Shown one piece after another: positions 1-48,170 of a stretch of DNA of 48,170 nucleotides. The stretch is from Flavobacteriales bacterium (GTDB lineage Bacteria > Bacteroidota > Bacteroidia > Flavobacteriales > Flavobacteriaceae): NCBI GenBank assembly GCA_026996605.1, contig JALWLE010000070.1:1-48170 (forward strand), in the 5' to 3' direction. Numbering within the stretch: position 1 is the stretch's first letter; each line of letters begins with the position of its first letter. The notes beneath the pieces are model-generated. The model saw nothing but the letters and a program-made list of their open reading frames with translations. It was not told where the DNA came from and ran no database searches. Made by a program: the position numbers and the translations under genes.

Positions 1-553
1 CAAGAAATTGTAAATTTCGAATGGCGGGCGCATAATTTTCCATCCTAATATTCGTTTTTTCTTTCCATAACTTAAAATATGGGCGAATATTGGATTTAAA
101 ATCGTTATCCAATTCATAATTAAAAGCGTCAAGTGCTGCCATAAACCGTTTTTGATAATAGCGGCTTTTGCCCAGCAATAAGTATGCTTTGTCTATTTGA
201 TTGTTTTCTTGAACCCCACGAATTTCCATCGAATGTTTTTGAATGGCTTTAACAGCTTTTTCCTCGGCACGTTCCAAGTTAGCATTAGCATTTTTTTGTC
301 CGGGTAAACTGATGACATATTCTGCATTAAACCGTTCTACCGGTAATATTTCAAAAAAATTATCATGATAGTTTTCTTGAATATTACTAACTTCTTCATT
401 TAAAGCTTCTTCGCCGTTAAATAAAACATTGTATTTAGTGGACAGTTCGTGCAAGTTTCTATTGACAAAATTATTGTGCTGCGTGGAACATCGCATAAAT
501 GCCAAGCTTAAACTTAACAGCCCAAAAGCAATGAAAATAAATCTTCTGTTCAT
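1..553 (-). CDS. sprE: SprE/PorW-like gliding motility and type IX secretion lipoprotein, 5' part only
   Basis: The reading frame starts at the ATG complement at 551-553 and stays open to the left edge, so about 184 N-terminal codons are visible. The protein begins with a hydrophobic signal ending in a cysteine near residue 22 (FMRCS). It continues with HELSTKYNVLFNGEEAL, a later RAEEKAVKAIQKHSM stretch, and a first helical-repeat segment (IDKAYLLLGKSRYYQKRF). These match what I know of the N-terminus of SprE/PorW, a tetratricopeptide lipoprotein needed for gliding and type IX secretion in Bacteroidota. The residue before the putative lipid cysteine is Arg, which is atypical for a lipobox. 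It is transcribed divergently from acpP. The family call is from memory of conserved motifs, and the C-terminal part lies outside the window. Confidence 0.75.
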   Translation of the reverse strand, partial: MNRRFIFIAFGLLSLSLAFMRCSTQHNNFVNRNLHELSTKYNVLFNGEEALNEEVSNIQENYHDNFFEILPVERFNAEYVISLPGQKNANANLERAEEKAVKAIQKHSMEIRGVQENNQIDKAYLLLGKSRYYQKRFMAALDAFNYELDNDFKSNIRPYFKLWKEKTNIRMENYAPAIRNLQFL

Positions 554-775
554 TATATATTGATATTTAGTTCCGGAAAGTCCGAAAAGCGCTAATATAA
601 TAAAACGCTAATTTACATAAAATAGTATAATAATATAGTTGAAAGTCAGCAGAAACTATAAAATGATATTTTTTACGAATTCATAATATTTAGTGTTTAA
701 ATATATAATATATATGTATAACTTAAAATTCATGACACAATTTTGGGTATTTAAGAAAAAAATGACCAAAAAAAC

Positions 776-804
776 TTGTATATTTACAAAGTTTTTTATT
801 TTTG
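776..804 (+). promoter_or_regulatory. Bacteroidota-type promoter for acpP
   Basis: TTG at 776-778, an 18-base spacer, then TATTTTTG at 797-804. This matches the Bacteroidota consensus TTTG-N17-23-TAnnTTTG, and the ATG of acpP follows 30 bases later. The rest of the 554-833 gap is AT-rich and I see nothing else in it. It must also hold the divergent promoter of the sprE-like gene. Confidence 0.65.
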
Positions 805-833
805 CCGAACATTAATCAATAAAAATAAATATT

Positions 834-1070
834 ATGTCTGACATTGCATCAAGAGTAAAAGCAATTATCGTTGACAAATTAGGCGTTGACGAAAACGATG
901 TAACCCCTGAAGCTAACTTTACAACTGACCTGGGGGCTGATTCACTTGACACAGTTGAATTAATTATGGAGTTTGAAAAAGAATTTGATATTCAAATCCC
1001 TGATGATCAAGCTGAACAAATCCAAACTGTAGGTCAAGCCGTTAAATACATTGAAGAAGCATTAAACTAA
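834..1070 (+). CDS. acpP: Acyl carrier protein
   Basis: This 78-residue acidic protein has the phosphopantetheine attachment motif GADSLDTVE, with the modified serine at residue 37. It carries the growing acyl chain in type II fatty-acid synthesis in the cytoplasm. Length and helix pattern are normal for the family. The start is the ATG 30 bases after a good TAnnTTTG box. It lies 7 bases upstream of fabF, which uses it as substrate carrier, so the two are surely co-transcribed. The same order, acpP-fabF-rnc, is widespread in flavobacteria. Nothing odd was seen. Confidence 0.98.
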
Positions 1071-1077
1071 GAGTTTT

Positions 1078-2325
1078 ATGGAATTAAAACGAGTTGTTGT
1101 AACGGGTTTAGGAGCATTAACCCCTATTGGTAAAGATGTTGCATCTTATTGGCAAGGTTTAATTGACGGTGTCAGTGGAGCGGCACCTATTACACGGATT
1201 GATGCTTCTAAATTCAAAACTCGTTTTGCTTGTGAAGTTAAAGATTATAATCCGACCGATTATTTTGACCGCAAAGAGGTGCGTAAAATGGATTTATATG
1301 CCCAATTTGCCTTAATTGCATCTCGTGAAGCTATAAAAGACGCCAATTTTGACGAAGACAAACTCAATCGTGAACGCGTCGGCGTCATTTTCGGTTCGGG
1401 TATTGGTGGATTACAAACATACGAAGATGAAGTTCGTAACTTTGTTCAAGGAAACGGTACGCCGCGTTTTAATCCTTTTTTTATTCCGAAGATGATTTCG
1501 GATATGGCGGCAGGGTTGATTTCTATTGAAAACAAATATTACGGACCTAATTATGCTACGGTTTCTGCCTGTGCTACTTCATCCAATGCTATTATCGATG
1601 CATACAACATTTTACGTCTTGGTATGGCAGACGTTATGGTAACCGGTGGAGCTGAAGCAGCTATAACTAATGCAGGGGTTGGCGGTTTTAACGGACTAAG
1701 AGCGCTATCAACTCGTAATGATGACTATAAGACCGCTTCGAGACCATTTGACAAAGACCGTGACGGTTTTGTTATCGGTGAAGGCGGTGGCGCACTTATA
1801 CTAGAAACTTTAGAACATGCCAAAAACCGAGGTGCTAAAATTTACGCCGAAATACTCGGTGCCGGTATGTCAGCCGATGCACATCATATGACCGCACCAC
1901 ATCCGGAAGGTAAAGGCGCAGCATTAGTTATGAAAAATGCTTTGCAGGATGCCAACTTACAACCACAAGCTATTGATTATATCAATGTACACGGTACATC
2001 AACACCACTTGGTGATATTTCGGAAATCAAAGCTATTAAACAAATTTTTGAAGAGCATGCCTATAATCTTAATATTAGTAGTACCAAATCAATGACCGGT
2101 CACTTATTAGGCGCAGCAGGTGCAATTGAAGCTATTGCATCTATTTTAGCTATTAACAATGGTATTATTCCACCAACAATTAATCACTTTACGGATGATC
2201 CGGAAATAGACCCTAAACTGAATTTAACTTTTAACCAAGCCCAAAAGCGTAATATTAATACGGCAATAAGCAACACATTTGGGTTTGGCGGTCATAATGC
2301 TTCTGTTATTTTTGGCAAATATTAA
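1078..2325 (+). CDS. fabF: Beta-ketoacyl-ACP synthase II
   Basis: At 415 residues this is full length for FabF. It condenses malonyl-ACP with acyl-ACP in chain elongation. The thiolase-fold active site is intact: the nucleophile cysteine in VSACATSSNAI, the first histidine in HGTSTPLGD, and the second histidine in GHLLGAAGAIEA. The glycine-rich C-terminal FGFGGHNAS is also present. It follows acpP by 7 bases and precedes rnc by 9 bases, so the three genes form an operon. FabF rather than FabB is the better call because of the acpP neighbour and overall motif spelling, but the two subfamilies are close. Confidence 0.97.
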   Translation: MELKRVVVTGLGALTPIGKDVASYWQGLIDGVSGAAPITRIDASKFKTRFACEVKDYNPTDYFDRKEVRKMDLYAQFALIASREAIKDANFDEDKLNRERVGVIFGSGIGGLQTYEDEVRNFVQGNGTPRFNPFFIPKMISDMAAGLISIENKYYGPNYATVSACATSSNAIIDAYNILRLGMADVMVTGGAEAAITNAGVGGFNGLRALSTRNDDYKTASRPFDKDRDGFVIGEGGGALILETLEHAKNRGAKIYAEILGAGMSADAHHMTAPHPEGKGAALVMKNALQDANLQPQAIDYINVHGTSTPLGDISEIKAIKQIFEEHAYNLNISSTKSMTGHLLGAAGAIEAIASILAINNGIIPPTINHFTDDPEIDPKLNLTFNQAQKRNINTAISNTFGFGGHNASVIFGKY

Positions 2326-2334
2326 ACCTATTCT

Positions 2335-3123
2335 TTGCGTTTATTAAAAAAAATCTTAGGACTAAATAAAATTGTCGAAAACAATAATTTGGCACGACAA
2401 TTAGAGAGTCTTTTGCCTTTTAAACCCCAAAACTTATCTTTCTACAAAGAAGCTTTAACCCATAAAGCTAAAAATCTTAAAGACAAAGATGGCAACAAAA
2501 TTAATTTTGAACGCCTAGAATTTCTTGGTGATGCCATTATTGAAACTGTAGTAACTGAGTTTCTGTATAAAGAATTACCTCATGCAAATGAAGGAGAATT
2601 AACGGTAATGCGTGCCAAAATTGTTAATCGAAAACATTTAAATCAGTTAGGACAAAGTTTAAATATCACCGGATTACTCAATACCAAACTAACACAAAGA
2701 CAGATGGGACATGATATTTCGGGAAATCTGTATGAAGCTTTAGTCGGTGCCATTTTTTTAGATAAAGGTTATACCGGTGCCAAAAAATTTATTTATTCTA
2801 GTATGATTGACTCACATATAGACTTGGAGAAGCTTGAGAAAAAAATCAACAGTTATAAAAGTTTTATGATTGAATGGGCACAAAAAAACCACTTTGACTT
2901 TGAGTTTATAGCACAAAATGATACCAACAATGGTAAAAATAACTATTTTCGTGTTAACTTTGTTTTAAATAACAAGAAAATAAGCCAAGGGCGCTCATCA
3001 AGTAAAAAGAAAGCCGAAGAAATAGCTGCCCGTCGGGCTTATTACACCATACAACCCGATAAGAATGGCAAAAAGAAAGAAAATACGCAAATATATCGTC
3101 AAACTGAACGAACTGACCAATGA
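2335..3123 (+). CDS. rnc: Ribonuclease III
   Basis: A 262-residue double-strand-specific endoribonuclease that processes rRNA precursors and structured mRNAs. The catalytic signature ERLEFLGDA is near residue 62, and the second acidic cluster is in GNLYEALVGAIFLDKG. From about residue 169 on there is a double-stranded RNA-binding domain ending in SSKKKAEEIAARRAYYTI. The likely start is a TTG at 2335, 9 bases after fabF; no ATG gives a better N-terminus. Its last 59 bases overlap the next gene in another frame. A basic tail of about 25 residues after the RNA-binding domain is encoded within that overlap. Confidence 0.96.
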   Translation: MRLLKKILGLNKIVENNNLARQLESLLPFKPQNLSFYKEALTHKAKNLKDKDGNKINFERLEFLGDAIIETVVTEFLYKELPHANEGELTVMRAKIVNRKHLNQLGQSLNITGLLNTKLTQRQMGHDISGNLYEALVGAIFLDKGYTGAKKFIYSSMIDSHIDLEKLEKKINSYKSFMIEWAQKNHFDFEFIAQNDTNNGKNNYFRVNFVLNNKKISQGRSSSKKKAEEIAARRAYYTIQPDKNGKKKENTQIYRQTERTDQ

Positions 3124-3544
3124 TATAGGTTTTGTTCTGGTCGGTATTCAAACCAATCAATCTCTTTATAAATTAGCTTACGACTTTAACCGTTTATTTT
3201 ATTGGGATTTGCACTTACAAAATGACCTGAAAGTCATTCGAAAAAACAAAGAAGTGTCTTTTGAAAATTATGCCACATCTGAAAATATGATAGGTCAAAA
3301 AATCCGACTATTAAATAATGAAATACTAATACCTTTGACACATCCCAACACCCTATTCGATACCGATGAAGTCTATCATTTGTTTTCAAAATTACCGACA
3401 ATTAATTACATATTGATGCTACCGGAAGATGAAGGTATGAATTATAAAGATATTCAACAAAATTTTCAGGTAACCTATCCTATTAAATTTATAGAGATTG
3501 ATTTAATACAATGCGGAACAGCTTTCCCTGTTTTTCCTGTATAA
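3065..3544 (+). CDS. IPExxxVDY family-like small protein
   Basis: A 159-residue protein with no signal peptide or membrane segment. It resembles the flavobacterial IPExxxVDY family in its place directly after rnc, in the N-terminal MAK start with a short beta strand, in the YKLAYDFNRLFYWDL helix, and in the C-terminal YPIKFIEIDL strand. The exact family motif is not spelled out, so this is a divergent member at best. Its ATG lies 59 bases inside rnc, suggesting translational coupling. In many flavobacteria a pyruvate kinase gene follows; here none does, and the next gene is 243 bases away. Function is unknown. Confidence 0.6.
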   Translation: MAKRKKIRKYIVKLNELTNDIGFVLVGIQTNQSLYKLAYDFNRLFYWDLHLQNDLKVIRKNKEVSFENYATSENMIGQKIRLLNNEILIPLTHPNTLFDTDEVYHLFSKLPTINYILMLPEDEGMNYKDIQQNFQVTYPIKFIEIDLIQCGTAFPVFPV

Positions 3545-3571
3545 AAACTCACAGCTTTAGATATTTCTTTT

Positions 3572-3579
3572 TATCTTTG
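3572..3579 (+). promoter_or_regulatory. Possible -7 box upstream of the polysaccharide operon
   Basis: TATCTTTG matches the Bacteroidota TAnnTTTG box exactly. No clear TTG sits at the right distance upstream. If used, it would give the OmpA-led operon a 5' leader of about 200 bases that contains the fold-back repeat at 3651-3763. Confidence 0.4.
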
Positions 3580-3650
3580 ATGCGCACAATATTTAACTGA
3601 AACAAACAGTTAATATACTGAAATTTAACACCCAAAAACAAATTGTTATT

Positions 3651-3763
3651 ATGAAACCGACATGATTAAAATATATATTAAACACAACAAAACCTGTCCC
3701 GATTTTTGTAGGGAAAAATGATTATTTTAATCATCAAAGGTTATCCCTACAATAGGGAACCAT
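3651..3763 (-). repeat. Fold-back intergenic repeat, copy A
   Basis: This 113-base stretch, read on the minus strand, aligns almost end to end with 34634-34749 and partly with 24059-24126. It runs from ATGGTTCCC to GTCGGTTTCAT. It contains two mutually complementary arms built on ATGATTAAAATAATCAT and its inverse, so the whole can fold into one long hairpin. Orientation is opposite to the other two copies. It lies between the IPExxxVDY-like gene and the OmpA lipoprotein gene. Confidence 0.75.
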
Positions 3764-3787
3764 AATATTAAAATAAAAAATGAACAT

Positions 3788-4720
3788 ATGAAAAAAAGTA
3801 TTCTAAGTCTAGTTATTTTATCTGTTTTATCATCTTGTGTCAGCTCTAAAAAATATCAAGAGTTGGATGATAAGTACATAAAAATGCGTAGTGAAAACGT
3901 TGAACTAAAAGATCAATTAGATTCACTATCAAATAAACAAATGCGTTGTCAATCATCTTTGGATCGTTTGCAAATACAATATGAAAATTTGCAAAACAAA
4001 TATACAACACTGGATAAATTATACCGAGTTAAAGACGATGCATATAAAAAACTGCAAGCAAGTTATGAGGCACTCTCACAAAGCAGTAGTCAAACATTAG
4101 CCTATGAAGCAGAAAAAAATCGCAAATTATTAGATTCTTTAAATTATAAACAAAAAGAGCTGGCAAAAGAACGTGCGGCTTTAGATCAACAAATTAAAAA
4201 AATAAAACAATTAGAAGGTTTGATTGCACAAAAAGATGAAAAATTGAACAGTCTAAAAAATTCATTAAATCGAGCTCTTAATAAATTTAAAGATCAAGGT
4301 TTAAAAGTTACCGAAAAAGATGGAAAAATATACATTTCCATGGAAAACAAATTGCTATTTGACTCCGGTAGTTGGCACGTAAAACAAAACGGACGCGATG
4401 CCATAAAAACCATAGCCAATATTTTATCTATTAACCCCGATGTAGAAATAATGATTGAAGGACATACCGATAATGTTCCGTACCACGGTAAAGGAGCTAT
4501 TCAAGACAATTGGGATTTGTCTGTCAAACGCGCCACCTCAGTAGTAAGACAATTGATGAAAAACAAAAATATTGACCCAAAACGTTTAATTCCTGCCGGA
4601 CGCAGCAAATATTTACCGGTTGCTGATAACAGCACCCCTCAAGGTAGAGCCAAAAATCGCCGTATTGAAGTCATCTTAACACCACGTTTAGATGAAATCA
4701 TGAACCTAATAAACAACTAA
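3788..4720 (+). CDS. OmpA-family lipoprotein with coiled-coil stalk
   Basis: This 310-residue protein has a lipoprotein signal (VLSSC, lipid cysteine at residue 17). A long coiled coil follows from about residue 22 to 165, rich in K/E/L heptads. The C-terminal OmpA-like domain (about 185-300) has GHTDNVP, DLSVKRATSVVRQL and KNRRIEV, the peptidoglycan-binding signatures. It should be anchored in the outer membrane and grip the cell wall. It is 6 bases upstream of ugd and probably opens the polysaccharide operon. A role in envelope anchoring of the exported polymer machinery is only inferred from position. It could equally be a general envelope-stability protein. Confidence 0.88.
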   Translation: MKKSILSLVILSVLSSCVSSKKYQELDDKYIKMRSENVELKDQLDSLSNKQMRCQSSLDRLQIQYENLQNKYTTLDKLYRVKDDAYKKLQASYEALSQSSSQTLAYEAEKNRKLLDSLNYKQKELAKERAALDQQIKKIKQLEGLIAQKDEKLNSLKNSLNRALNKFKDQGLKVTEKDGKIYISMENKLLFDSGSWHVKQNGRDAIKTIANILSINPDVEIMIEGHTDNVPYHGKGAIQDNWDLSVKRATSVVRQLMKNKNIDPKRLIPAGRSKYLPVADNSTPQGRAKNRRIEVILTPRLDEIMNLINN

Positions 4721-4726
4721 ATTTAT

Positions 4727-6079
4727 ATGAAGATTACAGTCATTGGAACCGGTTATGTCGGTTTAGTCACAGGGACTTGTTTTGCCGAATCGGGTAATGA
4801 TGTGATATGCGTTGATATTAATGAAGACAAAGTCAAAAAAATGCAACTCGGTAATGTACCTATTTATGAACCGGGGTTAGAAACTTTGTTTCATCGTAAT
4901 ATCAAAGCCGGACGTTTAAATTTTACAACCGATTTAAAACAAGGAGTGAACTCCGGTGAAATTATATTTTTGGCATTGCCGACACCAGAAGACGAAGATG
5001 GTTCGGCAGACTTATCTTATGTTATGGACGTTGCCGAAAAGATCGGAAACTTAATGGAAAATAATCAAGATACTTTATACAAAATAATTGTCAATAAAAG
5101 TACTGTTCCCGTAGGTACAGCCGAAAAGGTTGAAAACATTATTAAAACTAAAACAAATAAAGAGTTTGATGTAGTTTCCAACCCTGAATTTTTAAGAGAA
5201 GGATTTGCCGTTGAAGACTTCATGAAACCCGAAAGAATTGTTATCGGAACTAACTCAAAAAAAGCCCGACAAAAAATGCAGCTGTTATATGAACCTTTTG
5301 TACGTTCAGGTAATCCGATTATTATGATGGACCCACGTTCAGCCGAAATAACCAAATACGCTTCTAATGCGTTTTTAGCAATGAAAATCACTTTTATGAA
5401 TGAGGTTGCAAATTTTGCCGAAAAAGTAGGCGCTGATATTAACAAAATACGTATTGGAATGGGAACTGACTCACGTATAGGAAAACGTTTTTTATTTCCC
5501 GGTATAGGTTACGGTGGGTCTTGTTTTCCTAAAGACGTTAAAGCACTTTATAAAACCGGCATGGAACACCAACATGAATTTAAGCTGTTAAAAGCCGTCA
5601 TAGAAGTAAACAATCGTCAAAAAACTATTTTAATCCCAAAACTAAAATCCTTTTTTGAAGGAAATTTGCAAAACAAAAACATAGCTGTTTGGGGATTATC
5701 ATTTAAACCGGAAACTGATGATATTAGAGAAGCACCGGCTTTATATATGATTGATGAGCTATTAAAAGCAGGAGCTAAATTAAATGTTTTTGATCCTGAA
5801 GCAATGTTTAATGTCAAACAAAAATACGGTACAAAATTACAATATGCCGAAACCATGTATCAAGCACTTGAAAACGCCGATGCACTGGTTATCAGTACTG
5901 AATGGAGTATGTTTAGAATGCCGGATTTTGACCGGATGAAACAACTGATGAAACAACCGGCTATTTTTGACGGTCGTAATTTATATAAGCCCGAACAAAT
6001 GAAAGAGTTGGGTTTTTACTATACATCGATAGGCAGACAGACAGTCAATATTCCACGTAAATTATGGAAAGAATTTTAA
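4727..6079 (+). CDS. ugd: UDP-glucose 6-dehydrogenase
   Basis: A 450-residue cytoplasmic enzyme that oxidises UDP-glucose to UDP-glucuronate with two NAD+. The N-terminal Rossmann motif [10 protein letters not shown] binds NAD. The catalytic cysteine is in [13 protein letters not shown]. The C-terminal domain starts near [19 protein letters not shown], the usual UDP-binding region. Its last 16 bases overlap the UDP-xylose synthase gene, which takes its product. Together they convert UDP-glucose to UDP-xylose. Length is typical. Confidence 0.96.
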
Positions 6080-7050
6080 TAACCGGAGCAGCCGGATTTT
6101 TAGGTTCGCATCTTTGTGATAAATTTATCAATGAAGGCTTCAATGTCATTGCAATGGATAATTTTATTACCGGATCTTCTAAAAATATTAGCCACCTTTT
6201 AACACATCCAAACTTTGAATTCATAGAACATGATGTTACTAAATATATTGATATTAACGGAAAATTAGATTATATTTTACATTTTGCTTCGCCAGCAAGC
6301 CCTATTGATTATTTACGTATTCCCATTCAGACCTTAAAAGTTGGATCTTTAGGAACTCATAACGTTTTAGGATTGGCAAAAGCCAAAAAAGCCCGAGTAC
6401 TAATTGCTTCCACCTCAGAAGTTTACGGAGACCCACAGATACATCCTCAAACAGAAGAATACTACGGAAATGTTAATCCGATAGGACCCCGCGGTGTATA
6501 TGACGAAGCTAAGCGTTTTCAAGAAGCTATGACTATGGCTTACCATAATTTTCACGGTATTGAAACTCGCATTGTCCGTATTTTTAATACTTACGGACCT
6601 CGTATGCGACTCAATGACGGTAGAGTTATTCCGGCTTTTATGGGACAAATATTAAGAGGTGAAAATTTAACGGTTTTCGGTGATGGAAGTCAAACGCGTT
6701 CTTTCTGTTACATTGATGATCAAATTGACGGAATATTCAAACTACTATTTTCCGATTATCATCTGCCCGTTAATATCGGTAATCCCGAAGAAATAAGTAT
6801 CTTAGATTTTGCTAAAGAAATCATTAATTTAACTGAAGGACAATCTAAAATAATTTTTAAAGAATTACCAATCAATGATCCTTTACAACGATGTCCTGAT
6901 ATAACCAAAGCTAAAACTATATTGAATTGGGAACCTAAAATTGACAGAAAAACAGGTATGAAACGAACTTTTGAATATTTTAAATCTTTATCAAAACAGG
7001 AATTATTTGAAACGCAACACAAAGATTTTGAAAAATACATTAAAAAATGA
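6064..7050 (+). CDS. uxs: UDP-glucuronate decarboxylase (UDP-xylose synthase)
   Basis: A 328-residue short-chain dehydrogenase-type enzyme. GAAGFLGSH at the N-terminus is the NAD-binding turn. The UXS signature is clear: [12 protein letters not shown], then [34 protein letters not shown] with catalytic Tyr and Lys, and [10 protein letters not shown]. It decarboxylates UDP-glucuronate to UDP-xylose. One unusual detail is Ala in YDEAKR where I remember Gly (YDEGKR) as common. It overlaps ugd by 16 bases and the next gene by 4 (ATGA), so it is tightly coupled. Other sugar epimerases are less likely because of the SPASP and GNVNPIG motifs. Confidence 0.92.
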
Positions 7051-8399
7051 TCAAGAAAAAAACACATAGATATTCCTTTTTGATTTTGCCAATCATTTAT
7101 CTGTTAGATAGTGTTTTGATCTTTTTGTTTACCAAAAAGTTTGAATTTAAACAAACTGTTTTATTTTTTATTATTCTTGATACCATTTGGTTCATTATTA
7201 GTTATTTTACCAAGTTTTACGAAGTTTATCGTAACACAAAACCGGCAGAAATCATAAGTAAAACGATTAAACAAGTTTTAATTTTTGATTTATCAGTAGT
7301 AACATTTTTCCATTTTTTATCTATTCATTCTTCTAATCGATTTTTACTCAAACATTTATTAATTCTGAACGTATTATTATTTTTATTTAAGTTTTTAATT
7401 TATGTATTACTCAAGTTTTATAGAGCCAAAGGTGGTAATATCAGATTATTTTTGATAGTTGGTTATAATGATGAAACCAAAAAATTTAAAGAAATCTTGA
7501 CAACCCGTATTGATTACGGTTATTTATTTGATAGTTTTTTTGGAAATGGTGATGACCCTGAAATTGAAGGTGGTTATCAAGATTTAAAACCATATTTAGA
7601 TAAAAATCCGGTAGATGTTATTTTTTGTTCCTTAAAAGAATGTTCAGACGAACAAATTAAAGACATCATTAATTATGCCGATAATCATTTTATGTCCGTT
7701 AAATTTATTCCTGATAACAAAGAGATATTAGGTAAACAATTGAACATAGATTATTTTGAGTATTTCCCGATATTATCTCTTAATAAATCACCACTTGACA
7801 AACCGGTTAATAAAGTTATAAAACGACTTTTTGACCTTGTGTTCTCTAGCTGTATTATTGTTTGTTTTTTATCTTGGTTAACACCTATTATAGGATTTCT
7901 TATAAAACTAGAATCAAAAGGTCCCGTGTTTTTTAAGCAAAAACGAAATGGTATAAACTATGAGTTATTTAACTGTTATAAGTATAGATCTATGCGTCCA
8001 AATAACTTGGCGGATATTAAACAAGTTACCAAAAATGATAGTAGAATAACTCGTGTTGGTAAATTCTTAAGAAAAACCAGTATAGATGAATTGCCACAAT
8101 TTATAAATGTTTTTAAAGGTGAAATGTCGGTAGTAGGACCACGTCCGCATATGATCAAAGAAAACGAAAGATTTTTAAAAAGAATCGATAAATTTATGGG
8201 ACGACATTATATTAAACCCGGTATAACCGGATTGGCACAAGTTAAAGGTTATCGTGGTGAGGTTAAAACGGATGACGATATTATCAATCGCGTAAAATAT
8301 GATTTATTTTATATTGAAAACTGGTCCTTATGGCTTGATATTAAAATCATTTTATTTACAATTTTTAATGTCTTTAAAGGTGACGAAAAAGCATACTAA
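7047..8399 (+). CDS. Polyprenyl glycosylphosphotransferase (initiating sugar transferase)
   Basis: A 450-residue membrane protein. The first 130 residues hold about four hydrophobic helices. A soluble middle domain follows ([12 protein letters not shown] region), then one helix near residue 265-285. The C-terminal bacterial sugar transferase domain contains [39 protein letters not shown] and the [14 protein letters not shown] core. Such enzymes transfer a hexose-1-phosphate to undecaprenyl phosphate and so start exopolysaccharide repeat synthesis at the inner membrane. WcaJ-type glucose transfer is the closest parallel, but substrate choice cannot be read from sequence. It starts within the end of the UXS gene. 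Confidence 0.9.
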
Positions 8400-8408
8400 A
8401 ATATATTT

Positions 8409-9134
8409 ATGACGTTGAAAAAAGCACTTGTTATTATTCCTACTTATAACGAAAAAGATAATATTGTCGGTATTATTGACAAAGTCTTTCAGTTAAAAAA
8501 AACATTTAATATACTTGTGGTTGATGACAATTCACCGGATGGTACATCCAAAATTGTCAATAACTTAAAAGAAAAATATCCTCAAAGATTATTTATTTTA
8601 AATCGTCCAGAAAAAGAGGGATTAGGTAAAGCTTATATCGATGGTTTTAAGTGGGCTTTGCAACATAATTATGATTATATTTTTGAAATGGATGCGGATT
8701 TTTCTCACCCTCCTGAAAAACTTGTCGATTTATTAGAAACTTTAGAACAAAATAAAGCTGATATTAGTGTTGGGTCTCGTTATTTAAAAGGTCGAATTAA
8801 TGTAGTAAACTGGGATTTAAAACGTATTCTTTTATCCTATTTTGCCTCTATTTACGTAAGGTTAATTACCGGTATCCCGGTAAAAGATACAACTGCCGGC
8901 TTTGTAGGTTATAAAAAAGAAGTGTTACAAAGTTTTGATTTTGACAAAATTGATTTTGTCGGCTATGCGTTTCAGATTGAAATGAAATATAAAGCATGGA
9001 AAAAAGGATATAAAATTAAAGAGATACCGATTATTTTTACTGATAGAATACAAGGAAAATCTAAAATGCACGGCGGTATTATTTCAGAAGCTATATGGGG
9101 TGTTTTAAAATTACGATTTAGCAAAATTAACTGA
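8409..9134 (+). CDS. Polyprenol-phosphate mannose synthase-like glycosyltransferase
   Basis: This 241-residue family 2 glycosyltransferase has VIIPTYNEKDNI at the start, the metal-binding FEMDADFSHPPE, and the DPM1-type features DDNSPDGT and GSRYLKG. It lacks the C-terminal membrane anchor region of longer homologues. The family moves mannose (or another hexose) from a nucleotide sugar to a polyprenyl phosphate, providing a donor for outer-leaflet glycosylation or protein O-glycosylation. It is the fifth gene of the operon, 9 bases after the sugar transferase and 2 bases before the DUF4296 gene. In other flavobacteria a similar pairing with DUF4296 occurs, from memory. Confidence 0.88.
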   Translation: MTLKKALVIIPTYNEKDNIVGIIDKVFQLKKTFNILVVDDNSPDGTSKIVNNLKEKYPQRLFILNRPEKEGLGKAYIDGFKWALQHNYDYIFEMDADFSHPPEKLVDLLETLEQNKADISVGSRYLKGRINVVNWDLKRILLSYFASIYVRLITGIPVKDTTAGFVGYKKEVLQSFDFDKIDFVGYAFQIEMKYKAWKKGYKIKEIPIIFTDRIQGKSKMHGGIISEAIWGVLKLRFSKIN

Positions 9135-9136
9135 TT

Positions 9137-9553
9137 ATGAAAAAGTTAACTGTATATATTTTTATAGCTTCGCTATTTTGGTCATGTCATAAAAAGCCAA
9201 GCAAAATATTAGATAGAAATACCTATAAACAAATATTAAAAGAAATGATATTAGCCAACTTAATTGAACAAAAAATTAATCGTAACGATTCCATAATGAA
9301 AGAAATTAAATTATTAGTCTATAATAAATATAACATAGATAGTACTTTACTCAAAAAAACTACCGATTATTACAGCAGATACCCCGATAAACTACACAAA
9401 ATTTATAGCGAAATATATGCCGAATTTAAACAAAAATCGGATAGCCTTGAAAAAATAATACCGCAGATTAAACCAAAAAGTGATCAAATTAAAATTGATA
9501 AGAAAAAACTGCATTTAAAAAATATTAATAAAAAAACACCTCTACCGGATTAG
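9137..9553 (+). CDS. DUF4296 lipoprotein
   Basis: A 138-residue protein with a lipoprotein signal (SLFWSC, cysteine at residue 17). The helical DUF4296 region follows: YKQILKEMILANLIEQK, then YNIDSTLLKKTTDYYSRYPDKLHKIY. The tail is lysine-rich. It should sit as a lipoprotein facing the periplasm. DUF4296 has no known function. It starts 2 bases after the glycosyltransferase stop, so it ends the operon. Its last seven codons form the left arm of the transcription terminator, so the coding end and terminator overlap. Confidence 0.82.
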   Translation: MKKLTVYIFIASLFWSCHKKPSKILDRNTYKQILKEMILANLIEQKINRNDSIMKEIKLLVYNKYNIDSTLLKKTTDYYSRYPDKLHKIYSEIYAEFKQKSDSLEKIIPQIKPKSDQIKIDKKKLHLKNINKKTPLPD

Positions 9554-9567
9554 TGTAGAGGTGTTTT
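9533..9567 (+). terminator. Rho-independent terminator of the polysaccharide operon
   Basis: A perfect 13-bp stem, AAAACACCTCTAC at 9533-9545 and GTAGAGGTGTTTT at 9555-9567, with a 9-base loop followed by CTTTTC. The TAG stop of the DUF4296 gene (9551-9553) lies in the loop. The A-rich flank on the other side could let it also work for the convergent TerB-like gene. Confidence 0.88.
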
Positions 9568-9651
9568 CTTTTCATCGATTCGGAAAACCTAATAGTTCAT
9601 TCATTCCATTATTACATAAAATTTTATAATCAAACTTATAACTGTTTAAAT

Positions 9652-10086
9652 CTATCGATTAAGCTTTTTAATAGCTTTGTTAAAATCTTCTAAATCAGTA
9701 TCATCAACTATCAATCCAACAGCTGTTTCATAAATAATATCAGTATTTTTAGGTGGAAATCCCAAAGCAACAATGGCATTTTTTAAAATTTTCAATTCGT
9801 TTTTATCTATCTTGCCATCGGCATAAATGATTTTAGTCAAGTTATATAATTGTTCAATCCTTTCATCATAGTTATAAGTTGGTTCAATAGAATATTTCTC
9901 ATAATTTTTTATGATAAACAAAATATCATCCTGATCGAGCAAACCATAATCTCTGGCAACTCTGGTAATGATTTTCATTTCATTCTCATCTAATACACCG
10001 TCAGCCAAGGATAGCTTGACTAAAGTTGCTAAAACCGAAATCCGGTTTCTGAATTCTGCGTTTTCGTAAGCGTCAATAATACTCAT
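9652..10086 (-). CDS. TerB-like (tellurite resistance B family) protein
   Basis: A 144-residue all-helical cytoplasmic protein without signal or membrane segment. Two repeated acidic loops, LADGVLDENEMKII and YADGKIDKNELKIL, match the metal-binding DGxxDxxE pattern of TerB-like domains. The two halves look like an internal duplication. TerB-like proteins are linked to metal or stress sensing, but stand-alone members have no agreed role. It lies 15 bases after the M20 peptidase gene on the same strand in the read-through sense, so the two are not necessarily co-regulated. A link to tellurite resistance is not implied, since no other ter genes are present. Confidence 0.8.
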   Translation of the reverse strand: MSIIDAYENAEFRNRISVLATLVKLSLADGVLDENEMKIITRVARDYGLLDQDDILFIIKNYEKYSIEPTYNYDERIEQLYNLTKIIYADGKIDKNELKILKNAIVALGFPPKNTDIIYETAVGLIVDDTDLEDFNKAIKKLNR

Positions 10087-10101
10087 AATTTGAATAGTTT
10101 T

Positions 10102-11490
10102 TTAAGTTAGTTGTTCTTTATAAAAATCGTAAAAATAAGAAATAGTTTCTATGCCTTTAAAATAATTAAACACTCCGTAATGTTCGTTGGGTGAATGAAT
10201 GGCATCGGAATTTAAACCAAAACCCATCAGAATGGATTTACTTCCCAATTCTTTTTCAAATAATGGAACTATAGGAATGCTTCCTCCGGAATAAATAGGC
10301 AATGGTTGTTTCCCAAATGCATGTTTCATGGCATTTGCCGCCGCCTTATACCCGGGGCTGTCAGTGGGTGTTACATATGGATAACCTCCATGCAAGTTAG
10401 TTACTTTCACCTTAACGGCATCAGGTGCCAATTGTTTAAAATAGGTTTCAAACAATCCGGGTATTTCTTCAGGGTCTTGATCAGGTACCAAACGCATACT
10501 GATTTTGGCATAAGCTTTAGACGGGATAATTGTTTTAGCACCTTCACCGGTATAACCGCCCCAAATACCATTGACATCTAAACTGGGACGAATGCTTTGA
10601 CGTTCAAGAGTTGTATAACCGGCTTCTCCGTAAACAGCATCTATATCTAACTCTCTTTTATATTGTTGCAAATCAAAAGGTGTTTTAGCAATAGCAGCTC
10701 TTTCTTCCGGTGATAAGTCTTTGACTTTGTCATAAAATCCAGGAATGGTAATGTGGTTATTTTCATCTGTTAGCCGCGCTATCATTTTTGCCAAAATATT
10801 AATAGGATTTGCTACAGCACCACCATAAAGTCCGGAATGCAAATCACGATTTGGTCCGGTAACTTCTACCTCTACATACGATAAACCGCGTAAGCCCGTA
10901 GTAATTGCCGGCACATTGTTGGCAACCATACCGGTATCTGAAATGATAATAACATCATTCTTTAATTTATCATGGTTACGGGCAACATACCAAGCCAAAC
11001 TCGGGGAACCTACTTCTTCTTCGCCTTCAATCATAAATTTGACATTAACCGGTAATTTATTTTGTTGCAATAAATATTCAACAGCTTTCAGATGCATATA
11101 CATTTGTCCTTTATCATCTGAAGCTCCTCGTGCAAAAATGGCACCTTCCGGATGAATATCCGTTTTTTTGATAACCGGCTCAAAAGGATCCGACTCCCAC
11201 AACTCGATAGGATCAGGTGGTTGCACATCATAATGACCATAAACCAAAACGGTTGGTAGGTTAGTATCAATAATCTTTTCACCGTAAACGATAGGATAAC
11301 CCGGAGTTTCTTCTATAGAAACATTGTCAAGTCCGATATGCTCCATTTTATTTTTTATAAAATCTGCTGCAGCTTCAACATCAGCGACATAAGCCGGATC
11401 GGCACTAACCGAAGGTATTCGTAATAAATCAAATAATTCGTCAAGTAAACGCTGTTTGTGATTTGATAAATAGGTGTTAATATCTTGCAT
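10102..11490 (-). CDS. M20 family metallopeptidase (dipeptidase)
   Basis: A 462-residue zinc-dependent dipeptidase-type enzyme. Metal ligands and catalytic residues are visible in VYGHYDVQP, FARGASDDKGQM, IEGEEEVGS and near the C-terminus in SDAIHSPNEHYG. The insert with VTGPNRDLHSGLYGG is the dimerisation lid typical of the DapE/CPG2 clan. I place the start at the ATG complement at 11488-11490 (MQDINTYLSNHK). A longer frame to 11598 exists, but it would translate the terminator hairpin at 11520-11553 and overlap the OsmC stop, and its extra 36 residues look unlike the family. It probably cleaves peptides in the cytoplasm; exact substrate is unknown. Confidence 0.92.
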   Translation of the reverse strand: MQDINTYLSNHKQRLLDELFDLLRIPSVSADPAYVADVEAAADFIKNKMEHIGLDNVSIEETPGYPIVYGEKIIDTNLPTVLVYGHYDVQPPDPIELWESDPFEPVIKKTDIHPEGAIFARGASDDKGQMYMHLKAVEYLLQQNKLPVNVKFMIEGEEEVGSPSLAWYVARNHDKLKNDVIIISDTGMVANNVPAITTGLRGLSYVEVEVTGPNRDLHSGLYGGAVANPINILAKMIARLTDENNHITIPGFYDKVKDLSPEERAAIAKTPFDLQQYKRELDIDAVYGEAGYTTLERQSIRPSLDVNGIWGGYTGEGAKTIIPSKAYAKISMRLVPDQDPEEIPGLFETYFKQLAPDAVKVKVTNLHGGYPYVTPTDSPGYKAAANAMKHAFGKQPLPIYSGGSIPIVPLFEKELGSKSILMGFGLNSDAIHSPNEHYGVFNYFKGIETISYFYDFYKEQLT

Positions 11491-11519
11491 AGTTTTATTT
11501 TGTGATAAAAATACAAAAA

Positions 11520-11553
11520 AAATCGGCAAAATCCGTATAGATTTTGCCGATTT
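11520..11553 (-). terminator. Terminator after the OsmC gene
   Basis: A 14-bp perfect stem, AAATCGGCAAAATC at 11520-11533 and its complement at 11540-11553, with a 6-base loop. On the minus strand it is followed by a run of T (complement of the A-run at 11513-11520). It begins 20 bases after the OsmC stop and lies upstream of the M20 start. Confidence 0.82.
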
Positions 11554-11572
11554 ATAATTTTGATTGTCTTGC

Positions 11573-12001
11573 TTAATCTTCAATAAATTTAATTTCATAG
11601 GTTACCTCGGCAAAACTTCTAAACATTTTATATACACCACAGTAACGACTTTCAGACAAAGTTACACATTTAGTCAATTTTTCGCGGTTTAATTCTTTAC
11701 CTTTGAATGTATAAATCACATGTACTTTATCAAAATACTTAGGATGCTCTTCTGTCATATGCGCATCAACATCTACCGTAAAATCAGACACGTTTTCATC
11801 AATACGCATTTTTTTCATCAACGAAGCTACATCTAATGCCGTACAACCGGCAAGTGCCACTAACATTAATGGTTTAGGTTGATATCCGTAACCGATACCA
11901 CCAAATTTTTCTTCCGCCTCGATATGTATAGGTTCTTCTTGTCCGGCAGTATATGCATCAAATTGCATATTGCCTTTCCAAACTAATTTTGTATTTGCCA
12001 T
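11573..12001 (-). CDS. OsmC family peroxiredoxin-like protein
   Basis: A 142-residue cytoplasmic protein. Two conserved cysteines are in ALAGCTALDVASLM and in SESRYCGVYKMF, the redox pair used by OsmC/Ohr proteins to reduce organic hydroperoxides. The YhfA-like subgroup, with the PKPLMLVALAGC spelling, is the closer match than Ohr. Members are often annotated only as OsmC family. The start is an ATG 26 bases below a TAnnTTTG box. A strong terminator separates it from the M20 gene downstream, so it is probably a single-gene transcript. Detoxification is inferred from the family. Confidence 0.88.
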   Translation of the reverse strand: MANTKLVWKGNMQFDAYTAGQEEPIHIEAEEKFGGIGYGYQPKPLMLVALAGCTALDVASLMKKMRIDENVSDFTVDVDAHMTEEHPKYFDKVHVIYTFKGKELNREKLTKCVTLSESRYCGVYKMFRSFAEVTYEIKFIED

Positions 12002-12026
12002 AATTTAATTTTTAAAAAGAATATCA

Positions 12027-12034
12027 CAAATTTA
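12027..12034 (-). promoter_or_regulatory. -7 box for the OsmC gene
   Basis: On the minus strand the sequence reads TAAATTTG, an exact TAnnTTTG match 26 bases before the ATG. No clear -33 TTTG was seen. Confidence 0.45.
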
Positions 12035-12130
12035 CAATAATTTTTGAGTATTTAAACCATCGGAGTTTTCAAACATTTATCGGCAGATTCAACTAGCAAA
12101 TGCGAACTTTATAACTTTATAAATATTCAA

Positions 12131-13906
12131 CTAACCCCTATAGTTTATTTTTCTAATTCTTAAGCTTTTGGGTGTAATTTCTAAATATTCGTCTTCTCTG
12201 ATGTATTCCATGGCTTCTTCCAGAGAAAATTCAACTTTCGGAGCTATTTTCATACTTTCATCCGAACCTGAAGCTCGCATATTAGTTAATTTTTTACCTT
12301 TTGTTAAATTAGCCGGTAAATCATTTTCGCGCGTATGTTCACCTATCACTTGTCCAATATAAACATCATCACCGGGTTCGACAAAGAAACGACCACGGTC
12401 TTGCAACCTGTCTAGAGAATAGGCTGAAACTTTTCCGGCATCCATAGAAATCAGGGCGCCTTTGTTGCGTTCGGCAATTTCACCTTTGTAGGGTGCGTAT
12501 TCTCTGAAACGGTGGTTCATAACTGCCGTTCCGGCAGTAGCTGTCAAAATATTATTTCTCAGTCCTATTAAACCACGCGATGTGATGTCAAATTCCAAAT
12601 GCATAACATCACCTTTAGGTTCCATTGCCAGCAAATCTCCCTTACGTCCGGTTACCAGTTCAATAACTTTACCGCTATATACTTCCGGTACATCAATAAC
12701 TAATGTTTCGTATGGTTCGTGTTTCTGTCCATTTATTTCTTTGATTAAAACTTGCGGTTTCCCAACTTGTAATTCATAGCCTTCACGACGCATAGTTTCT
12801 ATCAAAACCGATAAGTGTAAAATACCACGTCCATAAACATTAAATTTATCTTCGGTATCGGTTTCTTCAACCCGCAATGCCAAGTTTTTTTCAGTTTCCT
12901 TCATTAAACGGTCACGCAAATGTCTGGATGTTACAAACTTCCCTTCTTTACCGAAAAAAGGAGAGTTGTTTATGGTAAACAACATGCTCATAGTTGGTTC
13001 GTCTATGGCGATGCGTTCCAATGCTTCAGGATGTTCGGTGTCGGTAATGGTGTCACCTATCTCAAAATCTTGTAAACCGACAATGGCACAAATATCGCCA
13101 CTATGCACTTCCGGAACTTTTTCTTTACCCAATCCGGTAAAGACATACAATTCTTTGATACGAGATTTTTTAGGCGGATGTTCCTTGCTTAACAAGAGTA
13201 CATCTTCACCTTGTTTAACCACTCCTCTGAAGACACGCCCAATGGCAATACGTCCAACAAAATTAGAATAATCCAAAGATGTAATTTGCATTTGCAATGG
13301 TCCTTCGTTATGCGGTGCTTCTGGAATATGTTTTATTATTGTATCCAACAAAGGTTTTACTGTACCTGTAGGCTCAGTCCACCCCTCGGCACTCATCCAG
13401 CCCTGTTTAGCCGAACCGTAAACTGTCGGAAAATCCAATTGGTCTTCCGTAGCACCCAAATTATACATCAAATCGAATATCTGCTCTTGAACTTCGTCGG
13501 GTTTACAGTTTTCTTTATCAACTTTATTAATTACAACAATAGGCTTTAAACCCAACGAAAGCGCTTTTTGTAAGACAAAACGGGTTTGCGGCATAGCGCC
13601 TTCAAAAGCATCAACCAGTAGCAACACCCCATCAGCCATTTTTAACACCCGTTCCACTTCACCACCGAAATCGGCGTGACCGGGGGTATCTATTATGTTT
13701 ATTTTTACACCTTTATATTCTACCGATACGTTTTTGGATAAAATGGTAATACCACGTTCGCGTTCCAAATCGTTTGAATCTAATAATAAATCTTTGTGTT
13801 CTTTGCGTTCGTCCAACAAGTTACTTTCTTGAATAATTTTGTCAACCAAAGTGGTTTTGCCATGGTCAACGTGTGCTATAATAGCGATATTTCTGATTGA
13901 TTTCAT
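12131..13906 (-). CDS. typA: Ribosome-associated GTPase TypA/BipA
   Basis: A 591-residue translational GTPase. G1 is [11 protein letters not shown]2 lies around RERGITI, G3 is [12 protein letters not shown], and G4 is NKVDK. Domains II and III follow, and the C-terminal TypA-specific domain is visible ([24 protein letters not shown]). It resembles EF-G/LepA but the C-terminus and length fit TypA. It acts on the ribosome in stress and low-temperature assembly of the large subunit. A TAnnTTTG box lies 32 bases upstream. Two long antisense frames within it are shadows. Confidence 0.97.
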
Positions 13907-13937
13907 ACTAATTCTGATATTCTAAAATATTAAGCGG

Positions 13938-13945
13938 CAAAGATA
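13938..13945 (-). promoter_or_regulatory. -7 box for typA
   Basis: On the minus strand the sequence reads TATCTTTG, an exact match to TAnnTTTG, 32 bases before the ATG. A matching -33 element was not found. Confidence 0.45.
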
Positions 13946-14030
13946 CGCTTTTATTTGCTTGGAATTACTTGTGAAATATTTAGGGATATTTCGGTTTTTG
14001 ATAGTATCTAAAATAACTAATTATACATAA

Positions 14031-15281
14031 TTACTTATAGAGATTAAAATCAAAACGATAACGTAGATATAAGCCCAAAGCATAATCCAATTGGTGATAA
14101 ACTTCGGTATTGTAATAATCACTTTGAATACTTGACCGGTTCAGCTGGTAATATACATCAACGACGAAAGCCAAATCCAAATCCGGAAAAATCTCTTTTT
14201 GGTATCTCGTTGATAAAGTTAACAATTGCCGGTGTGGTTCGGTATGATATTTAAAGACATCAGCCGGTTGGTTTTGACTATCCACATATTTTTCAACCCG
14301 CCGGCTCACGCTTTGAAACATATCATCACCTTTTGGGGCTACAAATTTGTTTGCCTTCCAATAGGACACATAAGTTTGCCAATACCGGTATTTGACAAAG
14401 ACTTGCCATTTGTGAGCATAACCCGATGTAAACAGTAGTTCTTCGGGATTATCAGTGTTGGTATCTAACCGTAAATATTGGTATTTAACGCCGACACTCA
14501 TTCGGTTGTTAAGTTTGTTTTCAAGAGCTAAACCCAAAGCCGAATTGGCAAAAACCACTGCATTATTAACCGTATCGGTATCGGCATCACGGATATTGAT
14601 TTGCCCGCCACGATGTTGCAAATAAATTTGTAAGGGAATTGTCAGTTGCCAGTGTTTAAATGTCTGTTTGAAAGTTGTGGTTTGTCCGAAATTGAGTCGT
14701 TCGCGCCGGCGGTCAGCTTTATGAATAAATTGTTCCCAATCGAGCCAAGTATCGGTTTGCCAATGTGCATTTTTATACCGGTGTTGTAAACCGTGTTCGA
14801 TACGACGGTAATCTAAAAGCCGTTCAAAAGCATAAATTTCATCGGATAATTGATGCCGGTCATCTGTATATAGCTTGCCTATATAAAATCGGCTATGTCC
14901 TTTTTTGATTTCCAATCCAACGTAAGGGATTAAGGGTTCAAAATCATTGGTGCCAAAATATGTCAAAGCATAAAAACCTGCAGTCAAGCGGTAATTTTGG
15001 TGGGCTTGATATTTTAAAGACACTTCTGTTTGGTTACCCGGTAAGGTGTAACCGTCGGCTATCAGATTAAAATATTCATTGTCTTTAATAAAAGCCATGT
15101 TGTTAATGCCTAGCGCCAAAGATTTTGATTTTAAGTTTGTTGAATCATTAGAAATCAAAAAGTTGTCATACTGGGCAAAGGACACAAAATACAGGAAAAA
15201 TATATAAAACTCTATTGTATATTTAGATAAAATTATTGATTTGAGGAAATGAGGAATTGAGGATTTGTTTTGTATCATCAT
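14031..15281 (-). CDS. Predicted outer-membrane beta-barrel protein
   Basis: I do not recognise a named family. The 416-residue product has an N-terminal hydrophobic signal ending near VSFAQYD. The rest is a run of alternating polar and aromatic strands (YRLTAGFYALTYFG, SRFYIGKLY, WQVFVKYRYWQTYVSYW) separated by charged turns. It ends in the aromatic strand LGLYLRYRFDFNLYK, as expected for an outer-membrane barrel. Fourteen to eighteen strands are plausible. Its ATG directly follows the TAA of the next upstream barrel gene, so the two are translated as a unit. A porin or transporter role is possible but unproved. Confidence 0.65.
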   Translation of the reverse strand: MMIQNKSSIPHFLKSIILSKYTIEFYIFFLYFVSFAQYDNFLISNDSTNLKSKSLALGINNMAFIKDNEYFNLIADGYTLPGNQTEVSLKYQAHQNYRLTAGFYALTYFGTNDFEPLIPYVGLEIKKGHSRFYIGKLYTDDRHQLSDEIYAFERLLDYRRIEHGLQHRYKNAHWQTDTWLDWEQFIHKADRRRERLNFGQTTTFKQTFKHWQLTIPLQIYLQHRGGQINIRDADTDTVNNAVVFANSALGLALENKLNNRMSVGVKYQYLRLDTNTDNPEELLFTSGYAHKWQVFVKYRYWQTYVSYWKANKFVAPKGDDMFQSVSRRVEKYVDSQNQPADVFKYHTEPHRQLLTLSTRYQKEIFPDLDLAFVVDVYYQLNRSSIQSDYYNTEVYHQLDYALGLYLRYRFDFNLYK

Positions 15282-15782
15282 TTAAAAATATATTCGGATA
15301 AAAGGAATAAACGCATCTTGATAAATACTTTTTTTCGGGTCATATAAAAAATTGTATTTGAATCCGGCTACAACAGGTCCATAACGGTACCCCAAGCCAC
15401 CAAATAAGGCAGGCGACCAAAATTTGTTACTGATATTGTTATAATTTTGATCGACATACAAATCTTCAAATTCGACTGACATTTCCAATTCTTTATAAGG
15501 GGTGTATAGTGCCATAGTGTTAAAACCGTAAATATTGTATTTGTAATTGACCCCGTAATAAGACTTATTGGATTTGAGATAAGTATATTGCACGCCGGCA
15601 CCGAGTCTGAATCTGTCAAAAAGCGGATAAGTAATACCGGGTTGCAAACTGATATAAGTATAGCCTGTACCGAGACTTAACCCGAAACCGCCGTAAAAAC
15701 CTATTTTTTTTGATTTCTTTTGAGCATTTGCTTGAAAAGATAATAGCAAGATTAAACTCAAAATCAAGGCATTATGTTTCAT
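15282..15782 (-). CDS. Predicted small outer-membrane barrel protein
   Basis: A 166-residue protein with a clear signal peptide (LILLLSFQANAQ). The mature part reads as an eight-strand barrel: GFYGGFGLSLGTGYTYI, RLGAGVQYTYLKS, LFGGLGYRYGPVVAGFKYNFLY and the terminal strand FIPFIRIYF. The closing phenylalanine is typical of outer-membrane insertion signals. It fits the broad porin-family/outer-membrane protein class of Bacteroidota, without a specific function. It is first in a two-gene unit with the larger barrel gene, with no bases between stop and start. Confidence 0.68.
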   Translation of the reverse strand: MKHNALILSLILLLSFQANAQKKSKKIGFYGGFGLSLGTGYTYISLQPGITYPLFDRFRLGAGVQYTYLKSNKSYYGVNYKYNIYGFNTMALYTPYKELEMSVEFEDLYVDQNYNNISNKFWSPALFGGLGYRYGPVVAGFKYNFLYDPKKSIYQDAFIPFIRIYF

Positions 15783-15912
15783 AATTTTATTTTTGATTAT
15801 ACTGCAAATTTAGTGATAAATGTTTATTTGTTGATTTGGTTATATTGGTTATTTGTTGATATATCCATCCCGATTCTTATCAGGAATTATTTGATGAATT
15901 TAAGAATATTTT

Positions 15913-17352
15913 CTATAACTGTCTTATTTTTTGACGTTCTAAAATACCGACCATTATAATATACAATAGCAGCAGTCCAATTTTGACGGGATAATTGTCA
16001 TAAAAATAGCGAAAAATAATAAATCCGGTTAAAGCTGAAGACAATACATAAAAAATAATTTTAATACTTTCATAAGGTACTTTGTAATATTTTCGTCCTA
16101 GAAAATACGATAAAATGCTCATTGTGCCGTATGCTGCTAATGTCGCCCAAGCCGATGCCATATAGCCGATTTTGGGAATCATCACAATATTAAATACAAT
16201 GGTGATTACAGCGCCCGTAATGGATAGAAACATGGCGTAACGGGTTCTATCGGTCAGTTTATACCAAACAGACAAATTATTATAAATACCAAACAACAAA
16301 TAAGCAGTCAAAATAACCGGAACAATATTTAAGGCTTTTAAATATACCGTTTGCCCGATTAACAGATGGACTATCACATCTAAAAATGTCATTACCGCTA
16401 CCATAAACACCGCCCCCAAAATAGTAAACCATAATAAAATATGTGCATATTGTTCTTTGGCGTTATCGGCTTTATGCTGACTGAAAAAATAGGGTTCGGC
16501 ACCTAAACGAAACGCCGTAACATACAACGACATCAACACGCCTATCTTGTAAACAGCCGCATAAATGCCCATGGTTTCTTTGTCGAGCAAACGACCTATT
16601 AACAATTTATCGAGATTTTCATTGGTAGCATATGCCAAACCGGCAATCATGATTGGGATACTGTAAGTCAGCATTTTTTTAAGCAAGTTCTTGTCAATAC
16701 CCAATTTAAATCGTCTTAAAACCGGCAAAAACAAGACGAAAGTTAAGAAGCTGGCAATCAAATTGGCTATAAATATATAAATGACTTTGGGATGTTCATT
16801 ATATAAAACCGCCGTTTTCTCACTCAATCTACCGGCAGTTATCAATTTTGGTACCCACCACAAAAAAACGACATTTAAAATAGCATAAACCGTAATATTA
16901 AATAACCGATAAAAAGCAAATCGAACAGGCTGATGTGTCACACGCAAATAAGCATAGGGAATCACAACCAAAGTATCTAATATTAAAATACCGATCAATA
17001 TTTGAAAATAGCTTTTGTCAATCTCTAAAAAGACAGAAAGTTGGTCGGAAAAGACCAAAAACACCGTCAAAAAGAACAAACTGTTTAATAAAATGGTCGT
17101 AAAAGCCGTTTGTGCCACTTTTTGGTTGTCCTTGTATTTGGTAAAAAAACGGAAAAAAGCCGTTTCCATACCCAGCGTTAACAACACATTAAAATAGGTA
17201 GCGTAAATGTAGAACTGTGTGTTATCGGAATAGGCTTTCGGGTTTAAGATACCGGTGTGTAATCTGACCAATAAGACATTAATCAGTTTAGGCAAAACAG
17301 CGGCAATGCCGTAAATGGCAGTATCTTTGGCAAATCTTTTTACTAAACTCAC
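15913..17352 (-). CDS. Polysaccharide flippase (Wzx/MATE-like)
   Basis: A 479-residue inner-membrane protein with about a dozen hydrophobic helices spread along the chain. The N-terminal part MSLVKRFAKDTAIYGIAAVLPKL and internal GLAYATNENLDKLLIG are typical of the polysaccharide biosynthesis export family. Such proteins flip undecaprenyl-linked sugar repeats to the outer leaflet. It is unlinked to the sugar transferase operon, which lacks its own flippase, so it could serve that pathway. That link is inference. Upstream is a 318-base divergent gap to the PfkB kinase. Confidence 0.82.
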   Translation of the reverse strand: MSLVKRFAKDTAIYGIAAVLPKLINVLLVRLHTGILNPKAYSDNTQFYIYATYFNVLLTLGMETAFFRFFTKYKDNQKVAQTAFTTILLNSLFFLTVFLVFSDQLSVFLEIDKSYFQILIGILILDTLVVIPYAYLRVTHQPVRFAFYRLFNITVYAILNVVFLWWVPKLITAGRLSEKTAVLYNEHPKVIYIFIANLIASFLTFVLFLPVLRRFKLGIDKNLLKKMLTYSIPIMIAGLAYATNENLDKLLIGRLLDKETMGIYAAVYKIGVLMSLYVTAFRLGAEPYFFSQHKADNAKEQYAHILLWFTILGAVFMVAVMTFLDVIVHLLIGQTVYLKALNIVPVILTAYLLFGIYNNLSVWYKLTDRTRYAMFLSITGAVITIVFNIVMIPKIGYMASAWATLAAYGTMSILSYFLGRKYYKVPYESIKIIFYVLSSALTGFIIFRYFYDNYPVKIGLLLLYIIMVGILERQKIRQL

Positions 17353-17670
17353 AGGTATTGTTTAAAAGGCTAAATTTATTAAAAATAAATGAAACCTGAA
17401 TAAGGCTTTATGGGTATTTGAAAAACGGATGAGTTTTTCTGCTTCATAGAATATTTTGTTTGTAAATATTTATTCCTACTTCATACCATATTTTCACTTA
17501 TAATTTAATGAAATGAAAAATTGGTATTTACTTTCCAATTATTCATACCGGAACCGGATATTGATATTTTTTTCAATGTTTGTCTATTGTTAAAAACTTT
17601 TGCATAAAAATCTTGAAAAACAACGAAAAAAAATTATTTTCGCAATATAAATTAATCAATATTTTCAGGC
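17353..17670. other. Divergent intergenic gap
   Basis: A 318-base AT-rich stretch between the divergently transcribed flippase and PfkB kinase genes. It contains the predicted promoter for the kinase at 17613-17642. I see no small open frame with credible coding character, no RNA gene and no strong hairpin. Confidence 0.6.
17613..17642 (+). promoter_or_regulatory. Promoter for the PfkB kinase gene
   Basis: TTG at 17613-17615, a 19-base spacer, then TATTTTCG at 17635-17642, one base away from TAnnTTTG. The kinase ATG follows 28 bases later. Confidence 0.45.
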
Positions 17671-18597
17671 ATGTCTAAAATTCTAACAGTCGGTACGGTT
17701 GCTTTTGATGAAATTATGACGCCTTTTGGCGAAACCGGAAAAATTCTCGGTGGCTCCGCTTCATATATTTCAATGGCTGCTAAAAAAATGACAGAACAAG
17801 TCGGTATTATTTCCGTAATAGGTCATGATTTTCCCAGTGATTTTTTGCAAAAATTTATAGACCGCGATATTGACATTTCAGGTATTGAGAAATTAGACAA
17901 CGAAAAAACTTTTTATTGGAAAGGTAAATATCACAACGATCTGAACAAACGCGATACACTGGTTACCGAAGTCAACTGTTTGGCGCATTTTAAACCGGTT
18001 GTGCCTGACGCATACAAAGATGCCGAGTTTTTAATGCTGGGAAATTTGCATCCGGCTATTCAACAATCGGTGATAGACCAAATGACCACACGCCCGAAAC
18101 TCATAGCGCTCGACACCATGAATTTTTGGATGGACACCGCTTGGGACGATTTAATGACCGTCTTAAAAAACATTGATATTCTTATCATCAATGACGAAGA
18201 AGCCCGTCAGTTGAGTAAAGATTATTCTTTGGTACGGGCAGCCAAAACCATTCAAGCCATGGGACCCAAATATTTGATTATCAAAAAAGGCGAACACGGC
18301 GCTTTGCTCTTTCACGGTAAAAATATCTTTTTTGCTCCGGCGCTACCACTCGAAGATGTCTTTGACCCGACCGGTGCCGGCGATACCTTTGCCGGTGGCT
18401 TTATCGGCAAATTGGCACAGCTCGAAGACATCAGTTTTAATGCGATGAAAAATGCCGTTATCTGCGGATCGAATCTCGCTTCTTTTACAGTCGAAGAATT
18501 CGGTACCAAACGTTTGGAAAGTCTAACCAAACCGGAAATCAAAGAGCGTTTGCAAGATTTTATTCATTTAACACAATTTGAGATTGAGTTGGTTTAA
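17671..18597 (+). CDS. PfkB family carbohydrate kinase
   Basis: A 308-residue ribokinase-fold sugar kinase. The N-terminal substrate region has GGSASYISMAA. The C-terminal signature DPTGAGDTFAGGF contains the anion hole and catalytic aspartate. LNKRDTLVTEVNCL and NDEEARQLS are typical of this subfamily. The phosphoryl acceptor is not evident; adenosine-like or sugar substrates are both possible in such proteins. Its end overlaps the TlpA gene by 20 bases, so both are co-transcribed. Base composition is locally richer in G+C than much of the window. Confidence 0.9.
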   Translation: MSKILTVGTVAFDEIMTPFGETGKILGGSASYISMAAKKMTEQVGIISVIGHDFPSDFLQKFIDRDIDISGIEKLDNEKTFYWKGKYHNDLNKRDTLVTEVNCLAHFKPVVPDAYKDAEFLMLGNLHPAIQQSVIDQMTTRPKLIALDTMNFWMDTAWDDLMTVLKNIDILIINDEEARQLSKDYSLVRAAKTIQAMGPKYLIIKKGEHGALLFHGKNIFFAPALPLEDVFDPTGAGDTFAGGFIGKLAQLEDISFNAMKNAVICGSNLASFTVEEFGTKRLESLTKPEIKERLQDFIHLTQFEIELV

Positions 18598-19105
18598 GAT
18601 TAGATTTACGGCAGTCATTATACTTTTTGTAACCGCCTGCCATAACACCCCCCACTACCACATCGCCCCACACAAACCCGAACAAGAAGGCGTGTTGCCG
18701 GGACAATATATCCCTTATTTTGAACTGCCCGACAGTTTAGGCAATAAAATTCCGGTTGAAGCAGGCATGGGCAAGGCTACTATTATCGATTTTTGGGCTT
18801 CGTGGTGCCGGCCGTGTCGTGAAACGGCTAATCCGGCGTATAAAAAACTGTATGTTAAATATCATAATCAGGGTTTGAATATCATCGGTGTTTCTACCGA
18901 CCGGCATACCTATTTTTGGAAAAAAGCCCTGAAACAAGACAGCTTGCCGTGGTTGCAACTCATTGATAGTAGCCGACAAATTCTGCAAACTTACCAAGTC
19001 AAAAGTTTACCGGCTATGTATCTCATTGACCGGAACGGGAAAATTATAGGAAAAAATTTGTGGGGAAAAAACTTAAAATTTAAAATTGATAGTTTGTTAA
19101 AATAA
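18578..19105 (+). CDS. TlpA-like thioredoxin-fold lipoprotein
   Basis: A 175-residue protein. A TTG start overlapping the kinase end gives a lipoprotein signal (ILFVTAC, cysteine at residue 21). The thioredoxin-fold domain contains FWASWCRPCRE, with the active cysteines at residues 77 and 80, and the cis-proline loop KSLPAMYLID. It probably reduces disulfides or acts in thiol-disulfide exchange in the periplasm while anchored to a membrane. The MITE-like element begins 2 bases after its stop, and the TAA stop itself lies within the duplicated target site. Confidence 0.88.
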   Translation: MRLSWFKIRFTAVIILFVTACHNTPHYHIAPHKPEQEGVLPGQYIPYFELPDSLGNKIPVEAGMGKATIIDFWASWCRPCRETANPAYKKLYVKYHNQGLNIIGVSTDRHTYFWKKALKQDSLPWLQLIDSSRQILQTYQVKSLPAMYLIDRNGKIIGKNLWGKNLKFKIDSLLK

Positions 19106-19107
19106 AT
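19100..19107. repeat. 8-bp target duplication, left copy, element 1
   Basis: AAATAAAT, identical to 19332-19339, immediately flanking the inverted-repeat ends of the element. It includes the stop codon of the TlpA gene. Confidence 0.75.
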
Positions 19108-19331
19108 GGCTCTATGTTGTTTTGTATGGGTAATAATAAATTAGGTTTAAGAATCATATAATCATGGTTATTATCTTTTTTATAATTTCACCCCTTACGG
19201 GGTTTATGTTTTTAACGTCATAAATTTTCTATAATTATATCACCCCTTCGGGGTTTATTAAATAAGCCCGAAGGGGTGACATTATTCTTTGAGATATTAC
19301 ATATATTACCCACCTAGATCGATATAGAGCC
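19108..19331. mobile_element. MITE-like element 1
   Basis: A 224-base non-coding element. Outer ends GGCTCTAT and ATAGAGCC are perfect inverted repeats. An inner pair, TGGGTAATA and TATTACCCA, sits at the same offset on both sides. A perfect 8-bp direct repeat flanks it. The outer parts match 22290-22459 closely. The centre differs and holds REP-like ACCCCTTACGGGGT and ACCCCTTCGGGGT palindromes, plus a 13-bp stem TCACCCCTTCGGG with its complement ending at 19279. The GGCTCT ends and 8-bp duplication resemble ISL3-family elements from memory. No transposase is encoded, so it would need one elsewhere. Confidence 0.82.
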
Positions 19332-19339
19332 AAATAAAT
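19332..19339. repeat. 8-bp target duplication, right copy, element 1
   Basis: AAATAAAT, identical to 19100-19107. Confidence 0.75.
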
Positions 19340-19447
19340 AAAAGCTTAAATTTGAATAATGTTTCTAAAGACATTATATTCTCTAATAACTTGAAACTAA
19401 TTAACAACTCGACAACATTTTTTTTAATATTTAGTTATAATATTAAA

Positions 19448-20050
19448 ATGTTCAGTATGCAAAAATTATTTATATTTTTCTTTTTAAGTTTTATATTTTG
19501 TAATTGTTCTGAAGAAAAAGTATCTGCACAAAAAACTTTTGATCCTTTTAAAAAGTTGAATGCCTATAAATCTATAATCAAAAAAAGAAATCTCAATAAA
19601 CAATATGTTTTTGTTGTTAATTATAAAGAACATTCAGGGAAAAAACGCATGTATCTTATCGATATTCTAAATAAAAAAGTTATTAGAAAAATAATGGTTG
19701 CTCATGGCAAAAAATCAGAATCAAAATTAGGATATGCCACCGATTTTTCTAATAAAATCAATTCAAATAAATCTTCAATCGGTTATGCTATTGTAAATCA
19801 AAGAGCATATAGTAAATGGGGGACACATGTCAAATATTGGCTCGATGGTATTAGTAATACCAATTCAAATATGCGTAAACGTGTTATGGTATTACACTCT
19901 TATGAATACGTACCTTCTTATGAAACTTATCCGTTACCTATTATTACCAGTTTGGGATGTGTTATGATAGCAAAAAAAGATATGACATTTATTGATGAAA
20001 TAATAAAAAAACAAAAAAATAAACGGATATTGATGGATATTCAAGGTTGA
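19448..20050 (+). CDS. YkuD_2-type L,D-transpeptidase catalytic domain lipoprotein
   Basis: About 200 residues from the ATG at 19448 (or the ATG at 19457). A longer TTG-started frame from 19352 would add 32 residues that do not look like a signal. From 19448 the protein begins MFSMQKLFIFFFLSFIF with a lipid-type cysteine soon after (CNCSEE). The catalytic region has VVNYKEHSGKKRMYLIDI, a His in RVMVLHSYEY, and the nucleophile cysteine in SLGCVMI. Family members of this YkuD_2 group act on peptidoglycan stem peptides in the periplasm. The SLGC spelling differs from the more usual SxGC. It lies alone downstream of the MITE-like element. Confidence 0.78.
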   Translation: MFSMQKLFIFFFLSFIFCNCSEEKVSAQKTFDPFKKLNAYKSIIKKRNLNKQYVFVVNYKEHSGKKRMYLIDILNKKVIRKIMVAHGKKSESKLGYATDFSNKINSNKSSIGYAIVNQRAYSKWGTHVKYWLDGISNTNSNMRKRVMVLHSYEYVPSYETYPLPIITSLGCVMIAKKDMTFIDEIIKKQKNKRILMDIQG

Positions 20051-20116
20051 ACTTTTATCAATATTAGTTTTGATAATTTTGTATCAAATTAATTTCTTAT
20101 TTCTTTAAAGAAATCC

Positions 20117-20161
20117 GGTCACTTCGATACATCCCGATAATAATCGGGACACTCAGTGACC
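20117..20161. repeat. Nested palindrome between convergent genes
   Basis: Outer arms GGTCACT (20117-20123) and AGTGACC (20155-20161) enclose inner arms TCCCGAT (20132-20138) and ATCGGGA (20143-20149). The outer arm's last base is the first base of the gldD stop complement. The TCCCGAT-ATCGGGA core is similar to motifs in the fold-back repeats here. It may terminate transcription of both convergent genes, though no T-run follows. Confidence 0.6.
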
Positions 20162-20736
20162 TACCGCCACCGCAAACTTTCTACCAAACGCATGACATCT
20201 TTTTCCAGATATTTCACCGCCGGCATGATGGAATCGTAGTTTGGTTGGGCATAAAAATACAAGGATCCGTCTAAAAAATGTTTGATACTGTCAGTAGCGT
20301 GAAATTGGATTTGCGAAGCGGCATTACCGGTTACTTGATTAATTGTGGCGTAAACACTGTCTTTATCATTGATATAATCACGGGTAATGATTTCATCGGC
20401 TTTAACGGTGTGTTCGTAGGTAAATTTTTCGGCATCGCGTAACAGTCCTTCCAAATTATGATTTACGGGTTTATAAGTCAAATAAATTTTGGCTTTCATC
20501 TGCGGATAAACCAAGTTTATTTTTTTATCGGAAACCCGTTCAATCTTGGCAAGATTAGATTTGTCAAGACTAAAATGTTTAAAATCAACCTTTTGATATA
20601 CGGCTTGCGGATACTCTAAACGCAATTGGGCTTTGGGTTTGGGAAAAACCTCATCAACGGAACAAGCCGATAGCCAAATAATGCTTGTTACTATAATCAG
20701 AATACGAATAAAATAATATGTTTGATTGGTTTGCAT
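20161..20736 (-). CDS. gldD: Gliding motility lipoprotein GldD
   Basis: A 191-residue lipoprotein (IWLSAC, cysteine at residue 26). The family pattern is clear: PKPKAQLRLEYP near the start, KAKIYLTYKP, LLRDAEKFTYEHTVKADEI, AASQIQFHATDS and HFLDGSLYFYAQPNYDSI. GldD is an envelope component required for gliding and type IX secretion in flavobacteria. In well-studied genomes it follows ssb-gldE; here it lies 6 bases downstream of asnS and neither ssb nor gldE is adjacent. The unit is therefore asnS-gldD. Confidence 0.93.
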   Translation of the reverse strand: MQTNQTYYFIRILIIVTSIIWLSACSVDEVFPKPKAQLRLEYPQAVYQKVDFKHFSLDKSNLAKIERVSDKKINLVYPQMKAKIYLTYKPVNHNLEGLLRDAEKFTYEHTVKADEIITRDYINDKDSVYATINQVTGNAASQIQFHATDSIKHFLDGSLYFYAQPNYDSIMPAVKYLEKDVMRLVESLRWR

Positions 20737-20742
20737 AGTCTA

Positions 20743-22167
20743 TCAAAAAGCAGCATTGCCCGGATAGCGCGGGTAAGGAATTACATCACGGATATTACCC
20801 ATACCGGTTACAAATTGCACCATACGTTCAAAACCCAGTCCGAAACCGCTGTGAACTGCCGTCCCGAAGCGACGCGTATCGATATACCAGTACAATTCTT
20901 CTTGGTCTATCCCTAAATCCTTCATCTTTTGCAACAGTACGTCCAAGCGTTCTTCCCGTTGTGAACCGCCAATGATTTCTCCGATACCGGGGAATAAAAC
21001 GTCCATGGCGCGAACGGTTTTTTCGTCATCGTTGAGTCGCATATAAAAGGCTTTGATTTTGGCAGGATAATCATAAATAATCACCGGACTTTTAAAATGT
21101 TTTTCGACCAAATAGCGTTCGTGTTCACTTTGTAAATCTACCCCCCACTCGACCGGAAATTTAAACTTTTTCTTTTTATAAGCTTTAGAATTACGTAAGA
21201 TTTCTATGGCTTCGGTATAGCTCAAACGGATAAAATTATTGTCCAATACAAATTGTAATTTTTCAATCAATGCCAATTCGCTACGTTGTGCTTGGGGTTT
21301 TTGTTTTTCTTCATTTTTAAGTCGCATTTCCAAAAATTGCAAATCTTCATAATTCTTGTCCAAAACGGCTTTGATAATATATTTGACAAAACTTTCGGCT
21401 AAATCCATATCACCGTGTAAGTCCATAAAAGCCACTTCGGGTTCTATCATCCAAAATTCAGCCAAATGACGGGTTGTATTAGAATTTTCGGCTCTAAAAG
21501 TCGGTCCGAAAGTATAGACTTTTCCTAGTGCCATGGCATAAGTTTCCGCTTCCAACTGTCCGGAAACGGTCAAATTGGTTTTGCGTCCGAAAAAATCTTT
21601 TTTGTAGTCAATTTCACCGGCTTCGTTACGTGGTGGCTGCGCAGGATCAAGTGTCGTTACTTGAAACATTTCGCCGGCACCTTCGGCATCAGCGCCTGTG
21701 ATAATCGGTGTGTTGACATATAAAAAATTATTTTCTTGAAAATATTGATGTACGGCAAAAGACAGGGTATTACGCACCCGCATAATGGCGCCAAACAAGG
21801 TGGTACGCGGTCGCAAATGCGCCTTTTCTCGCAAAAACTCTAAAGTATGTCGTTTGGGTTGGATAGGAAATTTTTCAGGGTCGGATTCCCCCAAAATTTC
21901 CAGTTCATTAACTAAAACTTCTACTTTTTGCCCTTTACCCATACTTTCTACCAGTTCGCCTTTGGCATAAATCGCTGCACCGGTATTGATTTTTTTACGC
22001 AAATTTTCATCAAATTGCTCAGGGTCAATTACCAATTGTAAATTTTGAATCGTTGAACCGTCATTTACGGCAATAAAACGGTCGTTTCTAAATGTTTTAA
22101 CCCAAGCTTTGACTTCAACCGGTTGGTTGAGTTGTTCGGAATTTATAATTTGTTTGATTGTTTTCAT
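20743..22167 (-). CDS. asnS: Asparagine-tRNA ligase
   Basis: A 474-residue class II aminoacyl-tRNA synthetase that charges tRNA-Asn. An N-terminal OB-fold anticodon-binding domain (VKAWVKTFRNDRFIAVNDG) precedes the catalytic core. Motif 2 is seen in YTFGPTFRAENSNTTRHLAEFWMIEPE and motif 3 in GFGLGFERMVQFVTGMGNIRDVIPYPR. The Asn rather than Asp identity rests on the overall spelling and on the lack of the AspS insert. GldD follows 6 bases downstream. A possible -7 box lies 54 bases upstream. Confidence 0.97.
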   Translation of the reverse strand: MKTIKQIINSEQLNQPVEVKAWVKTFRNDRFIAVNDGSTIQNLQLVIDPEQFDENLRKKINTGAAIYAKGELVESMGKGQKVEVLVNELEILGESDPEKFPIQPKRHTLEFLREKAHLRPRTTLFGAIMRVRNTLSFAVHQYFQENNFLYVNTPIITGADAEGAGEMFQVTTLDPAQPPRNEAGEIDYKKDFFGRKTNLTVSGQLEAETYAMALGKVYTFGPTFRAENSNTTRHLAEFWMIEPEVAFMDLHGDMDLAESFVKYIIKAVLDKNYEDLQFLEMRLKNEEKQKPQAQRSELALIEKLQFVLDNNFIRLSYTEAIEILRNSKAYKKKKFKFPVEWGVDLQSEHERYLVEKHFKSPVIIYDYPAKIKAFYMRLNDDEKTVRAMDVLFPGIGEIIGGSQREERLDVLLQKMKDLGIDQEELYWYIDTRRFGTAVHSGFGLGFERMVQFVTGMGNIRDVIPYPRYPGNAAF

Positions 22168-22220
22168 AAATAATAATATTCTAAAACATCAAAAATAATT
22201 GATATATTTTAAATGACCGG

Positions 22221-22228
22221 CAAATTTA
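22221..22228 (-). promoter_or_regulatory. Possible -7 box for asnS
   Basis: The minus strand reads TAAATTTG, matching TAnnTTTG, 54 bases before the ATG. No -33 partner seen. Confidence 0.35.
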
Positions 22229-22281
22229 ATAAAATTATACGGATTGAAGTTTTACTATTTAATGCTTACCTATACATTTAT

Positions 22282-22289
22282 AAGAATTT
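22282..22289. repeat. 8-bp target duplication, left copy, element 2
   Basis: AAGAATTT, identical to 22460-22467. Confidence 0.75.
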
Positions 22290-22459
22290 AGGGCTATGTT
22301 GTTTTGTGTGGGTAATAATAAATTAGGTTTAAGAATCATACAATCATGGTTATTATTTTTTTATATAATAATTAAACAAAGTCTTTGATCCCTAAAAATA
22401 TCTGGGGACATTATTCTTTGAGATATTATAATATTACCCACCTAAATCAATATCGAGCC
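22290..22459. mobile_element. MITE-like element 2
   Basis: A 170-base element related to 19108-19331. The first 70 or so bases and the last 50 or so match, including TGGGTAATA near the left and TATTACCCA near the right. The left tip has three changed bases (AGGGCTAT instead of GGCTCTAT) and the right tip reads ATCGAGCC. The centre is shorter and lacks the REP-like palindromes of element 1. It is flanked by its own perfect 8-bp duplication, so the two copies arose by separate insertions. It sits between asnS and coaD. Confidence 0.8.
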
Positions 22460-22467
22460 AAGAATTT
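22460..22467. repeat. 8-bp target duplication, right copy, element 2
   Basis: AAGAATTT, identical to 22282-22289. Confidence 0.75.
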
Positions 22468-22528
22468 TCAATTTTTAATATTCAACTATTAACTAAATTT
22501 TTCTATTTTTACACAAATTAAACAAATT

Positions 22529-22999
22529 ATGACTTCAGCTGTTTTTCCCGGCTCATTTGACCCCATTACCTTGGGGCATACCGATATTATCAACCGGGCA
22601 TTACCTTTATTTGACCGTTTGATTATAGCTATCGGTATCAATGTTGATAAAAATTATATGTTTGACACCGAAACGCGGATAGAAATGATCAAAGCGGTCT
22701 ATCACAATGAACCTAAAATACAGGTTGTGAAATATTCGGGCTTGACCGTAGATTTTTGTCATCAGCACCAATTAAGTTTTATTTTACGGGGACTGCGTAA
22801 TCCGGCGGATTTTGAATTTGAGAAAGCCATAGCCCAAACCAACCGGAAACTCGGTGATATTGAAACTGTCTTTTTATTGACCGGACCGGAAACATCTTTT
22901 ATCAGTAGTAGCATTGTCCGCGATATTTGGCGTAATGGCGGGGATATTTCCAAATTGGTGCCGGCTGAAATTATGCCTATTATTGAGAGAATAGGATAA
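22529..22999 (+). CDS. coaD: Phosphopantetheine adenylyltransferase
   Basis: A 156-residue nucleotidyltransferase that makes dephospho-coenzyme A from phosphopantetheine and ATP. The HxGH-type motif is intact in GSFDPITLGHTDII, and the second signature is in SSSIVRDIWRNGGDIS (ISSSxxR). The acceptor region ILRGLRNPADFEFE is typical. Length is normal. It is tail-to-tail with the nuclease gene, 12 bases apart, and downstream of MITE-like element 2. Confidence 0.97.
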   Translation: MTSAVFPGSFDPITLGHTDIINRALPLFDRLIIAIGINVDKNYMFDTETRIEMIKAVYHNEPKIQVVKYSGLTVDFCHQHQLSFILRGLRNPADFEFEKAIAQTNRKLGDIETVFLLTGPETSFISSSIVRDIWRNGGDISKLVPAEIMPIIERIG

Positions 23000-23011
23000 T
23001 CACAAATTTCT

Positions 23012-23839
23012 CTATCGCTGCCAAGATTCAAATTTGACAAATCGCCATTGTTCCGGATATTTGCCTGCTTCCAGTTGGTTTTCAATATTATCGGGTAGTG
23101 CCGGAAAAAAATCAATACCGGTTAGTTTTTCAATGCTATCAACCGGTACCACAAATTCTCTTAAATCTTCTTGCAAATCTTTATGTGGCACCAAAAAACC
23201 GATTAAGCGGACTTTTTTAGGATTTTTATAGTCTAAAACAATTTTATAAAAATAATCCGGAACAGCGACACGTTCTCTACCGATGCGTTCTAATCCGGAT
23301 TGTAAGATGCCACCGGTTACGATATAAAGTTTGCCATAGCGTTTTGTCCAATAGCGTACTTGTTTTTCGAGCTGATTCCATATCCCGCTGTTAAAATAAT
23401 GGTCCATAGGGCTGACATTAGATGTGTAAAAAGTTTCGTCAAAAGCATCTATTGAAAAACGCCGATCGGCTGCCGGCAACAAATGTCCTTTTTCATAACC
23501 GTTAGGATAGTAATTTTTGTAGTGCGCCGAACGTGTTTTGACCAAAGGGTCTCGGACAAAACGCGGACGTTCAATCTGCCGTTTACTCAGTTGTTTAGGA
23601 CTTAAACTATAAGCTACCCACTCGGCATTTTCATATTTTTCGTTATAAGATAAACTATAATAATGATGTTTTACCACCTGTCCGGTTGTAGAGGTAGGCA
23701 GATAATTAAAGGTATCTTTTTCAATAGTTACCGGTAATGTCGTGTCGGTTTGCCGCTGATTTTGACAAGAAACGAATAATAAAATCAATAACAATATTGA
23801 TAAAGGCATTTCTATATTGATGTTTTTATGAACTTTCAT
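23012..23839 (-). CDS. DNA/RNA non-specific endonuclease, lipoprotein
   Basis: A 275-residue secreted nuclease with a beta-beta-alpha metal fold. The signal ends in a lipobox (ILLFVSC). The catalytic motif is EKGHLLPAADR (DRGH variant; His is the general base), followed by the metal-binding Asn in NVSPMDHYFNSGIWNQLE. The start could instead be the internal methionine just before PLSILLLI, which gives a tighter lipoprotein signal. It probably degrades extracellular or periplasmic nucleic acid for nutrition. Common in flavobacteria. Confidence 0.9.
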   Translation of the reverse strand: MKVHKNINIEMPLSILLLILLFVSCQNQRQTDTTLPVTIEKDTFNYLPTSTTGQVVKHHYYSLSYNEKYENAEWVAYSLSPKQLSKRQIERPRFVRDPLVKTRSAHYKNYYPNGYEKGHLLPAADRRFSIDAFDETFYTSNVSPMDHYFNSGIWNQLEKQVRYWTKRYGKLYIVTGGILQSGLERIGRERVAVPDYFYKIVLDYKNPKKVRLIGFLVPHKDLQEDLREFVVPVDSIEKLTGIDFFPALPDNIENQLEAGKYPEQWRFVKFESWQR

Positions 23840-23897
23840 TTATTTTTTTAAATCATTGTTGTCCGGTAAAGCTACCAATTTTTTAGAAAAAGCGAGG

Positions 23898-23929
23898 TTT
23901 GAAAAAATCGCCCCTCGCTATTATCTTTG
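23898..23929 (+). promoter_or_regulatory. Near-perfect promoter with no intact gene downstream
   Basis: TTTG at 23898-23901, a 20-base spacer, and TATCTTTG at 23922-23929, an exact Bacteroidota promoter. Arms AGCGAGG (23891-23897) and CCTCGCT (23913-23919) can pair around the -33 box. The ATG at 23959, 29 bases downstream, opens only an 11-codon frame. The restriction-modification gene starts 374 bases further on, so this may be its promoter or a leftover. Confidence 0.6.
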
Positions 23930-23958
23930 CATTTAGCAAAATTATAATTCAAAAAGAT

Positions 23959-24067
23959 ATGAGCAAAGATAAAAATTTTATCGAACAGCCGTGATACGGA
24001 ATTAGATTTAAAACAATTTTTCATCTGTTTTTTTTATTTTAACATCAATGTCAGATGTAACCTTTGA
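23959..24067 (+). pseudogene. Possible remnant of a gene start
   Basis: ATG at 23959 begins MSKDKNFIEQP and stops at 23992-23994. In the +1 frame from 23990 the sequence continues RDTELDLKQFFICFFYF and stops at 24065. Joined with one shift, the fragment resembles the polar start and TELDL-type entry into a membrane helix seen in some chain-length-determinant-like proteins, but that comparison is weak. The strong promoter just upstream and the fold-back repeat overlapping its end (24059) suggest a decayed gene. It may also be a short leader peptide. Confidence 0.35.
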
Positions 24068-24126
24068 TGATTAAAATAATCATTTCGTTGTGTGTTTAAT
24101 AATTATTTTAATCATGTCGGTTTCAT
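24059..24126 (+). repeat. Fold-back intergenic repeat, copy B (internally deleted)
   Basis: A 68-base match to 34634-34749 and to the complement of 3651-3763. It keeps AACCTTTGATGATTAAAAT and the right half to GTCGGTTTCAT, but lacks the left end and about 24 bases of the TCCCGA-TCGGGA loop. The two arms still pair. The rest of 24127-24303 is AT-rich with no feature seen. Confidence 0.72.
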
Positions 24127-24303
24127 AACTGATTAAATTACAATAAGTCTGTTTTAAAACTATTTTAAAATCTGTAGGACGTAATCTGTATAAGTTAAAA
24201 AATTGCTTATACAATATATAAAAAAATTACTGTTCTGATAATTTTTATAAATTAGCAGAAAAAAGTTAAATATATTAAACAAAAGAAAATTAGATATATA
24301 ATC

Positions 24304-26778
24304 ATGGCTACTGAAAGGAAAAATGAGGCAAATACAGATATTAAGGTTTTTAACTTTCTTTCAAATGAAAGGAATTTTTCAGAAAAATGGAATGTAAAAA
24401 AAGTTAAAAACAAGGCAATAACCGAATGTTTAAGTGAAGCAAGCAAATCTGGAAAGCAAAATAGAGGTGAACCTGATTTAATTTACCTAAATGAAAATCG
24501 AAAATTATTAATATTAATTGAAAATAAAGATGTAATTAAAGACCATAAATCAGCAAAAGGAAACAAACCCAAAGGTTTTGCTGTTGATGGTATTAAACAT
24601 TATTTAAAATTCTTTTTGACGGAAAATATTTCAAAATTATCACAAACAACACAAAAGTATCTTAAAGGTTTTAAAATAATTGGTATTGCATTTTCAGGAG
24701 ATATTGATGATGAACTTAATCACTTAATATCGACATTTATAATTCAAGATGATAAAATTATAGACATAAATATTGGAGAGTTTCTTAACGAGAGAGACTA
24801 TATATCATTGTTTGAAAACCTTGATTTAGAAAAAATTACTAATAACATTTCAAAAAGTTCCGGTGAAATTAACCGTATATTAAGAAACCTTGACTCTCAA
24901 AAAAGACCGGTTTTGTTAAGTGCCTTAATGATTTGTCTTTATGAAAAAGAAAACACACCAAATGATTTTAAAAACAATTATCAAAATTGGCAAATAAATA
25001 CTATTATTAGAAATATCCCTGCAACTATAAATGATATTCTATTAGAAGAAGGAATTTCACAAAATAAAATAGACATATTAATTAATGAACTTGCCTTTAT
25101 CAAAACAGATAAAGATTTAAATGATACCAACATATTAAAAGAAATATTAATAGAATTAGAAAATAATGTTATTCCTCTTTTTAACAATAACTCTTCATAC
25201 GATATTATTGGTAAGTTTTATGAGGAATTTCTTCGTTATGCAGGTGTCTCAAATGTAAAAAAAGGTATTGTTTTAACCCCTAATCATATCACAAAACTTT
25301 TTACAGAATTAATAGATATTAAAACAAATGATATAATATTTGATCCTGCTTGTGGAACAGGAGCATTTTTAATTTCAGGAATGGACAAATTAATGGACAA
25401 AATTTTACATTCCGACATCCCGAATAAACACGAAAAAATAAAGCGATTAAAAGAAAATCAGTTGTTAGGTTTTGAAAAAAGTAATACAATGTATTCTTTA
25501 GCCATCTCAAATATGCTATTCAGAGGCGATGGTAAATCAAGAATACATAATATTGATTTTTTTAGTGATGAAGCAAATGAAATTTTAAATGAAGTTCAAC
25601 CCACAATTGGTTTCGTCAATCCACCTTATGGGGGAAGAAACAATAAAAATAATCCAACAAAAAAAGAAATACAATTTTTAGAAAAAATGCTTGATAACGT
25701 TAGTCGGTATGGAATTATAATTGCACCACTATCAACATATTTTAAAGATGATTTAGTTAGAAATAGAATTTTATCTAAACACACTTTAAAATATGTTATA
25801 AATATGCCTTCTGAATTATTTCAACCTAATGCTTCAACACATACAGCTATTGCTGTTTTTGAAACAAATTTACCCCACAATAATAAAAAAGTGGTTTTAT
25901 ACGAATTAAAAGATGATGGCTTTGTTTTATCTAAACATAAAGGAAGAACAGATGTTTATAATAAATGGAATACTATAAAACATAATTTATTTGAAAAACT
26001 AACAGCACCTGAAAAATACAACGACAATATTAATTTAGTATATAAAAATATCAGTAAAAATGATGAATGGATATTGCAAGCACATATGAAAACTGATTAT
26101 TCACCGTTAAGTGATAAAGATTTTATCAATACCATAAAAGAACATATCATCTTTTCAACAAAGTATAAATTAAATATTTTAGATAAAAAAATTGATGAAA
26201 TTACATTTATGGAAATTTTGTTAAAGAATAATTTTACAAATGAATCAATTTTACAAGAAAAAAAGACACTTGATTTAGAACAATGGAAAGAAATAAAAAT
26301 TGCAGAACTTTTTAATATTGAAAAAGGAGAGCGACTTACTGAAGTAGATAGAATTGACGGGACAATTTCCATACCGTTAATAACAGCTTCATCTGTAAAT
26401 AACGGTATTACTTCATTTATTGACTATGAAATATTTAAAACAAAGAAAAAACTTAATAATAATAAGATTACAATAGATATGTTTGGTAATGTGTTCTATC
26501 AATATTTTAAATATTTTAGCGATGATAATATTCATACCTTATATTATAAAAATGGAAAATATGAAAAATATTATCAAAATAAATATGTCAATTTGTTTTT
26601 CGTAACGATTTTAAGAAAAATCAAAAACAAATACAGTTTTGGACGTCAAGTTAGATTAAAACGACTTTGGTCAGAAACCGTAAAGTTACCTTACTTAGAT
26701 GGAGAACCTGATTTTGAATTTATGGAAAAGTATATTAAATCTCTGCCATATTCAATAGAAATTGATAAAAATGAATGA
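24304..26778 (+). CDS. Fused restriction-modification protein (nuclease, N6-adenine methylase, specificity domain)
   Basis: An 824-residue protein. Residues about 50-80 hold a PD-(D/E)xK-like nuclease motif (GEPDLIYL then LILIENKD, Asp58, Glu73, Lys75). Residues about 290-530 are an N6-adenine methylase: AdoMet motif FDPACGTGAFL (346-356) and catalytic NPPYGG (439-444). Residues about 658-815 look like a type I HsdS target-recognition domain (WKEIKIAELFNIEKGERL to PDFEFMEKYIKSL). This is the layout of type IIG-like enzymes, which cut and methylate with one chain. No hsdR, hsdM or hsdS neighbour exists. Codons are more A/T-rich than flanking genes and it sits beside repeats, which suggests transfer. 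Its stop is only 6 bases from the convergent polA stop. Confidence 0.82.
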   Translation: MATERKNEANTDIKVFNFLSNERNFSEKWNVKKVKNKAITECLSEASKSGKQNRGEPDLIYLNENRKLLILIENKDVIKDHKSAKGNKPKGFAVDGIKHYLKFFLTENISKLSQTTQKYLKGFKIIGIAFSGDIDDELNHLISTFIIQDDKIIDINIGEFLNERDYISLFENLDLEKITNNISKSSGEINRILRNLDSQKRPVLLSALMICLYEKENTPNDFKNNYQNWQINTIIRNIPATINDILLEEGISQNKIDILINELAFIKTDKDLNDTNILKEILIELENNVIPLFNNNSSYDIIGKFYEEFLRYAGVSNVKKGIVLTPNHITKLFTELIDIKTNDIIFDPACGTGAFLISGMDKLMDKILHSDIPNKHEKIKRLKENQLLGFEKSNTMYSLAISNMLFRGDGKSRIHNIDFFSDEANEILNEVQPTIGFVNPPYGGRNNKNNPTKKEIQFLEKMLDNVSRYGIIIAPLSTYFKDDLVRNRILSKHTLKYVINMPSELFQPNASTHTAIAVFETNLPHNNKKVVLYELKDDGFVLSKHKGRTDVYNKWNTIKHNLFEKLTAPEKYNDNINLVYKNISKNDEWILQAHMKTDYSPLSDKDFINTIKEHIIFSTKYKLNILDKKIDEITFMEILLKNNFTNESILQEKKTLDLEQWKEIKIAELFNIEKGERLTEVDRIDGTISIPLITASSVNNGITSFIDYEIFKTKKKLNNNKITIDMFGNVFYQYFKYFSDDNIHTLYYKNGKYEKYYQNKYVNLFFVTILRKIKNKYSFGRQVRLKRLWSETVKLPYLDGEPDFEFMEKYIKSLPYSIEIDKNE

Positions 26779-26784
26779 CGTATT

Positions 26785-29547
26785 CTAATGCGCTTCATAC
26801 CAATTATCTCCTACGCCTATATCCACAATTAACGGCACCGGCAAGTCAACTACCTGTTCCATTTCGGTTTTAATGAGTTGTTTGACGTCTTCCAATTCGT
26901 TTTCGGGAACTTCAAATACCAATTCGTCATGGACTTGTAGTAGCATTTTGGTTTGATATTTTTCAGCCAATTTGTTATTTATACGAATCATCGCTTTTTT
27001 GATAATGTCAGCTGCGCTACCTTGCAAAGGCGCATTAACAGCATTGCGTTCTGCTGCCGAGCGTACTATGGCGTTACGCGAATGAATATCTTTCAAATAC
27101 CGGCGGCGTTTAAATATCGTTTCGACATAGCCCTGCTCACGAGCTTTATCTACTTGTTGTTTGATATAATCTTTAAGCGTCGGATAGGTTTCAAAATAGG
27201 TGTCTATCAACTGCTTTGACTCACTACGACTCAAACCCGTTTGCTGACTCAAACCGTGGGCGGACAAGCCGTAAATAATACCGTAATTGACACTTTTGGC
27301 ATGCGACCGTTGGGATTTAGTTACCGTTTCCAAAGGAATACCAAATACTTTGGCGGCTGTGGCGCGGTGAATATCTTCATCTTGAGCAAAGGCTTTGAGC
27401 ATTTCGGCATCGCGGCTAAATGAGGCGATTAAACGCAATTCGATTTGCGAATAATCCGCCGAAAGTAATTTGTGTCCCTTTTCGGCAACAAAAGCTTTAC
27501 GAATTTCTTTGCCCCAACGTGTACGTATCGGGATGTTTTGCAAGTTGGGATTGGTCGAACTCAAACGCCCCGTAGCCGTAATACCTTGATTAAAATGCGT
27601 ATGTATGCGCCCCGTAACCGGATTGATATATTTGGGCAAGGCATCGACATAGGTGGATTTGAGTTTGGTCAGGGACCGCCATTCCAATATTTTTTGAATA
27701 ATGGGCCGGTCGGGATATTTTTTAAGCGTTTCTTCAGAAGTTGAATATTGTCCGGTTTTGGTCTTTTTGGGTTTGCTGTCAATCTTGAGTTTTTCAAATA
27801 AGATAACTCCAAGTTGCTTAGGTGAGCCAATATTAAACTGTTCGCCGGCAAGTTCAAAAATCTTTTGTTCGAGTTGTTTGATTTCCTGTTCGAGTTGCGA
27901 ATTAATCTCTTTCAAAACCTTGACATCCAATTTGATACCGGCTAATTCCATATTTCCCAGTACTTTTATCAAAGGCATTTCAATGTTATAATATAATTGC
28001 TCGGCTCCGGAATCTTTTAGTTTGTCAAGCAACAAATTTTTTAAACGCAAACTAAGGTCGGCTTTTTGTAAGGTATAATTGATCCAATCTTGTTCGACCG
28101 CTTTCTTTTTATCAGGTTTTTTAAGTGAAATATTTAAGTAATTTTCAGCTAAAATTTCCAAGTCGTTTCGCATTTCCGGATTGAGCAAGTAGTGGATAAT
28201 CAAAATATCGATAAGCTTGCCGTTTAAGTCAATATTATTGTATTTCAACAACTTATATTCTTCTTTTAAATCATACCCGATTTTGTTTTTATCGGGATTG
28301 CTCCAAAAAGTTCTGAATTTTAACAGTTTGCTTTGCAAATTGTCCTTCATGGGAATATGATACATTTTTCCGGTATGATAACCCAATGCCAAATGATAAT
28401 CTTCTTGTTGAAAATCAAACTGTTCGGGATAAGTCATTACGGCAATTTCCGGTTGTTTTTCCAATTTTTCCAAGAGTAGTTCCAAACCCTTTTCCGTGTC
28501 AATACTTTGGTAAAAATGATCCGGTGTGTTTTGCACAGCAGTTGCTTGCGATGCACCGACATCGTCAAACAAACTATATTGTGTGCCGGCTTGCGGTGTC
28601 TGATTGTCTTGTTGATTTTCAACGAGTTCCGGTCTAAACAAGCGGTTGAATTGTTCGGCTATCCGGCGGAATTCCAGTTCTTTAAAAATGGCATTGGTTT
28701 GTTCAAAATCGGGTGTGTTAAGTTCATATTGTTTTTCGTCAAATTGAATAGGTGCATGCACGTTGATAGTCGCCAGTTTTTTAGACAATAAACCTAGTTC
28801 TTTGTTAGCTTCTACTTTTTCTTTCATTTTACCTTTGAGTTGGTCGGTGTTTTCAAAGAGCTGTTCCATAGAACCAAATTGTGCCAAAAACTTTTTAGCG
28901 GTTTTTTCACCGACACCAGGTAAGCCGGGGATATTATCGACGCTATCGCCCATCATTCCCAAGAAATCAATGACTTGTTCGGGGCGTTCCACACCGAATT
29001 TTTCTTTGACTTTTGCGACATCCCAAATTTCGATACCGTTACCCATACGCGAGGGTTTGTATAAAAATATATGTTCATCAACCAACTGTGCAAAATCTTT
29101 ATCAGCCGTAACCATATACACATCAAAACCTTCTTTTTTGGCTTGTTTGGCAAGTGTCCCGATTAAATCGTCGGCTTCCCAACCTTCGAGTTCTATCACA
29201 GGAATGTGCATGGCTTTCAATATCTGTTTAATATAAGGCACTGCCAGTTGAATGCCTTCCGGCGTTTCAAGCCGGTTTGCTTTGTAATCCTCAAACAGCT
29301 CGCTGCGTTCTTTGGAACCGCCTAAATCAAAAACTACTGCTAAATGGTCCGGTTTTTCACGGCGAATTAAGTCCATCAAAGTATTAAGAAAACCAAAGAT
29401 TGCCGACGTGTCCAATCCCTTGGAATTGATACGCGGATTTTTAATAAAAGCATAAAAAGCCCTAAAAATCAAGGCATATGCATCGAGTAAAAAAAGTTTT
29501 TTACGTATTTGTGGTTGATTGTCGTTATTGGGTGCTGTCATATGCAA
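26785..29547 (-). CDS. polA: DNA polymerase I
   Basis: A 920-residue enzyme for Okazaki fragment maturation and repair. Residues 17-300 are the 5'-nuclease (FLLDAYALIFRAFYAF, VTADKDFAQLV, GDSVDNIPGLPGVGEKTA). Residues about 345-510 occupy the 3'-5' exonuclease position. The polymerase domain follows with motif A LLSADYSQIELR (694-705), the O-helix RSHAKSVNYGIIYG (747-760) and motif C QVHDELVFEV. The exonuclease carboxylates of E. coli Pol I seem replaced: the DTE of motif I aligns with MTY, Asp424 with Glu, and Asp501 with Lys. The O-helix has Tyr755 where E. coli has Phe762. Both points are from hand alignment. Confidence 0.97.
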   Translation of the reverse strand: MHMTAPNNDNQPQIRKKLFLLDAYALIFRAFYAFIKNPRINSKGLDTSAIFGFLNTLMDLIRREKPDHLAVVFDLGGSKERSELFEDYKANRLETPEGIQLAVPYIKQILKAMHIPVIELEGWEADDLIGTLAKQAKKEGFDVYMVTADKDFAQLVDEHIFLYKPSRMGNGIEIWDVAKVKEKFGVERPEQVIDFLGMMGDSVDNIPGLPGVGEKTAKKFLAQFGSMEQLFENTDQLKGKMKEKVEANKELGLLSKKLATINVHAPIQFDEKQYELNTPDFEQTNAIFKELEFRRIAEQFNRLFRPELVENQQDNQTPQAGTQYSLFDDVGASQATAVQNTPDHFYQSIDTEKGLELLLEKLEKQPEIAVMTYPEQFDFQQEDYHLALGYHTGKMYHIPMKDNLQSKLLKFRTFWSNPDKNKIGYDLKEEYKLLKYNNIDLNGKLIDILIIHYLLNPEMRNDLEILAENYLNISLKKPDKKKAVEQDWINYTLQKADLSLRLKNLLLDKLKDSGAEQLYYNIEMPLIKVLGNMELAGIKLDVKVLKEINSQLEQEIKQLEQKIFELAGEQFNIGSPKQLGVILFEKLKIDSKPKKTKTGQYSTSEETLKKYPDRPIIQKILEWRSLTKLKSTYVDALPKYINPVTGRIHTHFNQGITATGRLSSTNPNLQNIPIRTRWGKEIRKAFVAEKGHKLLSADYSQIELRLIASFSRDAEMLKAFAQDEDIHRATAAKVFGIPLETVTKSQRSHAKSVNYGIIYGLSAHGLSQQTGLSRSESKQLIDTYFETYPTLKDYIKQQVDKAREQGYVETIFKRRRYLKDIHSRNAIVRSAAERNAVNAPLQGSAADIIKKAMIRINNKLAEKYQTKMLLQVHDELVFEVPENELEDVKQLIKTEMEQVVDLPVPLIVDIGVGDNWYEAH

Positions 29548-29643
29548 TTGTTATTATATATAAAAATATTTTTTCAAGATACAAAATAGAAAAATATAAT
29601 CTTATTTTCATACAATGTATGAAAAAATCTATTGTACAATATT

Positions 29644-30819
29644 TTATTTTATATTGGTAATCAGCCTTCTTTTGTAGTTTTTATATGCTTGTTGTTCAGC
29701 TAAAAAATAATAGATGACAAAAAAAGCAAAGTACATAACTTGTGATTTTTGTCGCATAATAATTCCCAAATTAGACATTAAAAATGTCAATGCAAAAGTT
29801 GCTAACAAAAAAGTTATGCCGGACATTTTAACCATATATGGTGCTTTTCTAAAAAATTTAATAAATCTCCAATTTAAAATTTTAAAAAAAATTAATAAAT
29901 ACAATAAGTTTTCAAACGAAATAATAAAACCAATAGGGTTAGGTGCATCGATAAATAAAGGGCGAAACCAAAACGTAAAAAACTTAAATGGTAATGAGTA
30001 ATTGTTCATATCAACCCCCGAACCCGATGATGCTGAAAGACGTTCTGATTGCAATTCGGAATAATTCATAAAATCTTGGGTCAAATTTTCAGAATTTTCC
30101 AGATTGACCATTTTTAAAATTGTATCACTGGCAACAGCCAAAAAACCAATCATTAATAAAATAACCATTAATTTAATCGTTGGATTAATTTTTTCACGCC
30201 CTCTCAAATAGCCAAACGTAATCCCAACCATAACAAATAGCATTACATGAGGCCGAACCATATAAACCAAAAATGCTCCTAAACTCAATAGAAACCATCT
30301 ATTAATAGGTTTTTTAATGGCATAAGCAACCATCATTAAACCGAGAAAAATAACAGCACCTTTTCCCAATGAAGCTGTCCAAAAATGCATATTAGGCAAA
30401 AACAACAATAAAGTTAAAAAATCAAGTCCGAAAATCTTAATTTTATAAGGAATGTTTTCTCTAAAAAAAAGATAAGCAAACACAAAACCCAAATACCCAA
30501 ACCACGAGAATAGCAACATAGTTCCTGCGTATGATAAACCCAGTTTGACAAATGGTATTGCTATAAATGTAATAAATGGTGTAGTGGTTTCAAAAAAATC
30601 TAACCAGTAATCACTTTGTGTAACCGATAAAAAATAGTAATGCTTTGAATCGGAAGGACGAAACATAGCATAAGTAAAATAGGTTAAAAAAAACAATAAA
30701 TGATAAAAGTATAATTTGTTCATTAATCCGGTATTGAAAAAACGATGCCGGTTTTTAAAAAACTTAAAAATCAATTGGTTAATTGAAAAACTTAATATCA
30801 ATATAATAAGTATGTCCAT
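29644..30819 (-). CDS. Multi-pass membrane protein, possible polysaccharide polymerase
   Basis: A 391-residue protein with about ten hydrophobic segments. The pattern PNMHFWTASLGKGAVIFLGLMMV followed by FLVYMVRPHVMLFVMVGITFGYLRG resembles EpsG/Wzy-type polymerase cores, where a conserved RPH-like motif sits in a helix pair. No specific family could be assigned with certainty. It starts 3 bases after the GNAT gene stop, so the two are co-transcribed. A role in making an exopolysaccharide with the acetyltransferase partner is inference. Between it and polA are 96 AT-rich bases. Confidence 0.6.
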   Translation of the reverse strand: MDILIILILSFSINQLIFKFFKNRHRFFNTGLMNKLYFYHLLFFLTYFTYAMFRPSDSKHYYFLSVTQSDYWLDFFETTTPFITFIAIPFVKLGLSYAGTMLLFSWFGYLGFVFAYLFFRENIPYKIKIFGLDFLTLLLFLPNMHFWTASLGKGAVIFLGLMMVAYAIKKPINRWFLLSLGAFLVYMVRPHVMLFVMVGITFGYLRGREKINPTIKLMVILLMIGFLAVASDTILKMVNLENSENLTQDFMNYSELQSERLSASSGSGVDMNNYSLPFKFFTFWFRPLFIDAPNPIGFIISFENLLYLLIFFKILNWRFIKFFRKAPYMVKMSGITFLLATFALTFLMSNLGIIMRQKSQVMYFAFFVIYYFLAEQQAYKNYKRRLITNIK

Positions 30820-30822
30820 ATA

Positions 30823-31752
30823 TTAGAATAATTCTAAATCGCCCAAACTATAATGCCAATTGTCTATTTGTTGTGCGATTTTCCATAGATCATTATCGCC
30901 TGTCAAATCTTTAAAGGTTAAAATCGGACCAAAATTACCGTATAATTGCAATTTAAACAAATCTTTATCAGCTAATGTTATTATAGCACACCGGTTTTTA
31001 AGAGCTTCACTTAATAGTATTTGTCTTATTTTTTTTCTATCTTTTTTTGTCGGGTTGATAAATTCGGATATACGTAACTCTTTAAAAAAACGATGTTTTT
31101 TGACATAATAAGCCATGTAAAAATCGGGGGTTGCAACAATATTATAGCTTTGCATCGGATTATTTTGATAACGCCATTGCAGGTATTCCGTAGATTTAGG
31201 GGTAAAAAGTTTTCCGCTTTGTTGCAAATCCTCGTTGTATTTTCGGGTCAAAATATCGAGCTTTGAAAAATCATTAATAAAACTTGTTTTGTGAGAAAAT
31301 ATTAATGCCGGTTGTAAAAAGACCGGTATCACAGCCGTTTTAATTTTTCCGATTATTTGCCATCCCATTTTTAAATATCCCGGACGACTGTTATCATTAG
31401 GGGTATTAAACACAAAGCATTCAGACTTATCAGCTATTTGATCTAAAGCCGCTAAAGTCAATTTTTTAAATATGCCTTGACGTTGAAAGTCAGGGTGCGT
31501 TGCGGTATCGACTGCGCGGTATGCTTGCCAAACCTTTTGATTTATTTGCCAACGCCATTGCATAAAAGCTCTCACTCCGGCAATACGCTGATCTTCCTCG
31601 GCAACAAGCACTACGGAAGCCCCAAATGGATTGTCTAGATGTTTATATTGCCAAGTCCGCTCGGTTTTTTTAATCAAACTTTCACCCAATCCGGCTTTTA
31701 AAACATCAATTATTTTGATGTTATCTTCTACTTTTGCCGGTCTAATTTGCAT
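30823..31752 (-). CDS. GNAT-fold acyltransferase
   Basis: A 309-residue protein with an N-terminal GNAT domain: IRPAKVEDNIKIIDVL at the start, VLVAEEDQRIAGVRAFM, and the acyl-CoA-binding turn VDTATHPDFQRQGIFKKL (RQGIF in place of RGxGxG/A). ECFVFNTPNDNSRPGYLKMGW follows. The C-terminal half (from about 165) is less typical and may be a second, degenerate GNAT domain. Similar proteins occur in surface-polysaccharide clusters. Its own TAAATTTG box lies 24 bases upstream. The acceptor is unknown. Confidence 0.78.
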   Translation of the reverse strand: MQIRPAKVEDNIKIIDVLKAGLGESLIKKTERTWQYKHLDNPFGASVVLVAEEDQRIAGVRAFMQWRWQINQKVWQAYRAVDTATHPDFQRQGIFKKLTLAALDQIADKSECFVFNTPNDNSRPGYLKMGWQIIGKIKTAVIPVFLQPALIFSHKTSFINDFSKLDILTRKYNEDLQQSGKLFTPKSTEYLQWRYQNNPMQSYNIVATPDFYMAYYVKKHRFFKELRISEFINPTKKDRKKIRQILLSEALKNRCAIITLADKDLFKLQLYGNFGPILTFKDLTGDNDLWKIAQQIDNWHYSLGDLELF

Positions 31753-31775
31753 GTTTATATTTTTGAGTTCTTTTG

Positions 31776-31783
31776 CAAATTTA
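31776..31783 (-). promoter_or_regulatory. -7 box for the GNAT gene
   Basis: The minus strand reads TAAATTTG, an exact TAnnTTTG match 24 bases before the ATG at 31752. No -33 box was found. Confidence 0.4.
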
Positions 31784-31846
31784 GTAATTATTGTTCATGA
31801 AGTAAAAAATGAAAAAAAACAGATTTTTACTTTTAATAAAAAATTC

Positions 31847-32671
31847 TTACAACATTTTCAAAAAATCCACTTCTTTTTTTGTCAAATGTCTCCAATGCCC
31901 GCGTTTTAAATCCTTTTTGGTCAATCCGGCAAATAAGACACGATCAAGTTTGATGACATCATAGCCCAAATGTTCAAAAATACGTCGCACAATACGATTG
32001 CGACCCGAATGTATTTTAACCCCTACTTCATTATGTGGCGCTCCTTTGACAAAAGAAATATCATCAACTTGAATGACACCATCTTCCAGTTTTAAACCGT
32101 CTTTGATTTTTTCCATATCAGAGGGTTTTAAATTTTTGTCGAGTTTGACATGGTAAATTTTTTCAACTTGATGCTTCGGATGCGTGAGTTTTTTGGCCAA
32201 ATCGCCATCATTGGTAAAAAGTAAGACCCCGGTAGTATTGCGGTCTAATCTGCCCACAGGATAAATACGAACCGGTGCTGATTTTTCAACCAGTTCCATA
32301 ACGGTTTTTCGACCTTTATCATCTTCCGTCGTGGTAATAAAATTTTTAGGTTTGTTGAGTAAAACATAAACTTTCTTTTCCGGTCTAATTGTTTCACCAT
32401 TAAACTGTACTTTGTCGCCGGGTTTAACTTTATAGCCCATTTCGGTAATAATATCTCCATTGACACTTACAGCTCCTATTTTAATTAAATTATCCGCTTC
32501 GCGACGTGATGCAATACCGGCGTGTGCCAAATATTTATTAAGTCGCATGCTACCATCTGTTTTAGGTATATTTTTAGATTTTGAAGTCTTTTTTTGATAA
32601 CGCGGTTTGTAGTTTTTTGATTTAAAATCTTTTTTAGGTCCGGTATGTTTTTGTGATGTTTTCTTTTTCAT
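31847..32671 (-). CDS. rluB: 23S rRNA pseudouridine synthase, RluB type
   Basis: A 274-residue protein. The first 40 residues are a lysine-rich tail. An S4 RNA-binding domain follows (RLNKYLAHAGIASRREADNLI, residues about 43-63 onward). The catalytic domain has the aspartate in YPVGRLDRNTTGVLLFTNDG and the terminal GRNRIVRRIFEHLGYDVIKLDRV. RluB/RluE/RsuA members isomerise specific uridines; RluB is the best guess given length and S4 domain. A TATCTTTG box lies 80 bases upstream. It leads the minus-strand run toward polA. Confidence 0.9.
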   Translation of the reverse strand: MKKKTSQKHTGPKKDFKSKNYKPRYQKKTSKSKNIPKTDGSMRLNKYLAHAGIASRREADNLIKIGAVSVNGDIITEMGYKVKPGDKVQFNGETIRPEKKVYVLLNKPKNFITTTEDDKGRKTVMELVEKSAPVRIYPVGRLDRNTTGVLLFTNDGDLAKKLTHPKHQVEKIYHVKLDKNLKPSDMEKIKDGLKLEDGVIQVDDISFVKGAPHNEVGVKIHSGRNRIVRRIFEHLGYDVIKLDRVLFAGLTKKDLKRGHWRHLTKKEVDFLKML

Positions 32672-32751
32672 TTTCTTATTGATGATTTGTTGATATGATT
32701 ATTTGATGAGTTAATGATAACATTACAAACATTCAGTTAAATAATCCGGTG

Positions 32752-32759
32752 CAAAGATA
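32752..32759 (-). promoter_or_regulatory. Possible -7 box for rluB
   Basis: The minus strand reads TATCTTTG, an exact TAnnTTTG match 80 bases before the rluB ATG. No -33 partner was seen at the right distance. Confidence 0.4.
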
Positions 32760-32820
32760 TGACAATTTGACATAACCGAACGGCTTTATGCTTTTAAATT
32801 ATCCTGTGGCATATTTATTG

Positions 32821-32828
32821 TAAATTTG
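32821..32828 (+). promoter_or_regulatory. -7 box for the thioredoxin-glutaredoxin gene
   Basis: TAAATTTG lies 23 bases before the ATG at 32852. A -33 TTTG is not evident. Confidence 0.45.
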
Positions 32829-32851
32829 TCGTTGAAAATGACAATTGCATT

Positions 32852-33424
32852 ATGAATTTTATAGACGTTAAGGATTATCAGGACATTGTAAAGGATAAGG
32901 ATAGCAAAAAATATATTTTGATTTATAAAAAAGGTACATCAAATTCTGATTGTGCCTATGATGCTTTAAAGGAAGTAAAAGGCGGCAAAGTTTTTACGGT
33001 TGATGTTAATAATGTCAGAAATGTACATCAACATTACGGAGTTACAGCAGTACCTTCATTGGTAGTGGTAAATAACGGAACTGTAGAAAATATTATCAAG
33101 GGGTGTCAAACTCCTAATTATTTCGATCAAATTATTCACGAAAAAAAAGCCGCTTATGCGTCGTCAAATAATGGGCAAACACAAAAACGTGTAATAGTTT
33201 ATTCGACACCGAGCTGTCCGTATTGTAACAAACTTAAACAATATTTGACCAAGCACGGTATTAAATTTACCGATATTAATGTGGCAACTAATCAACAGGC
33301 TGCCGCTGAGATGGTTCGCAAAAGCGGTCAACGCGGTGTACCGCAAACAGATATTAACGGTCAAATCATTATAGGTTTTGATACCCCGAAATTAAGCAGA
33401 ATATTGAATATACCAACTGAATAA
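32852..33424 (+). CDS. Thioredoxin-like/glutaredoxin fusion protein
   Basis: A 190-residue cytoplasmic protein with two redox-fold halves. Residues about 1-98 have a thioredoxin-like pattern: strand YILIYKKG, then strand KVFTVDVNN and a cis-proline loop VTAVPSLVVVNNG. The CxxC active site is missing; only one cysteine (Cys34, in TSNSDCAYDAL) stands near that place. Residues about 112-188 are a normal glutaredoxin with CPYC at 122-125 and the cis-proline loop QRGVPQTDI. It is followed after 21 bases by a lone groES. A monothiol or bacilliredoxin-like role for the first half is possible, but I cannot decide it. Confidence 0.8.
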   Translation: MNFIDVKDYQDIVKDKDSKKYILIYKKGTSNSDCAYDALKEVKGGKVFTVDVNNVRNVHQHYGVTAVPSLVVVNNGTVENIIKGCQTPNYFDQIIHEKKAAYASSNNGQTQKRVIVYSTPSCPYCNKLKQYLTKHGIKFTDINVATNQQAAAEMVRKSGQRGVPQTDINGQIIIGFDTPKLSRILNIPTE

Positions 33425-33445
33425 ATAACTAAAAACTGAAAAAAT

Positions 33446-33733
33446 ATGAGAGAATTACAACCTTTAAATGAAAATGTGTTATTGGAATTAACCGATGAAT
33501 TTACCGAAGAAAAAACTCCTTCGGGCATCATTATTCCTGATAGTGCCAAAGAAAAACCCTCTTTGGGACGTGTCTTGGCATTAGGTAATATTGAAGATGC
33601 TGCCGTAAATCCCGGCGATGTAGTAATGTATAAAAAATTTGCCGGTAACAAAGTAGAATTAGACGGCAAAGAATATTTGATTTTACCTTATGCTGACATT
33701 TTGGCTAAAATTAGTGAAGTAGATAGTATTTAA
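33446..33733 (+). CDS. GroES-like co-chaperonin, not linked to groEL
   Basis: A 95-residue protein with the chaperonin-10 fold. The GroEL-binding mobile loop is kept (EEKTPSGIIIPDSAKEKP), as are GRVLALG, VNPGDVVMYKKFAG and the C-terminal YLILPYADILAKI. It differs from the usual flavobacterial GroES in its acidic N-terminus (RELQPLNENVLLEL) and there is no groEL next to it. It may be a second GroES working with the main GroEL, or have another partner. It follows the thioredoxin-glutaredoxin gene by 21 bases and ends at a strong terminator. Confidence 0.85.
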   Translation: MRELQPLNENVLLELTDEFTEEKTPSGIIIPDSAKEKPSLGRVLALGNIEDAAVNPGDVVMYKKFAGNKVELDGKEYLILPYADILAKISEVDSI

Positions 33734-33757
33734 GCTACAATAATTTTTTTATTTTAC

Positions 33758-33792
33758 AAAAAAACAGCACGATTTGGTCGTGCTGTTTTTTT
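33758..33792. terminator. Bidirectional terminator between the GroES-like gene and ssb
   Basis: A perfect 15-bp stem, A7CAGCACGA at 33758-33772 and TCGTGCTGT7 at 33778-33792, with a 5-base loop. Runs of seven A and seven T on either side let it stop both convergent genes. Confidence 0.9.
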
Positions 33793-33836
33793 GTATGAAT
33801 TACTGTTAATGTTCTCAACTAATTCTCAAACCAGTA

Positions 33837-34181
33837 TTAAGAATTGGTTTTATTTCCCAATAACAAGATTTCATTGACCAAGACTTCGGTAATATAGCGT
33901 CTTTGGCCGTCTTTGGTTTCATAACTGCGATTGGTTAGTTTGCCTTCAATGGCAACTTCTTTACCTTTATCGACATAATTTTCAATGATTTCGGCGGTTT
34001 TACCCCAAGCCACCAAATTGTGCCAATAGGTTTGTGTGATGCGCTCACCGTCTTTATTGGTATAAATTTCATTGGTTGCGATTGAAAAATTGGCAACTTT
34101 ACGGCCGTTTTCCAATGTTTTGATTTCAGGAACTTGTCCTACATTTCCGATTAATTTTACACTGTTTCTTAAAGTACTCAT
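33837..34181 (-). CDS. ssb: Short single-stranded DNA-binding protein
   Basis: A 114-residue OB-fold protein: TLRNSVKLIGNVGQVPEIKT, VANFSIATNE, YWHNLVAWGKTAEIIENYV and VAIEGKLTNRSYETKDGQRR. It binds single-stranded DNA in replication, recombination or repair. It ends soon after the OB fold (EILLLGNKTNS) and lacks the glycine-rich linker and acidic DDDIPF-type tip that recruits partner proteins. Such short paralogues exist in flavobacteria, from memory, so the full-length SSB is probably elsewhere. In other genomes ssb adjoins gldE/gldD, which is not so here. Confidence 0.9.
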   Translation of the reverse strand: MSTLRNSVKLIGNVGQVPEIKTLENGRKVANFSIATNEIYTNKDGERITQTYWHNLVAWGKTAEIIENYVDKGKEVAIEGKLTNRSYETKDGQRRYITEVLVNEILLLGNKTNS

Positions 34182-34259
34182 AATAATTAAATTTTAAAGG
34201 TTAATAAATAAATTCAAACTAATGTACATCGATTCAAACTCTCGATTGATTTGATATTG

Positions 34260-34267
34260 CAAATGTA
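34260..34267 (-). promoter_or_regulatory. Possible -7 box for ssb
   Basis: The minus strand reads TACATTTG, a TAnnTTTG match 79 bases before the ssb ATG. Confidence 0.35.
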
Positions 34268-34633
34268 TGGCGGCGACCAAAATTTATTCGGTTCATAAAC
34301 ATTTACTTACGAAAATTATCATTTGTAAATATTTGATATCGTTTATATATTTGATAATAAGATTATTATTAAAGTTTATTATTTCTATTGACTTTGCTTA
34401 TAATTTTATTGTATGGTGTTTTAAAGAATATTTTTATACATTATAATTCTACTTCTTAATCTAAAAATTAAAGAAGTTCAATTCTAAAGGTTTTCCCTTA
34501 TAAAAAATCAAGGTAATATCCCATTGATTAGTACTTTAATAAGATATAGTTTTGTTGTTATCAACAAAACCTAAAAGAATTTTAATAATTTAAAATGAGT
34601 AGTTTTTATCTGTTTATATTTTATTTTAATGTT

Positions 34634-34749
34634 ATGGTTCCCAACTATTGTCGGGATAACCTTTGATGATCAAAAAAATTATTTCTCCCGACAAAAATCG
34701 GGACAGGTTTAGTTGTGTTTAATAATTATTTTAATCATGTTAGTTTCAT
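34634..34749 (+). repeat. Fold-back intergenic repeat, copy C
   Basis: This 116-base stretch runs from ATGGTTCCC to GTTAGTTTCAT and is the most complete copy with 3651-3763. Arms ATGATCAAAAAAATTAT and AATTATTTTAATCATG can pair. A second inner stem is TCCCGACAAAAATCGGGA. The ends are not clean inverted repeats and I could not find a certain target duplication. Confidence 0.75.
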
Positions 34750-34880
34750 TTTTTTGAAATGGTTTACTTTATAGAATATTCAATAATTGAATTTAAAAAA
34801 ATGTGTGTTGTTAAAAATTCATAAAATTAGGTTTTTGGTTATGTATAAAGAATGGCGACATATAATTTCAAATCTTTTTG

Positions 34881-34888
34881 TAAATTTG
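34881..34888 (+). promoter_or_regulatory. -7 box for the histidine kinase
   Basis: TAAATTTG lies 24 bases before the ATG at 34913, the usual distance in this window. This supports 34913 as the start rather than the upstream 34787. A -33 box is not clear. Confidence 0.5.
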
Positions 34889-34912
34889 AATGCACATCGT
34901 TCACTATTTTTC

Positions 34913-36160
34913 ATGAAACATTCATTGATACAAAAAATCACCGATAACAGTCTTATTTTTTTGTCTGTTATGGCTGTTCCTTTAAACATTATTTTATATA
35001 TTGTATTTAAAGAACGTGGTCAGCATTTCGAAATATTTGTGACACCTTTTCTCTCTTTGTTTGTGTTTGGTTTTACCTTTTTTCGTAATCGTATTCCTTT
35101 ACATATCAAGGTAAAAGTACTAAATGTTATATTTCTGTCCGGAGGAATTTTTGCTGTCTTAATGGGTTTGTTGGACTTAGGGAGCTTGTGGTTTTTATTA
35201 TCTATTATCTATACTTTATTTATTTTAAGAAGACGTGTGGCTCTTTTTATTTTTTCGTCTGCATTGGGTTATATGATAATTGCCGGTTATATGTTAGTTA
35301 CGAAGTCAGGATTTATACCTTTAGGTGCCGTAGTTTTTGAAAACTGTTATTATCCTTGTATCATTACACGTATCTTACATTTTATTATCGTAGGTTTTTT
35401 AATTTATTATATCGTAGGTAGCTTTTTAAAAGAAATACGTGAGAATATGTTGGTATTAAACCGACAGTCTGAAGATTTACAAAAGTTGAATGAAAATTTA
35501 AAGAAAGAATCTATAGCCAAACAAAAAATTCAAGCCGAACTGATTGATGCCATTATTCTAACAGAAGAAAGAGAGCGTAAGCGAATTGCCCGAGATTTGC
35601 ACGATGGTCTGGGACCTATATTATCATCTGTACACCTGTATTATCAAGCTTATATCGATGCTAAAACAGAGGAAGAAAAATCAAAAATTGAGGTAAAACT
35701 AAAACAAAATATTAAAAATGCAATGCAGGATGTTTCAAAAATATCTCATAATATCAGTCCGGAAATTATTGAAAATAACGGTCTAATTGTAGGCTTAAAT
35801 AATTTCATCAATGAAATAGGGATTAAAAAAGATTTAGAAATTTCATTTGAGTATGATGAGTTTGGGCGATTTGACATCAAAAAAGAATTGAGCTTGTATA
35901 GAGTCGTTACAGAACTTATTAACAACACGATAAAACATGCAAAAGCAAGTTTAATACATATTCAAATTGGCGTAGAAGATGGTAATATTATTGTAAATTA
36001 TTGTGATAACGGACAAGGAATAGATCAAACAAAACTACAACAAAACACAGGTATCGGGCTAAAAAATATTGCAAATCGTATGCAATCTTTGGGTGGCTCT
36101 TTTGTTTATAATTCAAAAAAACGAAAAGCTTTTAGAGCCAGATTGATTTTACCTTTATAG
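34913..36160 (+). CDS. NarL-type sensor histidine kinase
   Basis: About 415 residues from the ATG at 34913. The first 165 residues contain about six hydrophobic helices and no large periplasmic loop, so it senses within or near the membrane. A coiled coil (QSEDLQKLNENLKKESIAKQK) leads to a HisKA_3 dimer domain with phospho-acceptor His230 in ERKRIARDLHDGLG. The ATP-binding domain has RVVTELINNTIKHAKA, DNGQGID and GIGLKNIANRM. Its partner response regulator begins 47 bases downstream. The signal is unknown. Confidence 0.9.
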   Translation: MKHSLIQKITDNSLIFLSVMAVPLNIILYIVFKERGQHFEIFVTPFLSLFVFGFTFFRNRIPLHIKVKVLNVIFLSGGIFAVLMGLLDLGSLWFLLSIIYTLFILRRRVALFIFSSALGYMIIAGYMLVTKSGFIPLGAVVFENCYYPCIITRILHFIIVGFLIYYIVGSFLKEIRENMLVLNRQSEDLQKLNENLKKESIAKQKIQAELIDAIILTEERERKRIARDLHDGLGPILSSVHLYYQAYIDAKTEEEKSKIEVKLKQNIKNAMQDVSKISHNISPEIIENNGLIVGLNNFINEIGIKKDLEISFEYDEFGRFDIKKELSLYRVVTELINNTIKHAKASLIHIQIGVEDGNIIVNYCDNGQGIDQTKLQQNTGIGLKNIANRMQSLGGSFVYNSKKRKAFRARLILPL

Positions 36161-36207
36161 TGCTTTAAAGATACATGTTATTGTTCTGATATTAAAACTA
36201 ATGAAAA

Positions 36208-36852
36208 ATGAAACCTATAAAAATAGCTGTTGTTGATGATCATCATATTTTTAGAGAAGGCTTACGATTAGTCTTACAACAAATCAATAACTTGGATATA
36301 GTATATGACACTCATTCAGGAAATGATTTTTTGGCTTATATTCAAAAGCACCCTGTTGATGTAGCCATTGTTGATATATTGATGCCGGAACTTACCGGTG
36401 TCGAACTGACACAAAAACTTATAAAATTAAATCCCTCCATGAAAGTTATTGCTTTGACCATGTTTTCCGATTTAGAACATTATTCACAAATGATGACGGC
36501 AGGTGCTTCGGGTTTTTTGGTTAAAAGTGCTTCAAAAGAAGAGTTATATCAAGCTATTAAAATTGTATATAAAGGAGGAAATTATTTTAGTCAGGAAATA
36601 TTAAAAAAACTGGCAACACAATCCGTTTACAAGCAAAAATTAATTCAAAGGTCACATTTAACTCCTCGTGAAAAAGAAATTTTAAAATTATTATGCTCAG
36701 GTAAAACAACTTCAGAAATTTCCGAACAATTATTTATCAGTTTTAAAACCGTTGAAACACACCGCACCAATATTTTTAAAAAAGCCGATGTACATAATAT
36801 TGCCGAATTGATTATTTGGGCAATTAAACACCATTACTTTTCGGTAAAATAA
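36208..36852 (+). CDS. LuxR/NarL-family response regulator
   Basis: A 214-residue two-domain protein. The receiver has the acidic pocket VVDDHHIFREGL and the phospho-acceptor Asp56 in VAIVDILMPE, with the conserved Lys in FLVKSASKEELYQAI. The C-terminal helix-turn-helix has LTPREKEILKLLCSGKTTSEIS and SFKTVETHRTNIFKKADV. It should be phosphorylated by the upstream kinase and bind DNA. Target genes cannot be read from the window. Convergent with pnp. Confidence 0.93.
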   Translation: MKPIKIAVVDDHHIFREGLRLVLQQINNLDIVYDTHSGNDFLAYIQKHPVDVAIVDILMPELTGVELTQKLIKLNPSMKVIALTMFSDLEHYSQMMTAGASGFLVKSASKEELYQAIKIVYKGGNYFSQEILKKLATQSVYKQKLIQRSHLTPREKEILKLLCSGKTTSEISEQLFISFKTVETHRTNIFKKADVHNIAELIIWAIKHHYFSVK

Positions 36853-36956
36853 CCTATTTTTGTTTCTCTTCTTTTTTAAACTAAAATCCGGCTAATTATT
36901 TTATGATTATATTTGAAATCGATATTATATGAGTTAAAAATCTCAAAGCATAAAAG

Positions 36957-36984
36957 AAAAGCTTGCCAAAATTGACAAGCTTTT
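36957..36984 (-). terminator. Terminator of pnp
   Basis: A 9-bp perfect stem, AAAAGCTTG at 36957-36965 and CAAGCTTTT at 36976-36984, with a 10-base loop. On the minus strand it is followed by a T-rich run (TTTTCTTTTA). It begins 8 bases after the pnp stop. Confidence 0.82.
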
Positions 36985-36992
36985 ATTAATCT

Positions 36993-39140
36993 TTATGATT
37001 CTCTACGTGGAGGTCTTTTATCTTTACGGGGCGGACGGGGCAATAATGCTTTTCTGGATAATTTCATTTTACCTCTGTCAAACCCCACAACTTTAACTTC
37101 AACCGTGTCACCTTCTTTTAAAACATCTGTTACTTTGTCAATACGTTTCCAATCAATTTCGGATATGTGCAATAATCCGTCTGTTCCGGGAGCAATCTCA
37201 ACAAAAGCACCGAAATCTTTAATCGAGACCACTTTGCCTTTATAAGTTTCACCTACTTCCGGTTCAAAAGTAATCACGGCTATGCGGTCTAATACTTTTT
37301 GTATTTTATCCATATCCGTTCCCATAATTTCTATCAAACCTTTGCCATCAACTTCATCGATAACGATGGTTGTATCGGTATCTTCTTGCAACTGTTGAAT
37401 ATCTTTACCGCCTTTACCGATAACCGCACCGATATAGTCTTTATCAATTTCAATTTTAACCATTTTCGGCACAAAATCTTTAACGGTAGGTCGGGGTTCC
37501 GTAATGGCTTTTTCCATTTCACCCATAATATGCATTCTACCTTCTTTGGCTTGGTGCAAAGCTTTTTCAAGGATTTCTCGTTTCAAATCCTTGATTTTGA
37601 TATCCATTTGACAAGCTGTGATGCCGTCTTTGGTTCCGGTAACTTTAAAATCCATATCACCCAAATGGTCTTCATCACCAAGTATATCGGATAAGACCGC
37701 ATAATTTTTGGTGTCTTCATCATAAATCAAGCCCATGGCTATACCCGACACCGGTTTTTTCATTTGAATACCGGCATCCATGAGTGCCATAGAACCTGCA
37801 CAAACCGTTGCCATCGATGATGATCCGTTTGATTCCAAAATATCGGAAACGACCCTAATGGTATAAGGTGTATCTTCCGGCACCATCGGTTCCAAAGCCC
37901 GTTGAGCCAAGTGACCGTGACCTATTTCACGACGCGATGTACCGCGCAAGGGACGGGCTTCACCGGTTGAAAAAGGCGGAAAGTTATAATGTAAATAAAA
38001 TTTTTCTTCACTGCGTAATGTAGCACCGTCTATCATATTGACTTCTCGTGAAGTTCCGAGTGTGACTGTTGCCAAAGCTTGGGTTTCACCACGCGTAAAG
38101 ATAGCTGAGCCGTGAACTGAAGGTAAATAATCCACTTCTGTCCATATGGGCCTGATCTCATTAGTTTTACGTCCATCTAAACGTATGCCTTCATTCAAAA
38201 TCAAATCACGAACGGCTTTTTTCATCACTTTATGAAAATATTCACCGATTAATTTACCTTTTTCTTCTATAGTTTCCTCGTCATAAGCTTCTAAAAGTTC
38301 TTCCTTAACGGCATTGAATTTATCGCTACGTTCATGCTTGCCGGTACCTTCTTTGGCAATAGCATACAATTTATCATAAACCGCTTTTTCTATTTCATTA
38401 TATAATGACTCATCTTGTTCAGCTTTGGGATAATCTCTTTTAGGAAAAGCTTTAGCCACTTGCTCGGCAAATTTCTTTTGAACAGCCACTTGTTTTTTAA
38501 TAGCTTGATGCGCAAATTCAATGGCTTCAATCATTTCTTCTTCACTCACTTCCTGCATTTGTCCTTCCACCATTGTTACGGAATCTTCAGTACCACCGAC
38601 CATTAGGTCAATAGTGGCTTGCTCATTGGCTTCATAACTGGGATTGATAACTAACTCACCGTCAATTTTTGCCACGCGCACTTCCGAAATAGGTCCTTCA
38701 AAAGGAATATCCGACACTGCCAATGCCGCAGAAGCAGCTAAACCGGCTAATGAATCGGCTTGTACATTTTCATCGTGTGACATCAACTGTATCATCACTT
38801 GTGTTTCAGCGTGGTAATCTTTGGGAAATAAAGGTCGCAATACGCGATCAACTAATCGCATAACTAAAATTTCTTCGGTACTGGGACGTCCTTCTCTTTT
38901 GAAAAATCCGCCCGGAAATTTACCCGATGAGGCAAATTTTTCTCGATAATCTACCGTTAAAGGTAAAAAATCGATATCCGGATTGACATCTTTTGAAGCT
39001 ACGGCGGTTGCCAATAGCATCGTATTGCCCATTCTTACAACAACCGAGCCGTCTGCCTGTTTGGCTAATTTTCCGGTTTCTATGGATATGGTTCGCCCGT
39101 CATCGAGCTGAATGGTTTCTCTAATTGGTTCTGGTATCAT
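36993..39140 (-). CDS. pnp: Polyribonucleotide nucleotidyltransferase
   Basis: A 715-residue phosphorolytic 3'-5' exoribonuclease of the RNA degradosome type. Two RNase PH-like domains flank a helical linker; the second has the active-site region [24 protein letters not shown] and [17 protein letters not shown] domain ([18 protein letters not shown]) and an S1 domain ([21 protein letters not shown]) follow, with a basic [13 protein letters not shown] tail. It is downstream of rpsO in the classical rpsO-pnp order. A strong hairpin lies between them. Confidence 0.98.
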
Positions 39141-39213
39141 AAAATAATCTAAATTTAAAAAGTGTCAGTTTATACTCTAACTGATAAAATAATGTAGTCA
39201 ATTAAAGATACAA

Positions 39214-39237
39214 AGAAGGGCAGTTACCTGCCCTTCT
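39214..39237 (-). terminator. Hairpin between rpsO and pnp
   Basis: A 10-bp perfect stem, AGAAGGGCAG at 39214-39223 and CTGCCCTTCT at 39228-39237, with a 4-base loop. It lies 13 bases after the rpsO stop. The minus strand continues TTGTATCTTTAATT, only moderately T-rich, so it may be a partial terminator or a processing/stability hairpin before pnp. Confidence 0.72.
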
Positions 39238-39250
39238 CAATATAGCCGGC

Positions 39251-39520
39251 TTATTTACGTAAGCCCAGTTCTTTAATAATGTTTCGATATCGTTCAATAT
39301 CGTTGTTTTTCAAATAGTTTAAAAGACTGCGTCTTTTTCCTACCATTTTGACCAAAGCTTTTTCAGTGCCATAGTCGTGTTTGTTCTTCTTTAAATGTTC
39401 GGTCAAATGGTTGATGCGATACGTAAACAACGCAATTTGTCCTTCCGGTGAGCCGGTGTCTTTTTCAGATTTGCCGTATTTGGCGAAAATCTCTTTTTTA
39501 ACTTCTGGTGTTAAATACAT
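39251..39520 (-). CDS. rpsO: 30S ribosomal protein S15
   Basis: An 89-residue all-helical ribosomal protein. The rRNA-binding loop is visible in [33 protein letters not shown], and the following [21 protein letters not shown] is the family signature. It binds 16S rRNA early in small-subunit assembly. Length is normal. A good Bacteroidota promoter lies 47-77 bases upstream. It is followed by pnp on the same strand. Confidence 0.98.
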
Positions 39521-39566
39521 GCCAATATTGTTTTAAATGATTATTATGTATATTATTATCAAGCTG

Positions 39567-39597
39567 CAAAGATACAATAAATATTTTTATACACAAA
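39567..39597 (-). promoter_or_regulatory. Promoter for rpsO
   Basis: On the minus strand, TTTG (complement of 39594-39597), a 19-base spacer, and TATCTTTG (complement of 39567-39574). This is a full consensus match, 46 bases before the rpsO ATG. It abuts the MITE-like element whose left duplication starts at 39606. Confidence 0.7.
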
Positions 39598-39605
39598 ATG
39601 GTTTT

Positions 39606-39615
39606 TATTTAACGA
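39606..39615. repeat. 10-bp target duplication, left copy
   Basis: TATTTAACGA, matching TATTTAACAA at 39870-39879 with one difference. Confidence 0.55.
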
Positions 39616-39869
39616 CAGGGCAAACGCACCATATTGTATTATTCAGGAATACCATAAAATATTAATGTAACCAAGTATAATGATTTGTAAATTCCTTAAT
39701 ATCAGCTCCGTAGGAGCGACCTGTAATATGCATTATTGATAATTTTATTAGGACGCCCCGAAGGAGCTTTATTATTGTATTGGATTGTAATGGCATTATG
39801 TTCTACAAACAGAATGCCTCTAAGGGACTAAAAGAAATATTTTAATTTTTTTATAGTGCGTTTGCCCTG
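39616..39869. mobile_element. MITE-like element 3, unrelated to elements 1 and 2
   Basis: A 254-base non-coding element with perfect 14-bp ends: CAGGGCAAACGCAC at 39616-39629 and its complement at 39856-39869. A 10-bp near-perfect duplication flanks it. The centre carries AGCTCCGTAGGAGCGACCTG and GGACGCCCCGAAGGAGCT, palindromic GC-rich patches of a kind I remember as common intergenic repeats in Bacteroidota. No open frame of note is present. A 10-bp duplication would fit IS4-like transposition, but I cannot name the family. Confidence 0.75.
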
Positions 39870-39879
39870 TATTTAACAA
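39870..39879. repeat. 10-bp target duplication, right copy
   Basis: TATTTAACAA, nine of ten bases shared with 39606-39615. Confidence 0.55.
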
Positions 39880-39958
39880 TTAGCAGGTAAACACAGCATA
39901 ATTTTTGATAAAAAAGTTTTTCAAAAATAAGTATCTTGCAAACTCAAATTCAACTAGC

Positions 39959-41245
39959 ATGCAAGTCAATGGATTTTCAAAATTATCAAAACAAGCCAAG
40001 ATAGATTGGTTATTGCAAACTTATTTTAAAAATAATACCGATGCCCGTCGCGTTTTAGAACAGTATTGGCACGACGATGCCGATTTGCAAGAATTACATG
40101 ATGGTTTTATAGAAAATACTTTGACTAATTTTTACTTGCCTTATGCCGTGGCACCTAATTTTTTAATCAATGGTAAAATATATACCATACCTATGGCTAT
40201 TGAAGAAAGTTCGGTAGTAGCGGCAGCATCTAAAGCGGCTAAATTTTGGTTAGACAAAGGTGGTTTTAAATCCGAAGTCATCGATACCGAAAAATTGGGG
40301 CATATCCATTTTACTTATACCGGTTCTACAGCGGAATTAATTCAATTTTTCAGACAAAATCGTGATAAAATATTACAATCTGTAGCCGGTATGCAAGCCA
40401 ACATGCAAAAACGGGGCGGTGGTGTCAAAGATATTAATTTGATAGACAAAACAGGCGCCATGTGGGATTATTACCAAATAGAATTTCAATTTGACACAGC
40501 CGACGCTATGGGCGCAAATTTTATTAATTCGGTACTGGAAGAAGCTGCAGAAAGTTTGCAAGATTTGGCTCAAAAACAGTTGACCGGAAAATTAGAAATC
40601 ATAATGCGTATCTTATCTAACTACACCCCTGATTGCCGTGTAAAAGCATCGGTAAGCTGTCCGGTTGATGTCTTGCAAACGGCAAATTTATCCGGTGAAG
40701 CGTATGCACGCAAATTTGCACAAGCCATACAAATAGCCGAAGTAGAGCCTTACAGAGCAGTTACGCACAACAAAGGTATCATGAATGGTGTCGATGCGGT
40801 GGTTATAGCCACCGGCAACGATTTTAGAGCCGTTGAAGCTAATGCACACGCTTATGCCGGCAGGAACGGACAATATACTTCGCTGTCACATGCAGAAATC
40901 AAAAACGGTAGGTTGCATTATTGGTTAGATATGCCTTTGGCGGTTGGAACCGTAGGCGGTATAACGGCAATTCATCCTTTGGTGCGGTTTTCGTTGCAAT
41001 TATTGCAAAATCCGTCTGCTAAAGATTTGATGCAAATCATAGCGGCATCCGGCTTGGCGCAAAATTTTGCAGCTGTTAATTCATTAATAACAGACGGGAT
41101 TCAAAAAGGACATATGAAAATGCATTTGAATAATCTTTTAAGCTTTCTTAAAGCTACACCCGAAGAACGACAAAAAGCGGAAAAGTATTTTGCCGATAAA
41201 AAAGTCAGTTTCAGGGCTTTGAAAGATTTGTTGGGGAGGGATTGA
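39959..41245 (+). CDS. mvaA: Class II (degradative-type) HMG-CoA reductase
   Basis: About 428 residues from the ATG at 39959. A TTG frame from 39905 adds 18 residues of poor character. Class II signatures are present: ENTLTNFYLPYAVAPNFLI with catalytic Glu, IPMAIEESSVVAAASKAA, THNKGIMNGVDAV with catalytic Lys, GNDFRAVEANAHAYA with Asp, and GHMKMHLNNLL with His. It interconverts HMG-CoA and mevalonate. In flavobacteria such class II enzymes serve mevalonate-route isoprenoid synthesis despite the degradative label. No other mevalonate gene is beside it. Confidence 0.93.
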   Translation: MQVNGFSKLSKQAKIDWLLQTYFKNNTDARRVLEQYWHDDADLQELHDGFIENTLTNFYLPYAVAPNFLINGKIYTIPMAIEESSVVAAASKAAKFWLDKGGFKSEVIDTEKLGHIHFTYTGSTAELIQFFRQNRDKILQSVAGMQANMQKRGGGVKDINLIDKTGAMWDYYQIEFQFDTADAMGANFINSVLEEAAESLQDLAQKQLTGKLEIIMRILSNYTPDCRVKASVSCPVDVLQTANLSGEAYARKFAQAIQIAEVEPYRAVTHNKGIMNGVDAVVIATGNDFRAVEANAHAYAGRNGQYTSLSHAEIKNGRLHYWLDMPLAVGTVGGITAIHPLVRFSLQLLQNPSAKDLMQIIAASGLAQNFAAVNSLITDGIQKGHMKMHLNNLLSFLKATPEERQKAEKYFADKKVSFRALKDLLGRD

Positions 41246-41327
41246 TTATAAATTTAATCGCTAATCCCGCCTTTATAAAATTAATCTTAGTTTCTTACTA
41301 TCATTAGCACCCGTATTTCAACCTTTT

Positions 41328-42620
41328 CTATTTTCTCATTAAAGCTTCTATCTCTTCGACTGTAATCGGAATATTTTTCATCAAATTAACAGGTTCTCCT
41401 TCTTCTTGAATAACATAATCATCTTCGATACGAACCCCAATACCTTCTTCGGGAATATAAATACCCGGTTCTACGGTAAAGACCATACCGGCTTGCATTG
41501 GTTCTTCGAGTATGCCGTAATCGTGGGTATCTAATCCCATATGGTGAGATGTGCCGTGCATAAAATATTTTTTATAAGCGGGCCAGTCCGGATTTTCGTT
41601 TTTAATGTCCTCTTCGGTCAATAAACCGAGTTTGACGAGTTCTTTTTCCATGATACGTCCTACTTTGTCTTGGTATTCTGCCCAAATAACCCCCGGTTTT
41701 AACATTTTGGCGGCAGCATCCTTTACACGCAAGACCGCTTCATAAACTTCTTTTTGACGAGGTGAAAATTTACCGTTTGCCGGCACACAACGGGTCATAT
41801 CAGATGCCCAATTACCATATTCGGCACCGACATCGAGCAGTATCAAATCACCATCTTTGATCTCTGCATCATTTTGAATATAATGTAGAACATTGGCATT
41901 CGCACCACTTGCAATAATCGGAGTATAGGCAAAACCACGTGAGCCGCGACGTAAGAATTCGTGTGCAAATTCGGCTTCCAATTCATATTCTTTCATGCCG
42001 GGGCGAACTTTATCTAAAATACGTCTAAAACCGGCTTCGGTAATATCACAGGCTTTCTGAATTTGTGCAATTTCTTCTGGTTCTTTGACACTTCGCAAAC
42101 GTTGTAAAATAGGATTACTGCGTTCAAATTTATGCCCCGGAAACAGCGCTTTGACTTTTTTGATAAAACGATCTTCACGCGTTTCCACCTCGGTAGATGC
42201 CCGATAATGTTCGTTAGTATTGATATAAATATTTTCAGCTTGAAAAGCGAGTTTTTTCAGTAGCGCATCAAAATCTTGCAACCAGTGCACATTTTTAATA
42301 CCTGTTAATTCGGTAGCTTTTTCTTTAGTCAATTTTTCGCCTTCCCAAACCTTGATATGATCATTGGTTTCTCTTAAAAACAAAATTTCTCTATCATTCT
42401 TATTAGGTGCATCAGGAAAAAGTAATAAAATGCTTTCTTCTTGATCAACACCGGTCAAATAAAAAATATCCCGATGTTGGGCAAACGGCAACGTACTGTC
42501 GGCACTAATGGGATAAATATCATTGGAATTAAATACGGCAATAGATTTAGGTTTCATCTGCGCCATAAATTTTTGACGGTTCTTTTTATATAAACTTGCC
42601 GGAAGTGGTTTGTATCTCAT
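41328..42620 (-). CDS. Aminopeptidase P family protein
   Basis: A 430-residue pita-bread metallopeptidase. The N-terminal half is the creatinase-like domain with the AMP-N pattern. The C-terminal half has metal ligands in LILLDVGAEYGNWASDMTR (two Asp), MHGTSHHMGLDTHD (His), VFTVEPGIYIPEEG (Glu) and GVRIEDDYVI (Glu). It removes N-terminal residues before proline (Xaa-Pro). PepP-type rather than prolidase-type is likely from the N-terminal region. It is convergent with the HMG-CoA reductase gene and looks monocistronic. Confidence 0.93.
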   Translation of the reverse strand: MRYKPLPASLYKKNRQKFMAQMKPKSIAVFNSNDIYPISADSTLPFAQHRDIFYLTGVDQEESILLLFPDAPNKNDREILFLRETNDHIKVWEGEKLTKEKATELTGIKNVHWLQDFDALLKKLAFQAENIYINTNEHYRASTEVETREDRFIKKVKALFPGHKFERSNPILQRLRSVKEPEEIAQIQKACDITEAGFRRILDKVRPGMKEYELEAEFAHEFLRRGSRGFAYTPIIASGANANVLHYIQNDAEIKDGDLILLDVGAEYGNWASDMTRCVPANGKFSPRQKEVYEAVLRVKDAAAKMLKPGVIWAEYQDKVGRIMEKELVKLGLLTEEDIKNENPDWPAYKKYFMHGTSHHMGLDTHDYGILEEPMQAGMVFTVEPGIYIPEEGIGVRIEDDYVIQEEGEPVNLMKNIPITVEEIEALMRK

Positions 42621-42707
42621 AATAAGGTCTTTTTTAAATTAATGGATAAAATTACGTTTTTTTATCAAATAATGACTAATTTTCAATGATTCATTATCTA
42701 TTTTCAA

Positions 42708-43106
42708 TTAATTATTTTGCGCCCCTTCTGTAATCCATTGTTTAATGGTATTAATTTGCGCCGCTGACAAATTGCCTCCTAACGGCATATTGCTGCCATA
42801 AGCACCCGAACCATCAATTTTTTTATACAAAACCGAATTCTCAGCATCACCTGGCACCACTCTTTTGGCAGAATAGCCCGAGGCATTGACATTGACTAAT
42901 TGGTTATAAGAATTAGCAGCAGTTAAATCCAAATTACCCGAACTGGGATGACAAGAAATGCAGTTTTGATCAAAAATGGGTTGGATATCGTTTGTAAAAC
43001 TAATATTTTCTGTTGGTTGATTGTCATCAACCGGTCCGGTATCTTTTGAACAATTGTACAAAGTAAATGTGATTAAAATAAGAAAGTTTAAATATGTTTT
43101 TTTCAT
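42708..43106 (-). CDS. Small c-type cytochrome lipoprotein
   Basis: A 132-residue protein with a lipoprotein signal (TFTLYNC, cysteine at residue 19). A single haem-binding CISCH motif lies near residue 54 in IFDQNCISCHPSSG. A distal Met is likely in GSNMPLGG. The domain resembles the planctomycete-type cytochrome c domain often found in Bacteroidota. It should sit in the periplasm or on the cell surface as a lipoprotein. It is 52 bases downstream of the cytochrome-barrel gene on the same strand and is probably its redox partner. Confidence 0.87.
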   Translation of the reverse strand: MKKTYLNFLILITFTLYNCSKDTGPVDDNQPTENISFTNDIQPIFDQNCISCHPSSGNLDLTAANSYNQLVNVNASGYSAKRVVPGDAENSVLYKKIDGSGAYGSNMPLGGNLSAAQINTIKQWITEGAQNN

Positions 43107-43158
43107 AGTATTTTTGTTTTATTAAAATTTGGAAATCAATTTTTTATAAATCTTCTTT

Positions 43159-44376
43159 TTAAAAATATCTAGCTAAATTAAAACCAAGCATAAAGCCGTC
43201 TTTCGGATAACGTAAAGTCGGATTAAAAAACAGGTTTTGTGCTAAAATCCTATCAGAATTGGTTATGGTTATTTGAAAAACATGATTGCCACTACTGGCT
43301 ATTTCATAGGCTAATGAGATAGGCATTGTACGGTGGTGGGTATTGGGCATAATTTCCAAGTCAATGGCAGATGTAAAGCCGGTTTTATATCGCAAACTTA
43401 CCGGTACTGCTATAACATAGGCTTCTTCTTTGGGTTTCATCACATAAGGAGTCAAATTTCGCCAAACCAATTCCGCTGTTATTTGTGCCGATAGCTTATC
43501 GCTGAATTTGCGTGAAATGATTAACTGCGTATCATAATACAAACGGTGGTAAAATTTGTATTCGAACGGACGACCATCGTCAAAAGTGGCTTGATCGGAA
43601 TATTGCGGAGCATTTTCGGTAGTCACGGCGATGTTTTCATAAAACGCCACACTCACCGGATATTTTTCGTCTTTGGTTTGCTTAATAATCAAATATTTAC
43701 CACCAATATCGTAAAACTTACCGTAACGGGTGCGCCCTATTTCAAACATTAAACGTTTACTGACCGGAATTTCAAAACTAAATCGAATATTGGAAGCCAA
43801 GTCCAAGCCCAAAAAGTTCTTAATCATATTTTCGTCAAACTTAGTGGCACCAAACCGGTGTTGAATCCCAAATCCAAAACCTTTAGCTTGACGAATAAAA
43901 GTGGTTTTGGCATTGATTAATTGTGAGAATGCAAAACTTTCTACCTTATTGGAATTTGTTGCAGCTTTATTTTTTTTGTCTGAAGCGGTTTGGGTTTTAC
44001 CTAATTGTCTGATATATTTTACCACCGCCCAACGGTCTTCTTCCGACAACATGTTTTTATAAGACGCCATTACGCCGCGTCCTTCGGTAATTTTCCAAAA
44101 TATTTCACCGTCTGTTTGTTGTTGTACGGCTAATGAAGTTAAATCCGCAGGTGGCGGGTTTAAGGTTTTAAGCATAACCGGATTGCCGGCACCTTTATCA
44201 CCATGGCACGATGCACATAATGACTTGTAAACTTTTTGTCCTTTATTTATTGCTTCAACTGTTTCACTAAAAGGATTCTGCAGTTGTTTTGCTTCGTCCG
44301 GTGCTTGCCAATGATTTTGGGCTTTGAGATTAAATATTCCTAAAGCCGTCAGTAAAATTAGTAGTACTTGTTTCAT
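43159..44376 (-). CDS. Cytochrome c domain fused to a DUF5777-type outer-membrane barrel
   Basis: A 405-residue protein. A signal peptide ends near FNLKAQ. Residues about 45-130 form a cytochrome c domain with CASCH (haem site, in YKSLCASCHGDKGAG) and a distal Met candidate in GVMASYKNML. After a lysine-rich linker (about 133-145) comes a barrel-like C-terminal half of about 255 residues with alternating strands (FGFGIQHRFGATKF, FYHRLYYDTQLIISR, FNPTLRYPKDGFMLGFNLARYF), which fits the DUF5777 type from memory. The final ARYF is an outer-membrane insertion-like end. A haem domain tied to a barrel suggests electron transfer at the outer membrane, but that is inference. Confidence 0.8.
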   Translation of the reverse strand: MKQVLLILLTALGIFNLKAQNHWQAPDEAKQLQNPFSETVEAINKGQKVYKSLCASCHGDKGAGNPVMLKTLNPPPADLTSLAVQQQTDGEIFWKITEGRGVMASYKNMLSEEDRWAVVKYIRQLGKTQTASDKKNKAATNSNKVESFAFSQLINAKTTFIRQAKGFGFGIQHRFGATKFDENMIKNFLGLDLASNIRFSFEIPVSKRLMFEIGRTRYGKFYDIGGKYLIIKQTKDEKYPVSVAFYENIAVTTENAPQYSDQATFDDGRPFEYKFYHRLYYDTQLIISRKFSDKLSAQITAELVWRNLTPYVMKPKEEAYVIAVPVSLRYKTGFTSAIDLEIMPNTHHRTMPISLAYEIASSGNHVFQITITNSDRILAQNLFFNPTLRYPKDGFMLGFNLARYF

Positions 44377-44399
44377 ACGATATGCTTTTAATTGAAATT

Positions 44400-44407
44400 C
44401 AAATATA
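44400..44407 (-). promoter_or_regulatory. -7 box for the cytochrome pair
   Basis: The minus strand reads TATATTTG, an exact TAnnTTTG match 23 bases before the ATG at 44376. Confidence 0.45.
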
Positions 44408-44545
44408 CAAAATTGAAATTAGTTGAAAGATTAAAGTAAAAGTGAATTCAATTGGTAGATTCCTTATTTCCTCAATTCCTCAAATTAGAAGCAGGAATAA
44501 AGGTCAGAAGTAGTGAAATAATATCAAACTTATGAATAAAAACCG

Positions 44546-44553
44546 TAAATTTG
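44546..44553 (+). promoter_or_regulatory. -7 box for the OmpH-like gene
   Basis: TAAATTTG, 39 bases before the ATG at 44593. Confidence 0.45.
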
Positions 44554-44592
44554 CCGCAATAAATTATCATATTAAATTAAATTAATCATACT

Positions 44593-45114
44593 ATGAAAAA
44601 ACTCATTTTATTATTGATTGGCGTTAGTTTTTTAACTTCCTGTCAAAAAGAAGTCAAAACCGCTTTTGTTAAAACAGAAACCATATTTAAAGAATACAAA
44701 GGCATTAAAGACCAAGAAGCTATTTTTAAGAAAAAACAAGAAGCTTTTACCAAAAAATATGATTCTATGGTACAAAATTGGCGTAAAGAAGTGATGGAGT
44801 TTCAACAAAAAGCCTCTAAAATGTCGCCTAAAAAAGCCCGTCAAAAAGACCAAGAGCTGTATCAAAAGCAACAAATTATCCAACAAATGCAACAACAAGA
44901 AAGTGCCAAATTAACAGCCGAAATACAAAAACAAACCGATTCTATCATCAAAAAAGTTTACGATTTCTTTGATGATTACGGCAAAAAACACGGTTATAAA
45001 TATATTTACGGTAAAAATAACACAGGCGCACTGATGTACGGTGATGCAAAATCTGACATTACAGACAACGTTTTAAAGGCTTTAGATGCAGCTTATGAAG
45101 CACAAAAAAAATAA
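44593..45114 (+). CDS. OmpH/Skp-like lipoprotein
   Basis: A 173-residue protein with a lipoprotein signal (SFLTSC, cysteine at residue 17). FVKTETIFKEYKG is followed by a long charged coiled coil (about 40-120, rich in K/Q/E) and then YGKKHGYKYIYGKNNTGALMYG. This is the Skp/OmpH pattern of periplasmic chaperones that hold unfolded outer-membrane proteins. Here it is lipidated rather than soluble, which limits where it can act. A terminator separates it from tsaB. Confidence 0.85.
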   Translation: MKKLILLLIGVSFLTSCQKEVKTAFVKTETIFKEYKGIKDQEAIFKKKQEAFTKKYDSMVQNWRKEVMEFQQKASKMSPKKARQKDQELYQKQQIIQQMQQQESAKLTAEIQKQTDSIIKKVYDFFDDYGKKHGYKYIYGKNNTGALMYGDAKSDITDNVLKALDAAYEAQKK

Positions 45115-45136
45115 TTTTATTTAAATTTTTATATCA

Positions 45137-45169
45137 AACCTGTCTATTAATTAACATAATGGACAGGTT
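45137..45169 (+). terminator. Terminator after the OmpH-like gene
   Basis: AACCTGTC at 45137-45144 pairs with GACAGGTT at 45162-45169; inner bases also pair in part. CTTTTTAG follows. It ends 11 bases before the tsaB ATG at 45181. Confidence 0.75.
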
Positions 45170-45180
45170 CTTTTTAGTTT

Positions 45181-45861
45181 ATGACTTATCTTTTAAACAT
45201 AGAAACAGCAACGAAAAATTGCTCGGTGTCACTTAGCACTGACGGGCAGTTAATTGATGTATTGGAATATGCCGGTGAAAATTATTCACATGCTGAAAAG
45301 TTACATGTTTTTATCAAACAGATATTTGATCAAAACAAGCTTAAAGTTAGCGATTTAGATGCAGTAGCTGTCAGTATGGGACCGGGATCATATACCGGAT
45401 TGCGTATTGGAGTGTCAGCAGCTAAAGGTTTAGCTTATACTTTAAATATTCCCTTGATTGCCGTTTCAACTCTTGAAGTATTGGCTCGTAAAATTCATAC
45501 TAATGACGCCTATATTATTCCGGTTATTGATGCACGTCGTATGGAAGTTTACAGCGCTGTTTACGATACGCAATATCATTTAGTTCGTAAAGTCAAAGCT
45601 GATTTGTTGGAAGAAAATCCGTTTAAATCTTACTTAAACGAAAAAACTGTTATATTTGTAGGAGATGCTGTGCCAAAATTGCAAAATTTTTTGTCTCATT
45701 CCAATGCAATTTTTTCTGATAAAAGGTTTCCGTCTGCAAAAGAAATGTGCCAACCGGCTTATCAAAAATTTTTGAAACAAAATTTTGAGAATACCGCATA
45801 TTTTGAACCGTTTTATCTAAAAGACTTTATAATTACTAAAAAAAAACTTATAATAAATTAA
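45181..45861 (+). CDS. tsaB: tRNA threonylcarbamoyladenosine modification protein TsaB
   Basis: A 226-residue ASKHA-fold protein. The N-terminal ILNIETATKNCSVSL-like start and the motif VSMGPGSYTGLRIGVSAAKGLAYTL are characteristic of TsaB, the partner that holds TsaD in t6A synthesis on tRNAs reading ANN codons. It lacks the metal-binding histidines of TsaD, as expected. It starts just after a terminator, so it may use an internal promoter or read-through. Confidence 0.94.
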   Translation: MTYLLNIETATKNCSVSLSTDGQLIDVLEYAGENYSHAEKLHVFIKQIFDQNKLKVSDLDAVAVSMGPGSYTGLRIGVSAAKGLAYTLNIPLIAVSTLEVLARKIHTNDAYIIPVIDARRMEVYSAVYDTQYHLVRKVKADLLEENPFKSYLNEKTVIFVGDAVPKLQNFLSHSNAIFSDKRFPSAKEMCQPAYQKFLKQNFENTAYFEPFYLKDFIITKKKLIIN

Positions 45862-45886
45862 TCATACTATTTTCAATCAGTTAACG

Positions 45887-45917
45887 TTGTATATCTTATA
45901 AATATATTTTAATTTTG
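45887..45917 (+). promoter_or_regulatory. Promoter for the coiled-coil protein gene
   Basis: TTG at 45887-45889, a 20-base spacer, then TAATTTTG at 45910-45917. The ATG follows 30 bases later at 45948. Confidence 0.6.
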
Positions 45918-45947
45918 TATAATAATTATTAACACAAACAAACACTC

Positions 45948-46853
45948 ATGAAAACACAAGGGAATAGTTCAAACATCTTAAAAGTATTAGTCGCATTATT
46001 AAGTGTCGGAATTTTAGGCTTAGGATATTATACTTACGATATGTATAAGGATTCTCAAAAAGAACAACAAGTTCTAAAGCAACAAAAAGAAAAGGTGCTT
46101 AATGAATTGAATGAATTGAAAATTAACTACGATCAAGCGCTTCAAGAAAAAACAGAAGTCTCTCAAAAATTTGAAGAAGCAAAAAGTCGTATTGAAGCTT
46201 TAATCGAGGAAGTCAAAAAACAAAAAAAAATCACTGCCGGTGTGCTTCACAAATACCAACGTGAAATAGCTGCACTTAAAGCCCAACGTGACAAATTATA
46301 TAAACTTGCCGATTCGTTACGCACGGCCAATATGCAGTTAATCACCAAAAATGACAGTTTAAATACTAATTTGGAACAACAAAAACAATTTAATGACACC
46401 TTGCTTAACAAAAATGAGCAATTGTCACAAACTATCAATCAGGCTAAAATATTATATCCAACAAATATTACAGCACAAGGTGTCAAAATTAAAAGTTCGG
46501 GCAAAGTTGTTGAAACGTCTAAATACAGGAGAGCAACTGATATCAGAGTATGTTTTACCGTTCCTAAAAATGATATTTTAGAAAGCGGAAATCAAAAGTT
46601 CTATGTTCGTATCGTTAACCCGTCAGGTACAGTTATCGGTAGTCAAGAAACTATCGAAGTTGAAGGACAAAATATTATGATCAGTGGTTCTGAAGATGTA
46701 ATGTATGAAAACAAAGCTTTAAAAGTTTGCATTTTTGTTAAACCGCAAGATAAAAAACAAGATTTCATTAAGGGTAAGTATGACGTTGATATTTATCATA
46801 ATGCTCGTAAAGTAGGTTCAACCGGTTTTGAATTAGAAGGCGGAATTTTTTAA
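45948..46853 (+). CDS. Membrane-anchored coiled-coil protein of unknown function
   Basis: A 301-residue protein. One membrane helix lies at about 11-30 (ILKVLVALLSVGILGLGYYT). A long coiled coil runs to about residue 165. A beta-rich C-terminal domain follows (GVKIKSSGKVVETSKYRRATDIRVCFTVPKND region, then VRIVNPSGTVIG and GKYDVDIYHNARKVGS). Flavobacterial homologues are often labelled ParA or chromosome partitioning, from memory, but no Walker motif is present, so that label is wrong. It is probably an envelope protein with the C-terminal domain outside the cytoplasm. Confidence 0.8.
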   Translation: MKTQGNSSNILKVLVALLSVGILGLGYYTYDMYKDSQKEQQVLKQQKEKVLNELNELKINYDQALQEKTEVSQKFEEAKSRIEALIEEVKKQKKITAGVLHKYQREIAALKAQRDKLYKLADSLRTANMQLITKNDSLNTNLEQQKQFNDTLLNKNEQLSQTINQAKILYPTNITAQGVKIKSSGKVVETSKYRRATDIRVCFTVPKNDILESGNQKFYVRIVNPSGTVIGSQETIEVEGQNIMISGSEDVMYENKALKVCIFVKPQDKKQDFIKGKYDVDIYHNARKVGSTGFELEGGIF

Positions 46854-46857
46854 ATAA

Positions 46858-46888
46858 TTGTAAATTACAACCAATAAAGCTATCTTTG
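46858..46888 (+). promoter_or_regulatory. Promoter of the glycyl-tRNA synthetase gene, overlapping a terminator stem
   Basis: TTG at 46858-46860, a 20-base spacer, then TATCTTTG at 46881-46888. The -7 box is the end of the left stem arm of the upstream terminator. The ATG is 68 bases downstream at 46957. Confidence 0.55.
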
Positions 46889-46910
46889 TTCGCTCAAAGG
46901 TAGCTTTTTT
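46876..46910 (+). terminator. Terminator of the coiled-coil protein gene
   Basis: AAAGCTATCTTTG (46876-46888) pairs with CAAAGGTAGCTTT (46895-46907) through one G-U pair, with a 6-base loop and a six-T run. It shares bases with the next gene's predicted -7 box. Confidence 0.85.
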
Positions 46911-46956
46911 ATACCTATTAATAAAAAGTTTTAAAAAATTATAAAAGTTTTCAAAA

Positions 46957-48170
46957 ATGAGTGACGATCAATTTAAAAAAGTTTTATCACACGCCAAAGA
47001 ATATGGTTTTGTGTTCCCTTCCAGTGAAATTTACGACGGCTTAAGTGCCGTATATGATTACGGTCCGAATGGTGTGGAGCTCAAACGCAATATCCGCAAT
47101 TATTGGTGGCAAGCCATGACACAATTACACCAAAATATAGTTGGGTTAGATGCAGCTATTTTTATGCACCCGACCACTTGGAAAGCCTCCGGTCATGTCG
47201 ATGCTTTTAACGATCCGCTTATTGATAATAAAGACAGTAAAAAACGCTATCGTGCCGATGTTTTGATAGAAGATTATGCCGAAAAACTGGAACAAAAAGT
47301 ACAAAAAGAAATCAAAAAAGCCCGTAAACGTTTTGGTGATGATTTTGACGAAGCACAATTTGTAAACACACATCCGCGTGTCATCAAGTATCGTGAACAA
47401 CAAAAAAGTATTCTACAACGTATGGCAAGGTCGTTGGATAATAATGATTTGGCAGATGTAAGAGCTTTAATCGAAGAACTCGGTATTGCTGACCCTATAT
47501 CCGGTAGTAAAAATTGGACAGATGTAAAGCAATTTAACCTGATGTTTGGTACTAAGCTTGGAGCATCCGCCGAAAATGCAACCGATTTGTTTCTTCGTCC
47601 GGAAACAGCACAGGGTATTTTTGTCAATTTCTTGAATGTACAAAAAACCATGCGTATGAAAATTCCTTTCGGGATAGCCCAAACCGGAAAAGCCTTTCGA
47701 AATGAAATTGTAGCACGACAATTTATCTTCCGTATGCGGGAGTTTGAACAAATGGAAATGCAGTTTTTTGTTCGCCCCGGAACCCAAAAAGAGTGGTTTG
47801 ACAAGTGGAAAGAAGAACGCTTAAAATGGCATAAATCTCTTGGTTTCGGTGATGACTACTACCGTTTTCACGATCATGATAAACTAGCTCATTATGCCGA
47901 TGCCGCTACCGATATTGAATTCAAATTTCCTTTTGGTTTTAAAGAACTGGAAGGTATTCACTCTCGAACCGATTTTGATTTGTCGCAACATGAAAAATAT
48001 TCGGGTAAAAAAATGCAGTATTTTGACCCCGAAATCAATGAGCGTTACACACCTTATGTCATTGAAACTTCTATCGGATTAGACCGTATGTTTTTGGCTG
48101 TATTCTCCGCCGCCTTGCAAGACGAAACATTGCCAGACGGTTCTACTCGCGTTGTGATGAAAATTCCGGC
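46957..48170 (+). CDS. glyS: Glycine-tRNA ligase, 5' part
   Basis: The frame starts at the ATG at 46957 and is still open at the right edge, giving about 404 residues. It is the single-chain class II type. YGFVFPSSEIYDGLSAVYDYGPNG is the typical N-terminus. Motif 1 lies near HPTTWKASGHVDAFNDPL, motif 2 is in GKAFRNEIVARQFIFRMREFEQMEMQFF, and motif 3 begins at YVIETSIGLDRMFLAVFSA. The family's anticodon-binding C-terminal domain is missing because of the edge. It charges tRNA-Gly. A long minus-strand frame across it is a shadow. Confidence 0.96.
   Translation, partial: MSDDQFKKVLSHAKEYGFVFPSSEIYDGLSAVYDYGPNGVELKRNIRNYWWQAMTQLHQNIVGLDAAIFMHPTTWKASGHVDAFNDPLIDNKDSKKRYRADVLIEDYAEKLEQKVQKEIKKARKRFGDDFDEAQFVNTHPRVIKYREQQKSILQRMARSLDNNDLADVRALIEELGIADPISGSKNWTDVKQFNLMFGTKLGASAENATDLFLRPETAQGIFVNFLNVQKTMRMKIPFGIAQTGKAFRNEIVARQFIFRMREFEQMEMQFFVRPGTQKEWFDKWKEERLKWHKSLGFGDDYYRFHDHDKLAHYADAATDIEFKFPFGFKELEGIHSRTDFDLSQHEKYSGKKMQYFDPEINERYTPYVIETSIGLDRMFLAVFSAALQDETLPDGSTRVVMKIP

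Follow-up and report, generated by a model that had tools for sequence, protein, structure and literature searches.

Short mobile repeats with a candidate internal guide at ATGAAA start codons in Bacteroidota

Do the fold-back repeats that lie between genes in this stretch of DNA move, or are they kept to control the genes beside them? The window, by which we mean the whole 48,170-nucleotide stretch analysed (Flavobacteriales bacterium, contig JALWLE010000070.1), holds three copies of such a repeat, which the original prediction had taken for a mobile or regulatory repeat family. The copies and their parts are listed here, with "guide" denoting a short internal segment whose pairing is considered further below.

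3651..3787, plus strand: long-form copy (137 bp) adjoining the start of an OmpA-family lipoprotein gene (sequence, repeat search, BLAST)
3697..3714, no strand: nested GC-rich hairpin of the 3651 copy (recounted sequence)
3744..3758, no strand: second nested GC-rich hairpin of the 3651 copy, in place of the guide (sequence)
3788..3793, plus strand: ATGAAA, downstream border and start codon of ORF 3788-4720 (Pfam OmpA, PF00691)
24019..24024, minus strand: ATGAAA, downstream border and first codons of a 50-codon ORF (23872-24024)
24025..24126, minus strand: short canonical copy (102 bp; sequence)
24052..24060, minus strand: guide TTACATCTG of the short copy (sequence; covariation in the family)
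34604..34609, minus strand: downstream border hexamer of the 34610 copy, ATAAAA rather than ATGAAA (flank sequence)
34610..34749, minus strand: long-form copy (140 bp), the reported finding (sequence and borders; family match in its own genome)
34638..34657, no strand: nested GC-rich hairpin at the guide position of short copies (comparison with short copies)
34686..34703, no strand: second nested GC-rich hairpin, in the main-stem loop (comparison with short copies)

The three copies are real and intergenic, as had been predicted. A repeat search recovered the 90% complementary arms 3651-3755 and 34645-34749 together with a match at 24091-24128, and BLAST found the repeat elsewhere in the same genome at E = 3.6e-42 for the 3651 copy. 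The 24-base gap in the third match is genuine, the 24025-24126 copy being without the two GC-rich hairpins that are nested in the other two. Folding back was supported by z scores of -3.02 (24030-24136), -2.86 (3640-3775, minus strand) and -1.75 (34625-34760), and is clearest in the short copy. The predicted gene context was half right. The OmpA lipoprotein gene does begin, at 3788, right where the 3651 copy ends; neither the restriction-modification gene nor the histidine kinase that had been named, by contrast, lies in the direction in which the sense strand of its neighbouring copy points. The 24025 copy instead faces the 50-codon ORF on the minus strand, with an Endonuclease_NS gene beyond, and the 34610 copy faces an SSB gene. 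Orientation, described as variable, varies only relative to the contig and is fixed relative to the target ATGAAA.

Read on the strand opposite to the one presented, the short copy is ATGAAACCGACATGATTAAAATAATTATTAAACACACAACGAAATGATTATTTTAATCATCAAAGGTTACATCTGACATTGATGTTAAAATAAAAAAAACAG followed by ATGAAA, and 89 bp of it are identical to another copy in the same genome. Within its guide, CATCTG complements CAG|ATG at 24022-24027 and TTNCAT complements ATGAAA at 24121-24126. In the 34610..34749 copy both nested hairpins are present and the guide is lost; its border reads as a decayed ATGAAA, now ATAAAA, at which no ORF of at least 40 codons opens (34604..34609, minus strand). The two long copies of the window, with a GC-rich hairpin in the guide's place, are probably immobile. 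REP-like GC-rich hairpins inside elements, often at the guide, were seen at 34638-34657, 34686-34703, 3697-3714 and 3744-3758 and in loci L148-L155, L201 and L216; these hairpins, of the TCCCGAC..GTCGGGA type, read as a second repeat family that landed in the start-codon element.

Two further kinds of repeat or leader were observed in the window. The related blocks 19112-19333 and 22294-22461 resemble another MITE with inverted ends: they match over 69 bp (96%) at one terminus and over 31 bp (90%) at the opposite one, with TGGGTAATA and TATTACCCA lying close to opposite ends. At 39518-39574 (minus strand) lies an S15-Flavobacteria ribosomal protein leader (Rfam RF03161, 64.4 bits). Rfam covariance models gave no match at the elements themselves, either in the whole window at gathering score or in eight loci up to E 5.

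A genome-wide count had been proposed as a check, with few further copies as the outcome that would speak against a repeat family; this was looked for and not found. BLAST of 34620-34760 against its own genome gave 90 match rows at E <= 10, which were merged into places, and the 2.38-Mb draft (149 contigs) holds about 40 copies, a lower bound, since 40 of 78 candidates were scored. The element spans about 80-110 bp, or 137-140 bp with the nested GC hairpins seen in the window, begins ATGAAAC and ends TAAACA[C/G] before another ATGAAA. In this genome a short form of about 102-105 bp stands beside a long form of about 120-140 bp, which has one or two extra hairpins of the TCCCGAC..GTCGGGA type. 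Intact copies are built alike: ATGAAA is followed by an outer stem, with TTNCAT[C/G]TGACC closing its 3′ arm, then by an A-rich tail and TAAACA[C/G], up to the target ATGAAA. Of the 40 copies, 24 stop directly before an ATG from which an ORF of 50 codons or more runs (5/14 in L001-L014, mostly long forms, and 19/26 in the rest), and 16 precede no such ORF. Genes downstream include those for ribosomal protein L29 (rpmC), a class V aminotransferase (serC by sequence), Maf, an FAH-family protein and a class I/II aminotransferase (here called kbl).

Same-genus genomes were compared at five of these genes. At rpmC, all 11 relatives with both flanks are empty; a twelfth was left out, its contig stopping two bases before the start codon. 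Across this junction the genome's own sequence minus the element aligns at 82-91% identity with 0-2 gap bases, best with relative G006 (109/120, no gap). The serC site is empty in 7 of 9 relatives and occupied in G003 and G008. The element is absent at maf in 12/12 relatives, with weak upstream alignment in most. Among six relatives compared at the FAH gene, four are empty, G003 has a remnant and a full element in tandem, and G010 has a truncated element; the one relative compared at kbl is empty. The empty sites in sister species show that the element entered as a complete unit, precisely at ATGAAA, with this hexamer then present on either side. Because the ATGAAA start codon is left in place, the invaded gene stays intact. 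The 5′ ATGAAA may be borne by the element or duplicated from the target, and the border hexamers of deviating copies fit either.

Further signs of movement come from outside the genus. Wocania arenilitoris HMF6543, a member of the Flavobacteriaceae in another genus, has 37 matches to one copy, 11 of them at 100% and 12 at 97-99%, a recent burst; in 14 of 21 copies extracted from 27 loci, the ATGAAA begins an ORF of 77 codons or more. A strict set was also assembled, of occurrences 80-112 long that are bordered by ATGAAA on either side and have C or G at two variable bases (183 occurrences, 176 distinct, 161 unique, from which 61 dissimilar representatives were chosen). Units also occur in tandem with one ATGAAA in common, as three at 91-bp spacing in L233 and as two different variants side by side in G196; 8 of the 176 strict occurrences are tandem. 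As a separate observation, a serC-like gene of the window's genome (L037) and one of Wocania (L109, by resemblance) carry elements of different subfamilies at the start, which may, given the differing subfamilies, have been hit twice.

How far the family reaches was assessed with patterns of differing stringency. The ends-only pattern (ATGAAA, 65-95 free bases, AAACA[C/G]ATGAAA; counts by eye) matched 86 of 199 genomes of the family, a set with one genome per genus except for two from the window's genus, and part of these are chance matches inside genes. The richest were G018 (Wocania arenilitoris, 27), G160 (25), G096 (22), G196 (19) and G123 (17). A pattern of tail plus guide found at least 120 stretches in a collection of 84,980 species; among the 80 listed, 78 are labelled as Bacteroidota, their genera including Algoriphagus, Cyclobacterium, Lunatibacter, Psychroflexus, Labilibacter, Maribacter, Tenacibaculum and Chryseobacterium, one as "PVC group" and one as a Balneolales bin. 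In an even draw across the phylum the strict pattern matched 14 of 395 genomes, at least two of the 14 being chance-like. The family, with cousins of like anatomy in many Bacteroidota, is patchy in its distribution. Viral contigs held no strict-pattern match, phage records none to one Algoriphagus copy, and plasmid records none to one Wocania copy.

Could these be immobile leaders, or chance likenesses of A-rich gene starts? AAACA[C/G]ATGAAA alone can arise by chance, the end pattern also matches inside genes, and its reversed control matches 10 of the 199 genomes, once each. Against this stand the empty sites and the identical copies, and a control for the strict-type pattern gave no match in 13 genomes with up to 62 matches each (Agaribacillus aureus having the most). 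We give this explanation a negligible probability. The mobile half of the original prediction is upheld by the roughly 40 copies, the precise empty sites, the 11 identical Wocania copies and the tandem units, and there is very little doubt that the repeat is a non-autonomous mobile element that inserts at ATGAAA.

We examined the structure of the element in the 61 representatives. Frequent sequence blocks are ATGAAA, TTNCAT[C/G]TGACC and TAAACA[C/G], with CACACA and GG[GA]ATGATTA mid-element in many. The 5′ end pairs with a segment ending at CAT; many copies have one main stem and an inner hairpin, and no obvious separate pair of hairpins lies at the two ends in the manner of IS200/IS605. Pairing at stem positions 1-3, like part of the guide match, is fixed by the requirements of the strict search. 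At position 4, where the partner is left free, no standard pair occurs (A faces C in 39, A in 16 and G in 6), and positions 5 and 6 are paired in 55/61 and 58/61. At positions 7-13 both arms vary, each position showing 2-4 Watson-Crick types; there, 263 of 427 cells are paired, compared with 143 ± 9 after shuffling (maximum 176 of 2000 shuffles) and 81-118 when the arms are slid, in statistics that ignore kinship among the representatives. Tandem G.A/A.G replaces two pairs in 22/61 (shuffled 9.4 ± 2.2, maximum 18). The proposed covariation check came out in favour of the outer stem, which covaries across families, and uncompensated breaks in pairing, which would have counted against it, were looked for and not found.

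Which strand folds is less evident from these data. Predicted RNA energies are lower for the antisense strand (-15.2 vs -13.1 kcal/mol, p 7e-5) and alike relative to shuffles (p 0.54), and DNA energies are alike for the two strands. The sense stem has more A.C than G.U, but the tandem G.A pairs argue in the opposite direction.

A second kind of pairing involves the guide, TTNCAT[C/G]TG. The CAT[C/G]TG that immediately follows the stem is complementary to CA[C/G]ATG, made up of the element's last three bases and the target ATG, and TTNCAT also complements the element's own 5′ ATGAAA. One internal segment therefore complements both junctions and any ATGAAA. The variable guide base matches the last base of the element in 175 of 176 distinct occurrences where C or G was required at both, and when other bases are admitted as well, C..G or G..C accounts for 193 of 207. 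In a separate listing from other genomes, counted by eye, 134/150 agree and 16/150 break the match, mostly in one combination found in Agaribacillus and Algoriphagus resistens. In G234 and G242 a minority of copies carry a guide base and a last base that belong to different combinations (a GTG border with a CAG guide, for instance), as if subfamilies had swapped ends. Beyond the required hexamer, flanks show no strong base preference (148 upstream and 139 downstream, tandem borders left out), and the upstream flank shows no conservation. On the evidence of covariation, both the stem and the guide pairing are features of the family.

In IS608, a guide next to a hairpin pairs with the cleavage sites, the left guide selects the target TTAC, and insertion occurs 3′ to this short target, which stays in the left flank (PMC5934647). 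The element probably works in the same way. Its guide would pair in turn with the two ends of the element and then with a new target, so that one short sequence would set both cleavage sites and the target. It is somewhat probable that the internal segment acts as a guide in movement, and the two properties taken together, an ATGAAA target and an internal guide, are credited to one mobile element with the same moderate confidence.

Comparison with known systems places the element near several of them. It is like IS200/IS605 elements, as IS608 is described in PMC5934647, in its hairpin and in an internal segment that pairs with both junctions and the target; like them it inserts precisely and keeps a short target at the border (here ATGAAA, with empty sites), and its putative guide complements cleavage sites and target and covaries. 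It differs in having no internal transposase gene, one main stem and an identical border hexamer on both sides, and in that the Y1 loci inspected do not have ends matching it. Like REP sequences and REPtrons (TnpA-REP, RAYT), which PMC6006769 presents as thought to be moved in trans, it forms many short, intergenic, palindromic copies. It lacks their GT[AG]G foot, however, having ATGAAA / TTNCAT feet in the 61 representatives and fixed ATGAAA borders, and the RAYT genes found (L092, L097, L383) have other hairpins beside them. With MITEs it shares shortness, lack of autonomy, many copies and empty sites, but its ends are not mutual inverted repeats (ATGAAAC.. vs ..TAAACA[C/G]) and no parent transposon was seen. 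The Beggiatoaceae TAACTGA repeats are likewise intergenic, with a proposed regulatory role, but, as described in PMC4679880, they are short direct repeats of another phylum, with no guided hairpin insertion. Integron attC sites and self-splicing introns were set aside on grounds of end consensus, dispersal and size.

If the element is moved in trans, an enzyme encoded elsewhere would cut and join it, most likely a single-strand (HUH-type) transposase; we regard movement by such an enzyme as possible, at somewhat below even chances. The search for Y1 genes did not identify the enzyme. The Y1 loci inspected have other ends or repeats. Y1 genes (PF01797) occur in 16 of 27 genomes with at least three end-pattern matches, compared with 57 of 172 others (p 0.017), an association that may reflect only genomes rich in mobile DNA, and in 8/8 Cytophagales/Bacteroidales genomes checked. 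They are missing from 11 of the 27 element-rich genomes and were not found in the incomplete bins G007 (83% completeness; many similar copies) and G002.

These counts bear on the proposal that a known Y1 protein, a resident IS200 TnpA or a RAYT, moves the element as its REP or MITE. The association and the eight Cytophagales/Bacteroidales genomes favour it, as does RAYT subclass 2.6, which is mostly from Bacteroidetes and has atypical flanking structures with copies elsewhere (PMC6006769). Motifs of that subclass, as given there, are fitted by L097 and L383, and nearly by L092, but all three loci have other GC-rich hairpins, and not element copies, beside the RAYT-like gene. A motif filter kept 30 of 53 Y1 loci, of which one has an element tail nearby; L097 in addition has a diverged copy about 0.6 kb away. 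IS200 ends in the window's genus differ from those of the element, and comparison of ends or flanks gave no match for IS200 and RAYT genes as direct parents. Together with the ambiguity of the association, this makes a known Y1 mobiliser quite unlikely. In L097 itself, the RAYT-like gene (1423-1983) has its own GTAG-type hairpins, and the diverged element copy (2603-2681) precedes a TetR-like gene. Elsewhere, Y1 genes in L086, L093, L096, L369, L370 and L372, with motifs like those given for subclass 1.2 in PMC6006769, adjoin runs of other short palindromic repeats.

No autonomous version, carrying a gene inside the element, turned up among the collected loci. These contain 187 5′ ends, 61 of them without a strict 3′ end nearby, and the 18 listed of those 61 are altered or displaced ends, tandem units or unrelated matches.

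IS110 elements have no terminal inverted repeats and use two-sided targets, and movement in the IS110/IS1111 group needs a DEDD transposase and a guide (bridge or seek) RNA. The same element could be served by a transposase of this type, with its own transcript as guide RNA, or by a tyrosine or serine recombinase. It too has an element-encoded segment complementary to the junctions and no terminal inverted repeats, and recent copies occur in bins without a Y1 match. Unlike those elements, it shows no two-sided target recognition, its upstream flank being unconserved. Another class of enzyme is on these grounds unlikely, if a little less so than a known Y1 protein. The view that the element is a distinct class of Bacteroidota mobile DNA, in which a 9-base guide sets ends and target, the enzyme is an unrecognised one and insertion is suited to start codons, is put forward tentatively, as the less probable side of the question.

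Insertion at start codons can be accounted for without any mechanism that seeks them. ATGAAA begins 13 of 46 selected window ORFs. Element sites open an ORF of at least 40 codons in 132 of 170 cases (tandem borders left out), compared with 15 of 25 window ATGAAA that do not break a gene (Fisher p 0.08), and start-codon seeking was set aside as not needed: a hexamer target and the loss of harmful insertions suffice. Insertions inside genes would be lost by selection, and those at start codons would persist because the gene still has an intact ATGAAA, now behind an A-rich leader.

Bacteroidota are a phylum without Shine-Dalgarno signals. Initiation in Flavobacterium johnsoniae benefits from adenines at -3, -6, -12 and -13 and from low structure (PMC6847099); the element gives A at -6 but C at -3. 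In predicted RNA folds of the 176 sites, the start codon has a median unpaired probability of 0.05 with the element vs 0.41 without, and the stem of guide and CA[C/G]ATG exceeds a probability of 0.5 in 103/176. A start codon predicted to be paired argues against a harmless insertion. It also favours, as does the covariation of guide and last base, a second account of the repeat as mainly a translational control leader, descended from an old mobile ancestor and now kept for regulation, whose stem hides the start codon. Divergence among 53 genus copies is nevertheless 0.073 in the guide and 0.090 in the tail spacer, compared with 0.008-0.026 in the outer-stem arms, in a set defined by matches to GATTATTTTAATCAT, which biases that arm; a guide more divergent than the stem arms speaks against upkeep for gene control. 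In addition, 16 of the 40 own-genome copies precede no ORF, the target genes in the lists compared have no common function, and sister-species orthologues do without the element. We consider the leader account improbable, and the regulatory half of the original prediction is not demonstrated by the predicted pairing, given the more variable guide. The idea that overlapping mini-ORFs hand ribosomes on through the element was dropped on reading the copies, since reading frames and stop codons are not the same from one family to the next.

The open-access papers searched contained no account of an element of this kind. If the mobile reading is right, a common and apparently undescribed element stands at the translation start of many Bacteroidota genes, with rpmC, serC and maf as examples in the window's genome and up to 62 strict-pattern matches in a genome. 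This would affect the annotation of leaders and start sites in Bacteroidota, make sister species a source of natural comparisons between leader-bearing and leaderless versions of one gene, and lead to an enzyme that is directed to its target by base pairing. Were the element indeed a distinct class, the displaced ATG would be paired away while a new A-rich initiation region is supplied, and a changed guide, last base and border would retarget it.
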